A program made the translations under genes and the position numbers. Shown here one piece after another: positions 1 to 64,000 of a DNA stretch of 64,000 bases. Numbering within the stretch: the first letter of the stretch is position 1; each line of letters starts with the position of its first letter. The notes under the pieces are model-generated. The model worked only from the letters and a program-made list of their open reading frames with translations, ran no database searches and was not told the origin of the DNA. The DNA comes from Halobaculum sp. MBLA0147 (GTDB lineage: Archaea > Halobacteriota > Halobacteria > Halobacteriales > Haloferacaceae). The stretch spans positions 2,170,001 to 2,234,000 of the forward strand of contig NZ_JBGKAD010000001.1 of assembly GCF_041361345.1 (NCBI RefSeq), read 5' to 3'.

Positions 1-36
1 GTCGCGCAGCTCCGCCGGCTCGATCTCGCCGTCCAT
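1..36 (-). CDS. 5' end of a truncated leftward gene
   Basis: Only the first twelve codons (MDGEIEPAELRD) of a leftward gene fall inside the window, open to the left edge. The acidic composition fits a haloarchaeal protein. No family can be named from so few residues, and a chance ATG cannot be excluded. Confidence 0.4.
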   Translation of the reverse strand, partial: MDGEIEPAELRD

Positions 37-70
37 ACCCACGCCACGGGTGGGGACGGCAAGAGCCCGT

Positions 71-172
71 CGTCACGGCACGACACTCGTCGTTACGAGC
101 CGACACGACGCCCACCGTCACGGCACGACGCTCGTCGTTACGAGCCGACACGACGCCCACCGTCACGGCACG
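71..172. repeat. 45-bp tandem repeat, about 2.3 copies
   Basis: Two full 45-bp units (71-115 and 116-160) differ at a single base and are followed by a partial third unit. Each unit contains a small inverted repeat, CTCGT/ACGAG around a CGTT loop. The array lies between the truncated leftward gene and the stop of the first NUDIX gene. It has no spacers, so it is a minisatellite and not a CRISPR. Confidence 0.85.
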
Positions 173-224
173 GGGCGACACCCGTGTCGACGGCGAGACG
201 GGCACGTCGAGAGGAGACAGTCCG

Positions 225-845
225 TCACAGGAGATCCGCCTCGCGAGCCCACAGCAACGGCGTCACCGTCCAGCCGGTTCGAACACCCTCCAGCGTCTCC
301 GCGAGGAACGTCTCAGGGTCGCGGCGGTGGACCGTCAGCCACTCCCCGTCGTCTGGATCGGGATCGCGTTCGGTGAGCGCCGTCGCGTACACGACGTGTC
401 TCGTCAGTCGGAGGACACCGGCCGGGTGGTACGCTCCGAGGTGGGTCGTCTCGCCGGCCTCGTAGCCGGTCTCCTCCCGGAGTTCTCTGCGTGCGGCCGC
501 GGCCGGCTCCTCGTCGTCTTCCACACCGCCGCCCGGACACGACTCGAACCGCCGGCGGAACCGGGGACGGTACTGCTCGACGGTGACGAGCCTGTCCGCC
601 TCTCGGTCGTGAGCGACGACCGCGACCGCTGGGTCCTGGCTGGCCCAGTAGTAGTCCGCGGTCTCGCCGTCTGGCCGGCGGACGCGGTCACGCCCGGTGT
701 CGACCCACGGGGTCTCGCGGAACGTCTCCGTCTCCACGACCGGCCACTCCGCGTTCGTCTCCGGCGCTACGCCGTTGGCGTCCGTCTCCGCCACCGCGTC
801 GTCCATCTCCGTCTCCGGCCCCACGTCGTCCGCGTCCCTACTCAC
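225..845 (-). CDS. NUDIX hydrolase (first of an overlapping pair)
   Basis: A 206-residue NUDIX hydrolase, a family that cleaves nucleoside diphosphates linked to another moiety. The box runs from G106 to Y128 with the exact spacing G-x5-E-x7-RE-x2-EE-x-G (E112, R120-E121, E124-E125, G127). EQYRPRFRR just before it resembles ADP-ribose pyrophosphatases. The first 35 residues are acidic and probably disordered. The GTG start overlaps the stop of the upstream NUDIX gene as GTGA, so the two are probably translationally coupled. The substrate cannot be read from sequence; ADP-ribose or a related nucleotide sugar is the likeliest guess. Confidence 0.85.
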   Translation of the reverse strand: MSRDADDVGPETEMDDAVAETDANGVAPETNAEWPVVETETFRETPWVDTGRDRVRRPDGETADYYWASQDPAVAVVAHDREADRLVTVEQYRPRFRRRFESCPGGGVEDDEEPAAAARRELREETGYEAGETTHLGAYHPAGVLRLTRHVVYATALTERDPDPDDGEWLTVHRRDPETFLAETLEGVRTGWTVTPLLWAREADLL

Positions 846-1537
846 AACAGCCCCTCCTCACTGGCGAGCAACACACCTTCGAGCGTCGCGTCGTTCGTCG
901 GCTGCTCGCGGGCGATGGCGACGGCCTCGTCGACGGGAACCGTCCGGGGTGTGAGGAACTCGTTGTCGTCGAGCGACTGTTCGACCGGCGTGAGGTCCTC
1001 GGCGAACACGAACCCGCGGCGGTGGCGCAACAGCCCGGTCGTGCAGGCCACGTCCTGTAACAAGGAGAGACTCCCGGCGTCGAAGCCCGTCTCCTCACGC
1101 AGCTCCCGGCGAGCAGCGGTCGTGTACGACTCCCCCGCCTCGACGATCCCCGCGGGCAGTTCCATCTGTGTCTCCCGGACGGTGGGGCGGTACTGTTCGA
1201 CGAACAACAACTGGTCGTCGGCCCGTGCCAGGACGACGACGGCGGTCGCCAACTCCGCCCAGTAGTAGCGTTTCGTCGTGCCGTTCGGCTGTTCGACGAG
1301 GTCGTAGCCGGCCTGCACCCAGCCGGTCTCGTACTCCAAGCTCGACTCCACCACCGGCCACGCCGGCTCCCCCGGCCAGTCGTGGCGGCGGCCGTCCTCG
1401 AGTAGTCCGGCCGGCGGTGCGGCCGGGTCGTCGTCAGTTCCGTCTGCGTCGTGGCTGCGCCCGTCTGCGTCGTTGCTGCGCCTGTCTGGGTCGTGTTCGC
1501 TCCCGTCTGCGTCGTGTCCACTGGCGTCCTCGGTCAC
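842..1537 (-). CDS. NUDIX hydrolase, ADP-ribose pyrophosphatase-like (second of pair)
   Basis: A 231-residue protein with a perfect NUDIX box at G130-F152 (E136, R144-E145, E148-E149, G151) and the FVEQYRPTVR strand usual before the box in ADP-ribose pyrophosphatases. The GTG at 1535-1537 is chosen because the frame farther upstream is arginine/serine-rich antisense sequence. Residues 8-34 are a repetitive acidic stretch (HDADGSE, HDPDRRS, NDADGRS, HDADG) coded by a 21-bp tandem repeat. Its last codons overlap the start of the next NUDIX gene, with which it shares most of its layout; the pair probably arose by duplication. Confidence 0.83.
   Translation of the reverse strand: MTEDASGHDADGSEHDPDRRSNDADGRSHDADGTDDDPAAPPAGLLEDGRRHDWPGEPAWPVVESSLEYETGWVQAGYDLVEQPNGTTKRYYWAELATAVVVLARADDQLLFVEQYRPTVRETQMELPAGIVEAGESYTTAARRELREETGFDAGSLSLLQDVACTTGLLRHRRGFVFAEDLTPVEQSLDDNEFLTPRTVPVDEAVAIAREQPTNDATLEGVLLASEEGLL
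1441..1524. repeat. 21-bp coding tandem repeat, four copies
   Basis: Four in-phase 21-bp units (1441, 1462, 1483, 1504) encode seven-residue acidic repeats near the N-terminus of the second NUDIX protein. Units one and two differ at one base; units three and four are more diverged. The length is a multiple of three, so copy-number change keeps the frame. Confidence 0.75.
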
Positions 1538-1625
1538 GACCCCACTCCGGGCGCCGCGGGCCTCTCCGTTTCGGTTCTGCGGCAGAGTGGCGGTCCGGGA
1601 GACGGCCACGGAGAGCAGCCGACCG

Positions 1626-2027
1626 TCAGTTCTGCGCGACGCGGACGCGGTAGCGTGTCCCCTCGAACTCGACGAAGACGCCGTCGGTCGTCGTCGCGTT
1701 CGCGGGGGCGAACGACCGGAACGACTCCAGTTCGTCGAACGGGGAGTGGGTGAACGACTCCTTGACCCCGACCGGGCCGCGGCGGTACGGCTTCGAGCGG
1801 TTCGCGGGGCCCTCGACGGCGGAGAAGAAGTACTCGAAGCGGCGCCGCGTGAGGTCGTCGGTCCCCTCGGCGGTGAGGTTGTACGCCGGGCCGGACTCGG
1901 CGGTCGGCTCCGCGGTGAGGTAGTACGGCTCCCCCGAGCCGAGCAGCGAGGGGACGGCCCCCAACGCGAGGAGGACGAGGACCGACGCGAGGAGGCCGTA
2001 CACGAACTTCCGCGTGATCGGGCGCAT
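1626..2027 (-). CDS. Small membrane-anchored hypothetical protein
   Basis: A 133-residue protein with one hydrophobic helix at about 9-31 (FVYGLLASVLVLLALGAV) after a short basic start. The following soluble part, probably outside the cell, carries three potential N-glycosylation sites (NLT, NRS, NAT). No known domain is recognised. The ATG lies 36 nt after the stop of the next leftward gene, so the two may share a transcript. The function is unknown; a small surface lipoprotein-like or pilus-associated protein is possible but unsupported. Confidence 0.65.
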   Translation of the reverse strand: MRPITRKFVYGLLASVLVLLALGAVPSLLGSGEPYYLTAEPTAESGPAYNLTAEGTDDLTRRRFEYFFSAVEGPANRSKPYRRGPVGVKESFTHSPFDELESFRSFAPANATTTDGVFVEFEGTRYRVRVAQN

Positions 2028-2063
2028 ACGACCACTACCCGACTCGGGCGCAAACCCGTTACG

Positions 2064-2600
2064 TTACGCCTCGGGGTCGGCGGGGTCGTCGACACCCGGC
2101 TCGTCGCCGTCGACGGTGCCGTCTCGACTCCCGCCATCTCCGCTGTCTCCGTCCGTCTCGTCGAGTACGTCGCGGTAGAGTCGCCCGAACGCCTGACGGC
2201 GGAGGGTGCCGACGGCGGCCTCGCGTTCGTCGACGAAGGTGGCGGCGACGACGTGGTCGGCGAACGGCGGCGCGTGCCAGACGACGCGGTCGGCGTGCTC
2301 GCTCCCCTCGACGACCGGCTCGTACTCGGGGTTGGCGTCACACCACGCCTCGAACGCCGCGCGGTCGCCGACCTGGACCGCCAACAGCGAGGCGAACAGG
2401 GCGTCGCGGACGGACGCGATCACGTCCTCGTCGACACGGTCGGCGTACTCTGCGCGGTCGAACGCCATCGCCTTCGCCGCCTCGCGGGTGACCACCTTCG
2501 CCGTCGCGACCAACGACGCGTACTCCTCGCGGGCCGCCGCGACCGTCTCGGGTGCGAGTGTCCCCTCGCGCTCGACAGTCGTGTCGGTGTCGTCGTCCAT
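2064..2600 (-). CDS. Conserved haloarchaeal protein, DUF5809-like
   Basis: A 178-residue acidic soluble protein with a mainly helical core (residues 15-140) containing VRDALFASLLAVQVGD and FEAWCDAN, then a disordered Asp/Gly/Ser tail. It resembles the haloarchaeal family I recall as DUF5809; this is from memory, not a search. The ATG at 2598-2600 is chosen because the frame beyond it is low-quality antisense sequence. No catalytic motif is visible and the function is unknown. It is divergent from the third NUDIX gene. Confidence 0.7.
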   Translation of the reverse strand: MDDDTDTTVEREGTLAPETVAAAREEYASLVATAKVVTREAAKAMAFDRAEYADRVDEDVIASVRDALFASLLAVQVGDRAAFEAWCDANPEYEPVVEGSEHADRVVWHAPPFADHVVAATFVDEREAAVGTLRRQAFGRLYRDVLDETDGDSGDGGSRDGTVDGDEPGVDDPADPEA

Positions 2601-2744
2601 ACGACACGCTGAGGCGGCGACGCGAAAGAGTCGTTCGACCCGTCCGCGACGCGCGCGTCGAGCAGGTACCGAGCCGGACCGACGGTCGGGACGGGAGCCC
2701 GCATCTCCCGTCGTTTGAAGTGTCCGCTCGGCGACGCCGCGACC

Positions 2745-3188
2745 GTGGACGAGTACGGTTACGTCGTGAACGTCGACGGAGCGGTGTACCGAGACGGCGA
2801 GTACCTCCTGATCGAGCGGGCGGCCGACGAGGCCCACGCCGCCGGAGTGCTCGGGCTCCCCGGCGGCAAACTGGAGGCGCCACCCGGGGAGCGCGACGCA
2901 CTCGATGCCACCGTCCGGCGAGAACTCCGCGAGGAGGTCGGTGTCGTGGTCGACCGCGTCACGGTCGTCGCCAGCGGGACCTTCGAGACCGACGACGGCA
3001 CCGCGTGTCTGAACGTCGTCTGCCTGTGCGAGTACGCCGACGGAGAGGCGCGCCCGGTCGCGGCCGACGAGGTCGCGGGCGTCGAGTGGGTGTCGCTCGC
3101 GGCGCTCGACGAGCGGTCCGACGTACCAGGGTACACGGAGCGGTACCTCCGCGACGCGGACGAGGCACGCCCCGACCGCGGGTGGTGA
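2745..3188 (+). CDS. NUDIX hydrolase (third in the cluster)
   Basis: A 147-residue NUDIX protein whose box begins LPGGKLEAPPGE and ends RRELREEVGV. The stretch between the GG and the RE pair is about four residues longer than the classic spacing, so the loop is slightly expanded. The GTG at 2745 gives MDEYGYVVNVDGAVYRDGEYLL, a typical first strand; a TTG ten codons earlier is less likely. LPGGK suggests a housecleaning nucleotide pyrophosphatase of the MutT/ADPRase kind. It is transcribed away from the two NUDIX genes to its left and is not closely similar to them. Confidence 0.82.
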   Translation: MDEYGYVVNVDGAVYRDGEYLLIERAADEAHAAGVLGLPGGKLEAPPGERDALDATVRRELREEVGVVVDRVTVVASGTFETDDGTACLNVVCLCEYADGEARPVAADEVAGVEWVSLAALDERSDVPGYTERYLRDADEARPDRGW

Positions 3189-3303
3189 GGCGACTCGCTC
3201 GGCCGAGTGCGGAGTCACGTGACCGGACGAACCCCCCGTGGCCGACCGAATCGGGGAGCCGGTCGACCGGACGACTCTTGCCCGTAGAGTCGCTGGTACG
3301 GTC

Positions 3304-3981
3304 GTGACAGAACGACTCCGCGAGGGCGTCTGGTGGATCGAGGGGTCGGCGTCGAACGTCTTCCTCGTCGAGGACGACGACGATCTCGTCTTGCTCGACG
3401 CCGGGACGCCGAGCGACGCCGACGCGATCCGGGAGGGGGTCGTCGCGGCGGGGCACGCGGTCGCCGATGTGGACCGCGTGCTGCTCACCCACTACGACTA
3501 CGACCACGTCGGGGCGCTGGCGACACTGCCGGCGCTCGACGCGCCGGTGTACGCCCACGAGCCGGACGCCTCCTTCCTCGACGGGAGTGCGACACCCGGG
3601 CTCTGGCCCCACAAGGCGCTGCTCCAGCGAGTGACCCGCCCGTTCCTCGACCACCCGTCGCTGCCGGTCGAACGAGTCGCGGACGGCGAGACGGTCGGGA
3701 GCTTCACCGCCCACCACACACCGGGACACGGCCCCGGCCACCTCGCGTGGGTGAGCGAGCGGCTCGACACGGCGTTCCTGGGTGACCTGGTGCGCGAGGC
3801 CGACGGCGCGTTGTCCCCGTCCCCGTGGGTCGTCAGCTACGACACCGCGACCGTCGCCGACAGCGTCCGGCAGTTGGCCGACCGCGACCCGACCGTCTCC
3901 GTCGCCGGCATGGGTCACGGGACGCCGCTGCAGACCGGCGCGAGCGACGCCCTCCGACGACTGGCGGTCGAACTCGACTGA
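3304..3981 (+). CDS. Metallo-beta-lactamase-fold hydrolase
   Basis: A 225-residue MBL-fold protein. The metal-binding motif reads THYDYDHVG (H63, D65, D67, H68), so the second His of the usual HxHxDH is Asp. The remaining ligands are present: TPGH (H142), FLGD (D161) and a C-terminal GMGHG. The GTG at 3304 is preferred over one 22 codons upstream because MTERLREGVWWIEG starts directly at the first strand. A glyoxalase II- or lactonase-like hydrolase is likely; the substrate is unknown. It stands alone between the third NUDIX gene and the regulator. Confidence 0.8.
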   Translation: MTERLREGVWWIEGSASNVFLVEDDDDLVLLDAGTPSDADAIREGVVAAGHAVADVDRVLLTHYDYDHVGALATLPALDAPVYAHEPDASFLDGSATPGLWPHKALLQRVTRPFLDHPSLPVERVADGETVGSFTAHHTPGHGPGHLAWVSERLDTAFLGDLVREADGALSPSPWVVSYDTATVADSVRQLADRDPTVSVAGMGHGTPLQTGASDALRRLAVELD

Positions 3982-4042
3982 CCACTCCCCCCACCGACGG
4001 TGTCGACATACACCGAAGATCGGGTGAAACTCGTCAGAAACG

Positions 4043-4048
4043 TTTAGT
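4043..4048 (+). promoter_or_regulatory. TATA-like box for the membrane regulator gene
   Basis: TTTAGT lies 25 nt before the ATG at 4073 in a locally AT-richer stretch. That spacing fits a leaderless haloarchaeal transcript. Confidence 0.55.
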
Positions 4049-4072
4049 TCTCTTGTGTGGTACGTATCCTCA

Positions 4073-4813
4073 ATGTCAGAGTCGATTCCGTCGGATCCCG
4101 ACGAGCAGGACCCGGAGTCGGGCGAGCGAGTCCAGCGCGCCGACGGCGGCGTCGTCACCGACGAGCCCCGCCGGCTCCTGGGTCGGGAGGCGACCGCGGA
4201 GGCGGCGGGCACGGTCGGCGAGTCGGGGAAGGCGTCCGAGGCAGCCACGACGACGCCGGACGCGACGACGACCGACGACGACGTGCGACTCTGTTGGCTC
4301 GACGGAGACGACGCGGCCACGTTGATCGAGTCGTTGTCCTCCGAGACCGCGCGATCGATCCTCACGGCGTTACACGAGCGGCCGCGGACCGCCTCGGAGT
4401 TGGCCGAGGCGGCCGACACCTCCGTCCAGAACGTGCGCCACCACCTCGACAACCTCCGCGACGCGGACCTCGCGGAGGTGAGCGACACCCGGTACTCGGT
4501 CAAGGGGCGCGAGATGGACGTGTACGCGCCGACGGACGAACAGACCGTCGTCGCCGTCGGTCGCGAGACGGAGGAGTCGTCGTTGCTCGACTCCCTGCGG
4601 AGTCTGTTGGGCGGCGTCGCCGTCCTCGCCGCCGGCAGTCTCCTCGTCCAGGCGACGTTCGGTGGCGGCGGCGGTGGCGTGACACGGGTGCCCGACGCCG
4701 TCGGCGGGACGGCGGCACAGACGGGCGGTGTCGCACCCGGACTCCTCTTCTTCGCCGGTGGACTGCTCGTGGCGGCGACCGTCCTCGCGCTCGCGAGACG
4801 CGACCGTCGGTGA
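4073..4813 (+). CDS. Membrane-attached ArsR-like winged-helix regulator
   Basis: A 246-residue protein. Residues 1-75 are acidic and disordered. Residues 80-150 form a winged helix (SETARSILTALHERPRTASE, then LAEAADTSVQNVRHHLDNL) of the ArsR-like type, with VKGREMDVYAP as the wing. Two hydrophobic segments follow (about 173-190 and 215-237), separated by a Gly-rich loop. The protein is therefore probably a DNA-binding domain tethered to the membrane, an architecture common in haloarchaea. The ATG preceded by the TATA-like box is chosen as start. Targets are unknown; the subtilase-like gene 117 nt downstream on the same strand is a candidate. Confidence 0.8.
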   Translation: MSESIPSDPDEQDPESGERVQRADGGVVTDEPRRLLGREATAEAAGTVGESGKASEAATTTPDATTTDDDVRLCWLDGDDAATLIESLSSETARSILTALHERPRTASELAEAADTSVQNVRHHLDNLRDADLAEVSDTRYSVKGREMDVYAPTDEQTVVAVGRETEESSLLDSLRSLLGGVAVLAAGSLLVQATFGGGGGGVTRVPDAVGGTAAQTGGVAPGLLFFAGGLLVAATVLALARRDRR

Positions 4814-4930
4814 GGTGATCGACGTGACACCGCTCTCTGATCGCGGTGTCGTCGTCCCGTCGCCCGACGAGCCGTCCGTCCCACGAGACGGGGGTGACAG
4901 ACCGGCGAGCGGCACGCCGGTCGGCGGGGC

Positions 4931-6211
4931 GTGACCGCCGGGCGGCGGCAGGTACAGGGAGTGATCCTCGTCGCGCTGTTGGTGTGTAGCACCGCGACCG
5001 CCGGGGTGGTCGACGGGACGACGGCCGTCGGCGACGACCGGTTCCTCCCGGACGAACTCCACACCTTCGCGGCCGGTGACACCGCGTCGGTCGGCGGTGC
5101 CGACGGGCCGCGCGTGGGTGACACCACGGGTGCGACACCACGAGACGGGACGGTCCGTGTCGGCGTCGTCGGGAGTGCCTTCGATCCGGACCACGCCTCC
5201 GTGGCGGGACGCGTCGACGGGCACAGGCGACTCGGTGGTGGCCCGTTCGGCCTCCAGCGGACGAGTGAGACGAGTCACGACACGGCGGTCGCCGAGATCG
5301 TCGCCGAACGGAGTCCCTCGGCCCGGCTCTACCTCGCGAGTGTCGGGGCCAGTCCGACGCCCGACCGGTACGCGACGGCCGTCGACTGGCTGCTGGCGAA
5401 CGACGTGGACGTGATCGTCGACGCCGGGAGCTACTTCCCGCGGACGGACGACGCCCTGCGGCAGTTCGAGCGCGTCGCCGGCCGCGCCGCCGGGGAGGGT
5501 GCCGTGTTCGTCACCTCGGCGGGCAACTACGCCGAGCGGCACTGGCGCGGTCGCGTGAGCGACCCCGGGTGGGCCGCGTTCGACCGGTCGGGGGCCACCC
5601 GGAACCCACTCGGTGAGGGGATCACGGACGGTCGCGTGACACTCCGTCTCTACTGGGAGAGTGACGCGAACTACGACCTCTACGTCTACCGGCGCGTGCC
5701 GGACGGGCCGGACGAACTCGTCGCCAGTTCGACCCGCGACGCCGGGCGCGTCGAGGCCGTCGACACCCGGCTGTCGGGCGGCGAGTACTACGTCCGGGTG
5801 TACGGCCACGGCGGTACCGGGACCGTCGACCTGTTCGCGGCGCGGACGCAGTTGGGCCACACGACGGCGACGGGGAGCGCACTCCCGCCGGCGACGGTCG
5901 ACGGCGTCGTCTCCGTCGGCGCCGTGACGGACGCCGGCCGCGTCGAACCGTACAGTTCGGACGGCGAGGACGTGAGCGCGATCGACACGGTCGACACGGA
6001 CGCCGCGGGGCGGTTCGAGGGGACCTCCGCCGCCGCGCCGGTCGTCGCCGGCACCGTGAGTACGATGGTCGCACACGCCGGCAGCGACGGCGTGGCGCCG
6101 ACACGCGTCGAGGAGATCCTCCGCGAGACCGCAGACGGCCGCTACGACCGGGTCGACCCCGACCAGGCGGTGGCGCGGGCAGAGAACGTGACCGCCGGAG
6201 GACCCTCGTGA
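4931..6211 (+). CDS. Secreted subtilase-like protein with a degenerate active site
   Basis: A 426-residue protein with an N-terminal signal (about 8-25) and a subtilisin (S8) layout. The His motif is SHDTAVAEIVAE (H116), the oxyanion Asn lies in TSAGN (N199) and the nucleophile in EGTSAAAP (S366). The first motif, normally containing catalytic Asp, reads VRVGVVGSAFDPDH: the Asp position is Gly81 (GGG), two base changes from any Asp codon. A PPC-like beta domain (about 233-305, YWESDANYDLYVYRR) sits between the Asn and Ser motifs. It may be a pseudoprotease, or use one of the nearby Asp residues. The GTG start is used; the next gene overlaps it by 4 nt. Confidence 0.75.
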   Translation: MTAGRRQVQGVILVALLVCSTATAGVVDGTTAVGDDRFLPDELHTFAAGDTASVGGADGPRVGDTTGATPRDGTVRVGVVGSAFDPDHASVAGRVDGHRRLGGGPFGLQRTSETSHDTAVAEIVAERSPSARLYLASVGASPTPDRYATAVDWLLANDVDVIVDAGSYFPRTDDALRQFERVAGRAAGEGAVFVTSAGNYAERHWRGRVSDPGWAAFDRSGATRNPLGEGITDGRVTLRLYWESDANYDLYVYRRVPDGPDELVASSTRDAGRVEAVDTRLSGGEYYVRVYGHGGTGTVDLFAARTQLGHTTATGSALPPATVDGVVSVGAVTDAGRVEPYSSDGEDVSAIDTVDTDAAGRFEGTSAAAPVVAGTVSTMVAHAGSDGVAPTRVEEILRETADGRYDRVDPDQAVARAENVTAGGPS

Positions 6212-6630
6212 CCGACACCTCACACGGCGCCGCCGACGGTGACGGGTGGCTCCCGGAGCGGCCGCTCGGCGACCGAATCGCGGAGTACTGGGAGTGGGTC
6301 GCGGTCGCGTTGTTCCTGTTGACGACCGTCGACACACTGACGACGGCGTACGCGGCGGCGGCGGTCGGTGTCGCCTACGAGGGGAACCCGCTGGTCCGGC
6401 ACCTACTCGCGCGGTCGGTGTTCGCGGTCGCGGCCGTCAACGTCGCCGCCGCGGTCGTCGCCGCCGTCGGGTTCCGTGGCGTCGTGGCGACGCTGCGGCG
6501 GACGCCGCCGCGCGTGCGACCGTACTACGCGCTGGTCGTCGAGGTGTGGCTCGGGCTGCTCGTCGCCGCCGGACTCCTCGTGTTCGCCAACAACGTCGCC
6601 GTGATCGTGCTCGGGGAGAGTCTGTTGTGA
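6208..6630 (+). CDS. Small polytopic membrane protein, DUF5658-like
   Basis: A 140-residue protein with four predicted membrane helices (about 30-52, 66-90, 104-125 and a C-terminal hydrophobic end). LTTVDTLTTAYAAAAVGVAY followed by EGNPLVRHLL resembles the DUF5658 pattern (recalled, not searched). Its GTG overlaps the subtilase-like gene's TGA as GTGA, so the two are probably co-translated. The role is unknown; partnership with the secreted subtilase-like protein is an inference from coupling only. Confidence 0.7.
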   Translation: MTDTSHGAADGDGWLPERPLGDRIAEYWEWVAVALFLLTTVDTLTTAYAAAAVGVAYEGNPLVRHLLARSVFAVAAVNVAAAVVAAVGFRGVVATLRRTPPRVRPYYALVVEVWLGLLVAAGLLVFANNVAVIVLGESLL

Positions 6631-6748
6631 GAGCGGCGTGGCAGCGGAGCGGCGGCATGGCACCACGGCGACGCAGCGGCACGGCGCCACGGCGACACCG
6701 CTCGTCGCCTCTTCGTGAGGGCGTCACACGGCCGAACGCCGTTCGACG

Positions 6749-6758
6749 GTCTTAAGAC
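6749..6758 (+). promoter_or_regulatory. Promoter of the ribosomal stalk operon
   Basis: GTCTTAAGAC, a perfect 10-bp palindrome with a TATA-like centre, is the best promoter before uL1. Initiation about 25 nt downstream would leave a leader of about 65 nt. Confidence 0.5.
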
Positions 6759-6779
6759 GCTCGTCCGTGACGTTTCCGA

Positions 6780-6844
6780 CGAGACAGGCATCCGCCTGTT
6801 TCACTGACCCGTAGGAGCGTTCCTGCGTACTACGGAGGTGAAAG
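6780..6844 (+). promoter_or_regulatory. Structured leader of uL1 mRNA, possible uL1 autoregulatory site
   Basis: The leader contains a 6-bp hairpin ACAGGC/GCCTGT with an ATCC loop (6784-6799). A second inverted repeat, CGTAG (6810-6814) with CTACG (6830-6834), touches the first base of the strong Shine-Dalgarno GGAGGTG (6834-6840). In archaea including Halobacterium, uL1 is known to repress its own operon by binding an mRNA copy of its 23S rRNA site. GTAGGAGCG here recalls that site. The assignment is an inference from position and structure. Confidence 0.5.
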
Positions 6845-7483
6845 ATGGCAGATTCAATCGAAGACGCAGTCTCCCAGGCGCTCGAGGAGGCCCCCGGTCG
6901 CAACTTCACGGAGACCGTGGACCTCGCAGTCAACTTGCGCGATCTGGATCTGAACGACCCGTCGAATCGTGTCGACGAGGAGGTCGTCCTGCCGGCCGGT
7001 ACCGGTCAGGAGACCTCCATCGTCGTGATCGCGGAGGGCGAGACCGCCCTCCGTGCGGAAGACGTCGCCGACGAGGTGCTGTCGGGCGACGACCTCGCGG
7101 ACCTCGCGGACGACGAGGACCGCGCCAAGGACCTGGCGGAGGAGACGGACTTCTTCGTCGCCGAGGAGGCGCTGATGCAAGACGTGGCGTCGAACCTCGG
7201 TCGCATCCTCGGTCCCCGTGGGAAGATGCCGACGCCGCTGGGCGTCGACGAGGACGTCGTCGAGACCGTCAACCGCATGACCAACACGGTCCAGCTCCGG
7301 TCCGGTGACCGACGCACGTTCCACACGCGTGTCGGTGCCGAGGAGATGGACGCGGAGGACGTCGCCGACAACATCGGCGTCATCCTCCGTCGGCTGGAGG
7401 CGGACCTCGAGAAGGGGCCGTTGAACATCGACAGCGTCTACGTCAAGACGACGATGGGACCGGCCGTGGAGGTGCCCGCATGA
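6845..7483 (+). CDS. rpl1: 50S ribosomal protein L1 (uL1)
   Basis: A 212-residue archaeal uL1, the protein of the mobile L1 stalk that helps tRNA leave the E site. Recognisable are the [20 protein letters not shown] start, [11 protein letters not shown] in the middle and the C-terminal strand [14 protein letters not shown]. The length is normal for the family. A Shine-Dalgarno GGAGGTG lies 4 nt before the ATG, unlike the leaderless genes around it. The stop overlaps the uL10 ATG by 4 nt. The usual upstream partner uL11 is not in the window. Confidence 0.96.
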
Positions 7484-8538
7484 GCGACGCCGAGACCACC
7501 CACAAGACCGCGAACGTCCCCGAGTGGAAGCGCCGCGAGGTCGACGAGCTCGTCGACTTCGTCGAGTCGTACGACGCGGTCGGTGTGGTGGACCTCACGG
7601 GCATCCCGAGCCGACAGTTGCAGGACATGCGCCGCGAACTGCACGGGCAGGCCGCGCTGCGGATGAGCCGCAACACCCTGACGGTCCGCGCACTCGAAGA
7701 GGTCGGCGGAGAGGTCGCCGAGCTCGCCGGGCACATGACGGGCCACGTCGGGCTGATCGGCACGAACGACAACCCGTTCGGACTCTACCAGCAGCTGGAG
7801 GCGTCGAAGACCTCCGCGCCGATCGGTGCGGGGGAGATCGCGCCCAACGAGATCGTGATCCCCGAGGGCGACACCGGTGTCGACCCGGGGCCGTTCGTGG
7901 GTGAACTCCAGCAGATCGGCGCAGACGCGCGGATCCAGGAGGGGTCGATCCAGGTGCTGTCGGACTCCGTCGTCGCCGAGGCCGGCGACGAGGTGTCTGC
8001 AGACATGGCGAACGTGCTGGGCGAACTCGGCATCGAGCCGAAGGAGGTCGGACTCGACCTCCGTGCCGTCGTCGCCGACGGCGTGTCGTTCGACCCAGAG
8101 GACCTGGCGATCGACGTCGACGAGTACCGCGCGGACGTGGAGGCGGCCGCCGCAGCGGGGCGGAACCTCTCGATCAACGCCGCGTACCCGACCGCGCAGA
8201 CGGCCGGTGCCCTGCTGGGCAAGGCCGCCAACGAGGCGAAGGGCCTCGGCGTGTTCGCGGCCATCGAGGACGAGGCGATCATGCCCGACCTCGTGGCGAA
8301 GGCGGACGCACAGGTCCGGGCCATCGCCGCGGAGATCGACGACGAGGACGCGCTCCCGGAGGCACTCCGGGACCTCGACGCGCCGGCGGCCGCAGACGCG
8401 GCCGACGACGCGGGAGACGACGACGAGGCGGACGCCGACGAGGCAGACGCCGACGAGGCACAGGACGACGAAGACGACACCGAGGACGACGGCGACGACG
8501 ACGGTGCCGCCGGCCTGGGTAACATGTTCGGAGACTGA
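7480..8538 (+). CDS. rpl10: 50S ribosomal protein L10 / acidic P0 (uL10)
   Basis: A 352-residue archaeal uL10 (P0), the base of the ribosomal stalk to which P1 dimers bind. The rRNA-binding part comes first ([32 protein letters not shown]). The archaeal insertion and the helical spine for P1 follow, and the C-terminus is a long Asp/Glu/Ala linker ending [11 protein letters not shown], the factor-binding tail. It is translationally coupled to uL1 by ATGA. The acidic tail is normal for halophiles. Confidence 0.96.
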
Positions 8539-8553
8539 CACGGAGGATCAACG

Positions 8554-8898
8554 ATGGAGTACGTCTACGCAGCACTCATCCTGAACGAGACTGGCGCAGA
8601 GATCACCGAAGAGAACGTGACCGGCATCCTGGAGGCGGCGGGCGTCGACGTGGAGGAGTCCCGCGTCAAGGCGCTGACCGCGGCCCTCGAGGACGTCGAC
8701 ATCGAGGAGGCCGTCGAGTCGGCGGCCGCCGCACCGGCCGCAGCAGCCGGCGGTGCCGCCGGTGGTGCCGAGGCCGACGCGGCCGACGAGGACGACGAGG
8801 ACGACGACGCCGAGGAGGAGGCCGAGGAGGCCGACGCCGAGGACGACGACGAGGACGACGGCGACGCCGGCGAAGGGCTCGGCGAGCTGTTCGGCTGA
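8554..8898 (+). CDS. rpl12: 50S ribosomal protein P1 (L12e)
   Basis: A 114-residue archaeal P1, present as dimers on the stalk and recruiting translation GTPases. The N-terminal dimerisation domain starts [20 protein letters not shown]; an Ala-rich hinge (about 50-70) leads to an acidic tail ending GLGELFG, almost the same ending as uL10. GGAGGATC lies 5-6 nt before the ATG. It is the last gene of the operon; a T-rich stretch near 8931 could help termination. Confidence 0.95.
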
Positions 8899-8940
8899 TC
8901 GGCAGTCACACCCTCGATCCGCACGGACACGACTTCTTTC

Positions 8941-9077
8941 GACGCGACCCGGCGAGTGGCGACCACGTGACCTTCCCGGGCCGGTCGGGACTGCAGACGC
9001 GACCCGGCGAGTGATGACGACGTGACTCCCCCGAGCCGGTCGGAACTGCAGACGCGACCCGGCGAGTAACGACACCG
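8941..9077. repeat. 55-bp tandem repeat, about 2.5 copies
   Basis: Units start at 8941, 8996 and 9051, each opening GACGCGACCCGGCGAGT; the first two run their full 55 bp and differ at roughly eight positions, and the third breaks off after about 25 bp. The array follows the stalk operon and ends shortly before the inverted-repeat element at 9087. No open frame runs through it that looks like a gene. Confidence 0.85.
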
Positions 9078-9086
9078 GGAGGGGGC

Positions 9087-9365
9087 GGTGTTCAGATAAG
9101 GATGAGTAGTCAGACGAGACTATCACTCAGGAAGCCCCGAGGGGATCGCGGTCGCTCGGTGACATATCGCGCCTCTCGGCACCGTTCGGCGCGATAGGGG
9201 CCGCCGAGACGACTGAAGTGAACGCGATCCCCTCGCCCCTTCCAGTCCCGCCCGAATCCGCCCCGCACAGCGCCTCACCCTCCCCAGCCTCGTCGCTCGC
9301 TTCGCTCGCTCCTCCCTCGCGCGTTTCTCGCGCGCCACCCGCAATCGTCGGCTTATCTGAACACC
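9087..9365. mobile_element. 279-bp MITE-like element with 14-bp terminal inverted repeats
   Basis: The ends GGTGTTCAGATAAG (9087-9100) and CTTATCTGAACACC (9352-9365) are perfect inverted copies. Inside are nested inverted repeats: CGAGGGGATCGCG (9138-9150) pairs with 9223-9235, and TATCGCGCC (9165-9173) with 9188-9196. CGCGCG repeats at 9318-9323 and 9329-9334 form another hairpin. No transposase frame is present, so the element would be non-autonomous or decayed. I see no convincing target-site duplication. It fills most of the gap before the TctA-like gene. Confidence 0.6.
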
Positions 9366-9416
9366 ACCCAGGAGGGTACCCGTACCCTCAAGTATGGAAC
9401 CGGGACCAGTGGGCAC

Positions 9417-10679
9417 GTGTCCCCGTCGCTCGTCGCGTCTCTCGTCGCCGTCCTGCCCTCCGTCGGGAGCGGTGCGGCCGGCGGGCCGCTCGCGGCGGCG
9501 ACGCTGTGCGGCTGTGCGCTCGGGCTCTGTAGCGGGCTCCTCCCCGGATTGCACGCGAACAACCTCGCCGTGTTGCTGCTCGCGGCGGCCCCGCGGCTCG
9601 GACTCGCGCCGCTCCCGTTGGGGTGTGCGATGCTCGCGGCCGGGGTCGTGCACACGTTCCTCGACGTGGTCCCCTCGCTGGCGCTGGGCGTCCCGGACGC
9701 CGCGATGGCGGCGAGTGCGCTCCCCGGTCACGAACTCGTCTTGGGCGGTCGTGGACGGGAGGCACTCCGGCTGTCGGCGGTCGGGAGCGGGGCGGCGCTG
9801 CTCGTCGCGGTGCCGGTCGCCGTGCCGCTGACCGCCGTCGCGGCCGACCTGTACCCGCGACTCCGCCCACACCTCCCACTCGTGCTCGGCGCGGTCGTCG
9901 TGCTCGCCATCGCCACGGAGACGACGTGGCGCCGTCGCGCGGCGGGGGCGGCCGCCTTCTGTCTCGCCGCCGGGCTGGGCGCCGCGACGCCGGAGACGAC
10001 GCCCACGGCACCCGTCGCCGCGGGCGGGACACTCACGCCGCTGTTCGCGGGACTGTTCGGCGCCCCCGTGTTGCTGGACGCGCTCGACGGCGGTGGTGTG
10101 CCGCCGCAGGCGGACGCGCGACTCGCGTTGTCGCCGCGCTCGCTCGGTGTGGCGGCGGCGGCCGGCACCGGCGCGGGTGCGGCGGTCGGCTACCTCCCCG
10201 GCGTCTCGGCCGGCGTCGCGTCCGTGGTCGCGCTCCCGTTCACCCGCGGGGAGTCGCCGGCACGCGAGTACGTCGTCGCCACCAGCGGCGCGAACACGGC
10301 GACGGCGGCGTTCGCGCTGTTCGCGTTCGTCGTGCTCGGGACGCCACGCTCCGGCGTGTTGGTGGCGATGTCCGACGCCGGTGTCCCGCGGCGACTCCCC
10401 ACGCTGCTGGCGGCGACGGCGGTCGCGGGAGTGGTCGGCGTCGCGGGCGTGTTCTGGCTCGGCGACGCCGCGTTCCGCGTGGCGCGGTGGGTCCCACAGC
10501 GGACACTGGTCTGTGTCGTGTTGGTCGGCGTCGTCGGCCTCTCGGTCGCGTTCGCGGGGGTGACCGGACTCGTCGCGTTCGCGGCCGCGACCGCCGTCGG
10601 GTTCCTCCCGCCGCGCTTCGGCTGCCGACGCGTCCACCTGATGGGCGTGCTGCTCGGACCACTCGTGTTCGGCGTGTGA
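9417..10679 (+). CDS. TctA-like membrane permease
   Basis: A 420-residue polytopic membrane protein with some ten to twelve hydrophobic helices. Two similar Gly-rich repeats stand out: GLLPGLHANNLAVLLLA near residue 45 and GYLPGVSAGVASVVALP near residue 263. This paired glycine-proline motif is typical of the TctA large subunit of tripartite tricarboxylate transporters. No TctB- or TctC-like gene is adjacent, so it is more likely the stand-alone archaeal relative with unknown substrate. The GTG at 9417 is the first plausible start after the inverted-repeat element. Confidence 0.72.
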   Translation: MSPSLVASLVAVLPSVGSGAAGGPLAAATLCGCALGLCSGLLPGLHANNLAVLLLAAAPRLGLAPLPLGCAMLAAGVVHTFLDVVPSLALGVPDAAMAASALPGHELVLGGRGREALRLSAVGSGAALLVAVPVAVPLTAVAADLYPRLRPHLPLVLGAVVVLAIATETTWRRRAAGAAAFCLAAGLGAATPETTPTAPVAAGGTLTPLFAGLFGAPVLLDALDGGGVPPQADARLALSPRSLGVAAAAGTGAGAAVGYLPGVSAGVASVVALPFTRGESPAREYVVATSGANTATAAFALFAFVVLGTPRSGVLVAMSDAGVPRRLPTLLAATAVAGVVGVAGVFWLGDAAFRVARWVPQRTLVCVVLVGVVGLSVAFAGVTGLVAFAAATAVGFLPPRFGCRRVHLMGVLLGPLVFGV

Positions 10680-10800
10680 CCGGCACGGCCGACCGGTCCG
10701 TCGCGTCGATCGCTTTCCCGTGGGTCCCCGACAGCAGCGGTCTCCGTGGGTCTGCACCCGACGCCGTGTCGGCGTCCGGGCCGTGTACGAAAGACAACGG

Positions 10801-10806
10801 TTAAAG
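10801..10806 (+). promoter_or_regulatory. TATA-like box for the zinc-finger/EF-1 beta operon
   Basis: TTAAAG lies 26 nt before the ATG of the zinc-finger gene, in a short AT-rich patch of a GC-rich gap. This fits a leaderless transcript. Confidence 0.55.
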
Positions 10807-10829
10807 CCCGCGGCACGCTCGTTCGGAGT

Positions 10830-11015
10830 ATGAGCGACGCCGAACAAGCGGAGCGCGCCGAGCGCCGGTGCGTCTCCTGTGGCATCAACGTCGCCGGCCT
10901 CTCGGCCGCGTCGTTCGACTGCCCCGAGTGTGGAACCGGCATCGACCGGTGTGCGACCTGCCGGAAGCAGAGCAAGCTCTACGAGTGTCCCAGCTGTGGG
11001 TTCAGGGGGCCGTGA
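10830..11015 (+). CDS. Two-zinc-finger small protein (HVO_2753 type)
   Basis: A 61-residue protein with four CxxC pairs: CVSC, CPEC, CATC and CPSC, enough for two zinc ribbons. It matches the small haloarchaeal zinc-finger protein known from Haloferax as HVO_2753. That family lies next to EF-1 beta, as here, where the EF-1 beta ATG follows the stop by 2 nt. RNA or protein binding is likely. Mutants of the Haloferax homologue are reported to affect swarming and biofilms; I am recalling this rather than deriving it. Confidence 0.88.
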
Positions 11016-11017
11016 CG

Positions 11018-11284
11018 ATGGGGAAGGTCGCCGCCCAGCTGAAGGTCATGCCGGAGAGCCCGGAGATCGACCTGGACGCGCTCCAGGAGACCCTCGAAGA
11101 GGCCCTGCCGGAGGGTGCCGAGATCACCGGCTTCGACCGTGACGACGTCGCCTTCGGGCTCGTCGCACTGCTCCCGACCGTCGTCGTCGCCGACGACGAG
11201 GGCGGGACGGAGGCCGTCGAGGAGGCCTTCGCCGAGGTCGAGAACGTCGAGTCGGTGTCCGTCGAGAGCGTCGGCCGTCTCTGA
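11018..11284 (+). CDS. ef1b: Translation elongation factor 1-beta
   Basis: An 88-residue aEF-1 beta, the nucleotide exchange factor that recharges EF-1 alpha with GTP. It starts [19 protein letters not shown] and shows the family's ferredoxin-like pattern with [20 protein letters not shown] and a C-terminal [19 protein letters not shown]. The length is normal. It is co-transcribed with the zinc-finger gene. Confidence 0.95.
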
Positions 11285-11409
11285 GTCGGTCCGAGACACC
11301 GCAGATTCGTTCTCTCGCGTCACGCGTCGTCGAAGAGCGTCGCGGTTCTCGTTCGTCGTCGGCGTCGCGGTCAGCGCTCCAGCGAGACGGCGTCGAGTGT
11401 GGTGGTGTC

Positions 11410-12225
11410 CTACAGCCGAACCGACACGCCACGCTCGTCGAGGTACCGCTTCACCTCGCCGATCCCGAACTCGTCGAAGTGGAAGATGGAGGCCGCGAGG
11501 CCGGCGTCCGCGCCGGCCTCGGTGAACACCTCGTACATGTCCTCCGGACCACCACACCCCGAGGAGGCGATCACCGGCGTCGAGACGGTGTCACAGACGG
11601 CGCTCGTCAGTGGGACGTCGTACCCCTCCTTCGTCCCGTCGGCGTCGATGGAGTTGACGAACAGTTCGCCGGCACCGCGCGACTCCGCCTCGCTCGCCCA
11701 CTCGACCACGTCCAGGTCCGTCCCCTCGCGGCCACCCTTCACCGTACACTCGAACCAACAGGACTCCCCGCCGACCTCGACGTAGTGTTCCCCCTGCTCG
11801 TCGAACCGTCGCCGCGCGTCGACGCTGATGACGATACACTGACTCCCGAACGCCGCCGCCCCCTCGTCGATCAGTTCGGGACGAGCGATGGCGCCGGAGT
11901 TGATCGACACCTTGTCCGCGCCCGCACGGAGCGTCTCCTTCACGTCCTCGCGCGTCCGGATGCCGCCGCCGACCGTCAACGGAATGAACACCTCGTCGGC
12001 GACCCGTTCGACCGTGTCGAGCATCGTCGCCCGGCCCTCCGCGCTGGCGGTGATGTCGAGGAAGACGAACTCGTCTGCGCCGGCCGCGTTGTACTTCTTG
12101 GCCATCTCCACCGGGTCCCCGGTGAACTGGAGGTCCTCGAAGTTCACCCCGGTGTAGACGGCGGCGTTCCCGTCGTCGTCCAAGTCCACGTCGATACACG
12201 GGATGATACGCTTCGTGAGTGTCAC
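11410..12225 (-). CDS. hisF: Imidazole glycerol phosphate synthase cyclase subunit HisF
   Basis: A 271-residue (beta-alpha)8 HisF, which with HisH converts PRFAR and ammonia into imidazole glycerol phosphate and AICAR in histidine synthesis. The catalytic aspartates are present in RIIPCIDVD and VISVDARR. Phosphate-binding loops ([30 protein letters not shown]) are intact. The GTG at 12223-12225 is chosen because it gives [12 protein letters not shown], the usual start; the frame upstream is arginine-rich and runs into the intergenic hairpins. No other his gene is nearby. Confidence 0.95.
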
Positions 12226-12278
12226 TGGCAGAAAGTTTGCGGGAGTGCGGTTTGTCGGTTTCGACCGACCTTTTTCAC

Positions 12279-12313
12279 TCCTCGGGTGGCGCGCAGCGCG
12301 CGCCACCCGAGGA
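12279..12313. repeat. Long perfect hairpin in the hisF/oxidoreductase gap
   Basis: A 16-bp perfect stem (12279-12294 with 12298-12313, CCTCGGGTGGCGCGC in its core) closes a 3-nt AGC loop, flanked by T5 on the left and A6 on the right. It lies upstream of both divergent genes, so it is not an obvious terminator for either. A dispersed palindromic repeat is possible. Confidence 0.8.
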
Positions 12314-12334
12314 AAAAAGCTCGATCAAAAAGGG

Positions 12335-12364
12335 CCGCGAGCGCGCCGTTCGGCGCGCTCGCGG
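12335..12364. repeat. Second hairpin in the hisF/oxidoreductase gap
   Basis: A 14-bp perfect stem (12335-12348, CCGCGAGCGCGCCG, with 12351-12364) closes a 2-nt loop only 21 bp after the previous hairpin. The two adjacent strong palindromes in a divergent promoter region look like a repeat element, not ordinary promoter sequence. Confidence 0.75.
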
Positions 12365-12392
12365 TGGATTGCGGTGCCGCGACCGCCGCCGC

Positions 12393-12502
12393 AACCGCCC
12401 CGCACCGCCTCCGCTACCGCGACCGCCCCGCACCGCCTCCGCTACCGCGACCACCCCATGCCGCCTCCGCTACCGCGACCGCCCCACACCACTCCGCTCC
12501 GC
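12393..12502. repeat. 28-bp tandem repeat, about four copies
   Basis: Units of 28 bp start at 12393, 12421 and 12449, with a diverged 26-bp unit at 12477. The common core is CCGCCTCCGCTACCGCGACC. The strand is C-rich with almost no long purine runs. The array occupies the middle of a 558-bp gap. The rest of the gap (12503-12783) shows no gene I can support, and no clear TATA box for the oxidoreductase. Confidence 0.8.
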
Positions 12503-12783
12503 GACCGCCGCCGCAACCGCCCCGCACCGCCTCGGCACCGTTCCACACCGATTCGACTCGTCACCGTCCCCACCTCTGTCGTCGTCCCGTCTCTCCGCCG
12601 ACCCCGTGTCGGGGACACTGCCTGTGGCGCGGGACGACACGCGCCTGCGACACGGTACACCGCTGGTGTACGACGTCCCGGGCGCGTCTCCACGGTCGAC
12701 CACCCGGCGTGGCGAGGACTGTCGGGGCGCTCCCGGTCGGCAGTTCCACAAGCGACTTTGCCCGTCCCCGCCCACTGCCTCCA

Positions 12784-14256
12784 ATGATCGGAATCGTCGG
12801 CGGCGGCCTCGCCGGCCTCGCGGCCGCCTACCGACTCCAACAACGCGGCTACGAGGTCACCGTCTACGAGGCCGGCGGTCCCGAGGCACTCGGTGGACTC
12901 GCACGCACCTACGAGACGAGCGGCGACGACATCGAACAGTTCTACCACCACCTCTCGAAGAACGAACGGACCATCGTCGAGTTGGCCGAGGAGATCGGCG
13001 TCGGCGACAGCGTCGAGTGGCGCGTCGGCGAGAACGCCTACTACGTCGACGGCACCGTCCACCCGATGGACACCCCGTGGCAACTGCTCGCGTTCCCCTA
13101 CTGGAGCCTCTACGACACCTTCCGACTCGGGATGCTCACCCTCGACGTGGACGTGCGCGGCGGCGTCCCGTCGTTCGACACCTACGAACGACTCGAAGAC
13201 TTCGAGGACCAGACCGCCGTCGAGTTCGCCCGCGAACACACCACGGAGAACGTCTACGAGACCTTCTTCGACCCACTGCTGGAGGCGAAGTTCGGCTCCC
13301 GGAAGGCAGACGTGAGTGCCGCGTGGCTCCTCGGCCGGATCAAGTTCCGCGGGGAACGCGACCTCCTCCGCGGCGAGATCCTCGGCTACTTCGAGGGCGG
13401 GTTCCGGACGTTCCTCGACGCCCTGATCGACGCCGTCGGCCGCGAGAACGTCGAGACACACGCCCGCGTGACCGACCTCGCGACGGACGACGGCGCCGTG
13501 GACTCGATCACCGTCGAGCGAGCGACCGAGCCCGTCGCTGCCGACGGCGGGGCGAGTGCGGCCGACGGCAGCGGTGTCGATACCGACGCGACCGACACCG
13601 GCGCGGTCGACACCGGCGCGGCCGGCTCCGGTGGCCCCGACGCGCGGTCGACCGGCTCCGGCGGTCCGCCGGCGACGGAGACCGTGACGGAGTCGGTCGA
13701 CGACCTCGTCGTGGCGACGATGCCGAACGTGTTGGAGTCGCTGACGGGGTACCCCTGCGAGGTGGACTTCCAGGCGTCCGTCTGTGCCGTCGTCACGCTC
13801 TCGGAGGGACTCACCGACACCTACTGGCTCAACGTCGCCGACGACGCCCCGTTCGGCGCGCTGATCGAACACACGAACTTCGTGCCACCGGAACGCTACG
13901 GCGGCGACCACCTCCTGTACCTCGCCAGCTACGTCCAAGACGAGTCGGCGTGGCTCTGGCAGGCCGACGACGACGAGGTCGAAGAGCGGTGGCTCGCGGG
14001 TGTCGAGGACCTGTTCCCGTCGTTCGACCGCGCGAGCGTGGAGTCGTTCCAGCTCGCTCGCGCCCCCCGCGCCGCCCCGATCTACGAGTGTGGGTACCTG
14101 GATCTCGTGGTGCCGTACGACCTCGGCGACGAGGTCGCGGAGGGACTGTACTACGCCGGGATGGCCTCCGAGGCACAGTACCCCGAGCGGTCGACGAACG
14201 GCGCCGTCCTCGCCGGCTACGAGTGTGCCGACCTGATCGACGAGCGCCGCGAGTGA
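12784..14256 (+). CDS. FAD-dependent oxidoreductase, amine-oxidase/protoporphyrinogen-oxidase-like
   Basis: A 490-residue flavoprotein. The dinucleotide-binding fold is at the very N-terminus (IGIVGGGLAGLAAAYRL, then VTVYEA) and a C-terminal FAD motif reads YYAGMASEAQYPERSTNGAV. This is the family of protoporphyrinogen oxidase, UDP-galactopyranose mutase-like and carotenoid/squalene-related oxidases. YHHLSKNERTIVELAEEIG and AAWLLGRIKFR occur in the archaeal relatives I recall, often linked to glycan or lipid genes. Residues about 249-305 are a Gly/Ala/Asp/Thr low-complexity insertion between the FAD and substrate parts. The substrate is unknown. Confidence 0.82.
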   Translation: MIGIVGGGLAGLAAAYRLQQRGYEVTVYEAGGPEALGGLARTYETSGDDIEQFYHHLSKNERTIVELAEEIGVGDSVEWRVGENAYYVDGTVHPMDTPWQLLAFPYWSLYDTFRLGMLTLDVDVRGGVPSFDTYERLEDFEDQTAVEFAREHTTENVYETFFDPLLEAKFGSRKADVSAAWLLGRIKFRGERDLLRGEILGYFEGGFRTFLDALIDAVGRENVETHARVTDLATDDGAVDSITVERATEPVAADGGASAADGSGVDTDATDTGAVDTGAAGSGGPDARSTGSGGPPATETVTESVDDLVVATMPNVLESLTGYPCEVDFQASVCAVVTLSEGLTDTYWLNVADDAPFGALIEHTNFVPPERYGGDHLLYLASYVQDESAWLWQADDDEVEERWLAGVEDLFPSFDRASVESFQLARAPRAAPIYECGYLDLVVPYDLGDEVAEGLYYAGMASEAQYPERSTNGAVLAGYECADLIDERRE

Positions 14257-14281
14257 GTGGGCGACGAGAGACGATCCGCCG

Positions 14282-14911
14282 TCACTCGGCCTCTCCGGTC
14301 TGTTCGTGCCACGAGTCGACGTGTGGGCCCTCGTTCTCGGGGCGGAACTGCTCGGGGTGTCGCCACCAGAAGTCGTCCGGATAGTAGTCGACGGCCACCA
14401 CGTCGAGTTCGTCTCTGTGGGTGGGACACTCGTGTGTGTACTTCTGGTACAGTACTGCGTCCACACCCTCGATACGTCCACGTAGTCGATCCGGAACCTC
14501 GTCGGCAGAGAGGAACTGAAGTGCGTACTCGATCCCGCCCCTCCGCGACAGCGCGTGCGATGTCTCGATACCGACTGGGTCGAGACAGAACGCGGTGTGT
14601 ACGTCGTCGGGGATGTCTCGGAGTAACCTCTCGATCCGCTCGACTAGTACGTCTTCGACAGCCAGTTCTCGCTTGCTAGTGATTCGGTCGAGGTCGCGAG
14701 CGAACTCCGCGCTCGGAGAGACCAGTTCCGACCCGTCCCGTCCAGTCTGCGCCCGCCACTCGCCGACGTAGCGGAGGTCTTGGATCGCGGCGACAGTGTC
14801 GGCGAGGTGCTGTTCGACACTCTCACCACGTCGAACGTGCTCTAGTCCCTCCGTCGCTCGCTCTCGAGCGTCGTCTATCAACCACTCGAAGGAGTCGCTC
14901 TCGTCGCTCAT
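14282..14911 (-). CDS. Hypothetical protein at the edge of the toxin island
   Basis: A 209-residue acidic soluble protein with no family I recognise. It has a helical N-terminal half (WLIDDARERATEGLEHVRRG) and a C-terminal part rich in Tyr, Trp and His (VAVDYYPDDFWWRHPEQF). A possible metal-binding set HECPTH lies near residue 164. Its base composition is lower in GC than the oxidoreductase next door, like the operon to its right. It is separated from that operon by 161 bp, so it may be an independent gene of the same island, for example another immunity or accessory protein; that role is a guess. Confidence 0.7.
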   Translation of the reverse strand: MSDESDSFEWLIDDARERATEGLEHVRRGESVEQHLADTVAAIQDLRYVGEWRAQTGRDGSELVSPSAEFARDLDRITSKRELAVEDVLVERIERLLRDIPDDVHTAFCLDPVGIETSHALSRRGGIEYALQFLSADEVPDRLRGRIEGVDAVLYQKYTHECPTHRDELDVVAVDYYPDDFWWRHPEQFRPENEGPHVDSWHEQTGEAE

Positions 14912-15072
14912 ATCTCCGTGGTTAACCGACAGATCGTCTTTACTCCCTCACCGATGGTACTGTGAGTGTAGCGAGGGATCGTCCCCGTCCGTCGGTTCTG
15001 CTCGTCGGGTCGTCGGCCCACGTAGTCGACCACCGTTCGGCGCGACTCACTGGCCGAACAGTGCACGTTCGA

Positions 15073-16098
15073 TCACCGCTCGGAGTGACCCGAACCGGTT
15101 CTCCGTCGCACTCGGTCCAGCGGTCCCACACCCGACAGCCACTCGTCACTCACGTCGCCGGCCGTTCCAGGTGCTCGGTACCCGTCGATCTCGGCGTCCG
15201 TCAGATCGTACCGGTCGTAGAACTCGGTGTGCTGGTAGCGGATCGTCTGTCTGAACAGGCCGTGTCCGAGCACGCGGAACGGGTCGGGTGGTTCGACTCC
15301 CAGTCGGAGGTACGCGTCTCGGACCTGACAGGTGAGGTGGTGTAACACCATCCCCTGGAAGACACCTGCCGACAGTGGCTCGTCGAGAGTCACTTCCGGT
15401 GGGAGGAGTTGGAGCCGAGCGTCTGTAGGCTCGTCTCGCGCGTGTGTTCGCTCCCCGGCCGTCGCCTCCTCGACACCCGTCTCCTCTCGCGTCTGGTAGA
15501 ACACGTCCGGGGTCGACACTTCGAGGATCGGGTCGCGTCCGTCGAGGTGCGTCTCGACACGCTCACTCAGTCCCTCGAGTACGTCGTAGTGGTCCGTCAC
15601 CCCACCCACGATGTCACTCGGGTCGAACGCTCGTGGGTCGTCCAGGTAGCTCTCGAAGTCGAGCCCGGTGAACAGATCCGCACGGACGACGAGCCCGCCA
15701 CCGGCGTCGTGGTACGGACCGTCGACGACGGGATCGACCGTCGGACACACCACACTGTTGTACTGCCGTCTGCAGGCGCCGAAGTGGTGCTCGAACGTCT
15801 CGACGTCGAGCAGGAACACGGCTCCGACGACGTGAGCGAGCCACTCGGGAGTCGAGCGGCGCTCGAACGTCGGGTACCCACGTTCCCGCTGGACGTAGTA
15901 CCGGGCGTAGTACTGTGCTCGTTCGATCCGGATTCTGTCGGCGTGTGTGTATCCAGATGGTCCCTTCGAGTAGCCATCCTGTTTGTAGCCGGTGATCTCG
16001 CCTGTTCTGTCGAGATCGATCAGGTGCTCTACGTCGGCGTGGTCGATAACACTGACCCCGACAACCTGCTCCCCCTCTCCAGTTATCTCTGCTCTCAT
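15073..16098 (-). CDS. Unknown protein, fourth gene of the DUF4157 operon
   Basis: A 341-residue soluble protein of unrecognised family. Charged and aromatic residues are frequent, with segments such as ERAQYYARYYVQRERGYP, WLAHVVGAVFLLDVETFEHH and DGPYHDAGGGLVVRADLF. Two conserved-looking His pairs (FEHHFG, MVLHHLT) could bind metal but no known motif is matched. Its ATG overlaps the upstream gene's TGA by 4 nt (ATGA), so it is translated as part of the operon that begins with the DUF4157 protein. Its C-terminus is basic (RRRTGSGHSER). A second toxin, an adaptor or an immunity protein are all possible; none is shown. Confidence 0.72.
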   Translation of the reverse strand: MRAEITGEGEQVVGVSVIDHADVEHLIDLDRTGEITGYKQDGYSKGPSGYTHADRIRIERAQYYARYYVQRERGYPTFERRSTPEWLAHVVGAVFLLDVETFEHHFGACRRQYNSVVCPTVDPVVDGPYHDAGGGLVVRADLFTGLDFESYLDDPRAFDPSDIVGGVTDHYDVLEGLSERVETHLDGRDPILEVSTPDVFYQTREETGVEEATAGERTHARDEPTDARLQLLPPEVTLDEPLSAGVFQGMVLHHLTCQVRDAYLRLGVEPPDPFRVLGHGLFRQTIRYQHTEFYDRYDLTDAEIDGYRAPGTAGDVSDEWLSGVGPLDRVRRRTGSGHSER

Positions 16099-16754
16099 CG
16101 GTTTCCTCGCTGACTCTGTGCTTGTTCTGGCTCTTCATCGGTCTCGAATGCATCGGAGCCGATCGTTTCGAAGAAGGCCTTCGCTCGCTCTTCGACACCG
16201 AGTGCTCTACACACTTCCCGTACGAGGTAGATGTCGCTTCGGTTGAGCTTGTCCTTACTCACCTTGATCGATCCACCGACCGCGATCGTGATCCCGAACG
16301 CGAGCCCCGTACTGAGGCCGAACTCGGTGGTCAACGTGTCGACGACAGTCTTCGTGGTACCGGCCGCAACTGCGTACTCCGCGTACAGATACGCCTCGCG
16401 GAGACGCTCCGAGTCTACGTCTTCGTCGGTGGTCAGAGGGGTCAAGTCCGCCTCTTCGAGACCGGTTCCGACCTCGTCCAACGAGACATCGCCACGGAGC
16501 AGATCACGACGTGTCTTGTCGACTCGCTGGACGTACACCTCGGTGTCGGCGAGTTTCTGAATCCCGAGTCGCTCATCACCCACGCTCTCAGAAGTACGGG
16601 AGTAGTTCGTATCGATGGTCTGTCCACCCGGCTCTACCGTATCGTTAGAGAACGGGCGGATCGTGACAGTCTCGTCAGGTGTCGACTCGCGGCGACCGAA
16701 GAACGGACTGTGTGTCGCCGACAGTGGGCACTCGGAGTGGCTCGAACTCTTCAC
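16095..16754 (-). CDS. Unknown protein, third gene of the DUF4157 operon
   Basis: A 219-residue protein with a disordered Ser/Thr/Glu-rich first 60 residues. A helical region follows with a moderately hydrophobic Gly-rich stretch (about 146-165, FGLSTGLAFGITIAVGG) that could be a membrane helix. The C-terminus (LVREVCRALGVEERAKAFFE) is amphipathic. No family is recognised. Its start overlaps the stop of the immunity-like gene by 4 nt and its stop overlaps the next start by 4 nt. The position between an immunity-like gene and another unknown suggests a function in the same cassette, perhaps a second immunity or a membrane partner. Confidence 0.72.
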   Translation of the reverse strand: MKSSSHSECPLSATHSPFFGRRESTPDETVTIRPFSNDTVEPGGQTIDTNYSRTSESVGDERLGIQKLADTEVYVQRVDKTRRDLLRGDVSLDEVGTGLEEADLTPLTTDEDVDSERLREAYLYAEYAVAAGTTKTVVDTLTTEFGLSTGLAFGITIAVGGSIKVSKDKLNRSDIYLVREVCRALGVEERAKAFFETIGSDAFETDEEPEQAQSQRGNR

Positions 16755-17494
16755 GTCTCAGTCTCCTCCTCTGTGGACTCCAGTATCTCGTACAGGGACG
16801 ACACGGGGTCCTGATCTGCTGGGCGAGGCTCGTCTCGCTCTACCACTCGTTGAATTGCCCAACCCGTCTCCCGCTCGTGAGTCAGCATATCGAGGAGTTC
16901 CATCAGCGTATCCTCACGTTGTGTCTCCTCTTCGAGCGGAAGTTCCCAGACGTGCTCGAGGAGACGACACACCACCCTCGCCTCGTTTCGAACTGTCGGG
17001 TCATCGAGAAACCGGTCGATCACCTCTTCGAGACCGAGTTCCGGCCGAAGAACGTCCTCGTCTTCGATCCGCTCCAGTTCGTGTGTGTTCCCGATGTCGT
17101 ACTCCTCTAGTAGCTGTCGTACGCGAGTCGAGAGAATCAGTCGTTCCCCGAAGTCCCCAATCTCTTCGTCGTACACGTTCCCGATACCGAAGTCGTCACG
17201 ATAGCCGGTCCCAGTCACCTCCAAGCCGTACACTGGAGGGATAGTCTCGTTCGGGTGCTCGTGCTCGAAGTGATCGGTCGTCTCGACAGAGATGTCCGAC
17301 AGTTCGTACCCGGTGAGCGACGAGTCGTTGAGCCCGTCACCGAGAGCCTTCGTAATCAAGTAGCCTTCCTCCCACTGGACCAGATCGTCACCGGGCCACC
17401 ACTCTACGTGTGGAGACTCGATGGGTCCGTCGAGATCGTATCCGCTTCTGTTCGGGTCAACGTACACCGGCTCGATGTAGAAGTACTCAGTCAC
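16751..17494 (-). CDS. Imm43-like putative immunity protein
   Basis: A 247-residue acidic protein. The N-terminal half resembles Imm43-type immunity proteins: an initial YFYIEPVYVD strand, WWPGDDLVQ near residue 35, EGYLITKALGDGL near 45, GYELSDISVETTDHF near 63 and YGLEVTGTGYRDDFGI near 90. That order, with a Trp-Gly-Asp-Asp motif and a late Asp-Asp-Phe, is how I recognise the family; no search was run. The C-terminal half is helical and very acidic. It starts inside the last codons of the DUF4157 gene (8-bp overlap), exactly where a cognate immunity gene would sit. Confidence 0.7.
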   Translation of the reverse strand: MTEYFYIEPVYVDPNRSGYDLDGPIESPHVEWWPGDDLVQWEEGYLITKALGDGLNDSSLTGYELSDISVETTDHFEHEHPNETIPPVYGLEVTGTGYRDDFGIGNVYDEEIGDFGERLILSTRVRQLLEEYDIGNTHELERIEDEDVLRPELGLEEVIDRFLDDPTVRNEARVVCRLLEHVWELPLEEETQREDTLMELLDMLTHERETGWAIQRVVERDEPRPADQDPVSSLYEILESTEEETET

Positions 17495-18941
17495 TCTCAG
17501 ATCCCTCCGTGTACATCTCCGGGAGGAAGTGGTGTCCGAGTTCTCTGTCTAACTCTTCGACCCTCTCCAAGAGATACTCTCTGATCTCTCTCCGTAGTCG
17601 CTTCACCTCTTCGGGAACCTCTGGCGACTCGACACGGGATGCTGCTTCACGGGGAGAGAGTTCCTCTGGATCGTCGCTGACGTGTCTTCGATACGCTCTC
17701 GACCACTTCCGCTCTAGCTTTCTGAGTTCTGCATCTCGGTACACCCGATTCCACTCGACACGAATGACACTCTGGTGTAACTCCGCCTGCACGTCGTTCG
17801 GGATGCCTCTGAGGTTCTCGACGGAGTGCATCTCTCGGGGGGAGAGCAGTCCTGGGAAGAATGGTCTACCTCCTGGTTGAATGATCTGCTGTTCGATGGC
17901 GTGGTGAACGTTTCCGACCAGGTTCTCTTCGAGTTCCTCGACATCGTAGAGTTCTGGGTAGGCCGCTTCGAACACGTCGCGGTGCACCCCATCGGCAGTT
18001 GGATCTCTTTCGTCGCTGATTTCCCCGATTTCCAGCTGCTCGTCTCCAGTCACCTCCGCAGGGTGTGCGAGGTTCTCGTCTGGTGCAGCGTCGATCTCCT
18101 CGGTCGCCGACTCACGCGCTTCCAACAGTTCTCTGTACTCCTCGTACTTCCGCCGCTGGAGCAGGAGTGCGACGCTGTCACCGGTGTCGAGATTCGCCGA
18201 TGCGTCGGGACCCGGATCGGAGACCTGCTCGCCCGTCGGGAGTCTCGCCACACCGTCTGTCTGTTGGCGGACGTGCGCTAATTCGTGGGCGAGGACGTGT
18301 TGCCCCTCCGCGGACTCAGGGTCGTACTCGCCAGCGCCGAAGGCGACGTGGTTGCCGACGGTGAACGCCCGCGCGTTGATCTGCTCCGCTGCCGCGGCCG
18401 CCTTCGGACCGGTGTGGATCCGTACGTCACCGAGCGAGTCGCCCATCCGCTCTTCGACGGCACGCTGGATCGAGGTGTCCAACGGTCGGCCGGGTGAGGA
18501 GATCACCTCACGCACGGAGTCGGGAACGCCAGCGTCTCCGTCGGGACCACGACGCCGGTCTCTGTTGACTTTGCCGGTGTTGTCCATCCGCGAGAGCCGG
18601 TTGAAGTGCTCGATGTCCCAGGGAATCGGCGTCCCCTTCCGGTCGCGGAACCGCTGCATCTTGGTCTTGTGGCCCATCGCGGCGATGGGCATCCCCTCGT
18701 CGATCCACCGGAGAACCTGCCCGCCGTACCCCTTCTCTAGCCGCTGGAGTTCCTGGAGTTCGTCGACGCTCGAGATCTCCCGACCGTAGTACTCCTCGAT
18801 GTCTTCCTTCGTCGTCGGGCCAACGGTAGTCGGACCCACGTCCGCACGCGACGGCCACCGCTGCGGGCCGTCGCTCTCGCCGGACTGGTCACTGTCCGTC
18901 TCGGTCCTCTTTCCTCGATCACGCAGTGCCTGGTATCCCAT
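17487..18941 (-). CDS. DUF4157 (eCIS-core) protein with C-terminal nuclease-like toxin region
   Basis: A 484-residue modular protein. Residues 45-150 form a leader region (YYGREISSVDELQELQ, GHKTKMQRFRDRKGTPIPWD). Residues 150-228 are a DUF4157 domain with HVLAHELAHVRQQ containing HELAH at 219-223 and the usual VRIHTG and INARAFTVGNHVAFG motifs. After a charged linker, residues 320-405 carry VHHAIEQQ (H346-H347), MHSVENLRGIPN (N376) and ELHQS (H389), then EWNRVYR. This HH...N...H pattern resembles His-Me-finger (HNH/Endo VII-like) toxin nucleases. DUF4157 marks many effectors of extracellular contractile injection systems. It heads a four-gene operon; the Imm43-like gene overlaps its end. Confidence 0.78.
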   Translation of the reverse strand: MGYQALRDRGKRTETDSDQSGESDGPQRWPSRADVGPTTVGPTTKEDIEEYYGREISSVDELQELQRLEKGYGGQVLRWIDEGMPIAAMGHKTKMQRFRDRKGTPIPWDIEHFNRLSRMDNTGKVNRDRRRGPDGDAGVPDSVREVISSPGRPLDTSIQRAVEERMGDSLGDVRIHTGPKAAAAAEQINARAFTVGNHVAFGAGEYDPESAEGQHVLAHELAHVRQQTDGVARLPTGEQVSDPGPDASANLDTGDSVALLLQRRKYEEYRELLEARESATEEIDAAPDENLAHPAEVTGDEQLEIGEISDERDPTADGVHRDVFEAAYPELYDVEELEENLVGNVHHAIEQQIIQPGGRPFFPGLLSPREMHSVENLRGIPNDVQAELHQSVIRVEWNRVYRDAELRKLERKWSRAYRRHVSDDPEELSPREAASRVESPEVPEEVKRLRREIREYLLERVEELDRELGHHFLPEMYTEGSESD

Positions 18942-19113
18942 CGTCCCTTGCCGGTTGGTGTGTCTGCTCGTAACTTGATTCTTCCCACTGAGTGTGGATT
19001 CAGTTGTAGATCACGACCAACCGTCACTGGGCGACGACTGCGAGTCACTACACACTGACAGCTAATCCCAACACAACCACAGCTATTAACAACCAGCGAG
19101 CACAACACCAAGA

Positions 19114-19185
19114 CACGACACTGCGGGGTCGTCACTGCTGAAAAAGTGGCAGGGTGCTGGAACACCCCACCTCCGCAGTGTCGTG
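19114..19185. repeat. 13-bp inverted repeat beside the toxin island
   Basis: CACGACACTGCGG (19114-19126) is repeated inverted at 19173-19185, with a 46-nt spacer that itself holds GGGTG/CACCC. It lies in an AT-richer gap (18942-19198) between the DUF4157 gene and the rightward hypothetical gene. The gap also has TATA-like CTATTAAC near 19083. It could be an operator or terminator, or a boundary of the island. Confidence 0.5.
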
Positions 19186-19198
19186 GGCTACCACGACA

Positions 19199-19648
19199 AT
19201 GTGTTCGAACGATTCTCCGTCTGAAAAGGATGACGGGACGACCGAAGTACAGCCACTGCTCGACAGCTACGATACCCACCTGGAGACACTGCGCTTGCTC
19301 CCACTGCCGCAGTACCGCAGTAGGGAACTCCACGCCGCGACGGAGGCGATCCGGGACAGACTCGCAGCCAGCGGCTTCGTTCCCCCGACGCAACTCCAAC
19401 ACCTCCTGTGCGTCGTCGCCGAGGCGATCGACGACGTACGCGCCGCCGCGACGGGCGAACCCGACAGACTCCCCGAAGCGCCACGCTACCCGGTCGGCAC
19501 ACCACGCGACGAGTACGCGATGACACCCGACGAGCGCGAGACGGTACTCGACGGACTCACGAGCCTCCAGTTCACACTCGTCGAGACACCGACCCTCCCC
19601 GACGGCTGGAGCGAGCGACTCCGCGAGGGGGACCGGCCGACGGCGTGA
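19199..19648 (+). CDS. Hypothetical helical protein
   Basis: A 149-residue acidic soluble protein of unrecognised family, mostly alpha-helical: LDSYDTHLETLRLLPLPQYR, LHAATEAIRDRLAASGFVPP and LQHLLCVVAEAIDDVRAAA. Its GC content returns to the chromosomal level, so it is probably outside the island on the left. The ATG is chosen because the few codons upstream fall in the inverted repeat. The function is unknown. Confidence 0.6.
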   Translation: MCSNDSPSEKDDGTTEVQPLLDSYDTHLETLRLLPLPQYRSRELHAATEAIRDRLAASGFVPPTQLQHLLCVVAEAIDDVRAAATGEPDRLPEAPRYPVGTPRDEYAMTPDERETVLDGLTSLQFTLVETPTLPDGWSERLREGDRPTA

Positions 19649-19841
19649 TCCCGACGCCGGAGACGGGTCGACACCGGCGGCGTCACACTGGGTGACGACC
19701 GTGCACCACCCTGTCGCCACTTCCGCACCACCGCCCATCCAACCACGGACGCGTCTCGCCGACCCCACCGACGCGACCCGCTACAGTCCGCCACGCCGGG
19801 AACACAAACGTTTCAACCACGCCACGGCTCCAGTCGTGTAG

Positions 19842-21242
19842 ATGTTCGACGACACGCCGGGGCGTGGCCGCCTCGCACGCGGGCTCGCCCTCCTGGTGGT
19901 GGTGTCGCTGTTCGCGCCCGCCGGGGTCGCTGCCCTCTCCCCCGACTCGGGGGGAACACCCGGCCAGGTCGGGCTGGAGCCGGGGACGGTGACCCAGCCG
20001 GCGGACAACGCGACCGTGGTCGGGATCCAGGGGTTCCACTTCCAGGGACAGGGGTCGACGAAGAAGCCCGCGCGTGTCGTCTCTGCGGGCCCGCAGGGTG
20101 AGACGAACTGGGTGTTCGACGGCGGGCCGTACGACGCGACGTGGTTCTACGACGTGGACCCACTCGCGAACGGGAACTTACTCGTCGTCTCGACGAACCC
20201 CGAGGGGACGCTGGTGATGGAGTTGAACCGCTCGACGCGGGAAGCCGTCTGGAAGGAGCGGTTCGACATGAAGGACACCCACGACGTGGACATGCTCCCG
20301 AACGGGAACCTCGTGATCGCGAACATGCGCAACTGGGACAACGAGACCCAGGTCAGCGACGACCGGATCGTGATCTACGACCGCGAGAGCGAGGAGTTCG
20401 TCTGGGAGTGGACGTTCCGGAACCACTACCCCAACTCGACGGACGGCGGCTTCTCCGAGGACTGGACCCACGTCAACGACGTGGACCGGATCGGTGACGG
20501 CCGGTTCCTCCTGTCGCCGCGCAACTTCGACCAGGCGATCGTCGTCGACCGCGAGAGCAAGGAGATCGTGGAGCGACTCGGCGAGGACGGCGACCACGAG
20601 ACGATGTTCGAGCAACACAACCCCGACTGGCTGGTGAGCGAGGCGGGGAACCCGACGATCCTCGTGGCCGACTCCGAGAACGACCGTGTCGTCGAGTACA
20701 CGAAACGCGACGGAGAGTGGGAGCGGATCTGGACCGTCGGCACCGGCCAGCTGTCGTGGCCGCGCGACGCCGACCGCCTGCCGAACGGGAACACGCTGAT
20801 CACGGACTCGCTGAACCACCGCGTGATCGAGGTGACGCCACGGGGTGAGATCGTCTGGGAGTACTACGCCACCTGGGGCGCCTACGAGGCGGAACGGCTC
20901 GGGACCGGCGACGAGTCGAACGGCCCGACGATGACCGACCAGGGTGTGTCGGGGTCGTACCGCCTCACCGGGAGTGCGGGCCTGATCGAGGGCACCGGCG
21001 ACACGAACACCTTCGCGGCGACGGTCCAGAACACCTTCGCGGGGACGCCGGTCGGCGGCGTCGCGACGGAGTTCGCCGTGACGTGGTCGCACGTCACCCC
21101 GTGGGTCCAGCCCGTCTGGATGGACTCGTGGGCGTTCGCGTCGCTGGCGGCCGGCCTCCTCGTTGCGCTGGCCTGGGGCCTCGTCGAACTCGTGCTCGCA
21201 CGACGGCGGCTGGTCGAGTTCGTGCGTGGCGTGGCCGGGTGA
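19842..21242 (+). CDS. Arylsulfotransferase-family (ASST-like) exported protein
   Basis: A 466-residue protein with an N-terminal signal helix (about 12-32) and a C-terminal membrane helix (about 432-455), so it is probably anchored outside the cell. Between them are beta-propeller-like repeats with the recurring N-G-N motif: DPLANGNLLV, DMLPNGNLVI, DRLPNGNTLI, plus HDVDM and NHRVIEV. This is the arylsulfotransferase (ASST)/NHL-like pattern. Known ASST enzymes move sulfate between phenolic compounds, but the catalytic His has not been pinpointed here, so a binding role is also possible. A TATA-like ACGTTTCAAC lies about 30 nt upstream. Confidence 0.72.
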   Translation: MFDDTPGRGRLARGLALLVVVSLFAPAGVAALSPDSGGTPGQVGLEPGTVTQPADNATVVGIQGFHFQGQGSTKKPARVVSAGPQGETNWVFDGGPYDATWFYDVDPLANGNLLVVSTNPEGTLVMELNRSTREAVWKERFDMKDTHDVDMLPNGNLVIANMRNWDNETQVSDDRIVIYDRESEEFVWEWTFRNHYPNSTDGGFSEDWTHVNDVDRIGDGRFLLSPRNFDQAIVVDRESKEIVERLGEDGDHETMFEQHNPDWLVSEAGNPTILVADSENDRVVEYTKRDGEWERIWTVGTGQLSWPRDADRLPNGNTLITDSLNHRVIEVTPRGEIVWEYYATWGAYEAERLGTGDESNGPTMTDQGVSGSYRLTGSAGLIEGTGDTNTFAATVQNTFAGTPVGGVATEFAVTWSHVTPWVQPVWMDSWAFASLAAGLLVALAWGLVELVLARRRLVEFVRGVAG

Positions 21243-21409
21243 GATCGCGGATCACGTGGCGGAGTGCGGCCGTAGATCACGTGCCGGAGTGAGTTCGTGG
21301 ATCGTGTCCGACAGTTTCTCGCGTGTGTCCCAACCGAGACCGAGACGTGCCCGTTCGACGGCAGAACCGCCGAGTGACCCGTCCGAGCGTGGCCGCGTTC
21401 CGCAAACAC

Positions 21410-21417
21410 CTTATACG
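21410..21417 (+). promoter_or_regulatory. TATA-like box of the ATP synthase operon
   Basis: CTTATACG lies 33-40 nt before the atpH ATG in an otherwise GC-rich gap. Initiation about 25 nt further on would leave a short leader of roughly ten nucleotides. Confidence 0.6.
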
Positions 21418-21449
21418 CACGTAGACCAAACCACGGACGACGACTACCA

Positions 21450-21782
21450 ATGCCGAGACCCGAAGTTCTCGAACGAGTGAAGGAGGCCGAAGCCGAGGCC
21501 GAGGAGATCGTCGCCGAAGCCGAGTCCGACCGCGAGGAGCGGATCCAGGAGGCTCGGGCCGAGGCAGACGAGATCCGCGCCGAGGCCGAGGCGGAGGCCG
21601 ACGAACTCGAGGACGAGCGGCTCGCAGACGCTCGCGAGGAGATCGACGAGAAGCGCGAGCAGATCCTCGAGGAGGGACGGACAGAACGCACGGAACTGAT
21701 GGACCGCGCACGCGACCGCCAAGAGGAGGCGGTCGAGTACGCGGTCGAGCGGTTCGAGGAGGCGGTGCATGCTCAGACCTGA
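21450..21782 (+). CDS. atpH: A-type ATP synthase subunit H
   Basis: A 110-residue coiled-coil protein, almost entirely charged heptads (VKEAEAEAEEIVAEAESDRE). Subunit H pairs with subunit E to form the peripheral stalks that hold the A1 head against the membrane part. It is the first gene of the cluster and overlaps the start of atpI by 14 bp, so the two are coupled. Identity rests on composition, size and position, as usual for this subunit. Confidence 0.88.
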   Translation: MPRPEVLERVKEAEAEAEEIVAEAESDREERIQEARAEADEIRAEAEAEADELEDERLADAREEIDEKREQILEEGRTERTELMDRARDRQEEAVEYAVERFEEAVHAQT

Positions 21783-24027
21783 GCAGATGAGTAAGGTCTC
21801 GGTCACGGGCTCCCGCGGCGTGATGGGGGACGTGATCGAGGCGATGCACGACCTCTCGACGGTCCACCTGACGGAGTACGACGGCAACTGGGAGGGGTTC
21901 GACCAGGGTGTCTCCACCGAGGGCGCCGAGGAGGCCGCCGACAAGCTGGTGACGGTCCGGTCGCTGCAGTCGCAACTCGGCGTCGAGGAGAGTGACGCCG
22001 GCCCCTCGCGGATCGTCACCGACGAGGCGCTCGACGAGGAGCTGGAGGAGGTCCGCACGGAGGCGAACCGACTCGACGACCGCCGGGAGGAACTGAAGAA
22101 CGAACTCCGGCGCGTCGACGAGCGGATCGACGGGATCGAGCCGTTCGTCGAGTTGGGAATCGACGTGGACCTGTTGAGCGGCTACGACAGCCTCCAGGTC
22201 GCCGTCGGCGAGGGTGACGAGGCGGCCGTCGAGGAGGCGGTCGTCCAGTCGCCCGCCCTCGACGAGTACCAGATCTTCTCCGGTGGCGACGTGCTGGCGG
22301 TGTTCGCGCGCCCGTCGAGTTCGGCCGAGGCGGACGCGCTGGCGGACGTGCTGGTGAGCGCGGAGTTCGCGGCCATCGAGGTGCCGGAACTGGACGCGGA
22401 CGAGAACACGGCGCCGGAGGCGTACCACAAGCGGCTCCAGGCGGACCGTCAGGAGTTGGAGTCGGAGATCGAGGCCGTCGAGGCGGACCTCGAGACGCTC
22501 CGCGAGGAGTGGGCCGGCTTCCTGTTGGCGGCCGAGGAGGAACTGGCGATCCGCGTCGGGAAGGCGGAGGCGCCGTTGTCGTTCGCGACGACGGACAACG
22601 CCTTCGTCGCCGAAGGGTGGATCCCGACGGAGGAGTACACGGAGTTCGCGGGCGCGATCTCGGACGCGGTCGGTAACGGCGCCGAGATCGAGGAACTCCA
22701 GCGAGCCAGCTTCGGGCCGGACGGCGAGGTCGTCCGCGAGGACGTGCCCGAGTCCGTCCGCGAGGCCGGTCGCCGCGAGCCGCCCGAGACCGACACCGAC
22801 GAGACGGAGCAGACGGCCGAACGGCAGCGAGCCGTCGCGGACGGCGGGGTCACGGCGGACACGCCGGTCGTGATGCGGGACGACGACCCGCCGACGGTCC
22901 AGAACAACGCCGACGTGGCGAGTCCGTTCGAGCTGCTCGTCCGGATGATCGGGAAGCCGAACTACACGGAGTACGACCCGACGGTCGTGCTCTTCCTCAC
23001 GTTCCCGGTGATGTTCGGCTTCATGATCGGGGACTTCGCGTACGGGCTGATCTACACGGGGATCGGCGCGTACGTCTACCGGAACTTCGACTCACAGACG
23101 TTCAAGGCGTTCGGCGGCATCGCGATCACCGCCGGGCTGTTCACGACGGCGTTCGGGATCCTCTACGGCGAGATCTTCGGGCTGCACCTGATCAGCACCT
23201 ACTTCTGGGAGGGGCTGGTCGGGCTGAAACACGCACCCATCGAGAAGGGGCTGTCGCCGGCCGGCACCTACTGGGCGAACACGTGGTTCGTCGTCACGGT
23301 GCTGTTCGGTGTGCTCCACCTGAACGTGGGGTACACGCTGGAGTTCCTCGAGAACCTCCAGTTCCACGGCGTCGTGGAGGCGTTGGAGGAGTCCGGCTCC
23401 TGGCTGCTGATGTTGAACGGCCTCTGGCTGTTCATCTTCAGTGACCTCGGGAAGGCGACGAAGCCGGACATGCTGTTCGAGGTGTTCTCCAGCGGCTCCG
23501 TCTCCGCGTTCGAACTCGGGTTCACCGGGTTCCCGACCGTCGTCGGCTACGTCGGCGTCGGGATGCTCGCGGTGGGGCTCGTCCTCTTGGCGCTGGCCGA
23601 CCCGGCGGAGTTGGTGGAGTTCCACGTCGTGTTGGCCCACGCCCTGTCGTACCTCCGGATCGGGGCCGTGTTGCTGGCGAAGGCCGGGATGGCGTTCGCC
23701 GTCAACCTCCTGTTCTTCGGGGCGTACATCGACGGTAAGGGCGAGTACCACTTCATGCTCCAACACGACGCCGCGTACGTGTTGGAGACGAAGGAGGGGG
23801 CGACGATCATGTTCGAGGGGCTGATGCACGGTGGCATCGCGCTGCTGCTCGTCGGCATCCTCGTGTTGATCGTCGGCCACCTCATCGTGCTCGCGCTGGG
23901 TGTCACCTCCTCGGGGATCCAGGCCGCGCGTCTCGAGTACTTCGAGTTCTTCGAGAAGTTCTACGAGGGCGACGGCGTGGAGTACGAGCCGTTCGGCACG
24001 GACCGGCAGTACACCGCCGAAGAGTAG
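21769..24027 (+). CDS. atpI: A-type ATP synthase subunit I (subunit a)
   Basis: A 752-residue subunit. The N-terminal 390 residues are a cytoplasmic arm with coiled coils; from about 400 on there are seven to eight membrane helices (VVLFLTFPVMFGFMIGDFAY, YLRIGAVLLAKAGMAFAVNL) that form the ion half-channels facing the K ring. SYLRIGAVLLAK carries the conserved Arg that works with the ring carboxylate. The ATG at 21769 lies inside atpH; an alternative ATG at 21787 would remove six residues. The acidic linker at about 330-375 is longer than in many homologues. Confidence 0.94.
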   Translation: MLRPEQMSKVSVTGSRGVMGDVIEAMHDLSTVHLTEYDGNWEGFDQGVSTEGAEEAADKLVTVRSLQSQLGVEESDAGPSRIVTDEALDEELEEVRTEANRLDDRREELKNELRRVDERIDGIEPFVELGIDVDLLSGYDSLQVAVGEGDEAAVEEAVVQSPALDEYQIFSGGDVLAVFARPSSSAEADALADVLVSAEFAAIEVPELDADENTAPEAYHKRLQADRQELESEIEAVEADLETLREEWAGFLLAAEEELAIRVGKAEAPLSFATTDNAFVAEGWIPTEEYTEFAGAISDAVGNGAEIEELQRASFGPDGEVVREDVPESVREAGRREPPETDTDETEQTAERQRAVADGGVTADTPVVMRDDDPPTVQNNADVASPFELLVRMIGKPNYTEYDPTVVLFLTFPVMFGFMIGDFAYGLIYTGIGAYVYRNFDSQTFKAFGGIAITAGLFTTAFGILYGEIFGLHLISTYFWEGLVGLKHAPIEKGLSPAGTYWANTWFVVTVLFGVLHLNVGYTLEFLENLQFHGVVEALEESGSWLLMLNGLWLFIFSDLGKATKPDMLFEVFSSGSVSAFELGFTGFPTVVGYVGVGMLAVGLVLLALADPAELVEFHVVLAHALSYLRIGAVLLAKAGMAFAVNLLFFGAYIDGKGEYHFMLQHDAAYVLETKEGATIMFEGLMHGGIALLLVGILVLIVGHLIVLALGVTSSGIQAARLEYFEFFEKFYEGDGVEYEPFGTDRQYTAEE

Positions 24028-24440
24028 TCGCGTCTCACCCGGACGCACCCGCGGTTCTCGGCACACCGTTCTCGCGGACGCTACCGCTCTGAGCGACGAC
24101 TCACTCCGGGCGACGATTCGACCCCGCGCGACGACCCGACGCCTCCGCGGACGGACAGGTCGCACGACGGGTCGAGGCCTCGCGACCGTCTCCCGGCTGG
24201 AGGCGCGACGTTCCCCGCCGCACGCGTCCGGTCGCCGGTCGTCACGACGGCGGAGCGGGGAGCGACACCACCGCCGAGGAACTGTACCCGACCTGATATG
24301 TGGTGCGTTCACACACCGTTCTCGCCGAGTGCGAACGGGACGGATTCGGGAGGTTCGGCCGTTCTATTTGGGAACCTTTATGTGCGCTTCAGGGGCAAGA
24401 GGGACATGTTCGGAAGCGACCACACCGTACGTGAGAACCC
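24028..24440. other. 413-bp gap between atpI and atpK with an internal promoter
   Basis: No gene is supported here. CTTTATGT at 24376-24383 is a good TATA-like box, about 60 nt before atpK, so atpK and the genes after it may have their own start. A 14-bp direct repeat CACACCGTTCTCGC occurs at 24062 and 24312. The rest is GC-rich with no open frame of protein-like composition. Confidence 0.55.
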
Positions 24441-24722
24441 ATGATGGAAGCATTCACAGAAGTCGCCAACGTCGCACTGCAGAATCAGAACCTCCCGATC
24501 CTCTCGCCGAAGGCCGCCGCGGCGATCACCGTCGGTCTCGGTGCCATCGGGACGGGCTACGCACAGCGCGGGATCGGCGCGGCCGCGGTCGGTGCCATCG
24601 CCGAGGACGACGACATGTTCGTCCCGGGGCTCATCCTCACCGCACTGCCCGAGACCCTGATCATCATCGCCTTCGTCACCCTCTTCCTGGCCGGGGACAC
24701 CTTCGTCGGGACGCTGGGCTGA
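24441..24722 (+). CDS. atpK: A-type ATP synthase subunit K (proteolipid c)
   Basis: A 93-residue rotor-ring proteolipid with two hydrophobic hairpin helices. The first is Gly/Ala-rich (AAAAITVGLGAIGTGYAQRG) and the second carries the ion-binding carboxylate in LPETLIIIAFV. The short N-terminal segment (MEAFTEVANVALQNQNLPIL) may be cleaved or amphipathic. A second ATG three bases in is equally possible. The gene follows the long gap and its own TATA-like box, and atpE begins 22 nt after its stop. Confidence 0.93.
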   Translation: MMEAFTEVANVALQNQNLPILSPKAAAAITVGLGAIGTGYAQRGIGAAAVGAIAEDDDMFVPGLILTALPETLIIIAFVTLFLAGDTFVGTLG

Positions 24723-24744
24723 ACCGGGAGGTTCCTTTTCACCC

Positions 24745-25326
24745 ATGAGCTTGGACACTGTCGTCGAGGACATCCGGGAGGACGCTCGCGAGCGCGCGGA
24801 CGAGATCCGCGAAGAGGCGGACGAGCGTGCCGAGGAGATCCTCGACGAGGCGAGAGAGGACGCCGACGAGATCGTCGCCGACCGAGAGGCGGCGGTCGAC
24901 CGGCAGATCGAACAGGAGCGCGAACAGGCGCTGTCGTCGGCCAAGCTCGAGGCCAAGCAGAACCGCCTGGAGGCACGCCGCGACGTGCTCGAGGAGGTCC
25001 GCGAGCAGACGGCGCAGGCGGTCGCCGACTTGGAGGGTGACCGCCGCGAGGAGCTGACGCGAACGCTGTTGGACGACGCCGCCGACGAGTTCGGCGACGA
25101 GGACGTGGCCGTCTACGGCCGCGCAGACGACGAGGCGCTCCTGACGGAGATCCTCGACGACTACGACGGCTGGTCGTACGCCGGCGAGTACGACTGTCTC
25201 GGCGGTGTCGTCGTCGAGAGCGAGGCGTCGCGCGTCCGCGTCAACAACACGTTCGACTCCGTGTTGGACGACGTGTGGGAAGACAACCTCAAGGAACTGA
25301 GCACACGACTGTTCGACGATGAGTAG
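24745..25326 (+). CDS. atpE: A-type ATP synthase subunit E
   Basis: A 193-residue peripheral-stalk subunit. The first 100 residues are a charged coiled coil (DIREDARERADEIREEADER), and the C-terminal half is a globular domain that binds the A3B3 head (AGEYDCLGGVVVESEASRVR, then VNNTFDSVLDDVWED). This last motif is well conserved in subunit E. It overlaps atpC by 8 bp. Confidence 0.93.
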   Translation: MSLDTVVEDIREDARERADEIREEADERAEEILDEAREDADEIVADREAAVDRQIEQEREQALSSAKLEAKQNRLEARRDVLEEVREQTAQAVADLEGDRREELTRTLLDDAADEFGDEDVAVYGRADDEALLTEILDDYDGWSYAGEYDCLGGVVVESEASRVRVNNTFDSVLDDVWEDNLKELSTRLFDDE

Positions 25327-26368
25327 TCGCGCCGGCAGCTCCAACTCGGAGTACGTGAACGCCCGCGTCCGGTCGCGGCGGTCGCGACTCTACGACGAGG
25401 AGTCGTACCGGCGACTGCTCCGGATGTCGCCGGCCGAGATCGCCCGCGACATGGAGGAGTCGACCTACGAGCGGGAGATCAACGAACTCGGCTCCCGGTT
25501 CGGCGGCGTCGACCTCATCGAGTACGCGCTGAACCGCAACCTCGCGCGCCAGTTCGACGACTTACTCGGCTGGGCGGAGGGCGGACTGTACGACCTGCTC
25601 GTCCGGTACCTCCGGAAGTTCGACGCCTGGAACGTCAAGACACTGCTGCGGGGCGTCTACTCGGAGACGCCCGCCGACGAGGTGCGCGTCGACCTGATCG
25701 AGGCCGGGGAACTCGACCCGACGCGGCTGGAGCGGCTGGCCGACGCCGACTCCGTCGAGGCGATCGTCGACGGGTTGCGCGACACGATCTTCGGGGACGC
25801 CCTCGCGGGCGCCTACGAGGACTACGAGGAGGTCGGGCTGTTGATCCCCCTCGAGAACGCGGTCGACCGAGCGTACTACGAACTGCTTACCGAGGGGCTG
25901 GGCGGCGGCGAGCGACTCGCCGACTACCGCCAGTACCTGCGGGCGGAGATCGACTTCCGGAACGCGTTGAACGCCTTCCGGCTCGCCCGGTCCGGGACGG
26001 ACCTGGACCCGGCGGAGTACTTCATCGAGGGCGGCGAGTTGTTCTCGGTGCGCGACGTCCAGCGACTGGCGGGTGACATGGACGAGCTGATCGCGCACAT
26101 CCGGGAGAGTCCGTACGGCGACGACCTCTCGGACGCGCTCGACAGACTCGAGGACGCCGAGAGTCTCGTCGACTTCGAACACGCGTTGGAGACCGCTCAG
26201 GTGGAGTACGCGGAGGCGCTCGGGAGTGTCGACCCGCTGTCGGTGGCGCCGGTGATCGGGTTCATCCTCTCGAAGGAGCGAGAGGTGGACAACATCCGCG
26301 CCATCGCGCGGGGGAAAGAGGCTGGCCTCGACGCCGACGAGATCGAGGCGGACCTGGTGATCCTATGA
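25319..26368 (+). CDS. atpC: A-type ATP synthase subunit C (V-type d homologue)
   Basis: A 349-residue subunit that couples the central rotor shaft to the K ring. It is almost wholly alpha-helical and keeps family segments such as [20 protein letters not shown] at the start and [18 protein letters not shown] near the C-terminus. Three repeated helical bundles explain the internal similarity. It overlaps atpE by 8 bp and atpF by 4 bp. Confidence 0.94.
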
Positions 26369-26691
26369 GCCAAGAGATCGCAGTGATCGGCAGTCCGGAG
26401 TTCACGACCGGGTTCCGGCTCGCCGGCGTCCGGAAGTTCGAGGACGTGCCCGACGACGAGAAGCCGGAGGCGCTCGACGACGCGGTCGAGCGCACGCTGG
26501 CGGACGACGACGTCGGGATCGTCGTGATGCGGGACGACGACCTGGAGTACCTCTCGCGGGGCGTCCGCGAGACGGTGCAGGGGAGCGTCGACCCGGTGTT
26601 GGTGACGCTGGGCGGCGGTGCCGGCGGCGGCGGGCTGCGCGAACAGATCAAGCGAGCCATCGGGATCGACCTGATGGAGGAAGACGACTGA
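26365..26691 (+). CDS. atpF: A-type ATP synthase subunit F
   Basis: A 108-residue CheY-like subunit of the central stalk, starting [19 protein letters not shown], with the family pattern [17 protein letters not shown]. The C-terminal helix ([16 protein letters not shown]) inserts into the A3B3 head. The GGGAGGGG stretch before that helix is a flexible hinge. The ATG overlaps the atpC stop (ATGA). Confidence 0.94.
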
Positions 26692-26711
26692 GAACGGAGA
26701 CACACGACAAC

Positions 26712-28484
26712 ATGAGTCAAGCAACAGATACGGACGCGACGGTGGCGGACACCGGCGTCATCCGGAGCGTCAGTGGGCCGGTCGTGACGGCGACCGACCT
26801 CGACGCCCGGATGAACGACGTGGTGTACGTCGGCGAAGAGGGGCTGATGGGCGAGGTCATCGAGATCGAAGGCGACGTGACCACGATCCAGGTGTACGAG
26901 GAGACCTCGGGGGTCGGCCCCGGCGAGCCCGTCGACAACACGGGCGAGCCGCTGACGGTCGACCTCGGCCCGGGGATGCTCGACACCATCTACGACGGTG
27001 TCCAGCGCCCGCTCGACGTGCTCGAAGAGAAGATGAACAGTGCGTTCCTCGACCGCGGGGTCGACGCCCCCGGGATCGACCTCGAGGAGGAGTGGGAGTT
27101 CACCCCCGAGGTTGAGGAGGGCGACCAGGTAGAGTCCGGCGACGTGGTCGGCGTCGTCCCGGAGACGGTCACCATCGACCACAAGGTGATGGTGCCGCCC
27201 GACGAGGAGGGTGGCGTCGTCAGCGAGACCAAGGAGGGCACCTTCACGGTCGAGGAGCCGGTCGTCGTGCTCGAAGACGGCACGGAGATCACGATGCACC
27301 AGGAGTGGCCGGTGCGCGACAAGCGGCCGACCGTCGAGAAGGAGACGCCGACGACGCCGCTCGTCTCCGGGCAGCGCATCCTCGACGGGCTGTTCCCGCT
27401 CGCCAAGGGTGGGACGGCCGCCATCCCGGGGCCGTTCGGCTCGGGGAAGACGGTCACCCAGCAGTCGCTCGCGAAGTTCGCCGACGCCGACATCGTCGTG
27501 TACATCGGCTGTGGTGAGCGCGGCAACGAGATGACGGAGGTCATCGAGGACTTCCCGGAACTGGAGGACCCCAAGTCCGGCAACGACCTGATGGCCCGGA
27601 CCTGCCTCATCGCCAACACGTCGAACATGCCCGTCGCCGCACGCGAGTCGTGCGTGTACACGGGGATCACCATCGCGGAGCACTACCGCGACATGGGGTA
27701 CGACGTGGCGCTGATGGCCGACTCCACCTCGCGGTGGGCGGAGGCCATGCGGGAGATCTCCTCGCGGCTCGAGGAGATGCCCGGCGAGGAGGGGTACCCG
27801 GCGTACCTCGCCGCTCGCCTGAGTCAGTTCTACGAGCGGGCCGGCTACTTCCAGAACGTCAACGGGACGGAGGGGTCGATCTCCGTCATCGGCGCCGTCT
27901 CCCCGCCCGGCGGGGACTTCTCGGAGCCGGTCACCCAGAACACGCTGCGGATCGTGAAGACGTTCTGGGCGCTGGATTCGGACCTGGCCGAGCGCCGGCA
28001 CTTCCCGGCGATCAACTGGAACGACTCCTACTCGCTGTACCGCGACCAGCTCGACGACTGGTTCCGCGACAACGTCGCGGAGGACTGGCCCGACAAGCGG
28101 CAGTGGGCCGTCGACACGTTGGACGAGGAGGACGAACTCCAGGAGATCGTCCAGCTCGTCGGGAAGGACGCGCTGCCGGAGGACCAGCGGCTCACGCTGG
28201 AGGTGGCACGCTTCCTGCGGGAGGCGTACCTCCAGCAGAACGCGCTCCACGACGTGGACCGCTACTGTCCGCCGGAGAAGACGTACGACATCCTCGGGCT
28301 GATCAAGACGTTCAACGACGAGGCGTTCGACGCCTTGGACGCGGGCGTCCCGGTCGAGGAGATCACGAGCGTCGACGCGGCGCCGAAGATCAACCGCGTC
28401 GCGACCACGCCCGACGACGAGTACGAGGCGTTCGTCGCGGAGATCGAGGAGAACCTCGTCGAGCAACTGCGCGCACTGTACTAG
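26712..28484 (+). CDS. atpA: A-type ATP synthase catalytic subunit A
   Basis: A 590-residue catalytic subunit. The P-loop GPFGSGKT is at 240-247, and the catalytic Glu lies in GCGERGNEM shortly after. The non-homologous insertion that marks A/V-type A subunits (about 115-205) is present. [15 protein letters not shown] and SGDFSEPV-like loops (here [14 protein letters not shown]) are intact. No intein interrupts the P-loop, though that site hosts inteins in some archaea. The gene starts 20 nt after atpF and ends 4 nt before atpB. Confidence 0.97.
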
Positions 28485-28488
28485 ACCC

Positions 28489-29892
28489 ATGAAAGAGTAC
28501 GAGACAATCACGGAAGTCAGCGGCCCGCTGGTGTTCGCCGAGGTCGACGAGCCGATCGGGTACGACGAGATCGTCGAGATCGAGACGCCGGACGGCGAGA
28601 CCAAGCGCGGCCAGGTGCTGGAGACGGAGGACGGCCTCGTCGCCATCCAGGTGTTCGAGGGCACCTCCGGCATCGACCGCAACGCGTCCGTCCGGTTCCT
28701 GGGCGAGACGCTGAAGATGTCGCTCACGGAGGACCTGCTCGGGCGCGTGCTCGACGGGTCGGGGCAGCCGATCGACGGTGGGCCCGACGTGGTCCCCGAG
28801 GAGGAGCGTGACATCGTCGGGGCGGCGATCAACCCGGTCTCCCGGGAGTACCCCGAGGAGTTCATCCAGACGGGTGTCTCCGCCATCGACGGGATGAACA
28901 CGCTCGTCCGCGGTCAGAAGCTGCCGATCTTCTCGGCGTCGGGGCTGCCGCACAACGAACTGGCACTCCAGATCGCGCGACAGGCGTCCGTCCCCGAGGA
29001 GGAGGAGGCCGGCGAGGACTCCGAGTTCGCGGTGATCTTCGGCGCGATGGGGATCACCCAGGAGGAGGCCAACGAGTTCATGGACGACTTCGAGCGCACC
29101 GGCGCGCTCGAACGGTCGATCGTCTTCATGAACCTCGCGGACGACCCGGCCGTCGAGCGGACGGTGACGCCGCGGCTGGCGTTGACCACCGCCGAGTACC
29201 TCGCGTTCGACAAGGGGTACCACGTCCTGACGATCCTGACGGACATGACGAACTACTGTGAGGCGCTGCGCGAGATCGGGGCGGCCCGCGAGGAGGTCCC
29301 CGGTCGGCGTGGCTACCCGGGGTACATGTACACGGACCTGGCGACGCTGTACGAGCGTGCCGGCCGGATCGACGGCCGCGAGGGCTCCGTGACGCAGATC
29401 CCGATCCTCACGATGCCGGGCGACGACGACACGCACCCGATCCCGGACCTGACCGGCTACATCACGGAGGGGCAGATCATGATGAGCCGCGAGTTGAACA
29501 GTCAGGGTGTCGAGCCGCCCGTCGACGTGCTCCCGAGTCTGTCGCGGCTGATGGACGACGGGATCGGCGAGGGGCTGACGCGTGGCGACCACGCGGACGT
29601 GAAAGACCAGCTGTACGCGGCCTACGCCGAGGGTGTCGAACTCCGCGACCTGGAGAACATCGTCGGCCGGGAGGCGCTGGACGAGCGGCAGAACCGCCTG
29701 CTCGACTTCGCCGACCGGTTCGAGTCCGAGTTCGTCCAGCAGGGGTACGACTCCGAGCGCGACATCGACGGCACGCTCGAGATCGGCTGGGACCTGCTGT
29801 CGCTGCTCCCGAAGACGGAACTCAACCGCGTCGACGAGGACCTGATCGAGGAGTACTACCGCGAGGACGCCGAGGAAGTCGCCGCGGACTGA
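28489..29892 (+). CDS. atpB: A-type ATP synthase regulatory subunit B
   Basis: A 467-residue non-catalytic nucleotide-binding subunit that alternates with A in the head. It keeps the B-subunit features: [19 protein letters not shown], a degenerate P-loop region ([15 protein letters not shown]), and the conserved [14 protein letters not shown]. It ends the visible operon. The expected next gene, atpD for the rotor shaft, does not follow; the next gene is a small winged-helix protein after 123 nt. Confidence 0.97.
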
Positions 29893-29977
29893 TCGCGTCC
29901 ACCGGCGAGTGACCCTCGTCGCGGCCGTCTCCGTTCTCTCTGGCTCGTGAGTCGTGAGTGCCGACGACGAGTAGTCG

Positions 29978-29989
29978 AAATAGCTATTT
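29978..29989. promoter_or_regulatory. Perfect 12-bp palindrome overlapping a promoter
   Basis: AAATAGCTATTT is a perfect palindrome centred 32 nt before the ATG of the winged-helix gene, in the position of its TATA box. It stands out sharply in GC-rich DNA. It could be the TATA box itself and also a dimeric operator, for example for autoregulation. Confidence 0.6.
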
Positions 29990-30015
29990 GGGGTCGGGAG
30001 ACACGACGGTACGAG

Positions 30016-30387
30016 ATGAGCGAGACTCGACTGGCCCAGACGTGCTGGCGGCTCGTCCAGCAGATCCTCGCCCACGAGACCGGAGCACTCTCCGTCGAGG
30101 AGCTGTCGTACCGGAACCCGGAGATCGAGCGCGAGACGGTCGACTACCACCTACGTAAACTCGAGGCCCAGTCGCTCACCGAGCGGCACTCGGTCGACGG
30201 CGGACCGAACGAACTGCCGAGCACGTACTGGGCAGTGACCGAGTGTGGCGTCCGGCGACTGGACGACCTCGGGTTCTACGACGAGGTCGCGGTTCTCGAA
30301 GTCGCCGACGACGCACTGGAGCGCACGGATCGGATCGAACGGATCGAGCAGTTCGAGGAGCGCCCGGCAGTGGACGTGTCGCCGTGA
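30016..30387 (+). CDS. Small winged-helix DNA-binding protein
   Basis: A 123-residue protein with a winged-helix domain over residues 5-85: WRLVQQILAHETGALSVEEL, then ERETVDYHLRKLEAQSLTER as the recognition helix, and a wing with STYWAVTECGVRRL. The C-terminal third is an amphipathic, possibly dimerising helix (ALERTDRIERIEQFEERP). The ATG matches the promoter palindrome upstream. It is probably an autoregulated local regulator; targets are unknown. It stands where atpD might have been expected. Confidence 0.78.
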   Translation: MSETRLAQTCWRLVQQILAHETGALSVEELSYRNPEIERETVDYHLRKLEAQSLTERHSVDGGPNELPSTYWAVTECGVRRLDDLGFYDEVAVLEVADDALERTDRIERIEQFEERPAVDVSP

Positions 30388-30400
30388 GCGGTCGTCGGTT

Positions 30401-32077
30401 CTAGCTCTCTCCTCGCCCGATCCGCCCCTCGACACCCACGTTCAGTCCGCCGTCCGCGGCGTGCCGGACCAGTGCGGGCAGCATCTCGGTGTCCTCGCGG
30501 ACGACGTGTGCGGAGTCGGCGGGACCGTAGCCGTCCGTCTCGACGAACGCGCCCTGCGTCGCGACGCGGTACGTCTCCGTCTCCGGGAGTGGGCTCGCCG
30601 CGTCCGCCGCGTTCGACTCGTCGTCGACCAGACGGACCGACCGCAACGCGCCAGTCTCGTCCCAGCGGACGCGCAGCCCGGCGACGTGGACGTGGACCCA
30701 GCCGCGGTCGCCGGGGTGCGGCGTCCCGCAGTCGGCCAGCACCTGCCGGAGTTCGGCGCCGGTGAGGCGGAGTTCGCGGACGGTGTCGTCGAACGGTGCC
30801 AGTGACACGACGTCGCCGACGTCGACGGTCCCCGACAGCGGCGGGCCGGCGCGCATCGACCCGACGAAGAACAGCGCGCAGTCGGTGCCGACGGCCGTCC
30901 GGATCGCGTCCGCGAGGAAGTTGCCGGCGCGCGACTCGCCGCCGGTACGTTCGGGGCTCCCCCGACGGATCGACTCCGCGACGGTCGCGACCGGCTCGTC
31001 GGCACCCAGTTCCGTCCGGAGCGCGCGGTACCGGTCGCGCGTCGGCTCGTGGACCGGCGCGTCGGTCGCGTCCCGGAGGTCGACGGCGAGGCGCGTGTCG
31101 CCGGCCGTGGCGTCGTCGGCACCGTCACTCGGTGTGTCGTCGTCGGCCCCCGTCGTCGCCTGCGGCGTCAGTCGGTGGACGGTGACCGACGGGTCGGCGG
31201 CACCGAGCGCGAGTTCGACGACCGCGTCGGGACCGCCGGAACGCACGAGCGGCGTGCCGTCGACGACGGCCAGCAGTCGTTCGTGCACGTGCGCGCCGAC
31301 GACGGCGTCGGCGTCCGTCTCGCGGGCGACCCGCTCGTCGTGGGCGCCACAGTGTGAGAGGACGACCGTGTGGTCGACGCCGCGGTCGCGCAGCGCCGCC
31401 AGCTCCTCGCGCGCGGCGGGTACCGGGTCGGTCGCGGCCGCCTCTCTCGCGAGCAGGTACGCGGACAGGTCAGGGTGTGTGACCCCGACGATCCCGACGC
31501 GGGTGTCGTCGCGCTCGACGACCGTGTGGCCCGGCACCGGGAGTTCCGGCTCCACGAGGTTCGCACAACAGTACGTCGCCGGGACGCGGTCCACCCACTC
31601 GGTCGCCCACTCCCCGCCGAGGTCGAGGTCGTGGTTACCGACCGTCTCGGCGTCGTGTGCGACGGCGTCGAACAACGGCCCGGCGAGTCCACGCCCGCGA
31701 TCCGGAACCGACACCGCGTCTGGACCGGTGGTCTCGTCGGACGCCCCGGCGTCGGCGTGGGTAGTGCCGGTACCGTCGGCGTCGGGGTGTGTAACGCCGC
31801 CGTCGGTACTGTCGGCGTCGACGACACCACCCGGCAGCAGCGGTGTCGCGTCGGTGCCGGCACGTTCGGCCAGCACCGCGAGCGTCCCGAGTGCTGTGTC
31901 GTCGCCCGCCCCGACGACGACCGCGTCGGACGGTGTCGACCGGAGGAGCCCGGCCAGCCGGCCGACGTGGCCGGGGTCGTCGTACAGTCGCTCCAGGTCG
32001 TCGAGACAGAACAGCGGGAGGGCGTCTCCTGACACGTGCCCCCGTGGGACCGGGGCGCCCGAGAACGTGACGGTCAC
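30401..32077 (-). CDS. Bifunctional metallophosphatase/5'-nucleotidase family protein
   Basis: A 558-residue protein with the two-domain UshA-like layout. The metallophosphatase part keeps TVGNHDLDLGG near residue 141, LSHCGAHDERVA and VVGAHVHERLL. The 5'-nucleotidase C-terminal domain keeps ESRAGNFLADAIRTAVG, DVVSLAPFDDTV and ATQGAFVETDGYG. The first metal motif is degenerate: family members begin with HTNDxHG, while this one has FCLDDLERLYDD. Residues about 82-128 are a His/Asp/Gly-rich low-complexity insertion. No signal peptide is visible, unlike UshA. It is convergent with the winged-helix gene. Activity may be reduced or altered. Confidence 0.78.
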   Translation of the reverse strand: MTVTFSGAPVPRGHVSGDALPLFCLDDLERLYDDPGHVGRLAGLLRSTPSDAVVVGAGDDTALGTLAVLAERAGTDATPLLPGGVVDADSTDGGVTHPDADGTGTTHADAGASDETTGPDAVSVPDRGRGLAGPLFDAVAHDAETVGNHDLDLGGEWATEWVDRVPATYCCANLVEPELPVPGHTVVERDDTRVGIVGVTHPDLSAYLLAREAAATDPVPAAREELAALRDRGVDHTVVLSHCGAHDERVARETDADAVVGAHVHERLLAVVDGTPLVRSGGPDAVVELALGAADPSVTVHRLTPQATTGADDDTPSDGADDATAGDTRLAVDLRDATDAPVHEPTRDRYRALRTELGADEPVATVAESIRRGSPERTGGESRAGNFLADAIRTAVGTDCALFFVGSMRAGPPLSGTVDVGDVVSLAPFDDTVRELRLTGAELRQVLADCGTPHPGDRGWVHVHVAGLRVRWDETGALRSVRLVDDESNAADAASPLPETETYRVATQGAFVETDGYGPADSAHVVREDTEMLPALVRHAADGGLNVGVEGRIGRGES

Positions 32078-32143
32078 GCAGACGCGACGGGGTCACTCGG
32101 TCACGACGACGGTACTCGGTGGCCGGCACGACACGGCCCGGCG

Positions 32144-33607
32144 TCACCCCGTGTCGTCGGCCTCGTCGACGGCCAGGTCGACGACGTTCTCGCGGCCGAC
32201 GCGGATCTTCTCGATCCGGTCGTCCGACTCCATGTCCGAGAGCACGCGGGAGGTCTTCGAGGCCGACCAGTCGAGTTCGTCGGCGAGCGCGCTCTGGCGC
32301 ATCCGGCCGCGCTCGCGTGCCAGCGCGCGCTCGACCCGTTCTGCGTCCGTCAACGGCGGTCTGATCCCGTCGAGGACCGACGCGTACGGCTCTGGGAGCC
32401 CCTCGTCGTCGTCCGTCCCCGAGTCCGAGTCGGTGTGCTCGTCCGTCCCGTCGCCCGCCGCGATGGCGTCCGCCGTCGCGGCGTCCGCTGCCGTCGGCTC
32501 CCCGTCGCCCGTCGCCGTCGTCCCGACACTCGGACGACTGGGTGTCGTCGACTCGTCGCCGGCGGACGTGGCGCCCGACTCGCCGCCCGCCCCTCCCGTG
32601 GACGTGTCGGCCTCCCCGTCGCCACCGCGGGTCTCCACGTCGGCACCGTGGGTCCCCGTGCCGCCGGTGCCGTCCGGCGGTGCTCCGTCGTCTGGCGGTG
32701 TTCCGTCGCTCCGTGTCCCACCGCCGAACGATCCGTCGCCGCCGAACGGACCACCGCCGCGGACGGCCAACGCCACCACCGCGGCGAGGACCAGCGCCAC
32801 CGCGCCGACGAGGAGCCACGGCACCCCACCGCCGCCGTCGCCGCCGGCGGTCGCGGGCCCGGTCGTGACTGTCGCGGGCGTCGGCGTTCGCGTCCGTGTC
32901 CGTGTCGCCGTCCGAGTGGGTGTGTCTGCCGGCCTCGCGGCGACGAGCGGCCGCCCGTCGGCGAAACTGAGTCGGCCGGTCCACCGCACCTGCCGCTCGT
33001 CGCTCACGGAGGGGGTCGGCGTCGCACGGTCGACGACGTAGTCGGACGGCGCGACGACGACCAGCGAGTCGTTGTCCGCGAGGTAGTACCCCCCTTCGAA
33101 CACGTCCCCGGCGACCACGCGGTCACCGTCGGTCTCGGCGAACCCCGTCCACCGGAACCGGTAGGTGACGACGCCGATCCGGCGCGGGACCTGTCTGATC
33201 GCGGTCGTCGCCGTCACGTTCGTGACGGCCATCTCGCGACCGGTCTCGTTGGTCGCGTCGGCGACGACCGCGCCGATCCGCTCGCGGAACGTCGTCTCGA
33301 ACGTCGCCGTGTCGTTGCGGAACTCCGACTGGAACGTCCGGTAGTCGGCGACCTCCGCGTCCGTCTGGAGCCGCGTCTGGTAAGCCAACTCCCAGACGGC
33401 CGTCCCGTTCGTGGCCAACTCGATCCGTGTGACGGTGTCGTCGACGGCCGGCTGGTCCGCGGCGGCGGGCACCGGCGGCGGCGCCGCACCGGTTCCGACT
33501 CCCGGGAGGGTGGACTGTGTGGCGCTCGCACCGCCGACGGCGGCGACGGGGACGAGCACGGTCGCGAGGACGAGCGTGACGACGGCGACGACCGACAGAC
33601 TCCGCAT
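32144..33607 (-). CDS. Membrane-anchored winged-helix regulator with extracellular sensor
   Basis: A 487-residue protein. A signal helix (MRSLSVVAVVTLVLATVLVP) leads to an extracellular beta-rich domain of about 210 residues with N-glycosylation sites. A Thr-Pro-Arg stalk and one membrane helix (VPWLLVGAVALVLAAVVALA) follow. A long Gly/Asp/Thr-rich cytoplasmic linker ends in a winged helix (LTDAERVERALARERGRMRQ, ALADELDWSASKTSRVLSDM). This out-to-in design fits a one-component sensor that binds DNA directly. The ATG with TATA box 29 nt upstream is chosen; a longer start would remove the signal. It diverges from the histidine kinase. Confidence 0.78.
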   Translation of the reverse strand: MRSLSVVAVVTLVLATVLVPVAAVGGASATQSTLPGVGTGAAPPPVPAAADQPAVDDTVTRIELATNGTAVWELAYQTRLQTDAEVADYRTFQSEFRNDTATFETTFRERIGAVVADATNETGREMAVTNVTATTAIRQVPRRIGVVTYRFRWTGFAETDGDRVVAGDVFEGGYYLADNDSLVVVAPSDYVVDRATPTPSVSDERQVRWTGRLSFADGRPLVAARPADTPTRTATRTRTRTPTPATVTTGPATAGGDGGGGVPWLLVGAVALVLAAVVALAVRGGGPFGGDGSFGGGTRSDGTPPDDGAPPDGTGGTGTHGADVETRGGDGEADTSTGGAGGESGATSAGDESTTPSRPSVGTTATGDGEPTAADAATADAIAAGDGTDEHTDSDSGTDDDEGLPEPYASVLDGIRPPLTDAERVERALARERGRMRQSALADELDWSASKTSRVLSDMESDDRIEKIRVGRENVVDLAVDEADDTG

Positions 33608-33633
33608 TCCCTCGTGGGTTGCGCGGCACCCAG

Positions 33634-33639
33634 TATAAA
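33634..33639 (-). promoter_or_regulatory. TATA box of the membrane winged-helix gene
   Basis: TTTATA on the minus strand is centred 29 nt before the ATG and flanked CAG/CTG. The same CAGTATAAA context occurs before the aminotransferase gene at 53.4 kb. Confidence 0.65.
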
Positions 33640-33765
33640 CTGTCGGCAACCGGTGGCGCTCCGTCCGTCGGTTCGCCACACGTCGACGCGAGACGGCGGT
33701 CCCGAGACGGCGACGTGGGGTGGCCGACCGAAAGCTACGTCACGCGGGCGTGTCTCTGTGAGACG

Positions 33766-35673
33766 ATGCCGTCGGTGACCTCCCTCCCGGTGTTGGGCGC
33801 GCTCGGAGCGGCCGGGGGGACGGTGTACCTGCTCGTGCGACTCCGTGCGTACAGCGACGCGCCGGGCGCGGACTGGTTCCGGCTCGTCCTCGGGCTCCAG
33901 ACGGTGTACACGGCCGCGTACGGGATCGGGTTCCTCGTGACGGACCCCGTCTGGCGCGCGGTCGCGGAGGTCGTCTTCTGGGTCGTGTTCGTCTGGATCG
34001 GCCCGACGTTCGCCGCGTTCGCCCTGGTGTACACCGGCCGTGGTGGCCTCCTCTCGTCGTGGCCGTTCCGGATCACTGCCGCCGTCACCGCGCTGCTCGC
34101 CGTCGTGTTGGCGGCGACACCGCTACACGGCCTCACGTGGACGGAGTTCCGACTGCTCGAGACCGCGGGCGTCGTCGGCGTCACCTACGCACGCGGTCCG
34201 GCGGTCTACGCCGCCTTCGTCGTCGGGGCCGTGTCGACGGCGGGTGGTGCGATCCTGCTGTTCGACACCGTCGTCAGCTACGGCCCGCTGTACCGCGGCG
34301 AGGCGCTCGCGGTGGGTGTGAGCACACTCCCGCCGGCGGTCGGGGCGACGCTGTGGACGTTCGGCCTCCCGCCGACGGGGGTGAACCTGATGCCGGTGTT
34401 GGCGCTGCCGCACGTCGTCTTCGACGCGTACGCCTTCCTCGGCTCGGACATGTTCGAGTTCGACCCCGCGACGCGGCGGGCCAGCGAGCGGGCGGCCATC
34501 GACGACGTGGCGACACCGGTGGTCATCGTCGACACCGACGACCGCGTCGTGACGCTCAACACCGCGGGCGAGACGCTGTTCGGCCGCGCCAAGCGGGACG
34601 CGCTCGGGGAGCCACTCGCGGAGCTGCTCGACGAGCCGCTGGACCCGGCCGCACCCCCCGAGAGCGTCCCGGTGCGTGTCGACGGCCGCCGGCGGACGTT
34701 CACCGTCACCGTCTCGTCGTTGTCGGACACCACCGGCAGGCGAGTCGGACACACGGTGGTGTTGCAGGACGTGACCGAGCAACGCCGTCGCCAGCAGCGG
34801 CTGGGCGTGCTCAACCGCGTGCTCCGGCACAACCTCCGCAACGACCTGAGTGTCGTGGAGGTGTACGCCGACCAGATCGCGGCGACGACGGAGGGGGAGC
34901 CGGCGCGACTCGCGGACGAGATCCGCACACAGACGGCGGGTCTCGTCGAGTTGGGTGGGAAGGCGCGTTCCGCCGCGGACGCTCTCGACGGTGACGACGA
35001 GTCGCGCACTGTCGCGCTCGCTGCCGTCGTCGACGACGCCGTCGGACGTGTCGACGGTATCGGGACCACGACCACCGCGGCGGCCGCCGGAGGGAGCGCG
35101 GCCGGGGACGGCGACGGACCGCTATCGCCGGCCGATCTCGGCCCGGTCGCGGACGGTGCGGGTGCGGAGAGTACGGGCGGTGCGGGTGCGGAGAGTGCTG
35201 ACGGCGAAGCCGAGGAGAGCACGGACGACTCGGCCACGGACGACTCGACGCGGGACCCCTCCGACGCCCCAGCGCCGCGTGTCGTCGTCGACGTGCCGGC
35301 GGACCTGCGCCTGACGCTGGACCCGCGGCCGCTCGGGTTGGCCGTCGAGACGCTCGTCGAGAACGGCGTGACCCACGGCGGCGAGACGGTCGTCGTCGCG
35401 GCACGACACCACGACGGCGAGGTTGTGGTGTCGGTCGCCGACGACGGCCCGGGGATTCCGGACCACGAACTCTCGCCGCTCGCGGCGGGTCGCGAGACGG
35501 CACTCGACCACGGGAGTGGCCTGGGACTGTGGCTCGTCCGCTGGAGTGCGGACGCGCTCGGGGCCGAACTGGACGTGGACACGACCGACGGGACGACGGT
35601 GACGCTCCGGTTCTCCGACCGGATCGTCGCGACGGAGTCGGACGACGGCGCGGCCGAGGTGGCCGACGAGTGA
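33766..35673 (+). CDS. Sensor histidine kinase with 7TM and PAS domains
   Basis: A 635-residue kinase. Residues 1-225 hold about seven membrane helices of the histidine-kinase N-terminal 7TM type. Residues 235-345 are a PAS domain (TPVVIVDTDDRVVTLNTAGE). The phosphoacceptor H355 lies in VLRHNLRNDLSVV, the usual haloarchaeal H-box. The ATPase domain has its N-box Asn at N533 (ENGVTHGGE), DDGPGIPDHE and HGSGLGLWLVRW. Residues about 443-503 are an acidic Gly/Ala/Ser insertion between dimerisation and ATPase domains. No response regulator is adjacent. The stimulus is unknown. Confidence 0.9.
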   Translation: MPSVTSLPVLGALGAAGGTVYLLVRLRAYSDAPGADWFRLVLGLQTVYTAAYGIGFLVTDPVWRAVAEVVFWVVFVWIGPTFAAFALVYTGRGGLLSSWPFRITAAVTALLAVVLAATPLHGLTWTEFRLLETAGVVGVTYARGPAVYAAFVVGAVSTAGGAILLFDTVVSYGPLYRGEALAVGVSTLPPAVGATLWTFGLPPTGVNLMPVLALPHVVFDAYAFLGSDMFEFDPATRRASERAAIDDVATPVVIVDTDDRVVTLNTAGETLFGRAKRDALGEPLAELLDEPLDPAAPPESVPVRVDGRRRTFTVTVSSLSDTTGRRVGHTVVLQDVTEQRRRQQRLGVLNRVLRHNLRNDLSVVEVYADQIAATTEGEPARLADEIRTQTAGLVELGGKARSAADALDGDDESRTVALAAVVDDAVGRVDGIGTTTTAAAAGGSAAGDGDGPLSPADLGPVADGAGAESTGGAGAESADGEAEESTDDSATDDSTRDPSDAPAPRVVVDVPADLRLTLDPRPLGLAVETLVENGVTHGGETVVVAARHHDGEVVVSVADDGPGIPDHELSPLAAGRETALDHGSGLGLWLVRWSADALGAELDVDTTDGTTVTLRFSDRIVATESDDGAAEVADE

Positions 35674-35731
35674 CGCGTGGGGCCGGCTCTCGACGGCTCC
35701 GTTCGGAGTCGCCAGTCGTGGTCGTCGAGTG

Positions 35732-36307
35732 TCACCCGCCGTCGCCGCGCGAAGCCCCGCGGGCTGCCCGCCCGTCACCACGGAGGTGCCAGCCGGCGAC
35801 GAGCCACACCGCCAGCGATCCGGTCGGGTAGCCCGTCCGCGTCGGCTGGACGCCGAACTCCAGCGCCACCAGCGCGTTCACCACACCCGCCAGCGCGAGC
35901 AGCCCGACGGTGACGCGTCTGTCTTCGAGTCCGACACCCGCACTCGCGGCACTCGCCAGCGCCAACAGCCAACAGCCGGTCGCGGTGACCCACTGGACGA
36001 GCACCGGCGGCCCGGCGAACAACGGGTACGCCCACAGCCACTGGACGGTCACGGCCGGCTCGAAGCTCACGCCACCCCACGCGAACCGCAAGAACACCTC
36101 GCCGCCGGTGAACCGCTGGACCGACCACGGCACGACTCCGGCCACGAGTACCGCGACGACCGCGACGAGCGGTCGCCGAGTTGGAGGATCCGTGCCGACC
36201 GACCCACTGTCGTCCGCTCGCGCGTCGGTGTCGGCCGACCCACCGTCGTCCGCTCGTGCGTCGGCATCGACCGACTCACCGTCGTCCGCTCGCGCGTCGG
36301 CGGCCAT
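35732..36307 (-). CDS. Polytopic membrane protein with a repetitive N-terminus
   Basis: A 191-residue protein. Residues 1-40 are acidic repeats (DARADDGES, DARADDGGS, DARADDSGS) coded by 36-bp DNA repeats. Four hydrophobic helices follow (PLVAVVAVLVAGVVPWSVQR first), with the Trp-rich loop TVQWLWAYPLFAGPPVLVQW. No family is firmly recognised. The ATG overlaps the stop of the GTPase gene (TGATG), so it is co-translated with it; a GTG one codon earlier is possible. Its function, and any link to the GTPase, are unknown. Confidence 0.7.
   Translation of the reverse strand: MAADARADDGESVDADARADDGGSADTDARADDSGSVGTDPPTRRPLVAVVAVLVAGVVPWSVQRFTGGEVFLRFAWGGVSFEPAVTVQWLWAYPLFAGPPVLVQWVTATGCWLLALASAASAGVGLEDRRVTVGLLALAGVVNALVALEFGVQPTRTGYPTGSLAVWLVAGWHLRGDGRAARGASRGDGG
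36206..36301. repeat. 36-bp coding tandem repeat, about 2.7 copies
   Basis: Units beginning TCGTCCGCTCGCGCGTCGG recur every 36 bp and encode twelve-residue acidic repeats at the start of the membrane protein. As in the NUDIX and PurL genes, the unit length is a multiple of three. Confidence 0.7.
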
Positions 36308-37416
36308 CACTTCCGGGCGACGATCCGCAACACGTCCTCGTCGGCCAGTTCGTGTGTCCGCCCGACCTGCTGTTCGTCGTGTTTCGCACTCGGCCCCGAC
36401 ACGCGGGCGAACTTGAACCGGTCGTCGAACTCGCCGCCGATCTTCTCGCAGGCGTCGTCGACCGTCGCCCCCTCGAAGAGGATCAGCGGCTCCTCGTAGT
36501 CGACCCCCCGTCCGGGCTTGTCCATGTAGATCCGGATCAGACCGAGCTCCTCCCAGAGTCGGTCCTTCAACCCGTCCATCCCGCGTTCCTCCTCGGCGGA
36601 GATGAAGACGACCTCCTCGGGGTCGAGCCCCCGGTCGCGCAGTTGCTCCTTCACCGTCGGGAGGTAGTCGCGGTCGATCAGGTCCGCCTTGTTCACCGTC
36701 ACCATCGACGGGAGGTACTCTCGGTTGTCCATCACGGCGTCGACCAACTCGTCGATGGTGAGGTCGTGGGGGATGGTGACGACGGCGTTGACGTAGCCGT
36801 ACTCGCGGAGCACGTCTTTCACCGTCTCCTCGGCGAGCGTCACGTCGTCGCCCATCGTCACCTGGATGCCGTCCTTGTGCGTCTTCCGGATGTTGACGTT
36901 CGCGGGCTCGGTGTCCAGCCGGATGTTCGTGTCGTACAGCTCCTCGGAGAGCCGGTCGTACTGTTCGATCTCGAACACCGAGAGGACGAACACCACGAGG
37001 TCGGCCGTCCGGACGACGGACAACACCTCCTTCCCGCCGCCGCGGCCGCCCGCGGCCCCCTCGATGAGCCCCGGTACGTCCAGCATCTGGACGTTCGCGC
37101 CGCGGAACTGCAACATCCCGGGGTTCACGTCCAGCGTCGTGAACTCGTAGGAGCCGGTCTCGCTGTCGGCGTTCGTCAGGGCGTTGATCAGCGTCGACTT
37201 CCCGACGGAGGGGAAGCCGACCAGCGCCACCGTCGCGTCGCCGTGTTTCTCGACGGCGTAGCCGTGGCCGCCGCCCGCGGAGGACTGGTTCTCGAGTTTC
37301 TCCTTCTTCTCCGCGAGCTTCGCCTTCAGCCGACCGATGTGTGCCTCCGTCGACTTGTTGTACGGCGTCTCGGCGATCTCCTCGCGGAGGTCCTCGATCT
37401 CCTCTTCCAGTCCCAT
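36307..37416 (-). CDS. DRG-type GTP-binding protein (Obg/TGS family)
   Basis: A 369-residue GTPase of the DRG group. A helical N-terminus (DLREEIAETPYNKSTEAHIG) precedes the G domain: P-loop GFPSVGKST at 67-75, switch region EFTTLDVNPG, DVPG at 113-116 and NKAD for guanine specificity. A TGS domain closes the protein (YMDKPGRGVDYEEPLIL onward, about 290-369). Eukaryotic DRG proteins bind ribosomes; the archaeal role is probably translation-linked. The ATG at 37414-37416 is chosen because upstream sequence is low-quality antisense. Confidence 0.93.
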   Translation of the reverse strand: MGLEEEIEDLREEIAETPYNKSTEAHIGRLKAKLAEKKEKLENQSSAGGGHGYAVEKHGDATVALVGFPSVGKSTLINALTNADSETGSYEFTTLDVNPGMLQFRGANVQMLDVPGLIEGAAGGRGGGKEVLSVVRTADLVVFVLSVFEIEQYDRLSEELYDTNIRLDTEPANVNIRKTHKDGIQVTMGDDVTLAEETVKDVLREYGYVNAVVTIPHDLTIDELVDAVMDNREYLPSMVTVNKADLIDRDYLPTVKEQLRDRGLDPEEVVFISAEEERGMDGLKDRLWEELGLIRIYMDKPGRGVDYEEPLILFEGATVDDACEKIGGEFDDRFKFARVSGPSAKHDEQQVGRTHELADEDVLRIVARK

Positions 37417-37627
37417 CGCTCGTCGTGGAGTCGGTGGGCCGTCGGTGAAAACGCTTCCCTTCGGCCCCGCTGGCCCGCCGATCTCCACGCTCGCCGGTCC
37501 CCGGTCCCGTGGTGTCGCCGCCCGCTCGCGGGGGTCACCCGCTGTCGTTCCGTCTACGTCTCTCGGTCTCGGGCGACGACTCTTCGGTACGTTCTTACGT
37601 CGTGGCAAGAAGTCGTAGCCGTGCACC

Positions 37628-37831
37628 ATGCCGGACCCCGCGCGGCTCCGTGACAGCACACAGATCGTCCTCCCTTGTGATGCGCTGGATGGGGTTCGGG
37701 AGCAACTGGAGGCGGAGTTCACCGTGACGGTCCACTCGCGAGACGGGGACAACTGTCAGATCATCGCCAGTCCCGTCGAGATCACCGAGGTGGCGAAGTT
37801 CCTGACGCGACACGGGATTCCGGTGGAGTGA
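37628..37831 (+). CDS. Small conserved haloarchaeal protein (VNG_1110C type)
   Basis: A 67-residue acidic protein, LRDSTQIVLPCDALDGVREQ at the N-terminus and ASPVEITEVAKFLTRHGIPV at the end. It matches the small haloarchaeal family I recall as VNG_1110C; that match is from memory. The fold is probably a compact alpha/beta unit. CTTACG about 30 nt upstream can serve as a TATA box. The function is unknown. Confidence 0.75.
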   Translation: MPDPARLRDSTQIVLPCDALDGVREQLEAEFTVTVHSRDGDNCQIIASPVEITEVAKFLTRHGIPVE

Positions 37832-37877
37832 GCGACCGTCGAGAGTGTCGAGTGGCTGTGCCCCAGTCGACTCGCAG

Positions 37878-38255
37878 CTACGGCCACTCCACGAGTGTCT
37901 CGGTCGGGCGCTGTGTCTCTTTGAACCCGCCGTCTACACGCTGGAAGCGAGAGACCGTCGCCTCGATCCGGAACTCGTCGTACCCTGCTTCGTCCCGGAG
38001 GAAGTACGCGACCGCGACGCGTCGGTCGCCACGCATTCTGACGTACTCGTCGTCGCTCTCGCTCCACGCGAGGAAGACCACACCCTGCGACCGCAACAGC
38101 GGTCGGAGGAGACGTCTCGCCTCGCCGATCTCCGAGTCCGCGAACGAAGCGCGGAGAGCGGTCTCGAACTGTACCCGCCCGCCCCAGCCGTGCATCCGGG
38201 CCAGTCGCCACACGAACCGTCCGAGCAACTCTCGCCGCCGCTCACCACGTGTCAC
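37878..38255 (-). CDS. Hypothetical soluble protein
   Basis: A 125-residue protein of unrecognised family with a basic, helical N-terminus (RRRELLGRFVWRLARMHGWG) and a beta-rich C-terminal half (VVFLAWSESDDEYVRMRGDR). It lacks the strong acidity of its neighbours. The start is GTG. It lies between the VNG_1110C-type gene and the AT-richer gap before the next regulator. The function is unknown; a nucleic-acid-binding role would fit the charge but is unsupported. Confidence 0.55.
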   Translation of the reverse strand: MTRGERRRELLGRFVWRLARMHGWGGRVQFETALRASFADSEIGEARRLLRPLLRSQGVVFLAWSESDDEYVRMRGDRRVAVAYFLRDEAGYDEFRIEATVSRFQRVDGGFKETQRPTETLVEWP

Positions 38256-38455
38256 GGCGGGGTGTCGTGTGGCGTTCGGTTTCAGTATTGTGAATCTCGT
38301 TGTGCACAGTGTGATATAGCTACAGCATACGTGTCGAGATCACCGACACGATACACAAACCTATAGTGCACTGGGTCCCGACCGTCGAACAGTGATACAC
38401 GACAGACGAGCGTCTCCGACCACAGTGTGTCGTCACGCTACCGGGGTGATCGGCA

Positions 38456-38776
38456 GTGGCGACCGGTGACCCCCACGGGACGGCCGAAGAGGCCACACCG
38501 ACCGGTTGGGCGGCGATCACTGGGACACCCGCAGTGAGTGCCATCGTCGACACGTTACTGGATCTCCCCGCGGAACGGGAGTTCAACAAGAGTGAACTCG
38601 CGGAACTGGCGGGCGTGAGTCGCAACACCGTCGGGAACCACATCGACACGCTCGAAGCCGTCGGCCTCGTCACCGAGGTCTCGCACGCACACCGCTACCG
38701 CGTCGACACCGACTCTCCGGTGTTCCGCGCGGCGACCGAACTCGACGTCGCGGTCCGGGACGAGCTCCGAGAGTAG
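38456..38776 (+). CDS. Small winged-helix regulator
   Basis: A 106-residue protein with one winged helix: AVSAIVDTLLDLPAEREFNK, SELAELAGVSRNTVGNHIDT as the recognition helix, then LVTEVSHAHRYRVDTDSPVF as the wing. The GTG start is the first after an AT-rich 200-bp gap (38256-38455) that contains TATA-like GATATAGC near 38311 and CCTATAGT near 38360, plus the inverted repeat GTGTCG/CGACAC. It is therefore probably a regulated gene. Targets are unknown. Confidence 0.73.
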   Translation: MATGDPHGTAEEATPTGWAAITGTPAVSAIVDTLLDLPAEREFNKSELAELAGVSRNTVGNHIDTLEAVGLVTEVSHAHRYRVDTDSPVFRAATELDVAVRDELRE

Positions 38777-38844
38777 CGAGGGCGGCGGAGACGGGGGTGT
38801 CGTGAGAGTCGCGAGAGCCGCTTCTTGGTGCGGACGGGGTCGAC

Positions 38845-39279
38845 TCAGAACAGCGAGTCAGCGGTGGCGGCACCGATCACGGAGAAGACGCTGGCGACGC
38901 TGACGGCCTTCACGGTCACCCACGCGATGGTACGGAGGTCCTCGCCGAACAGCGGGACGAGGAACGTGCCCGGGGCGTCGAACGCCAGCGCCAACACGAG
39001 CACGGAGAGGTACGACACCGAGACCAACGAGAGGAACCGCACCGGCACCCCCGCCACCTCGGCCTCCCGGTCCGGGTCGCGGTCGGAGTCGGCCCGGTAG
39101 AGCGCGGCGTAGCCGATGGCGAACACCAACCCGACGGTGACGAGCGCCTGGTACCACGCCATTCCGATCGCCAGATCCCACACCTCCTGTGTGACGACGA
39201 ACGGGCCGGCGAGGAGGAACCCCCCCACCGCCTGCTGGAACGTGTCCGTGACGGCGTACCGAGGGTTTCGCCCGACCAT
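38845..39279 (-). CDS. Polytopic membrane protein, DUF2391-like
   Basis: A 144-residue membrane protein with four hydrophobic helices and the motif DTFQQAVGGFLLAGPFVVTQ followed by EVWDLAIGMA. This resembles the DUF2391 family of integral membrane proteins (recalled, not searched). The ATG at 39277-39279 is preferred to one nine codons upstream because it directly precedes the conserved region. It ends close to the stop of the convergent winged-helix gene. The function is unknown. Confidence 0.7.
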   Translation of the reverse strand: MVGRNPRYAVTDTFQQAVGGFLLAGPFVVTQEVWDLAIGMAWYQALVTVGLVFAIGYAALYRADSDRDPDREAEVAGVPVRFLSLVSVSYLSVLVLALAFDAPGTFLVPLFGEDLRTIAWVTVKAVSVASVFSVIGAATADSLF

Positions 39280-39395
39280 ACCGTCCGCGACTCGGCCCAC
39301 CGACAAAACACCGACGGAGCGGGGACACTCGGGAGAGGTCGCGTCACACCGGAGCGGGGACGCCCGGGAGAGATCGAGCGACGCCGGAGCGCCGA

Positions 39396-41819
39396 TCAGT
39401 CGCCGCCACGCCCGCGACGCCCCGCGAGTACCGACACCGCGAGCAGCGCCGCCGCGGCGACCACGCCGCCGAACCCGGACGCACCGGTCGAACTCCCGCC
39501 GGCGTCCGACCCGTCGGTGCTGTCGCCCGTCGCGCCGCCGTCCGTCGGTGTCTCACCGCCGCCGCTCGTGGTCCCACCGTCGCCACTCGCCGTCTCCTCG
39601 GCGTCGTCGGACGCAGTCGCCGTCGGCGTCGCCGCCCGGACCGTCACCGATTCGCCGCCCGCTCGCAGGGTGTACTCGCCCGTCGACGGGAGCCGAACGG
39701 TCGCGGTCGAGCTCTCCGAGCCGCCGGGTGCCAGCCGGACCGGGAGCGACGCGACCACCTCGCCGTCGCGTGTCACGCGGACCGGTCCGTCGGCGGGGTA
39801 GTCGGCGGGGTTCGCGGTCTCGACCGTCACGCGGACGGCTCCGCCGGGATCGGTCGTCGTCCGGTTCGTCTCCAGGCCAGTGACCGCTGGCGTCGCCGGC
39901 TCGCGCACTCGGAGTCGGAGCACCTCCCTGTCGACCGAGAGGGTCACCGGACCGGGCTCGCGGACGGTGTACGACACCCGTTCCGTCGCCGTCTCGCCGG
40001 GGGTGAGTCGCCCGGTGCGGTTCGCCAGCGGCTCTCCGTCGACCGCCGCGACGAGTCGGTAGTCGCCGGCCGCGTCACCGTCGTTCGACACCGTCGCGCG
40101 GACCGTCACCGTCTCGTTCGGGACGACGGTCGCGCCCGGTCGGAGGCCACTCGTCTCGCGGTACGGCCCGGCGACGGAGACGCCTGTCACCGTCGTCCGG
40201 AACAGTGCCACCGCACCGAACAGCCGGGAGTGAGTCGTCCGGTCCCACACCGCCGGTCGCGCCGTCGTCGTCGTGTACCGGTCACCCTCGCCCGCGACGG
40301 TGTCGTTCCCGGCGCTCGCCAAGTACGACCGGAACTCCGTGCCCGTCACCCGGTCGTCCGCCTCGTTCATCCGTCGCAACACCGTGTCGAACGTCGCCGT
40401 CCGGTCGCTGGCGGCCCGCAGTCGCCGGTCGAGCGCTCCGGCGACGAGTGCGCCCGTCCGGTACTGTGCGCCGTCGATCCACGTCCCGGGGTCGGACAGT
40501 CGCACGTCGTCGTACCGGGGCGCGGTGCCGCGCTCCAGCAGCTCCGCGAACGCGCCGAACTCGGCGAGTCCGTCCGCCAGCGCCAGTCGCGCCGCGAGGT
40601 AGTCGGCCGACCCCTCCGTCACCCACTCGGTCTCGGTGGTCGGCTCGTAGTCCTGCCGCGTGTGGACGTACTCGTGGAGCCAGACGTTGTCGGCACCCGC
40701 CAGCGAGGCGTCGGCCCGCACCCAGTAGTCGGCGTCACCCGTCTGGACGCCGCCCGGGCCCCAGTCGACGCTCGTCGGTGCGGCGACGAGGAACACTCGG
40801 TCGTCGCGGTCCCCGACACGCAACCGGCCGGACGCCGCGGCGGTGGCGTCGAGCACGCGCTCGGGTGTCGCGGCGAGGTCGGCGGCGGCCGGCACCACGA
40901 GCCGGAACTGTTGGTCGTTGGCCGTCCGCGTGTACGTCTCGTGCGCGCCGAGGAACGCGATCGCGTCGCCGACGGCTCCCTCGCCGTCGACACGTGCCCG
41001 GTCGCGGAACGTCGGTGCCCGCTCGTCGCTCGGGTACGTCCAGTCGACGCCGTAGCCGGGGAGGTCGACGACGGCCCACGGCCCGGTGTCGACGAACGCG
41101 TAGTTCCCGGTCGCAGCCGTCTCGCGTGTCGTCCGGTGGCTCGTCGCCACCCCGGTTCCGTGGATCGCGTGGCGTCCCGTCGTCACCGGGGCCTCGTGGA
41201 GCGAGCGCTCGCCCGCCGTCACCGGTCGCTCGCGACGAGCGGCGTCGGTGATCGTGTCTTCGAGTCCCGCACTCCCCGTGACGTTTGCTCGGTACCGGAC
41301 GGTGAGCGAGGGGTCACTCGTCGACTCGTCCCACCGCTCGCGACCGTCGCTCCCGGCCTCGAAGCCGTCCCGCGAGACGACGGAGACGCGATCCCCGAAC
41401 CGGACCGTCAGCGACGAGAGGTACGACGGCAGCGTGTAGTCGTACGTGATTCGGACGACACCCGGCTCCGACGGCGTGAGCGACAGAGTCGCCGTCTGGA
41501 CGATCTCGTGGTCCGACAGCGCCGCCGCTCCAGTGTGCTCGCTCGTCGCACCCGCGGTCCCCGTCCGGGCGCTCTCCCGTACCGTGCCGTCCGTGTCGCG
41601 TGTGTCGACCCCGCCGTGTTCGGTTCCGGTGGTCCCCCGAGTCGTGGCGTCGGCGCTACCGGACGAGTGTGTTCGGTCACCCGCGCGTGTGGAGTCGGTG
41701 CCGATCGGGTCGTCGCCTCGTTCGACGGTTCCACCGGTGTCGACGGCGCCGGCGACGGGTCCGGTCACGAGACAGACGACGAGCCAGCCGACCAGCAACG
41801 ACCGCACGGGTGTGTGCAT
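39396..41819 (-). CDS. Secreted zincin-like peptidase with C-terminal membrane anchor
   Basis: An 807-residue protein with a signal peptide (MHTPVRSLLVGWLVVCLVTG). The zinc site is VWLHEYVHTRQDY near residue 380 (HEYVH), followed by the gluzincin-type Glu in WVTEGSADYLAARLAL about twenty residues on, as in M1/M61-like aminopeptidases. Two beta-sandwich domains, CARDB-like, occupy the C-terminal third. The extreme end (SGFGGVVAAAALLAVSVLAG, then RRGR) is a near variant of the PGF-CTERM sorting signal used by archaeosortase, with Ser for Pro. The Thr/Ser-rich stretch before it suits an S-layer-linked surface protein. The substrate is unknown. Confidence 0.76.
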   Translation of the reverse strand: MHTPVRSLLVGWLVVCLVTGPVAGAVDTGGTVERGDDPIGTDSTRAGDRTHSSGSADATTRGTTGTEHGGVDTRDTDGTVRESARTGTAGATSEHTGAAALSDHEIVQTATLSLTPSEPGVVRITYDYTLPSYLSSLTVRFGDRVSVVSRDGFEAGSDGRERWDESTSDPSLTVRYRANVTGSAGLEDTITDAARRERPVTAGERSLHEAPVTTGRHAIHGTGVATSHRTTRETAATGNYAFVDTGPWAVVDLPGYGVDWTYPSDERAPTFRDRARVDGEGAVGDAIAFLGAHETYTRTANDQQFRLVVPAAADLAATPERVLDATAAASGRLRVGDRDDRVFLVAAPTSVDWGPGGVQTGDADYWVRADASLAGADNVWLHEYVHTRQDYEPTTETEWVTEGSADYLAARLALADGLAEFGAFAELLERGTAPRYDDVRLSDPGTWIDGAQYRTGALVAGALDRRLRAASDRTATFDTVLRRMNEADDRVTGTEFRSYLASAGNDTVAGEGDRYTTTTARPAVWDRTTHSRLFGAVALFRTTVTGVSVAGPYRETSGLRPGATVVPNETVTVRATVSNDGDAAGDYRLVAAVDGEPLANRTGRLTPGETATERVSYTVREPGPVTLSVDREVLRLRVREPATPAVTGLETNRTTTDPGGAVRVTVETANPADYPADGPVRVTRDGEVVASLPVRLAPGGSESSTATVRLPSTGEYTLRAGGESVTVRAATPTATASDDAEETASGDGGTTSGGGETPTDGGATGDSTDGSDAGGSSTGASGFGGVVAAAALLAVSVLAGRRGRGGD

Positions 41820-41831
41820 CCCTCGGGCGGT

Positions 41832-41983
41832 CGGCACCGCGGACACTTACCTCCGACGGCGTCGGCGGTCGGCACTGTAGACACTCACCGCCGGTGGCGT
41901 CGGTGGTCGGCACCGTAGACGCGCACTTCCAGTGACGCCGGCCGACGGCACCGCAGAGACGCGCTCCCGCCAGCGTCGCCACT
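41832..41983. repeat. 38-bp tandem repeat, four degenerate copies
   Basis: Units start at 41832, 41870, 41908 and 41946, each opening CGGCAC followed within a few bases by a purine-rich GTAGAC-like word. They differ at many positions but keep exact 38-bp spacing. They fill most of the gap between the zincin-like peptidase and eIF1 genes. Confidence 0.7.
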
Positions 41984-42056
41984 GGCGCGGTGACGGATCG
42001 AGAACGGAGCCGTCGAGCGGCGTGGCGCTCGACGTGCGGGCGTCAGGTACGGTGGG

Positions 42057-42350
42057 TCACGCGACGTTGTACCCCTTGTCGCGGAGGAAGTCCTCCACGC
42101 GGCCGGTGTGGTTCCCCTGGAGTTCGATGGAGCCGTCCTCGACGGTCCCACCACAGGCGAACTTCGACTTGAGATCCGACGACAGCGAGTCCATGTCGAC
42201 GTCGCTCGGATCGAATCCCTCGATGATCGTTACCTCCTTGCCGTACCTGCGCTCGTCGATGCGGACGTTGATCTCCTGAGACTCCTTGGCCACGTCCTCA
42301 CAGACGCAGAGCTCGTCAGGCAGTCCGCACGTCGAGCATACCTCGGACAT
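42057..42350 (-). CDS. Translation initiation factor aIF1 (SUI1 family)
   Basis: A 97-residue SUI1/eIF1 protein that helps select the start codon on the small ribosomal subunit. It has an N-terminal Cys set ([15 protein letters not shown]) found in archaeal members, then the SUI1 fold: [52 protein letters not shown]. On the minus strand GTTTAATA about 30 nt before the ATG (42377-42384) is a clear TATA box. The length is normal. Confidence 0.95.
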
Positions 42351-42631
42351 TCCGCCTTGAAGTATTGCGGCGTCGTATTAAACAGTTCGGGTGTCGCCCC
42401 CGTCTCACCGGTGTTAGTCGACTCCGGGTGCGCTGTGGACTCGCCGACAGTGTCCCAGCGAACCTCCCGTCTGCACCGCTGGCGTGGGTGAACTTCACCT
42501 CGGTCCTGTAGGCACCGCTCACGTCGTCACCAGTAGACCGGGGGATTTTCACTCGACAATCACATCCAACTATTCGGCCAAACCGATAAGAGGCTGCGCA
42601 CTCGTGAGTCGTACAGACGGTAGAGTCAACT

Positions 42632-42895
42632 ATGAGCAAGGAACTCGCCGAGAAGCTCGATTCAGCGGCCGGTGCGCCTCCAGCAGCGCGCGAGCGGTTC
42701 GAACGAGCCCGGTCCATGCTCGTGGTCGCTGACATCGATTGGGAGAAGCGCTTGGAGACGAGCCAGATTCGGTCTGAAGATGGAATTCTCAACTTTTTCC
42801 ACATCACAGATGGCGAGAGTTCTCTCGATGCGGGCTCGTCGACCACGATAGATCTCCCCGATGTCAACGACACTGAAACAGAGACGGAACCGTGA
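42632..42895 (+). CDS. Putative antitoxin of a PIN-domain pair
   Basis: An 87-residue acidic protein, helical at the start (MSKELAEKLDSAAGAPPAAR) and disordered at the end (DLPDVNDTETETEP). No DNA-binding motif is certain; the N-terminal helices could hold one. It is called an antitoxin only because its TGA overlaps the ATG of a PIN-domain gene. The pair is AT-richer than its surroundings, which suggests acquisition. The upstream gap (42351-42631) carries CCGATAAGAG as a weak promoter. Confidence 0.6.
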   Translation: MSKELAEKLDSAAGAPPAARERFERARSMLVVADIDWEKRLETSQIRSEDGILNFFHITDGESSLDAGSSTTIDLPDVNDTETETEP

Positions 42896-43449
42896 TGTCG
42901 ACGCCGGTCGACGTACTCGACACACAGATTCTCGTCTACGGGGCCACCGAGTCCGAGCAGTGGGCTGTCGACATTCTCGAGGAGTTACTGTGCGGGGATC
43001 GGGTTGCGTACATTCCCCGTTACGTGCTCGCGGAGTTCGCGCGTGTGATGCGGACCGAGTTTGTCGAGCCAGCCCGGTTTGTCATCGAATCACTCGGTCG
43101 AAGCGACACCGTTGCTGCTGCCCACATTCGTCAAGTCGCAGACATCGATATTCCGACGACACGGAACACGGCGACTGCACGAACACTGGCAAGAGTCTGT
43201 GACATGGAACCGAAAGACGCACCGGTGTTGGCCGCCGCTGCGAACCTCTCTGAGTTTCTCACGACAGTCAATACTGACCACTCGAACGTCCGGCTCGCCG
43301 AGGCGTACGTACTGTTGAACATCCTGGATAGAGCAGGTGTCAACCCAGATCAGGTGTATCCACGGCTCCTCACGAACGAGCAGCCGTTCGTCGGCCGACC
43401 GCTCTCTGATCTGCGTCTCGGTCGGCTGACGATCAAGCACGTCCCTTAG
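42895..43449 (+). CDS. PIN-domain protein, VapC-like toxin
   Basis: A 184-residue PIN-domain protein. Acidic residues expected in the metal site are present: VDVLDTQILVYGA (first Asp), YVLAEFARVM (Glu), EPKDAPVLAAA (Asp) and TVNTDHSNV (Asp). VapC toxins of this kind cleave RNA, often tRNA. The ATG at 42895 overlaps the preceding stop (TGATG); a GTG one codon earlier is possible. After the PIN core there is an extra tail of about 45 residues. Coupling to a small acidic upstream protein supports a toxin-antitoxin pair. Confidence 0.78.
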   Translation: MSTPVDVLDTQILVYGATESEQWAVDILEELLCGDRVAYIPRYVLAEFARVMRTEFVEPARFVIESLGRSDTVAAAHIRQVADIDIPTTRNTATARTLARVCDMEPKDAPVLAAAANLSEFLTTVNTDHSNVRLAEAYVLLNILDRAGVNPDQVYPRLLTNEQPFVGRPLSDLRLGRLTIKHVP

Positions 43450-43501
43450 TGTGGGTTCTCTCCCGTCCAGCGAGGCCTCCGGGAGAGATTTCCGTGGTCG
43501 A

Positions 43502-45820
43502 TCACGACCCCCGACGCAGTCGCCCGAGCACCGGCAGGTCGTCGTGAACCAGTCCGTCGACCGTCTCGACGACGCGTTCGGCCTCGGTCGCGGAGACGCC
43601 GGCGCCGTAGTGGGCGCGCTCGAACGTCCGAGCGACGCGCTCGGCGTCGCCGTCGAGTCCGCGGTGTCGCATCGCGGCGACGTACTGCCGTGGCGTCTCG
43701 CCGGGCCGTCGCTGGCGGTAACGGCGCTCTGCGAGCCCTTCGAGTCGCCGGTAGGCTCGTTCGACGGCCGCGTCCGGCTCGTCGAACGACGGCTGGTACA
43801 CCAGCCAGAGGAACCGGTAGGCACGACTCGTGAGGCCGAACCGTCGCGCACTCGCGACCGCACCCACGAGTGCGGCGAGTCCCAACACCGCCTCGCGGCG
43901 CGTCGGGAGCGGACTGCCGTCGTCGGACTCGCTCTCGCCGGTCCCGGTGGTCGTCACACCCAACTCCGCACCGAAGTCGCCGGGGTCGGCACTCGCGTTA
44001 CTCGCCGTCGCCGAGCCGGCGATCTGCGCGAGTCCACGCGGGGTCCCGGGGTCACCCGGGTCCGTCGCGGGCGTCTCGTCGACGGTCACCGTCGGCGGCG
44101 GCGTGGTGTACACGCCGTCCGCGGAGCCGTTCAGGTCGACCCCCGACGTGCCGCTGGCGCGAGCCGACTCGACGGCGGACCGCTCGGCCGCACTACGCTC
44201 CGTCGCGGGTGTCGGGTCGAACCGCACCCACCCGACGTCCGGGAAGTACACTTCGACCCAGGCGTGTGAGTCCAACCCGCGGACGACGTACTCCTCGGGC
44301 CCGACGCGCTGCCCGGTCGTGTAGCCGGTGACGAACCGTGCCGGGATCCCCTGGGTGCGCAGCATCGTCACCATCGCCGTCGCGAAGTACGTACAGTAGC
44401 CCGCGTCTCGCTCGAACAGGAACGTCTCCGCGATGTTCCCGCCGGGGTTGGGGACGTCCAGCGAGTACTCCTTCGTCGACTCCAGGTACCGCTCGACGGC
44501 GACCGCGGCGTCGTACGGTGTCGACGCACCCGCCTCGGAGAGCACCTCTGCCGTCCGCTCGTCGACGCGCTCGGCGGTGCTGTCCGGTGTCCGCGTGTAC
44601 CGGGCGTACAACTCGGACGGGTAGTCGGTGCCGGCGCGGCGGAGTTCGCCGGTCGTGTACTCCGGTCGCTCGGAGACGACGGTGTACGTCTCGTTGTCCT
44701 GCAGCGACGTGGCGGGTGCGAACCCGTCGTTGCTCGTCACCTGTGTGATCTCCCGTGTCTCGCCGCTGATGCTCGTCGGCCGCCACAGCGCCGGGATCGC
44801 GCCGAACGACCCCTTCACCGTGTACGTCTGCTCGACGGAGACGCTCTCACCCGGCGGCCCCTCTACCGTCCCGGTGTACTGTGTGGACTCGCCGCTGCGG
44901 ACCCAGCCGCTGCCGGTGTAGCGGTCGTACGAGCCGACGCGCCAGTACCCCGGCTCCTCGGACTCGACGGTGAACCGCACCTCCGGCGAGAGGGTGATGC
45001 TCCCGAGCACGGACACTCGGTCGCTGTTGGCGACGAGACTCGACTCGACGGACGGCGACGGGCCGCCCGGCACGACCGGGTTCGCGCCGCCGCCGACCAC
45101 CGTCAGCGAGGTGACGACGACCATCGCGGCGACGATCACCGCGACGGTGTCCCACTGCGCCTCCAGTCCCCGCAGTCCGGCCGTCGAGAGCCCGGCGAGC
45201 CCGAGGGTGAGCGCGCCGCCGACCGCGGCGGCCAACGCGAGACCGGCACCGGCGTCGCTCGTGAGGACGAAGAAGGCGGTCGTCGCGGTGGCGACCGTCG
45301 CCGCCCAGACGTGCCGTCGCCGGCCGACGAGGTACGCGACGAGGAACGTCGGCCCGGGGACGAGCGTCACCGCCCACGTCCCGGCGTTGATCAGCCGCAG
45401 GACCGAGAGTCCGGACACCAGCGCGAACACGTCCTGCAGGACGCGGCTGGCGGTGAACAGCGCCCGTTGACTCTCCGGGACGGAGAGGAAGTACGCGACG
45501 AGCCCGAGCGCGAACCCGCCGACGGCCACCGCGAGCGCGGTTCGCTCGCGCAGCTGGGTGGCCGCGACGAGCCCCAGCGTGGCGGTCACGCCGACCTCGA
45601 GCAGGAGGAACTCACCGCCGCCGACCACGTCGGTGATCCCGTAGAAGGCGGCGACGAACGCCCCCGTGGCGAGCACCACGCCCACCGTCGGCGGCGACCG
45701 CACCGCCCCCAGAACCGCCGACCCATCGTCGTCCGTCTCCGGTTCCGTGGTCCGCCGTCCGCTGTGGGTCCTCCCGCCGGTCGACACACGACTCCCGGGC
45801 TCCGGGCGTGCGCGGCTCAC
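43502..45820 (-). CDS. Membrane transglutaminase-like protein (TgpA/DUF3488 type)
   Basis: A 772-residue protein. Seven or so membrane helices fill residues 35-240; an extracellular transglutaminase-like domain follows with the triad Cys in GYCTYFATAMVTMLRTQGIP, His in LDSHAWVEVYFPDVGW and Asp in VRFDPTPA. A further membrane helix lies near 645 and a DUF4129-like helical tail closes the protein (ERRYRQRRPGETPRQYVAAM). The GTG start overlaps the DUF58 gene's stop (GTGA). Together with DUF58 and MoxR genes this is the widespread MoxR-DUF58-transglutaminase cluster, thought to mature surface proteins or peptides. Confidence 0.88.
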   Translation of the reverse strand: MSRARPEPGSRVSTGGRTHSGRRTTEPETDDDGSAVLGAVRSPPTVGVVLATGAFVAAFYGITDVVGGGEFLLLEVGVTATLGLVAATQLRERTALAVAVGGFALGLVAYFLSVPESQRALFTASRVLQDVFALVSGLSVLRLINAGTWAVTLVPGPTFLVAYLVGRRRHVWAATVATATTAFFVLTSDAGAGLALAAAVGGALTLGLAGLSTAGLRGLEAQWDTVAVIVAAMVVVTSLTVVGGGANPVVPGGPSPSVESSLVANSDRVSVLGSITLSPEVRFTVESEEPGYWRVGSYDRYTGSGWVRSGESTQYTGTVEGPPGESVSVEQTYTVKGSFGAIPALWRPTSISGETREITQVTSNDGFAPATSLQDNETYTVVSERPEYTTGELRRAGTDYPSELYARYTRTPDSTAERVDERTAEVLSEAGASTPYDAAVAVERYLESTKEYSLDVPNPGGNIAETFLFERDAGYCTYFATAMVTMLRTQGIPARFVTGYTTGQRVGPEEYVVRGLDSHAWVEVYFPDVGWVRFDPTPATERSAAERSAVESARASGTSGVDLNGSADGVYTTPPPTVTVDETPATDPGDPGTPRGLAQIAGSATASNASADPGDFGAELGVTTTGTGESESDDGSPLPTRREAVLGLAALVGAVASARRFGLTSRAYRFLWLVYQPSFDEPDAAVERAYRRLEGLAERRYRQRRPGETPRQYVAAMRHRGLDGDAERVARTFERAHYGAGVSATEAERVVETVDGLVHDDLPVLGRLRRGS

Positions 45821-46890
45821 GCCGCCACCTCCCGCCCGTCGTCCGGTCGCGGGGCGGTGTGGTCGGTCGAGAGTCGCGTGGCCGGTGCGCGGTCCGCACG
45901 CAGCGACTCGAAGGTCGTCTCGCTGTCGCCGACCGTGATCGTCGTCTCCGACTCCGTCCCGAACACGACCACGTCGGCGTCCTCCGTCCGGACGCGACCG
46001 GGACCGACGGTCGCGAGTCGTTCGAGCAGCTGGGTTCGACTCCCGCGGTCGGACCCGGCGGTGACGGCGCCGCCGGGCAGCGTCACCTCGACGGGGACGC
46101 CGTCCTCGATCAGCGTGAGCGCCAGCGAGGCGGTCGCCGAGGCCATCCCGTCGGCACCGCCGGCCTCTGCGCCGGCCGCCAGCGTCACCGCCTCCGTCTC
46201 CGCCTCCGCGGCGAACTCCTTGACGATCAGTTCGTCGCGTTTCGCGGTCGTCTTCCAGTGCACGTCCCGCAGCGAGTCGCCGTCCGTGTACTCGCGCAGG
46301 CGGTCGAACTCGGAGCGCTCCTCGTGGATGCCCGTCTCGTGGAGCGCACGCAGGTCGCGACGCGCCCACCGCGCGATGGCGAACAGTTCCGGGTACGCCA
46401 ACACGGTGTCGGTCCCGTCCGTCTCCAACTCCCGCTCCAGCAGTCCGAGCACGTCGCGAGCGGCGACGGTCGCCGGACCGAGAACGTGCTCACCGCGGGC
46501 TTCGTACGTCACCTCGTAGGTGACGGGTTCGCTCCCGACGACGGTCTCCACCGTGGTATCCTCGGCGGAGACGCCGTCCGGCAGCGTCTCCGTGACCCGA
46601 CCGACGAACGGCCGCGCGAGCGGTTCGGCGGTCCCGCCGACGCCGCTGCGTTCCACGAAGTCCAGTTCCACGGTCCCGCCGCGACCGACGTGGTCGTCGC
46701 CGGGCGTCTCCCGGACGGCCTCGGGGGCCGTCGCCCGCGACACTTGGAAGTACGCGGCGACCAGCGCCACGACGCCGGGGACCACCAGCGCGTTCAGCGC
46801 TCGCGGGCCGTACAGTGCCGCGGAGCCGACCGCGAGCACGCAGCCGACGAGCACCGCCTTGCCGCGTCGTGTGAGTCGCACGTCCACCAC
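45817..46890 (-). CDS. DUF58 domain protein
   Basis: A 357-residue protein with two N-terminal membrane helices (GKAVLVGCVLAVGSAALYGP and ALVVPGVVALVAAYFQ). A beta-rich segment follows, then the DUF58 signature FDRLREYTDGDSLRDVHWKT near residues 193-212 and a von Willebrand A-like C-terminal part. The start is one of three in-frame GTG codons; the first is used, but the one three codons on is as likely. The stop overlaps the transglutaminase-like gene and the gene begins just after moxR. It acts with the MoxR ATPase. Confidence 0.88.
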   Translation of the reverse strand: MVDVRLTRRGKAVLVGCVLAVGSAALYGPRALNALVVPGVVALVAAYFQVSRATAPEAVRETPGDDHVGRGGTVELDFVERSGVGGTAEPLARPFVGRVTETLPDGVSAEDTTVETVVGSEPVTYEVTYEARGEHVLGPATVAARDVLGLLERELETDGTDTVLAYPELFAIARWARRDLRALHETGIHEERSEFDRLREYTDGDSLRDVHWKTTAKRDELIVKEFAAEAETEAVTLAAGAEAGGADGMASATASLALTLIEDGVPVEVTLPGGAVTAGSDRGSRTQLLERLATVGPGRVRTEDADVVVFGTESETTITVGDSETTFESLRADRAPATRLSTDHTAPRPDDGREVAA

Positions 46891-46891
46891 C

Positions 46892-47857
46892 TCACTCGAC
46901 CGGGACGGACTCGAGGGCGGCCTCGGTCACGTCGAGTCCCGTCTCGCTGCCCGTCCGCGGTCTGATCCGGTGTGGGAACACGGTCTGGGCCTCCGTCTGT
47001 ACGTCGTCGGGGATCACGTAGCCGCGGCCGTCGACGACCGCTCGGGCCTGCGAGGCGCGGACGAGCGCGATACTCCCACGCGGACTGACGCCGAGTTGGG
47101 CGTTCTGGCGAGTGTAGTTGGCCAACTCCGTCACGTACGACCGGATCGGCTCGGAGACCTCCACGTCCCCGACCGTCTCGCGTGCACTCTGTAGACCGGC
47201 GGTCGTCGCCACCGGCTCCAACGACTCGATCGGGTGGTGGCCGGCCGTCCGGTCGAGCATCACGGTCTCGTCGTCGACGTCCGGGTAGCCGAGCCGGAGT
47301 TTCTTCATGAAGCGGTCGATCTCCGCCATCGGGAGTTCGTACGTTCGCCCCGGCTCCACGTCGTTCTGGGTGGCGATGACGGTGAACGGCTCCGCCAACT
47401 CGCGCGTGTCGCCGTCGACGGTCACCTGTGTCTCCTCCATCGCCTCCAGCAACGCCGACTGTGTCTTCGGCGGTGCGCGGTTGATCTCGTCGCCCAACAC
47501 GACGTTGGCGAACACCGGTCCCGGGCGGAACTCGAACTCCTGGCTCTTCTGGTTGAACACGTTCGTCCCGGTCACGTCCGCCGGGAGGAGGTCCGGAGTG
47601 AACTGGACCCGTTTGAACTCGCAGTCGACCGAGCGGGCGATCGACCGCGCGAGCATCGTCTTCCCGACACCCGGGACGTCTTCCAAGAGGAGGTGACCGC
47701 GCGCGAGGACGGTGACGAGGATGTGTTCGATGGCGTCGTCGTGGCCGACGATCACGTCGGCGACGTTGTCTGCGACCCGCGCGACGAGGTCTGCCGCCTC
47801 GTCGACGGGGAGTGCGGTGCGCTCGTCGGCGTCGATGTCGACATCACTCTCGCTCAT
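46892..47857 (-). CDS. moxR: MoxR-type AAA+ ATPase
   Basis: A 321-residue AAA+ ATPase. Walker A lies in EDVPGVGKTMLARS and Walker B in VVLGDEINRAPPKTQSALLE, followed by sensor 1 ATQNDVE and the arginine-bearing C-terminal lid (LGVSPRGSIALVRASQA). MoxR proteins are chaperone-like ATPases that work with DUF58/VWA partners. It is the first gene of the leftward operon; its ATG follows an acidic N-terminus. The downstream DUF58 gene starts immediately after its stop. Confidence 0.93.
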   Translation of the reverse strand: MSESDVDIDADERTALPVDEAADLVARVADNVADVIVGHDDAIEHILVTVLARGHLLLEDVPGVGKTMLARSIARSVDCEFKRVQFTPDLLPADVTGTNVFNQKSQEFEFRPGPVFANVVLGDEINRAPPKTQSALLEAMEETQVTVDGDTRELAEPFTVIATQNDVEPGRTYELPMAEIDRFMKKLRLGYPDVDDETVMLDRTAGHHPIESLEPVATTAGLQSARETVGDVEVSEPIRSYVTELANYTRQNAQLGVSPRGSIALVRASQARAVVDGRGYVIPDDVQTEAQTVFPHRIRPRTGSETGLDVTEAALESVPVE

Positions 47858-48230
47858 TGGTCTCTGGGGGGACCCTCCCCCACGTGTGTCTTGTGGGATC
47901 GAGTCACAGACGAGCACTGGGGACGGAGCTACCTAACACTGCCGGGACACGGCGTCGGACACTCCAGACCGTCCACACGCCGCGTCGGACGCGCTCGCCC
48001 ACAGCCGGTGGTCTCGCGGTGGTCGACGCGACCGTCGCGTCTGGGTCTGCGTCCGAGTGTCGCACCTGGGTCTGCGCCCAGGTGTCGCGTGTCACGACGT
48101 TGTCACTCTTCCGTCGCGAGCGCGTCAGACGCGTGGCTGCCGTCCGTCGGACGTGTCGCCGTCGGGCGGCCGTCGGGAGGTACCCCTAAGTGGATTCACT
48201 CACAGACACTGGTAACTCGGTGGAAACGAC
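47858..48230. other. 373-bp divergent gap with hairpin and short repeats
   Basis: No gene is supported. TGGGGG/CCCCCA around a GACCCT loop (near 47867) forms a hairpin just before moxR. A 25-bp direct repeat (48038-48062 and 48063-48087, core CTGGGTCTGCG) lies in the middle. The right edge holds CCCTAAGTGG, a weak promoter for the methylase-like gene. Confidence 0.5.
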
Positions 48231-50660
48231 GTGAGTTCGACAGAGCAGGTTGGGTTCGTCGAGCGGGTGGTGAGCGCGTGTGAACGCGTCGAGTCGTCGC
48301 TGGGTCGGGGGAAGACCGGGCCGGCGACGGCGACGGCGATCCGCGAGGCGGTGTTCGAGGACGTGTTGGGGTACGACGCCGCGGCGGCGAGTCAGTCCGG
48401 CGGCGTCGTCCGGTTCGCCGTCGACGGGCGGGTGGCGGTCGTCCTCGCCGCGGCGGGGCGGGGAGCGGACGCGACGGCGGTCGTCGAGCCCGCCTTCGCC
48501 GCCGCGGCCGGGACCCCCGCTCGGTTCGTCGTCGCCGCCACGCCGTCGCGCCTGCTCGTGTACGAACGGCTGGACGGGGACGCCGCGGCGGGTGATCCGG
48601 TCGGTGCGGCCGAGTCGGGCGACGCGGCCGACGCGAGAGCGGCGGACGGCGACGACCCGGTGGAGACGATCCGTGGTACACCGGCGCGTCGTCGCGCGGA
48701 CGTGTCGCTCGCGGAGACGGTGGCCGCGGCGCGTCGCGGCCCGCCGTCGGAGACGCTGGACCCCGCTCGCCAACTGCAACTGGCGAAGTTGCGCGTCCTC
48801 CGCGTCGACGCGCTCACAGACGGGACACACGACGAACGCGGCGGGGGGGAGCCAGCGGTCGACCCCGCCGACGACGGTGGGTCGGACTCCGCCGCCGGCG
48901 ACACGGAGACGGGAACTGCCGGAAGCGACGGCGACACAGAGGCGAGTGCGGGCGACGGTGGGGGACCGGAGGGAGCAGTGGACGACACCACGCCGGCGGT
49001 GACTGCGGACGACACAATGTCGGAGACGACCGCGACCACCACGCCGGAGACGGACGCCGAAGGCGACGCGCTCGTGGCGACGGCGCTCGACTGTCTGGAG
49101 CAGGAACTGGTCCCGGCCGTCGGGCGCGCTCACGAGACCGTCTCGGCGGAGATCGACGACTTCGAGGGCGACCGCGAGGCGGCGACGACCGCGATCGAGC
49201 ACGCGCTGGCGAGCGCGGAACCCGACGCCGCCGGCCCCGCACGCCGTCGCCTCGTCGAGGTCGACGCGGCCGCCGAGCCCGCCAGGCGGCTCCGTGCCGC
49301 CTACGGCTCGTGGGTGCGCGGCGCGCGTCGCACCGGGTTCACGCCTGGCGAGAACCGTCGTGCGTTCGTCCGCGTCACCGCCGCCGCGCTCCTCGACGAC
49401 CTGTTGCTCGGCCGAGCACTGGCGGCCAACGGTGTCGTCCCGGAGCTGTCGGCCGGCGAGGGACGGCGGCGACTCCGCGAGACGTGGGCGGCGTCGGGGC
49501 TCGACCGCGACGCGAGCGACGTGATCGCCGCGGCCCGCGAGGCACGACGGCCGACCGTCGAACGCGCGACCCCGGACCCCGCCGACTGGCTGCTCGCACA
49601 CGCCGGGAGCGAGACGGACACGGGACAGGAGCGGGTCGCGGACGCGCTCGCCGCGACGATGGACCGGCTCGCTGACTGTCCGTTCCCGTCGTCACCGGCC
49701 CGAATCGCGGCGGCGTACGACGATCTCCGTCGGCAGTGGGACGTGCCCGCGGTCGCGACCGGCGACGATCCACCTGCCGTGTCGGGGACGGACCCGACGA
49801 CGGACACGCCGTCGTTCCCGGAGGCCGTCTGTGACCGACTGTGGGGCGACGAGGGTGTCCGCGGTGCGGCGCCGGCGGTCGTCGACCCGGCGTGTGGCGA
49901 CGGGCGGTACCTCGTCGCCGCCGCGGCGCGCCTCCGCGAGCGGCTGGCCGACGCCTCCCCGACGGCACGCCTACGAGCCGTCCGCGGGTCGCTCACCGGG
50001 GTCGACCCGGACCCGCTGGCGTGTCGCGTCACGGAGACGCGGCTGTGGCTCGAACTGCTGCCGGACCTCGTCGCGGCCACACGCGAGTCGTCGGACCTCG
50101 CGCTGGAGCCGCTGCGTGTGTTCCGGACGGACCCGTTGGCGGCGGGTCACGACGGCCGCCCACCGGCACCGGACGCGCTGACCGGGCGGCGGTACGACGT
50201 CGTGCTCGGGCGGTTCCCGACGGTGTTGCGGCGCGCGGTTCCGGACGGTCCGGCTGCGGCGGCGTACGCCGACTACGAGACGGCGTACTACACCTACGAC
50301 CTCTCGGCGCTGTACCTCGAACGCGTCGCGGACTGGCTCGCTCCCGGCGGCCGACTCGCCGCCGTCGTCGCCGGGCGGTTCCGCGACACCCGGTTCGGCG
50401 AGAAGACGCGCGAGCGACTGCCGGGGTGGTACGACCTCGCGGAGCTGCGCGAGCTCCCGGGGTCGGCACCCGGCGGGTCGCCGCTGCTCGTGGTCGCGCG
50501 CCGGCGCGAGTCGACGGCGACCGATCCGGCGGCACGGCGCCCGGCGGACGGGCACGTCACCGTCGCGGCCGGCCTCGACGCCGCTGGCGAACAACTCCCG
50601 GCGGCGGTGTTCGACGCCGACGAGTGGCCCGTCGGAGCGGACGGCGATTCGGACGGGTGA
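48231..50660 (+). CDS. Degenerate Eco57I-like DNA methylase homologue
   Basis: An 809-residue protein. The N-terminus (AIREAVFEDVLGYD, VVRFAVDGRVAVVLAAAG) resembles restriction-type N-terminal domains. A helical middle and two acidic low-complexity stretches (about 120-150 and 200-265) follow. The C-terminal third has an adenine-methyltransferase fold: motif I VVDPACGDGRYLV near 551 and GVDPDPLACRVTETRLWLEL. The catalytic motif NPPY is replaced by GRFP in YDVVLGRFPTVL near 657. The later context (DLSALYLERVADWLAPGGRL) is still Eco57I-like. It is probably unable to methylate DNA by the usual route. The start is GTG. Confidence 0.7.
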   Translation: MSSTEQVGFVERVVSACERVESSLGRGKTGPATATAIREAVFEDVLGYDAAAASQSGGVVRFAVDGRVAVVLAAAGRGADATAVVEPAFAAAAGTPARFVVAATPSRLLVYERLDGDAAAGDPVGAAESGDAADARAADGDDPVETIRGTPARRRADVSLAETVAAARRGPPSETLDPARQLQLAKLRVLRVDALTDGTHDERGGGEPAVDPADDGGSDSAAGDTETGTAGSDGDTEASAGDGGGPEGAVDDTTPAVTADDTMSETTATTTPETDAEGDALVATALDCLEQELVPAVGRAHETVSAEIDDFEGDREAATTAIEHALASAEPDAAGPARRRLVEVDAAAEPARRLRAAYGSWVRGARRTGFTPGENRRAFVRVTAAALLDDLLLGRALAANGVVPELSAGEGRRRLRETWAASGLDRDASDVIAAAREARRPTVERATPDPADWLLAHAGSETDTGQERVADALAATMDRLADCPFPSSPARIAAAYDDLRRQWDVPAVATGDDPPAVSGTDPTTDTPSFPEAVCDRLWGDEGVRGAAPAVVDPACGDGRYLVAAAARLRERLADASPTARLRAVRGSLTGVDPDPLACRVTETRLWLELLPDLVAATRESSDLALEPLRVFRTDPLAAGHDGRPPAPDALTGRRYDVVLGRFPTVLRRAVPDGPAAAAYADYETAYYTYDLSALYLERVADWLAPGGRLAAVVAGRFRDTRFGEKTRERLPGWYDLAELRELPGSAPGGSPLLVVARRRESTATDPAARRPADGHVTVAAGLDAAGEQLPAAVFDADEWPVGADGDSDG

Positions 50661-50846
50661 TCGGTCGCGAGTGGGGTGTGGTAGACACGCCCCGCTCGTC
50701 GCTCGCGGCCAGTGTCGCCACTCGCGGACGAACTGCCACCGAGAGAACGAACTCGGTCGGTCGTCTCGACCCGAACTACGGTCGGTCTGGCCTCGTGCCG
50801 GTCACGCGACGGTCGCGCGGCGGGGACGCCGAGCAGACGGCGCTCG

Positions 50847-51032
50847 TCACGCCTCGGCGGTCAGTCGGTAGTAGACCGCGGTGGCGAGGACGCCGGCCAG
50901 CGCCGAGGCGGCTGCGACGGGGTAGGCGGCCGCGGCCATCACCGCCAGCGGCAGGCTGGCGGCGAGGGCAGTCGTGACCAGACTCGGGTCGGTGCGGTGC
51001 GTGTCGTCGGTGGAGGGGTGCGTCGGGTGCAT
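50847..51032 (-). CDS. Small membrane protein
   Basis: A 61-residue protein with two hydrophobic helices in its last 40 residues (LVTTALAASLPLAVMAAAAY and AASALAGVLATAVYYRL) after a His/Thr/Asp-rich start. The ATG at 51030-51032 is preferred to a longer arginine-rich reading. No family is recognised. Such small paired-helix proteins are common in haloarchaea. Confidence 0.55.
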   Translation of the reverse strand: MHPTHPSTDDTHRTDPSLVTTALAASLPLAVMAAAAYPVAAASALAGVLATAVYYRLTAEA

Positions 51033-51271
51033 CTGTGTCGTGTGTCGGTGTGGTCGTGGACTCGTCGCGACGCGTCGTCGGAGACGAGTCCGGAACGGTA
51101 CGGAGCGGGGTCGGGACGGTGAGTGACGCGAGTCCGCCGCGGCGCGGGTCACACGTGCCACGGGTGTCGAGAGCGGTGTGGCCGTCGAGACGACGACCCA
51201 CGAGACTCGACGCCGCGTGTGCGACCGGCCCGCGGCGGCGGACGCGAACTGCGTCCGGCGTCAGCGACGCG

Positions 51272-51505
51272 TCACGGCGCCGGCCCGACGACGCAGTCCA
51301 CGTGCTCGCGGGGGTCGATCCGTTCGGGCAGCCCGCCGAACCGGCGGTCGCCGTCCCGGCACCCCGCACGTGCGAGAACCGTCTGGAACGAGTGGATCAC
51401 GTCGTCGTCACCTCCACCCGGTCGTATGGCCTCCTCGGACTTGAATCTCGCGTGCAGGTGGTACCACGTGACATACACACTTGCCGTCTGCGTCGCCGTT
51501 CCCAC
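51272..51505 (-). CDS. Possible small hypothetical protein
   Basis: A 77-residue frame (GGGDDDVIHSFQTVLARAGC in the middle, ERIDPREHVDCVVGPAP at the end) with a protein-like composition. It is the best candidate in the roughly 600-bp gap before the SOD gene (51033-51630). There is no recognisable family or clear promoter, so it may be noncoding. The remainder of that gap holds nothing I can name. Confidence 0.35.
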   Translation of the reverse strand: MGTATQTASVYVTWYHLHARFKSEEAIRPGGGDDDVIHSFQTVLARAGCRDGDRRFGGLPERIDPREHVDCVVGPAP

Positions 51506-51630
51506 GGCCGCCCAGACGCCTGCTCGCGCCCCGGGGCGGCAGATTCGACGACTCTACAGACGTGTCGACTCTCGTACACAAAGTCGCTTCAGAGAACGCC
51601 CAAGTCGGAGCCGGCCGTACGTCGGTCTGC

Positions 51631-52233
51631 ATGTCGGAGTACGAACTCGACCCACTCCCGTACGAGTACGACGCACTGGAACCGCACGTCTCGGAGCAGG
51701 TGCTCACCTGGCACCACGACACCCACCACCAGGGGTACGTCGACGGCTGGAACAGTGCCGAGGAGACGCTCGCGGAGAACCGCGAAGAACACGACTTCGG
51801 CTCCTCGGCGGGTGCGATCCGCGACGTGACCCACAACTCCTCGGGTCACATTCTCCACGACCTGTTCTGGCAGAACATGTCGCCGGAGGGTGGCGACGAG
51901 CCGACGGGCGACCTGGCAGACCGGATCGAGGAGGACTTCGGCTCGTACGAGGCCTGGAAGGGCGAGTTCGAGGCCGCGGCCGCGGACGCGTCCGGCTGGG
52001 CGCTGTTGGTGTACGACAGCTTCTCGAACCAGCTCCGGAACGTCGTGGTGGACAAACACGACCAGGGCGCGATCTGGGGCGGCCACCCGATCCTCGCACT
52101 GGACGTGTGGGAGCACTCCTACTACTACGACTACGGCCCGGCCCGCGGCGACTTCGTGGAGAACTTCTTCGAAGTGGTCGACTGGGAGGAGCCGAGCGCA
52201 CGCTTCGAGCAGGCGACCGAACTGTTCGAGTAA
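51631..52233 (+). CDS. sod: Superoxide dismutase, Fe/Mn type
   Basis: A 200-residue cytoplasmic Fe/Mn superoxide dismutase. Metal ligands are in place: H28 in TWHHDTHHQGYV, the second His in HILHDLFWQNM, and Asp/His in LALDVWEHSYYYDYG. Haloarchaeal enzymes of this family mostly use manganese; the choice of metal cannot be read here. The ATG gives the typical start MSEYELDPLPYEYDALEPH. It is monocistronic. A TATA box is not obvious in the upstream GC-rich sequence. Confidence 0.95.
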   Translation: MSEYELDPLPYEYDALEPHVSEQVLTWHHDTHHQGYVDGWNSAEETLAENREEHDFGSSAGAIRDVTHNSSGHILHDLFWQNMSPEGGDEPTGDLADRIEEDFGSYEAWKGEFEAAAADASGWALLVYDSFSNQLRNVVVDKHDQGAIWGGHPILALDVWEHSYYYDYGPARGDFVENFFEVVDWEEPSARFEQATELFE

Positions 52234-52442
52234 GCCGACCACGTCGCTCCGTTCCCCCGTGGCGACCGATCCCCGACAGTGGGCACACGGATCGGTCGTC
52301 GTCGCCGTTCTGCGTTCGACGGTCTATACGAGGAGCGTCCCGAGCGGCGACACGAGCGAGCGTACCGAGCGGTGACGAGACCGGACGGCATACCGAGCGG
52401 TGGCGAGAACGAGAGACGTGACCGGCGACGCGAACGAGTGGC

Positions 52443-53381
52443 CTACTCCACGTAGGTGAACCACTCGTCGTGTTCGTCCGTGCGACGCTCGACGAGGTCG
52501 AAGAACGCGGTCTGAAGCTCCTCGGTGACGGGTCCACGCCCGCCGTTCCCGATCTCGACGTTGTCGACCTGCCGGATCGGCGTCACCTCGGCTGCCGAGC
52601 CGGTGAAGAACAGCTCGTCGGCGGTGTTGAGTTCCCCACGCGAGATCGACACGTCGTCGTGAACCTCGTAGCCGCGCTCTTCCGCCAGCGTGATCACGGT
52701 GTCGCGAGTGATCCCGCCGAGGATCGACTCCGAGAGTCCGGGCGTGTAGATCTCGCCGTCACGCACCAGGAAGATGTTCTCGCCGGGGCCCTCCGCGACG
52801 TTCCCCTCCTTGTTGAGGACGATGGCCTCGGTGTAGCCGTTACGGCGGGCCTCCTCCCCGGCCAACAGTGAGTTGACGTACAGGCCGGTGGTCTTCGCGT
52901 TCGTCGGGATCTGGCTGGAGGCGTGCTTGCGCCACGAGGAGACCATCACCTCGACGCCGTTCTCCAAGGCGTCCTCGCCGAGGTACGCGCCCCACGGCCA
53001 CGCGCCGATCACCACGTCCGTCGGACAGTCGCCCGGCGAGACGCCCAGCGAGTCGTAGCCGTAGTAGGCGATGGGCCGGATGTACGCGCTGTCGAGGTCG
53101 TTGCGACGGACGACCTCCAGCGTCGCCTCCGTCAACTCCTCGGGCTCGTACTCGATGTCGAGGTCGTACGGCTTCGCCGACTCGTAGAGCCGGTCCAAGT
53201 GCTCGTCCCACCGGAAGATCGCGGTCCCCTTCTCCGTGTCGTACGCCCGGACCCCTTCGAACACGCCGGACCCGTAGTGTAACGCGTGCGTCATGACGTG
53301 GGTCGTGGCGTCTTCCCAGTCCACGTACTCGCCGTTCATCCAGACGACGCCGTCCTCCTCCATCTGCTCGAAGCCGCTCAT
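52443..53381 (-). CDS. ilvE: Branched-chain amino acid aminotransferase
   Basis: A 312-residue class IV, PLP-dependent aminotransferase that makes or degrades leucine, isoleucine and valine. The catalytic Lys is in IPTNAKTTGLYVNSLLAGE, and VAEGPGENIFLVRDGEIYTP and ITRDTVITLAEERGYEV are the signature regions. HYGSGVFEGVRAY at the N-terminus binds the substrate carboxylate. The ATG at 53379-53381 with its TATA box 27 nt upstream is chosen over longer readings. The length is normal. Confidence 0.95.
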   Translation of the reverse strand: MSGFEQMEEDGVVWMNGEYVDWEDATTHVMTHALHYGSGVFEGVRAYDTEKGTAIFRWDEHLDRLYESAKPYDLDIEYEPEELTEATLEVVRRNDLDSAYIRPIAYYGYDSLGVSPGDCPTDVVIGAWPWGAYLGEDALENGVEVMVSSWRKHASSQIPTNAKTTGLYVNSLLAGEEARRNGYTEAIVLNKEGNVAEGPGENIFLVRDGEIYTPGLSESILGGITRDTVITLAEERGYEVHDDVSISRGELNTADELFFTGSAAEVTPIRQVDNVEIGNGGRGPVTEELQTAFFDLVERRTDEHDEWFTYVE

Positions 53382-53405
53382 ACCACCCGCTCGGACCCCC
53401 ACCAG

Positions 53406-53411
53406 TATAAA
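53406..53411 (-). promoter_or_regulatory. ilvE: TATA box of the aminotransferase gene
   Basis: TTTATA on the minus strand is centred 27 nt before the ATG, consistent with a leaderless transcript. The context CAGTATAAA is shared with the membrane winged-helix gene at 33.6 kb. Confidence 0.7.
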
Positions 53412-53563
53412 GTGCCAGCAATCGGCCGCTCTCCCCGTCTCTCCCGTGGATCTGTACTCGGTTCCGTGTACTCGGTAACGGGGCCGTCGCGTCGCCCGGC
53501 GACCGTGTGACGGCGTCACGCCGGAGCGGAACGTACACGTCGGTCCGGCGAGACCGCCGGAAC

Positions 53564-54313
53564 GTGTCCGATCCACCGCCCGCGTTCCTGACGACGGAGC
53601 GACTCGGCCTCCACCCGCCGACGCGCGCCGACGCCGCGTTCGTCCACCGGACGAGTCTCGACGAGCGGGTCTGGCGCACCGGGTTCACCCCGTTCCCGCG
53701 TTCGCGCGAGGCGGTCGCCGAGTTCCTCGCGGAGGGTGCCAACGGCGACGACCGCGTCGACTTCCTCGTGCGCGTCCGCGACGGCGACCCCGGAGACGGG
53801 TTCACCGACGCGGCGGCGACGCACGCCGCCGACACCGTCGACGAGGTGGCGTCCGACGACGGCAGGGACGGAGTGGTGTCCGACGACGGTACAGACGGCG
53901 CGGCGTCCAGTGACGACGACGCGGACGGAGCCGCGGCCGCCGAGTCGGCCGACCGGACGGACGACGGACCGCACCCCGACCCGGCGGGGAGACGCGCCGG
54001 GATGGTGTCGCTGACGGACGTGGACTACCGGCGGTCGAGCGCCGAGGTCGGGTACTGGCTCGCGCCGGCCGCACAGGGACACGGCTACGCGACGGCGGCC
54101 GTCGAGCGCGTGCTCACCTACGCCTTCGACACGCTCGATCTCCACCGGATCGAGGCCGAGGTTGACGCCCCGAACGACGCCTCCGTCGGCCTGTTGGAGT
54201 CGCTCGGGTTCACCCACGAGGGGACCCGCCGCGAAGTACGCGTGCTCGACGGCGAGCGCGTCGACATGCACGTCTACGGACTGCTCGCGCCGGAGTGGGA
54301 CGACGGAGACTGA
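53564..54313 (+). CDS. GNAT acetyltransferase (RimJ/RimL type) with acidic insertion
   Basis: A 249-residue N-acetyltransferase. The first strand and helix are LTTERLGLHPPTRADAAFVH. The acetyl-CoA pocket is VGYWLAPAAQGHGYATAAVE, followed by FDTLDLHRIEAEVDAPNDAS and ESLGFTHEGTRREVRVLDG, a typical RimJ-like pattern. Residues about 72-145 are an acidic Asp/Ala/Gly insertion between the second strand and the core; the protein is about 70 residues longer than usual for this reason. The GTG at 53564 gives MSDPPPAFLTTERL. The target, a ribosomal protein or small amine, is unknown. Confidence 0.83.
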   Translation: MSDPPPAFLTTERLGLHPPTRADAAFVHRTSLDERVWRTGFTPFPRSREAVAEFLAEGANGDDRVDFLVRVRDGDPGDGFTDAAATHAADTVDEVASDDGRDGVVSDDGTDGAASSDDDADGAAAAESADRTDDGPHPDPAGRRAGMVSLTDVDYRRSSAEVGYWLAPAAQGHGYATAAVERVLTYAFDTLDLHRIEAEVDAPNDASVGLLESLGFTHEGTRREVRVLDGERVDMHVYGLLAPEWDDGD

Positions 54314-54413
54314 ACTCCCGAGTGGGACGGCGCGAACCACACCCACCGAGTCGACGCGTGCCGCCTGCCGCCTCCCGGTCGCTTTTCCACGCGCCGACGA
54401 ATCGGGCGAGTGG

Positions 54414-55613
54414 ATGGGGACGACACTCGGCGAGCGCGTGCGGTCGTTGGTCGCGTTCGACGCCTTGGTGTTGTCGGCGCTACTCTGGTTCCTCGCGAAG
54501 TTCCTCCGGTACGCGTTCCCGCCGCTGTTCCCGACGTTCGCGTCGGAGTTCGGCGTCTCGAACGCCCTGTTGGGCACCGCGTTCACGGTGATGATGACCG
54601 TCTACGCCGCGATGCAGTTCCCCAGCGGCGCGCTCGCGGACCGCCTCGGCGCGGTGACGGTCGTCGTCGCCGGCGCCTGTGTCGCTGCGACCGGCGCGCT
54701 CGCGTTGGTGGTGCCGGTGCCGTTCGCCGCGCTCGTCGGCGCGATGGTACTCGTCGGCCTCGGCACCGGCGCGCACAAGACCGTCGCCGTCAGACTGCTC
54801 TCCCGGACCTACCCCGCCCGGACGGGACGCGCGCTCGGCGTTCTCGACACCTTCGGCGCGTTCGGCGGGGTGGCGGCGCCGGCGGCGGTCGTCGCCGTCA
54901 CCGCCCGCGCCGAGTGGCACACGCTCTTCCTCGCCGCCGGACTCGCCGGACTGGCACTCGCGGCGGCGTTCCGACTGCGTGCGCCCCGCCGAGTGCCCGA
55001 ACCGCCGGCGGCGACCGACGACGGCGTCGACCCGCGTGCGTACCTCGCGCTGTTCCGGGACGCGCGGTTCGCGACGTTCGTCGGCGTGACGCTGGCGTTC
55101 TCGTTCGCGTACAACGGCGCGGTGGCGTTCCTCCCGCTGTACCTCGCCGAGCGCGGGGGGCTCGACGCCGCCACCGCGTCGCTGCTGTACAGCGGGCTGT
55201 TCGTCGTGAGTCTCGTCCAGCTCGTCACCGGCGACCTCTCGGACCGCGTCGGTCGCCTCCCGGTGATCGGCGCGACGCTGGGGCTCGCCGCGACGGGCCT
55301 GGTCACGCTCGTGGTGCTGGGCTCGGCTGGCCTCCTCCCGTTGGGTGCCGCGGTCGTCGCGCTCGGACTCGGGAGCCACGGGTTCCGCCCGGTCCGCGGC
55401 GCGTACCTCTCGGCGGTGATCCCCGAGTCCGTCGCGGGCGGCGGACTGGGTGTCGTCCGCACGCTGTTGATGGGTGCCGGCGCGGTCGCGCCGGCGATCG
55501 TCGGGGTCGTCTCCGACCGTCGCGGCTTCGGCGCGGCGTTCCTGCTGTTGGCCGTCTCGATGACGCTGGCCGCGGTGTTGACCGGTGTGGTCGCGCTGCT
55601 CGACACGGAGTGA
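54414..55613 (+). CDS. Major facilitator superfamily transporter
   Basis: A 399-residue transporter with twelve predicted helices. The MFS loop motif between helices 2 and 3 reads FPSGALADRLGAVTVVVAG, and its second-half copy is VTGDLSDRVGRLPVIGATLG. FRPVRGAYLSAVIPES resembles the conserved loop of drug/metabolite exporters. The ATG at 54414 is chosen; a longer reading enters the GNAT gene. The substrate is unknown. It follows the GNAT gene by 100 nt on the same strand. Confidence 0.85.
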   Translation: MGTTLGERVRSLVAFDALVLSALLWFLAKFLRYAFPPLFPTFASEFGVSNALLGTAFTVMMTVYAAMQFPSGALADRLGAVTVVVAGACVAATGALALVVPVPFAALVGAMVLVGLGTGAHKTVAVRLLSRTYPARTGRALGVLDTFGAFGGVAAPAAVVAVTARAEWHTLFLAAGLAGLALAAAFRLRAPRRVPEPPAATDDGVDPRAYLALFRDARFATFVGVTLAFSFAYNGAVAFLPLYLAERGGLDAATASLLYSGLFVVSLVQLVTGDLSDRVGRLPVIGATLGLAATGLVTLVVLGSAGLLPLGAAVVALGLGSHGFRPVRGAYLSAVIPESVAGGGLGVVRTLLMGAGAVAPAIVGVVSDRRGFGAAFLLLAVSMTLAAVLTGVVALLDTE

Positions 55614-55746
55614 CCGGTTTCGACTCGCGGCGGCCGGCGAGTCTCCCGACGACGGCGGCCGGTGTCACGACCACTCGACCCCTCCGAGTGTCCACGAGCG
55701 TGTGTACAGAAAGGCCTATCAGACCCACAGGTGAACACGAACGCGA

Positions 55747-58005
55747 ATGGCGCTCGACGACGCGGATCGAGAGTTGGTCGAGTCGGAACTCGGGCGCGAG
55801 CCGACCCGAGCGGAGGCGGCGTTGTTCGAGAACCTCTGGAGCGAGCACTGCGCGTACCGTTCCTCGCGGCGGCTGCTGACCGCCTTCGACAGCGAGGGCG
55901 AGCAGGTCGTCGTCGGCCCCGGCGACGACGCCGCCGTGGTCGCGGTGCCGACGCCCGCGGGCGACGACGAGGCGTCGGAGGCGGACGACGGCGAGGGGTC
56001 GGAGACGAACGACGGCGAGGGATCAGAGACGGACGACGGGCAGGCGTCGGGGACGAACGACGACGAGGCGTCGGAGACGTACCTCACGTTCGGGATCGAG
56101 AGTCACAACCACCCGTCGTACGTCGACCCGGTCGACGGGGCGGCGACCGGCGTCGGCGGGATCGTCCGCGACACGATGTCGATGGGCGCGTACCCGATCG
56201 CGCTGTTGGACGCGCTGTACTTCGGCGACTTCGACGCCGATCACTCGCGGTACCTCTTCGAAGGGGTCGTCGAGGGAATCTCTCACTACGGCAACTCCAT
56301 CGGCGTCCCGACGGTCGGCGGGAGCGTCGCCTTCCACGAGGACTACGAGGGGAACCCGCTCGTCAACGTCGCCTGCGTCGGCCTGACCGACGCCGACCGA
56401 CTCGTCACCGCCGACGCGAAACGACCGGGGAACCGGCTCGTCTTGGTCGGGAACGCGACGGGCCGCGACGGCCTCGGGGGCGCGTCGTTCGCCTCCGAGG
56501 ACTTAGACGAGGACGCCGAGACGGAGGACCGCCCGGCCGTGCAGGTGGGCGACCCGTACGCGGAGAAGCGGCTGATCGAGTGCAACGAGGCGCTGTTGGA
56601 CGAGGATCTGGTCGTCGCCGCACGCGACCTCGGGGCCGCCGGGCTCGGCGGGGCCGCCTCCGAGATGGTCGCGAAGGGTGGGCTGGGCGCCGAGATCGAC
56701 CTCGGTGCGGTCCACCAGCGCGAGCCGAACATGAACGCGACGGAGATTCTCCTCGCGGAGAGTCAAGAACGGATGTGTTACGAGGTCGCGCCCGACGACG
56801 TCGAGCGGGTCCGCGCGCTCGCCGACCGGTTCGACCTGGGCTGTTCCGTGATCGGTGAGGTGACCGCCGCCGACGCGTTCGTCTGCACGTTCGACGGCGA
56901 GACGGTCGTCGAGGCCGACGCCGAGTTCCTCGGTGACGGGGCACCGGCCAACGATCTCGAACGCGCTGCGCCGCCGGAGCCGGAGCGGGCCCTGCCGGAC
57001 GTTGGGGTCGCCGAGGCCGTCGAGACGCTGCTCGCGAGTCCGAACACGGCCTCGAAGGAGTGGGTGTACCGGCAGTACGACCACGAGGTCGGCGTGCGGA
57101 CGGCGACGCGGCCGGGCGACGACGCGGCCGTGTTGGCGCTGCGGGAGGCGGACTGCGGGCTGGCGCTGGCGGCCGGCTCGGAGCCGAACTGGACCGCCGC
57201 CGCGCCGTACGAGGGAGCGCGTGCGGTGGCCGTCGAGACCGCGACGAACCTCGCGGCGAAGGGGGCGGAGCCGCTGGCGGCCGTCGACTGTCTGAACGGC
57301 GGTAACCCCGAAGACCCCGAGACGTACGGCGGCTTCGCGGCCGCGGTCGACGGGCTCGCGGACGCCTGTGCGGCGCTGGACCTGCCGGTGGTCGGCGGCA
57401 ACGTCTCGCTGTACAACGACTCCGAGAGTGGGCCGATTCCGCCGACGCCGACGCTGGCGGCCGTCGGGACGCGGCCGGACGCCGACGCACCGCCGGCCGC
57501 CGCGAGCGGCGACGGGACGCTCGTCGTCGTCGGGGACCCCGTGCTGGGTGGTGACGCAGAGCCACGACTCGGCGGCTCGGAGTACCTCGCGCAGTTCGGT
57601 GGCTCGGACCGGTTCCCGGCGCCGCCCGCGGAGCCGCGCGCGACCGTCGACGCGGTGCGAGAGGCGGTCGCGGCCGACCACGTCCGGGCGGCCCACGACG
57701 CGAGTCACGGCGGCTTGCTCGTCACGCTCGCCGAGATGGTGACACCGGACGCGGGCGTGTCGGTCGCGTTCGACGACCCGAACCCGCTGGCGCGGGCCGT
57801 CTCGGAGCGTGCGGGGCGCGTGGTCGTCGAGACGACGGCTCCCGACGCACTCGAAGCGTCGGTGCCGGCGGACGTGCCGACGGCACGGCTCGGGACCACC
57901 GACGAGACGGGTCGGTTCGAGGTGGGCGTCGGCGCGGAGACACTGACCTACGACGCCGCGGAGATCGCCGACCTACGGGCGACGATCGAGCGCGAGCTGG
58001 CCTGA
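55747..58005 (+). CDS. purL: Phosphoribosylformylglycinamidine synthase subunit PurL
   Basis: A 752-residue PurL, which with PurQ and PurS turns FGAR into FGAM in purine synthesis, using ATP and glutamine-derived ammonia. It keeps [61 protein letters not shown] and [14 protein letters not shown]. Residues about 73-110 are an acidic insertion of eight-residue repeats ([24 protein letters not shown]) coded by 24-bp DNA repeats and placed directly before the substrate strand. No purQ or purS lies nearby. The ATG is the first in frame. Confidence 0.95.
55969..56080. repeat. purL: 24-bp coding tandem repeat inside purL
   Basis: About four and a half degenerate 24-bp units encode acidic eight-residue repeats within the PurL N-terminal region. 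Unit length is a multiple of three, so copy-number change would not break the enzyme's frame. Confidence 0.7.
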
Positions 58006-58055
58006 GGTCGTCCCGCCGTCGCCGGATTCAAGCCACCAGCCGCGGAGACGCGGAC

Positions 58056-58922
58056 GTGAACAGACGCCGCCTCCTCCAGTACGGCCTCCCGGCCGTGTGT
58101 GGCCTCGGTGGTGTCGGCGGCCTGCTGACGACGAGTCTCCGCGTCGAGGCGTTCGACTTCGAGACGAGTTACGACCGGCCACAGTTCCCGTGGGCACTGT
58201 GCGTCGTCGACGGACGCGATCCGGATCACCCGAACGAGGAGCGACCGGCCGAGACGACGCCGGTGTCGTCGTTCGCGCCGGCGGTCGACCGCCGGCTCCG
58301 ATCGGCCGCGGCCGACGGAGACACCGGGTTCGAGCGCGAGCCGACCAGACTCCGTGCGGCGCTGTCGGACGTGACGTGGGTCGACGGGTTCGCCGACGGC
58401 GAGGTGCGTGCGTTCGCGGTGGTCCCGACCGGCGCCGACGGCCCGCCGCCAGTGGCCGTCGAGGCGACGCGCTCGGGCGACGCCGCCGCGCCCGCGTCGC
58501 CGGTGACCTTCGGGTTGACGGCGCGCAACCGGAGCGAGCGTACGGTGGTGGTCCACGCCGGCCCACGACCCCCGTTCGGTGCCGTCTGGCTCGACGAAGT
58601 CGACGGGACGACCGGTGACGGGTTCCCGCTGTTCCCACCGGACGAACTGCTGGCGCACGCGCCGTGGCTGAGTCACGCCGTCACCACGCCCGGGACGAAC
58701 GAGCGGTACGAGCCCGGAGACGCGACGACGCGGCGGTACCAACTCCGGGCGACCGAGGAGGCAGCCGAGCCGGGGCGCTACGAGGCGACCGGTTCGTTCG
58801 GGTTCGGGACGCTCGTCCCGCCGGGACCGGACGAGGGGGACATCCAGGTCGCGTCGTCGCCGTCGGTCGGCACGTGGTCCGTCGAGTGGACTGCGACGGT
58901 CGAACTCGGTCGCCCGTGGTAG
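58056..58922 (+). CDS. Exported hypothetical protein with a Tat-like signal
   Basis: A 288-residue protein beginning MNRRRLLQYGLPAVCGLGGV, a twin-arginine signal of the kind favoured by haloarchaea. The rest is beta-rich and acidic (WALCVVDGRDPDHPNEERPA, FGFGTLVPPGPDEGDIQVAS) with no domain I recognise. A Cys in the signal region (AVCGLGG) might be a lipobox. The GTG at 58056 directly precedes the twin Arg. The function is unknown. Confidence 0.7.
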   Translation: MNRRRLLQYGLPAVCGLGGVGGLLTTSLRVEAFDFETSYDRPQFPWALCVVDGRDPDHPNEERPAETTPVSSFAPAVDRRLRSAAADGDTGFEREPTRLRAALSDVTWVDGFADGEVRAFAVVPTGADGPPPVAVEATRSGDAAAPASPVTFGLTARNRSERTVVVHAGPRPPFGAVWLDEVDGTTGDGFPLFPPDELLAHAPWLSHAVTTPGTNERYEPGDATTRRYQLRATEEAAEPGRYEATGSFGFGTLVPPGPDEGDIQVASSPSVGTWSVEWTATVELGRPW

Positions 58923-59034
58923 CTCGACCGCGAGCGGTGCCAGTGGCGACGGCGGAGACGACGCCGCCGGGAGTCGACGCCGATTCGACCCGACGCTCGG
59001 AGCGCGAGCGGTGACGGCGGTGTGCCGTCGCCGC

Positions 59035-59196
59035 CTACCCGAGGAGTAAAAGCGGCAGTCCGAAGACGACGAGCAGTCCCACGAGCGCGACGACGGCGCC
59101 GGTGCCGACGGCGGACGTCGAGAACGCCTGCATCGGGCTGGTGACACGCTCGTCGTCGAACTCCTTGTAGTGGTCGTGGTCGTGGTGGTCGGCCAT
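59035..59196 (-). CDS. Small His-rich membrane protein
   Basis: A 53-residue protein with a His/Asp-rich start (MADHHDHDHYKEFDDERVTS) and one membrane helix (GTGAVVALVGLLVVFGLPLL). Similar small haloarchaeal proteins with the same plan exist (I recall DUF7550). The His cluster could bind a metal, but this is unproven. The gene lies between the exported protein and the AIM24-like gene. Confidence 0.68.
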   Translation of the reverse strand: MADHHDHDHYKEFDDERVTSPMQAFSTSAVGTGAVVALVGLLVVFGLPLLLLG

Positions 59197-59372
59197 ACTC
59201 GCGGGTGACGTGCGCGGCCACTTGACCGTGCCGTTTCGACCGGTCGGACTCACTCGTTCGGCGTCGCCGCCGGATCCACCACTCGGCCGGCGTCGCCGCC
59301 AGGTCCGGCACTCGGCCGGGACCCTTCGACCGTTCGGGACGACTCGACCGCACCGCTCTGGGCGGCGACGAC

Positions 59373-60032
59373 TCAGGCGGTCGACTGACGGAAGACCGCC
59401 GGGTCCCGCGTCTGGAGCCAGACGCGGCCGGACCCCTCGAACCGTGTCACGAACCCCTCGCCGCCCAGCAGTGTCGACTTGATCGAGGAGTCTTTCGTCC
59501 GGCTCACGTCCAGGGACGCCGTCCACGCGAGGAGGTGGTCCTCGTCGACCACCAGCGGTGCTCCCTCGTCGACGCGCTCCGAGCGGAGTCCGCCGAACGC
59601 GGACAGGAACGCGCTCCCGTCCCCGGCGAGTCGGAGGACGGTCACCTCGCCCGACGAGAGGACGTTGCCCGCCTCGTTGGCGGCCGTCGACTTCTCGACG
59701 CCGTCCGTCCAGGCGACGACACCGCCCGACTGGACCTTCAGCGGCCCGTCGGCACCCACGTCGAGCCGCGTCACGTCGCCCGGTTCGTCCGGCGCGAGCG
59801 TCACCGTCCCCGGGCCGTCCGTCGCGGTGAACGTACTCTCTAGGACGTCTCGTTCGTCGCTGAGCGCGTTCGTCACGAGCCCCGCGACGCCGTCACTGGT
59901 GCCGCTCGTCTCGCTCTCGACGGTCGCGGACCGCGAGAGGAACGCACCCGGATCGGCAGTCACCGACTCACCCTGATCGAGCGACACGACGACCACCGCA
60001 CCGACGGGTCGGTTTTCGACCGTGAACTCCAT
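59373..60032 (-). CDS. AIM24 family protein
   Basis: A 219-residue protein of the AIM24/TIGR00266 beta-sandwich family, characterised by long beta strands and Gly loops: MEFTVENRPVGAVVVVSLDQ, KVQSGGVVAWTDGVEKSTA, SAFLSAFGGLRSERVDEG and TRFEGSGRVWLQTRDPAVF. The family includes a mitochondrial inner-membrane factor and bacterial proteins of unclear role. The Asp- and Ser-rich region at about 35-60 fits a haloarchaeal version. The ATG is at 60030-60032. The molecular function is unknown. Confidence 0.85.
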   Translation of the reverse strand: MEFTVENRPVGAVVVVSLDQGESVTADPGAFLSRSATVESETSGTSDGVAGLVTNALSDERDVLESTFTATDGPGTVTLAPDEPGDVTRLDVGADGPLKVQSGGVVAWTDGVEKSTAANEAGNVLSSGEVTVLRLAGDGSAFLSAFGGLRSERVDEGAPLVVDEDHLLAWTASLDVSRTKDSSIKSTLLGGEGFVTRFEGSGRVWLQTRDPAVFRQSTA

Positions 60033-60140
60033 ACACGGGTGGACGGTGGGTGACGTGTAGTATCCGACGGCCGGTCTCGCACAGCGAGACACTCCCTGCG
60101 ACCCGAACCACTTTGAACGACTGTGCACACGGCGGGAACG

Positions 60141-60389
60141 ATGCCGACGAAGACGACCGGGTCTCACACCGCCTCCGCGCTCGTCGCACTGTTCGCCAGC
60201 AGCGTCCTGTCGAAGTACGTTCACGCGGTGACACCGTCGTTGACGGAGGCGTCGACGACCGCGTTGCGGGTCGTCGACGCGATCCCCGCCGTCGCCGTCC
60301 CGACGGACACCCGTGCCGCCGGTGCCGTGTTCGTGATCGTCGCCGTCACGGTCGCGTGGGAGGTCGCCCACTGGATCCGAACGCGGTGA
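60141..60389 (+). CDS. Small membrane protein
   Basis: An 82-residue protein with two hydrophobic segments (SALVALFASSVLSKYVHAVT and AAGAVFVIVAVTVAWEVAHW). No family is recognised. The ATG at 60141 is preferred to a GTG six codons before it. It is divergent from the AIM24-like gene and precedes the TatD-like gene, with no sign of coupling. Confidence 0.6.
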   Translation: MPTKTTGSHTASALVALFASSVLSKYVHAVTPSLTEASTTALRVVDAIPAVAVPTDTRAAGAVFVIVAVTVAWEVAHWIRTR

Positions 60390-60467
60390 CTGCAGAGTCC
60401 AGGCTCTCCGTGTGGCGCCCGTCCGCTCCGTCACACGTACAACCGACGCCCACCAACGAGTGCGTCG

Positions 60468-61319
60468 ATGGAGCGACTCGACACACCCGTCTTGGACGAC
60501 CACCTCCACCTCGACCCCGAGCGGGGCCGTGGGATGGACGCCGTCGACGACTTCGCCCGACTCGGCGGCACCCACCTCCTCGTCGTCAACAAGCCGTCGT
60601 GGCACCTCGGGGACCTCCCGGCGGCGGGCGAGGACTTCGCGCACGTCTTCGATACGACCTGCGACGTGGTGGCACGCGCAGACGAGCGCCTGCCGGGGCG
60701 CGCCTGGCCCGTGTTGGGTGTCCACCCGGGACTCGTCTCGCGACTCGTCGAGGACGGGTACGACCCGGAGACCGCCGGCGAGATCATGCGTGCGGGGCTG
60801 TCGCGGGCCGCCGACTACGTCGCCGACGGCCGCGCGCTGGCGTTGAAGTCCGGGCGCCCACACTACGACGTGTCCGACGCGGTGTGGGCGGCCTCGAACG
60901 AGACGACACGCCACGCCTTCGAACTGGGCGCCGAACACGACTGTGCCGTCCAACTCCACACGGAGGCGTCGCGCGAGCAGTCCGACCTGGCCGCGTGGGC
61001 CGAAGAGCGGGGACTCCCCGCTCACCGCGTCGTCAAACACTACGCGTACGGGGAGTTGACGGGACCGACGCCGAGTGTGATGTGCGAGAAGGAGTACCTG
61101 CGGACGGCGGTCGACCGCGGCGAGCCGTTCCTGATGGAGACGGACTTCGTCGACGACCCGGACCGGCCCGGTGCGGTGATGGGGCCGAAGACGGTGCCGC
61201 GTCGCGTCCGGTGGCTGCTGGCGGACGGCCACGACGAGGCGGTCCGTCTCGCCCACGTCGAGACACCTCGCGAGGTGTACGGGATCGACACCGAGGCGAC
61301 GCTCGACCGCGACGACTGA
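60468..61319 (+). CDS. TatD-related metal-dependent hydrolase
   Basis: A 283-residue amidohydrolase-fold protein. The N-terminal metal motif is LDDHLHLDPERG (H12, H14). Later ligands are likely in CAVQLHTEASREQ, RVVKHYAYGEL and FLMETDFVDDPDRPG. TatD proteins are DNases or peptide hydrolases; the archaeal branch here lacks a characterised member that I can name. The haloarchaeal start MERLDTPVLDDHL is typical. It is followed by a convergent methyltransferase gene. Confidence 0.83.
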   Translation: MERLDTPVLDDHLHLDPERGRGMDAVDDFARLGGTHLLVVNKPSWHLGDLPAAGEDFAHVFDTTCDVVARADERLPGRAWPVLGVHPGLVSRLVEDGYDPETAGEIMRAGLSRAADYVADGRALALKSGRPHYDVSDAVWAASNETTRHAFELGAEHDCAVQLHTEASREQSDLAAWAEERGLPAHRVVKHYAYGELTGPTPSVMCEKEYLRTAVDRGEPFLMETDFVDDPDRPGAVMGPKTVPRRVRWLLADGHDEAVRLAHVETPREVYGIDTEATLDRDD

Positions 61320-61433
61320 GGCGAGAGCGGGAGCCGACCAGCGAAATTGGGTACCCGGCGACGAGCGGGGGCCGACGACGACCGGGGGCCGGCGACGAGC
61401 GGACAACCGGCGGCGCTCGGCTCGCGACGACAC

Positions 61434-62276
61434 TCACTCTGCCGGTCGCGCGACGAAGACGGTCCGGGCGTCGTCGTCGGGACCGAAGCCCTCGTGTGTC
61501 TCCACGGACAGGCCGGCGTCGACGAGTGCCGACCGGACGGTCTCGTCGTCGAACGGCGTCATCGGACGACTGTCGACGAACGGCTCGCCGTCGGGTGGGA
61601 AGACGACGGCGTCCCAGTCGAGTCGGCCGTCGGGGCGCGGATGCATCTGGACGATCCGGGCGTACGTCCCGGCGGGGCCTTCGCCCACGTCGAGCGCCGG
61701 GTAGTCGTGACCGTCCGGCGGGAGATCGGACACGTCGAAGACGAGGAGGCCGTCGTCCGCCACGCGGTCCGCGAGGGTGGCGACCGCCGCGTCGAGTGCC
61801 GCAGGTGGGAGGTGGTTGAGCACGCCACGGAACGCGACGACCACCGGGAAGGTGCCCGCGACCGGCAGCTCCGGGAGGCCGCCGACGACGAAGTCGGCGT
61901 CGAGCGACGGTGCCTTCTCGCGGGCGTAGTCGACGACCGCCCGGTTCGGGTCGACGGCGGTCGGCGCGAACCCCGCCGCCGCGAGTCGTCGGGTGTGCTC
62001 GCCCGTCCCGCACCCGACCTCCAACAGCGGGACGCCGTCGACCTCGGTCGCGGGGTCGTCGGTCTCGGCCAGACACGCGTCGCCCGTCCCCGCCACGGCC
62101 CCGTCCGCGGCCGCCACATCCACGGCCGCTCCGTCCGCGACTGCTCCGTCCGCGACCGCGCAGACGCCGTGTCGCTCGGCGGCCGCCAACAGGAACGACA
62201 CGTCGCGGTCGTAGTCCCACTCCGACTGGATCGTGTCGTACAGCGCCGGGAACTCCGAGTACAGGCGGTCGGTCAC
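61434..62276 (-). CDS. SAM-dependent methyltransferase with low-complexity insertion
   Basis: A 280-residue class I methyltransferase. Motif I is LLEVGCGTG at 84-92, then TAVDPNRAVVDYAREKAPSL, the acceptor loop FRGVLNHLPPAAL, and GLLVFDVSDLPPDGHDYP. The substrate cannot be read. Residues 39-80 are an Ala/Val/Asp/Gly repeat insertion (AVADGAVADGAAVD) before motif I. The GTG at 62274-62276 is chosen, giving MTDRLYSEFPALYD, a normal start; the longer frame is not protein-like. The gene is convergent with the TatD-like one. Confidence 0.8.
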   Translation of the reverse strand: MTDRLYSEFPALYDTIQSEWDYDRDVSFLLAAAERHGVCAVADGAVADGAAVDVAAADGAVAGTGDACLAETDDPATEVDGVPLLEVGCGTGEHTRRLAAAGFAPTAVDPNRAVVDYAREKAPSLDADFVVGGLPELPVAGTFPVVVAFRGVLNHLPPAALDAAVATLADRVADDGLLVFDVSDLPPDGHDYPALDVGEGPAGTYARIVQMHPRPDGRLDWDAVVFPPDGEPFVDSRPMTPFDDETVRSALVDAGLSVETHEGFGPDDDARTVFVARPAE

Positions 62277-62391
62277 ACTCCCCGGTCGCGAGGCGAGCGA
62301 CGAGAGTCCCGCGGGCGTTCTCGCCGTGTGACACACCCCAGGACCCGGTGTGGGCCGTCGTGACGGGCACGAGAGGGGGCGATACGGAGGG

Positions 62392-62397
62392 CTTATG
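62392..62397 (+). promoter_or_regulatory. TATA-like box of the DUF2150 gene
   Basis: CTTATG lies 25-30 nt before the ATG. The longer word CTTATGCC recurs at the same distance before the next gene, so the two may share a promoter type. Confidence 0.55.
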
Positions 62398-62421
62398 CCG
62401 GAGGCACCGAACGTCTTGCGT

Positions 62422-63003
62422 ATGAGCGACCCCGAAGAGACGTTCTACACCGAAGAACGGTGGCAGAACTGGCTCGACCGTGTGGACGACCAGGACCTCG
62501 ACCCCGAGGAGGAAGACTCCGCACGGCTCCTGCTCAACCTCCAGAACGACACGGCCATCGCCGTCGCGAAGATCCTCGCGGCGTTCGACGACGGCCGCCT
62601 CGACGAGGACGCGGCCGTCGAGGAGATCGCGGGTGTCCGCGACGTGGTGTTGGCGGAGGTGGAGATGGACGACGAGGAGACGACGATGCTGATCGACGGG
62701 GTCCAGACGAGTCTGGTGCCGGTGTTCTACGCCGCCGAGGAGTACGTCGTCGGCGGGACGCCCGAGGAGGGGACCGTCCCCGAGTACGTCGACGCCGCTG
62801 CCGACGCCGAGGCCGCCGAGGATGTCGACGCCGCCCTGGGCTACCTCGTCCAGGCGGGCACGCTGATCGTCGACGGCGCGGAGCTGCCGATGGAGGTCGT
62901 CGAGGACCTGGAGTACGGGCTCGTCTCCGAGTGGGTCAACGGACTCGACTCGCTGCAGACCGCGCTGGCCGACCCCGAGGTCGTCGAGGAAGACGACGAC
63001 TGA
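62422..63003 (+). CDS. DUF2150 family protein
   Basis: A 193-residue acidic soluble protein that matches the haloarchaeal DUF2150 family: FYTEERWQNWLDRVDDQDLD, ARLLLNLQNDTAIAVAKILA and TTMLIDGVQTSLVPVFYAAE. It is largely helical, with an Asp/Glu/Ala patch near 115-135. The function is unknown. The ATG is fixed by the TATA-like box and the family's usual first residues. Confidence 0.88.
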   Translation: MSDPEETFYTEERWQNWLDRVDDQDLDPEEEDSARLLLNLQNDTAIAVAKILAAFDDGRLDEDAAVEEIAGVRDVVLAEVEMDDEETTMLIDGVQTSLVPVFYAAEEYVVGGTPEEGTVPEYVDAAADAEAAEDVDAALGYLVQAGTLIVDGAELPMEVVEDLEYGLVSEWVNGLDSLQTALADPEVVEEDDD

Positions 63004-63106
63004 GCCGCCGCGCGTCTCTCTTCTGGGGTCTCCCGCCGTCTCGTCACCGCCGGGCGCGAGTACACGCGTCGCACGCCAGAGGACGGCGTTCGGCGGTGGC
63101 AGCAAG

Positions 63107-63112
63107 CTTATG
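63107..63112 (+). promoter_or_regulatory. TATA-like box of the pilin-like gene
   Basis: CTTATG, again in the context CTTATGCC, is centred about 28 nt before the ATG of the last gene of the window. This fits a leaderless transcript. Confidence 0.55.
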
Positions 63113-63136
63113 CCTCGCCGAGCGGAAATTGGTGGT

Positions 63137-64000
63137 ATGTCGTTTTGGGGGGACGACCGGTCGCAGTCCGTACAGGTAGGGGCGATTCTCCTGTTCGGGT
63201 TCGTGATCATCGGGATGTCGACGTACCAGGCGACGGTCGTCCCGTCACAGAACGAGGAGATCGAGTTCGGCCACGAGCAGACGGTGCGGTCGGACATGAT
63301 CCAGGTCCGCAACAGCGTCGTGAGCACCGGCACCACCGGCGAGACGGCGCCGACGGAGGTGAAACTCGGGACGCGGTTCCCGAGTCGGACGCTGTTCATC
63401 AACCCGCCACCGGCGGTCGGGGAGTTGAAGACCGGGCCACCACGGAACGTGACGGTGAACTTCACGCGGGCGACGTTCCAGAGCCCCTACCCGGGCGAGA
63501 CGGACGACTTCTGGGCCGACGAGAGTGGGGATCTCCCCGCACGGGACGGGAACTACTCGACACGCGCCATCCAGTACCGGTCGAACTACCGCGTGTACGA
63601 CGGCGGTGCGGCGAACGTCACCGTGGAGTTGGGACACGCCTACGCCGGCTACGAGAACGGCCGGACGGTGAACCTCACCAGTTCGCCGGTGTTCGTCTCC
63701 GGCGAGCGTGTCACCGTCTTCCTCGTGAAGGGAGAGTACCGGAAGACCGGTGTCGACACGGTGTCGGTGGACCCGGAGGCGATCTCGACGGTCCAGCGAC
63801 GCGAGTCCGTGGAGAACTTCTCCGTCGTCGTCCCGACGCGGCTGGAGCCGGGTGCCGTCCGGTCGCTGCTCGACCAGCAGTACGGGAGCGGCACGTCGGT
63901 CGGCACGCTCGGCAGCAGTGCGGACGTGAAGGTCGGGCCCGCTGCGGGCAGTGATCGGGTCAACGTGACGTTCACCAACCGGACGTACGCCTTCGCCGTC
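63137..64000 (+). CDS. Pilin-like surface protein, truncated by the window edge
   Basis: The first 288 codons of a gene that runs off the right edge. It begins MSFWGDDRSQSVQVGAILLF, a short start followed by one hydrophobic helix (GAILLFGFVIIGMSTYQATV), the layout of archaeal type IV pilin-like proteins and their larger membrane relatives. The remainder is beta-rich with many N-glycosylation sequons (NVT, NFT, NYS, NLT, NFS, NRT), so it is extracellular. It resembles haloarchaeal secreted proteins of the DUF7289/DUF7288 kind, recalled only. The C-terminus is not visible. Confidence 0.75.
   Translation, partial: MSFWGDDRSQSVQVGAILLFGFVIIGMSTYQATVVPSQNEEIEFGHEQTVRSDMIQVRNSVVSTGTTGETAPTEVKLGTRFPSRTLFINPPPAVGELKTGPPRNVTVNFTRATFQSPYPGETDDFWADESGDLPARDGNYSTRAIQYRSNYRVYDGGAANVTVELGHAYAGYENGRTVNLTSSPVFVSGERVTVFLVKGEYRKTGVDTVSVDPEAISTVQRRESVENFSVVVPTRLEPGAVRSLLDQQYGSGTSVGTLGSSADVKVGPAAGSDRVNVTFTNRTYAFAV

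Follow-up and report, generated by a model that had tools for sequence, protein, structure and literature searches.

A putative pseudoenzyme derived from a Type IIG-like restriction-modification enzyme at a conserved MoxR locus in haloarchaea

An 809-aa protein encoded in a haloarchaeal genome descends, as judged by profile comparisons, from a Type IIG-like restriction-modification enzyme. It is probably a domesticated pseudoenzyme, in which the scaffold has been selected for a non-catalytic binding role without the nuclease, methylase and specificity functions. Its gene occupies positions 48231–50660 (plus strand, GTG start) of the analysed 64,000-nt stretch of DNA, hereafter the window, which lies on a 3.0-Mb contig of a 4.29-Mb genome. 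The open reading frame is genuine, its coordinates stand as first described, and its start agrees with that of three orthologues.

The presumed ancestral type carries a nuclease, a helical spacer, an Eco57I methylase and a TaqI_C specificity domain, all in one chain. Eleven full-length relatives, which we take to be Type IIG enzymes, were used for comparison with two groups of orthologues, families A and B. According to hhalign, family A (11 orthologues) matched the 11 full-length enzymes with a probability of 100 and E = 9.1e-74 over 676 columns, demonstrating shared ancestry over the nuclease, spacer and methylase. Family B without the interrupted copy from genome G098 gave E = 9e-71 over 746 columns. 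The relation to Eco57I-like enzymes and the descent from a restriction-modification enzyme, both proposed in the preliminary description of this DNA, are thereby upheld. The Pfam Eco57I profile (PF07669) matched residues 588–728 of the window protein with E = 6.6e-4 and 20.2 bits, below the gathering score of 25.3; in the genome search, the window frame scored 22.7 bits, or 25.9 together with neighbouring matches in the frame (threshold 25.3). Three orthologues scanned in the same way scored 24.9, 20.8 and 21.9 bits, all below the gathering score. The window protein was the sole Eco57I match at E ≤ 0.001 in its own genome.

An HSDR_N-type domain, N6_Mtase, Eco57I and TaqI_C were found in both full-length relatives scanned (L064 and L068), whereas TaqI_C, the target recognition domain, was not detected in the window protein or in any of the three scanned orthologues. 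Families A and B align with the 11 enzymes except at the C-terminal specificity part, and roughly 400 aa of the C-terminus are absent from the window protein. Accordingly, family A proteins are 729–809 aa long versus 1155–1231 aa in the full-length enzymes, some of which are cut at locus ends. The window protein shares domain order and homology with Type IIG enzymes (L064, L068 and, for the N-terminal fold, DrdV, PDB 7lvv) but, unlike them, lacks the nuclease triad, FYTP, NPPY and the specificity domain. With NCBIfam and PADLOC, the motif I region partially matched profiles of PglX, MAD2 and Type II methylases (best 49.4 bits). The likeness to BREX PglX/BrxX methyltransferases around motif I (BREX_2_MTaseX, E = 1.2e-6) does not extend to membership, as the window protein scored 26.6 bits against an NCBIfam equivalog cut-off of 400 for PglX. 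Against PDB sequences, the window protein had only weak hits, led by one of E = 1.1 and including BseCI at E = 1.5.

The N-terminal domain (residues 9–200, positions 48255–48830, plus strand) is predicted to adopt a nuclease-like fold without the catalytic residues. The AF2 model of the whole protein, built from three sequences, was poor (mean pLDDT 48.9), with residues 11–110 modelled confidently (block-mean pLDDT 77–92). The best VIA-align match, over residues 9–200, was chain 7lvv_D of the DrdV-DNA complex (rmsd 3.0, 128 of 146 residues) with a Z of 8.6, and values near 8 are only middling by the tool's own note; the following rows were mostly long helices at residues 292–384 with Z ≤ 7.8. 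Foldseek, run with the whole model, had no hit reaching E = 0.001. An orthologue's methylase segment folded poorly in AF2 (mean pLDDT 40.5, four sequences); therefore, assignment of the methylase fold rests on the sequence profiles. Between the two enzymatic parts lie an acidic low-complexity linker (residues 201–280, 48831–49070, plus strand), largely missing in orthologues, and the helical spacer leading from nuclease to methylase (residues 281–540, 49071–49850, plus strand), near the end of which FYTP (motif X) is lost.

Catalytic and SAM-binding sites were counted in 15 orthologue rows (11 of family A, four of family B) and in 11 full-length enzymes. The copies of G065 and G097 were omitted because they are interrupted, and L049 (a 716-aa frame with NPPY) and L053 (a fragment) were left out of the enzymes. 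The nuclease D/E/K triad was lost in 15/15 orthologue rows and kept in 11/11 enzymes, which places the orthologues outside the active PD-(D/E)xK nucleases. In the window protein, the triad positions are V59 (D), A73 (E) and A75 (K), at 48405–48455 (plus strand) in the alignment with full-length relatives. All 11 A rows read V/A/(A or V) at these positions, and all four B rows read (S or E)/(A or T)/(T or A). FYTP and NPPY showed the same distribution: each was lost or replaced in 15/15 orthologue rows and kept in all 11 enzymes.

The preliminary description had NPPY replaced by GRFP. The absence of NPPY is confirmed, but the register has to be shifted: in two multiple alignments, and in an independently made profile comparison, the GNPPY of the enzymes falls opposite GRFPT in the window protein, so the replaced tetrapeptide is RFPT (residues 661–664, 50211–50222, plus strand) and GRFP begins one residue early. 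The identical register in the alignments and the profile also rejects a frame or alignment error as the source of the change. In family A, motif IV reads APPA in four rows, APPT in two, RFPA in two, and SPPA, AFPA and RFPT in one row each; in family B it reads DAPT in three and DPPN in one. Motif IV of amino-methyltransferases is (N/D/S)PP(Y/F/W), and none of the 15 rows has the aromatic residue, which excludes them from this class. Because the letters vary among the rows, GRFP is rejected as a new conserved motif, and the conserved feature is instead the loss of the Asn/aromatic pair.

Motif I, VVDPACGDGRYL (residues 550–561, 49878–49913, plus strand), is retained, and its DPA(V/C)GDG core occurs in 15/15 rows, in keeping with the glycine loop of the SAM-binding methyltransferase fold. 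The motif III Asp (D634, 50130–50132, plus strand) is kept in 13 of the 15 rows and in 10/11 enzymes. The motif II Asp is lost in 10/11 A rows, remaining in the window protein and 4/4 B rows. Of GRFP and motif I, whose joint conservation had been put forward as a check, motif I alone is conserved; a retained SAM-binding motif is a correct observation, but to call SAM binding kept is too generous given the loss of motif X in 15/15 rows and of the motif II Asp in most A rows. Where they can be read, the interrupted copies of G065 and G097 share this motif I and likewise deviate at motif IV. The preliminary description captured only part of the loss, as the disappearance of the nuclease triad, of FYTP and of the C-terminal specificity region had gone unnoticed.

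Family A also has residues of its own. Seventy-seven residues, many of them arginines, do not vary among the 11 A rows and occur at those columns in none of the 11 enzymes; R559, R599, R604, R667, R668, R716 and R718 belong to this set. Part of the 77 is accounted for by relatedness of the rows and high GC, and high GC may have caused part of the arginine gain.

In the initial set of 60 genomes, orthologues turned up in three apart from the window genome (E = 3.7e-101 to 3.3e-115, 46–49% overall identity), so the observation is not a chance one. A profile search of 170 genomes of the taxonomic family detected orthologues in 17, of which 14 are intact, and separated them into families A and B at one chromosomal position. 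Family A comprises 11 intact copies, from the window, Halobaculum (g5: G007, G034, G064, G066, G067, G068, G070) and genus g16 (G018, G137, G138), and one interrupted copy (G065). Family B is confined to genus g3, with intact copies in G095, G096 and G099 and interrupted ones in G097 and G098. The remaining matches at E ≤ 1e-10 in the 170 genomes were mostly other Eco57I-type frames; weaker frames of this type, 1180–1323 aa long, were among the matches listed in G034, G066 and G098. In the window's own genus, one of four genomes carries the gene; of the three without it, two are fragmentary.

Across 392 evenly sampled genomes of the order, a search with a cut-off of 1e-30 yielded seven matches outside the family, in six genomes, all open frames of 1162–1255 aa with NPPY (7/7). 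The NPPY-bearing relatives, namely the 11 enzymes of 1155–1231 aa and the 716-aa frame L049, sit away from the MoxR locus. An NPPY-bearing homologue at that locus, which would have pointed to simple decay in the window, was not encountered among the orthologues. One such relative, L045, comes from the window's own genus (genome G003): it is 1231 aa long, has intact NPPY and EGK residues and is not at the MoxR locus.

Clear remnants were rare: among 40 MoxR-flanking loci without the gene, one was found, in the Halobaculum genome G063 (L075). This truncated remnant of residues 7–71 directly adjoins MoxR, and its best piece has 86% identity over 36 residues; it is a loss caught in progress. Of the nine non-carriers grouped with the carriers in the MoxR tree, G063 alone yielded a clear remnant; single weak matches in G002 and G003 (E about 3e-4 each) were not trusted as remnants. 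In the complete genome of G065 (H. litoreum; L063/L121), the gene is split into several frames, representing either a real pseudogene or a sequencing error. Two scans of viral contigs, each with two short peptide patterns and thus a weak test, found no relative and lend no support to a mobile or viral gene.

In all 17 carriers, the gene is divergent from a MoxR-DUF58-transglutaminase operon. In the window, this operon lies on the minus strand and consists of a MoxR-type AAA ATPase (46892–47857, start at 47857 inferred), an adjoining DUF58 protein (45817–46890; PF01882, E = 2.4e-7) and a transglutaminase with TgpA_N, Transglut_core and DUF4129 (43502–45787, start inferred). The MoxR portion searched against profiles (46892–47827) matched AAA_3 with E = 1.3e-60 and 203.5 bits, a far better fit than bpMoxR, the MoxR domain of MoxR-vWA-beta-propeller ternary systems, for which it scored 28.0 bits against a curated score of 27. 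The opposite flank was compared over 8 kb in 15 of the 17 carriers by translated coverage at E = 1e-20. Five flank types were distinguished (window; G018; G137; g3; Halobaculum with G138), with coverage of 0.00–0.16 between types and 0.55–0.98 within Halobaculum and G138. Thus, the MoxR junction is fixed across carriers, whereas the other flank has turned over. In the g16 genome G138 (L119), 55–79% of the 8-kb downstream flank is also present in Halobaculum genomes; the two remaining g16 genomes differ in this respect, which suggests that G138 keeps the ancestral flank.

A short element, CCTAACACTGCC, is located at 47932–47943, roughly 75 nt upstream of where MoxR is inferred to start, and has the form CCTAACTCTGCC in most relatives. 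With one mismatch allowed, CCTAACTCTGCC was present in 13/15 carriers and in 12/40 loci without the gene. It is rejected as a regulatory element specific to the pseudo-restriction-modification gene, since its occurrence at gene-free loci makes it more likely to belong to MoxR, and it is probably part of the MoxR promoter or leader.

In the methylase-domain tree, families A and B formed one side of a branch with support of 100/99.5. When the tree was rooted on other Eco57I-type enzymes, A and B fell inside the intact enzymes; the root branch was weak (92/45), enzyme L070 was wrongly included in the outgroup and the program warned of long branches. A longer, unrooted tree resolved A, B and the enzymes as three groups, which also allows one origin. 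The long stems of A and B could be attracting each other. Their shared chromosomal position supports a single origin independently. A quick MoxR tree placed 17/17 carriers in one group of 26 rows (SH-aLRT 85), with nine non-carriers, including G063, inside it. Taking tree and shared position together, one inactivated ancestor followed by repeated loss is the simplest account.

Selection was assessed from codon comparisons. The dN/dS ratio was 0.28–0.47 within Halobaculum (g5), 0.22–0.25 within g16 and 0.24–0.38 in family B, and higher, 0.38–0.59, between g5 and g16. In the same pairs, MoxR had a dN/dS of 0.04–0.30 and is far more constrained than the pseudo-restriction-modification gene. In the 24 closer pairs listed, changes at third codon positions, which are 86–96% GC, outnumbered those at first or second positions 1.6- to 4.1-fold. 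When the observed substitutions were placed at random, amino-acid changes exceeded those observed in 200/200 trials for each of seven close pairs (7/7). Some random trials were also free of stops, so the absence of stops alone is not decisive. By all three measures (dN/dS, third positions and random placement), the relatives are under purifying selection despite the missing catalytic residues.

Among the A rows, the window copy itself diverges most (branch length 1.01), and it has no close orthologue. It gave a dN/dS of 0.55–0.67 at a dS of 0.8–1.0 and a third-position excess of only 1.3- to 1.5-fold. At the columns invariant in the other ten A rows, it keeps 183/259 residues (71%), compared with 93–100% for the other rows when each was left out in turn; motif I and the core are retained. 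Given this divergence and low column retention, constraint may be relaxed in the window. The suggestion that the protein is repurposed is accordingly supported by the purifying selection in the relatives; for the window's own copy it is more tentative.

We propose that the ancestor of the window's genus, Halobaculum, g3 and g16 would have carried a Type IIG-like protein beside the MoxR-DUF58-transglutaminase operon, and that this ancestor lost the nuclease triad, FYTP, the catalytic NPPY and the specificity domain. The remaining scaffold seems to have been kept under purifying selection in most lineages tested. With the catalytic residues missing, the product is expected to have neither nuclease nor DNA methylase activity, in agreement with the non-methylating descendant suggested earlier; the loss of NPPY in 15/15 rows points the same way. 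It would now most likely be a non-catalytic binding protein, whose scaffold holds or regulates a partner, by analogy with METTL14 and METTL3, and whose motif I loop possibly still binds SAM or a different nucleotide. As a partner, the neighbouring MoxR ATPase system is the best, though tentative, candidate, favoured because the MoxR junction is the preserved flank; this linkage may also reflect passive descent. The protein is accessory and not essential, as several species lack the gene. We regard as rather unlikely the more specific possibility that it is an accessory subunit of the MoxR-DUF58-transglutaminase machine, of a new archaeal kind, with the SAM/DNA cleft re-lined for another anionic ligand or a partner, as the family-A-specific arginines might indicate. 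If true, a selfish defence gene would have turned into a housekeeping regulator.

Recent decay confined to the window genome, already doubted in the preliminary description, is rejected, because the losses are common to the 15 rows compared; the high GC invoked there is not evidence against decay. A different matter is a functionless relic in slow decay, shed lineage by lineage. The remnant at the exact locus in G063, the interrupted copies in G065, G097 and G098, the nine non-carriers (G063 among them) within the carrier group of the MoxR tree, the fast divergence of the window copy and the much stronger constraint on the adjoining MoxR (dN/dS 0.04–0.30) would all fit such a relic. Nevertheless, we consider it unlikely in view of the 14 carriers with intact frames, the third-position bias, fewer amino-acid changes than in any of 200 random placements for 7/7 pairs, the 77 family-specific invariant residues and catalytic losses common to all 15 rows.

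An antiviral role, as a DNA-binding sensor or decoy without catalysis, would suit the restriction-modification origin; inactive REase domains have been proposed as nucleic-acid sensors (PMC12839542), MoxR-vWA systems have been tied to conflict (PMC12839542, PMC7159879), and the window MoxR passes the bpMoxR curated score by one bit. This explanation is decidedly unlikely, however, since the specificity domain is missing, the same MoxR operon rather than a variable defence island accompanies the gene in 17/17 carriers, the two pattern-based viral-contig scans found no relative, and MoxR fits AAA_3 far better, with DUF58 and transglutaminase neighbours. Finally, the protein could still be SAM-dependent with an altered acceptor site, methylating something other than the exocyclic amino group of DNA. 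DPAxGDG in 15/15 rows, the motif III Asp in 13/15 and Pro-Pro at motif IV in some rows (APPA, SPPA, APPT, DPPN) are compatible with this; the loss of motif X in 15/15 rows and of the motif II Asp in 10/11 A rows, the single motif IV Pro common to all rows and the failure to recognise any catalytic-looking replacement motif make it very unlikely. The domesticated, non-catalytic scaffold is thus the reading that we retain.

A known parallel is METTL14, the pseudo-methyltransferase partner of METTL3, which has EPPL for DPPW, has lost the aromatic residue and plays a structural, non-catalytic role (PMC5023411); a methylase fold can thus end up as a binding protein. The window protein resembles METTL14 in having a methylase fold with the motif IV aromatic lost, and a non-catalytic role is suggested by this analogy. 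Unlike the METTL14/METTL3 pair, the carriers have no second subfamily match stronger than about 1e-13 among the matches listed. A METTL3-like active sibling was accordingly rejected: the six candidates scored per genome included no second match above that level in a carrier, and the window genome contributes a single Eco57I match.

Neither pseudoenzymes nor decayed restriction systems are new. Halobacteria have orphan methyltransferases, methylase-derived genes without cognate restriction (PMC6471742), which are named there as methyltransferases, whereas the window protein has lost the catalytic motif. Inactive restriction-modification genes have been noted in Haloferax volcanii (PMC5867850), and inactive nuclease domains in BREX-related systems have been proposed as non-catalytic sensors (PMC12839542). 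The covered parts of the haloarchaeal and archaeal restriction-modification literature (PMC6471742, PMC10609329, PMC5867850) contain no such family, the main texts of PMC6471742 and PMC10609329 do not mention Halobaculum, and the top-ranked literature matches include no description of the family. As far as searched, there is no description of a Type IIG scaffold that is truncated, inactivated at both sites and under selection, and that keeps a fixed chromosomal position. Work on orphan methylases from decayed restriction systems has treated them as methylases. In the present family, neither the two catalytic sites nor the DNA-reading domain survive, and several genera keep just the scaffold at a single locus. 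If confirmed, this would be a clean case of full restriction-enzyme domestication in archaea, tying a methylase-derived protein to the little-understood MoxR-DUF58-transglutaminase system. It also carries a warning for annotation, as the name 'Eco57I methylase' may fall on a protein unable to methylate.

Elsewhere in the window, the GC-content falls to 58% at 16–18 kb, compared with about 70% around it (region 14000–20000). An open reading frame in this low-GC region (17487–18941, minus strand) encodes a metalloprotease-like HELAH stretch, and its product presumably resembles DUF4157.
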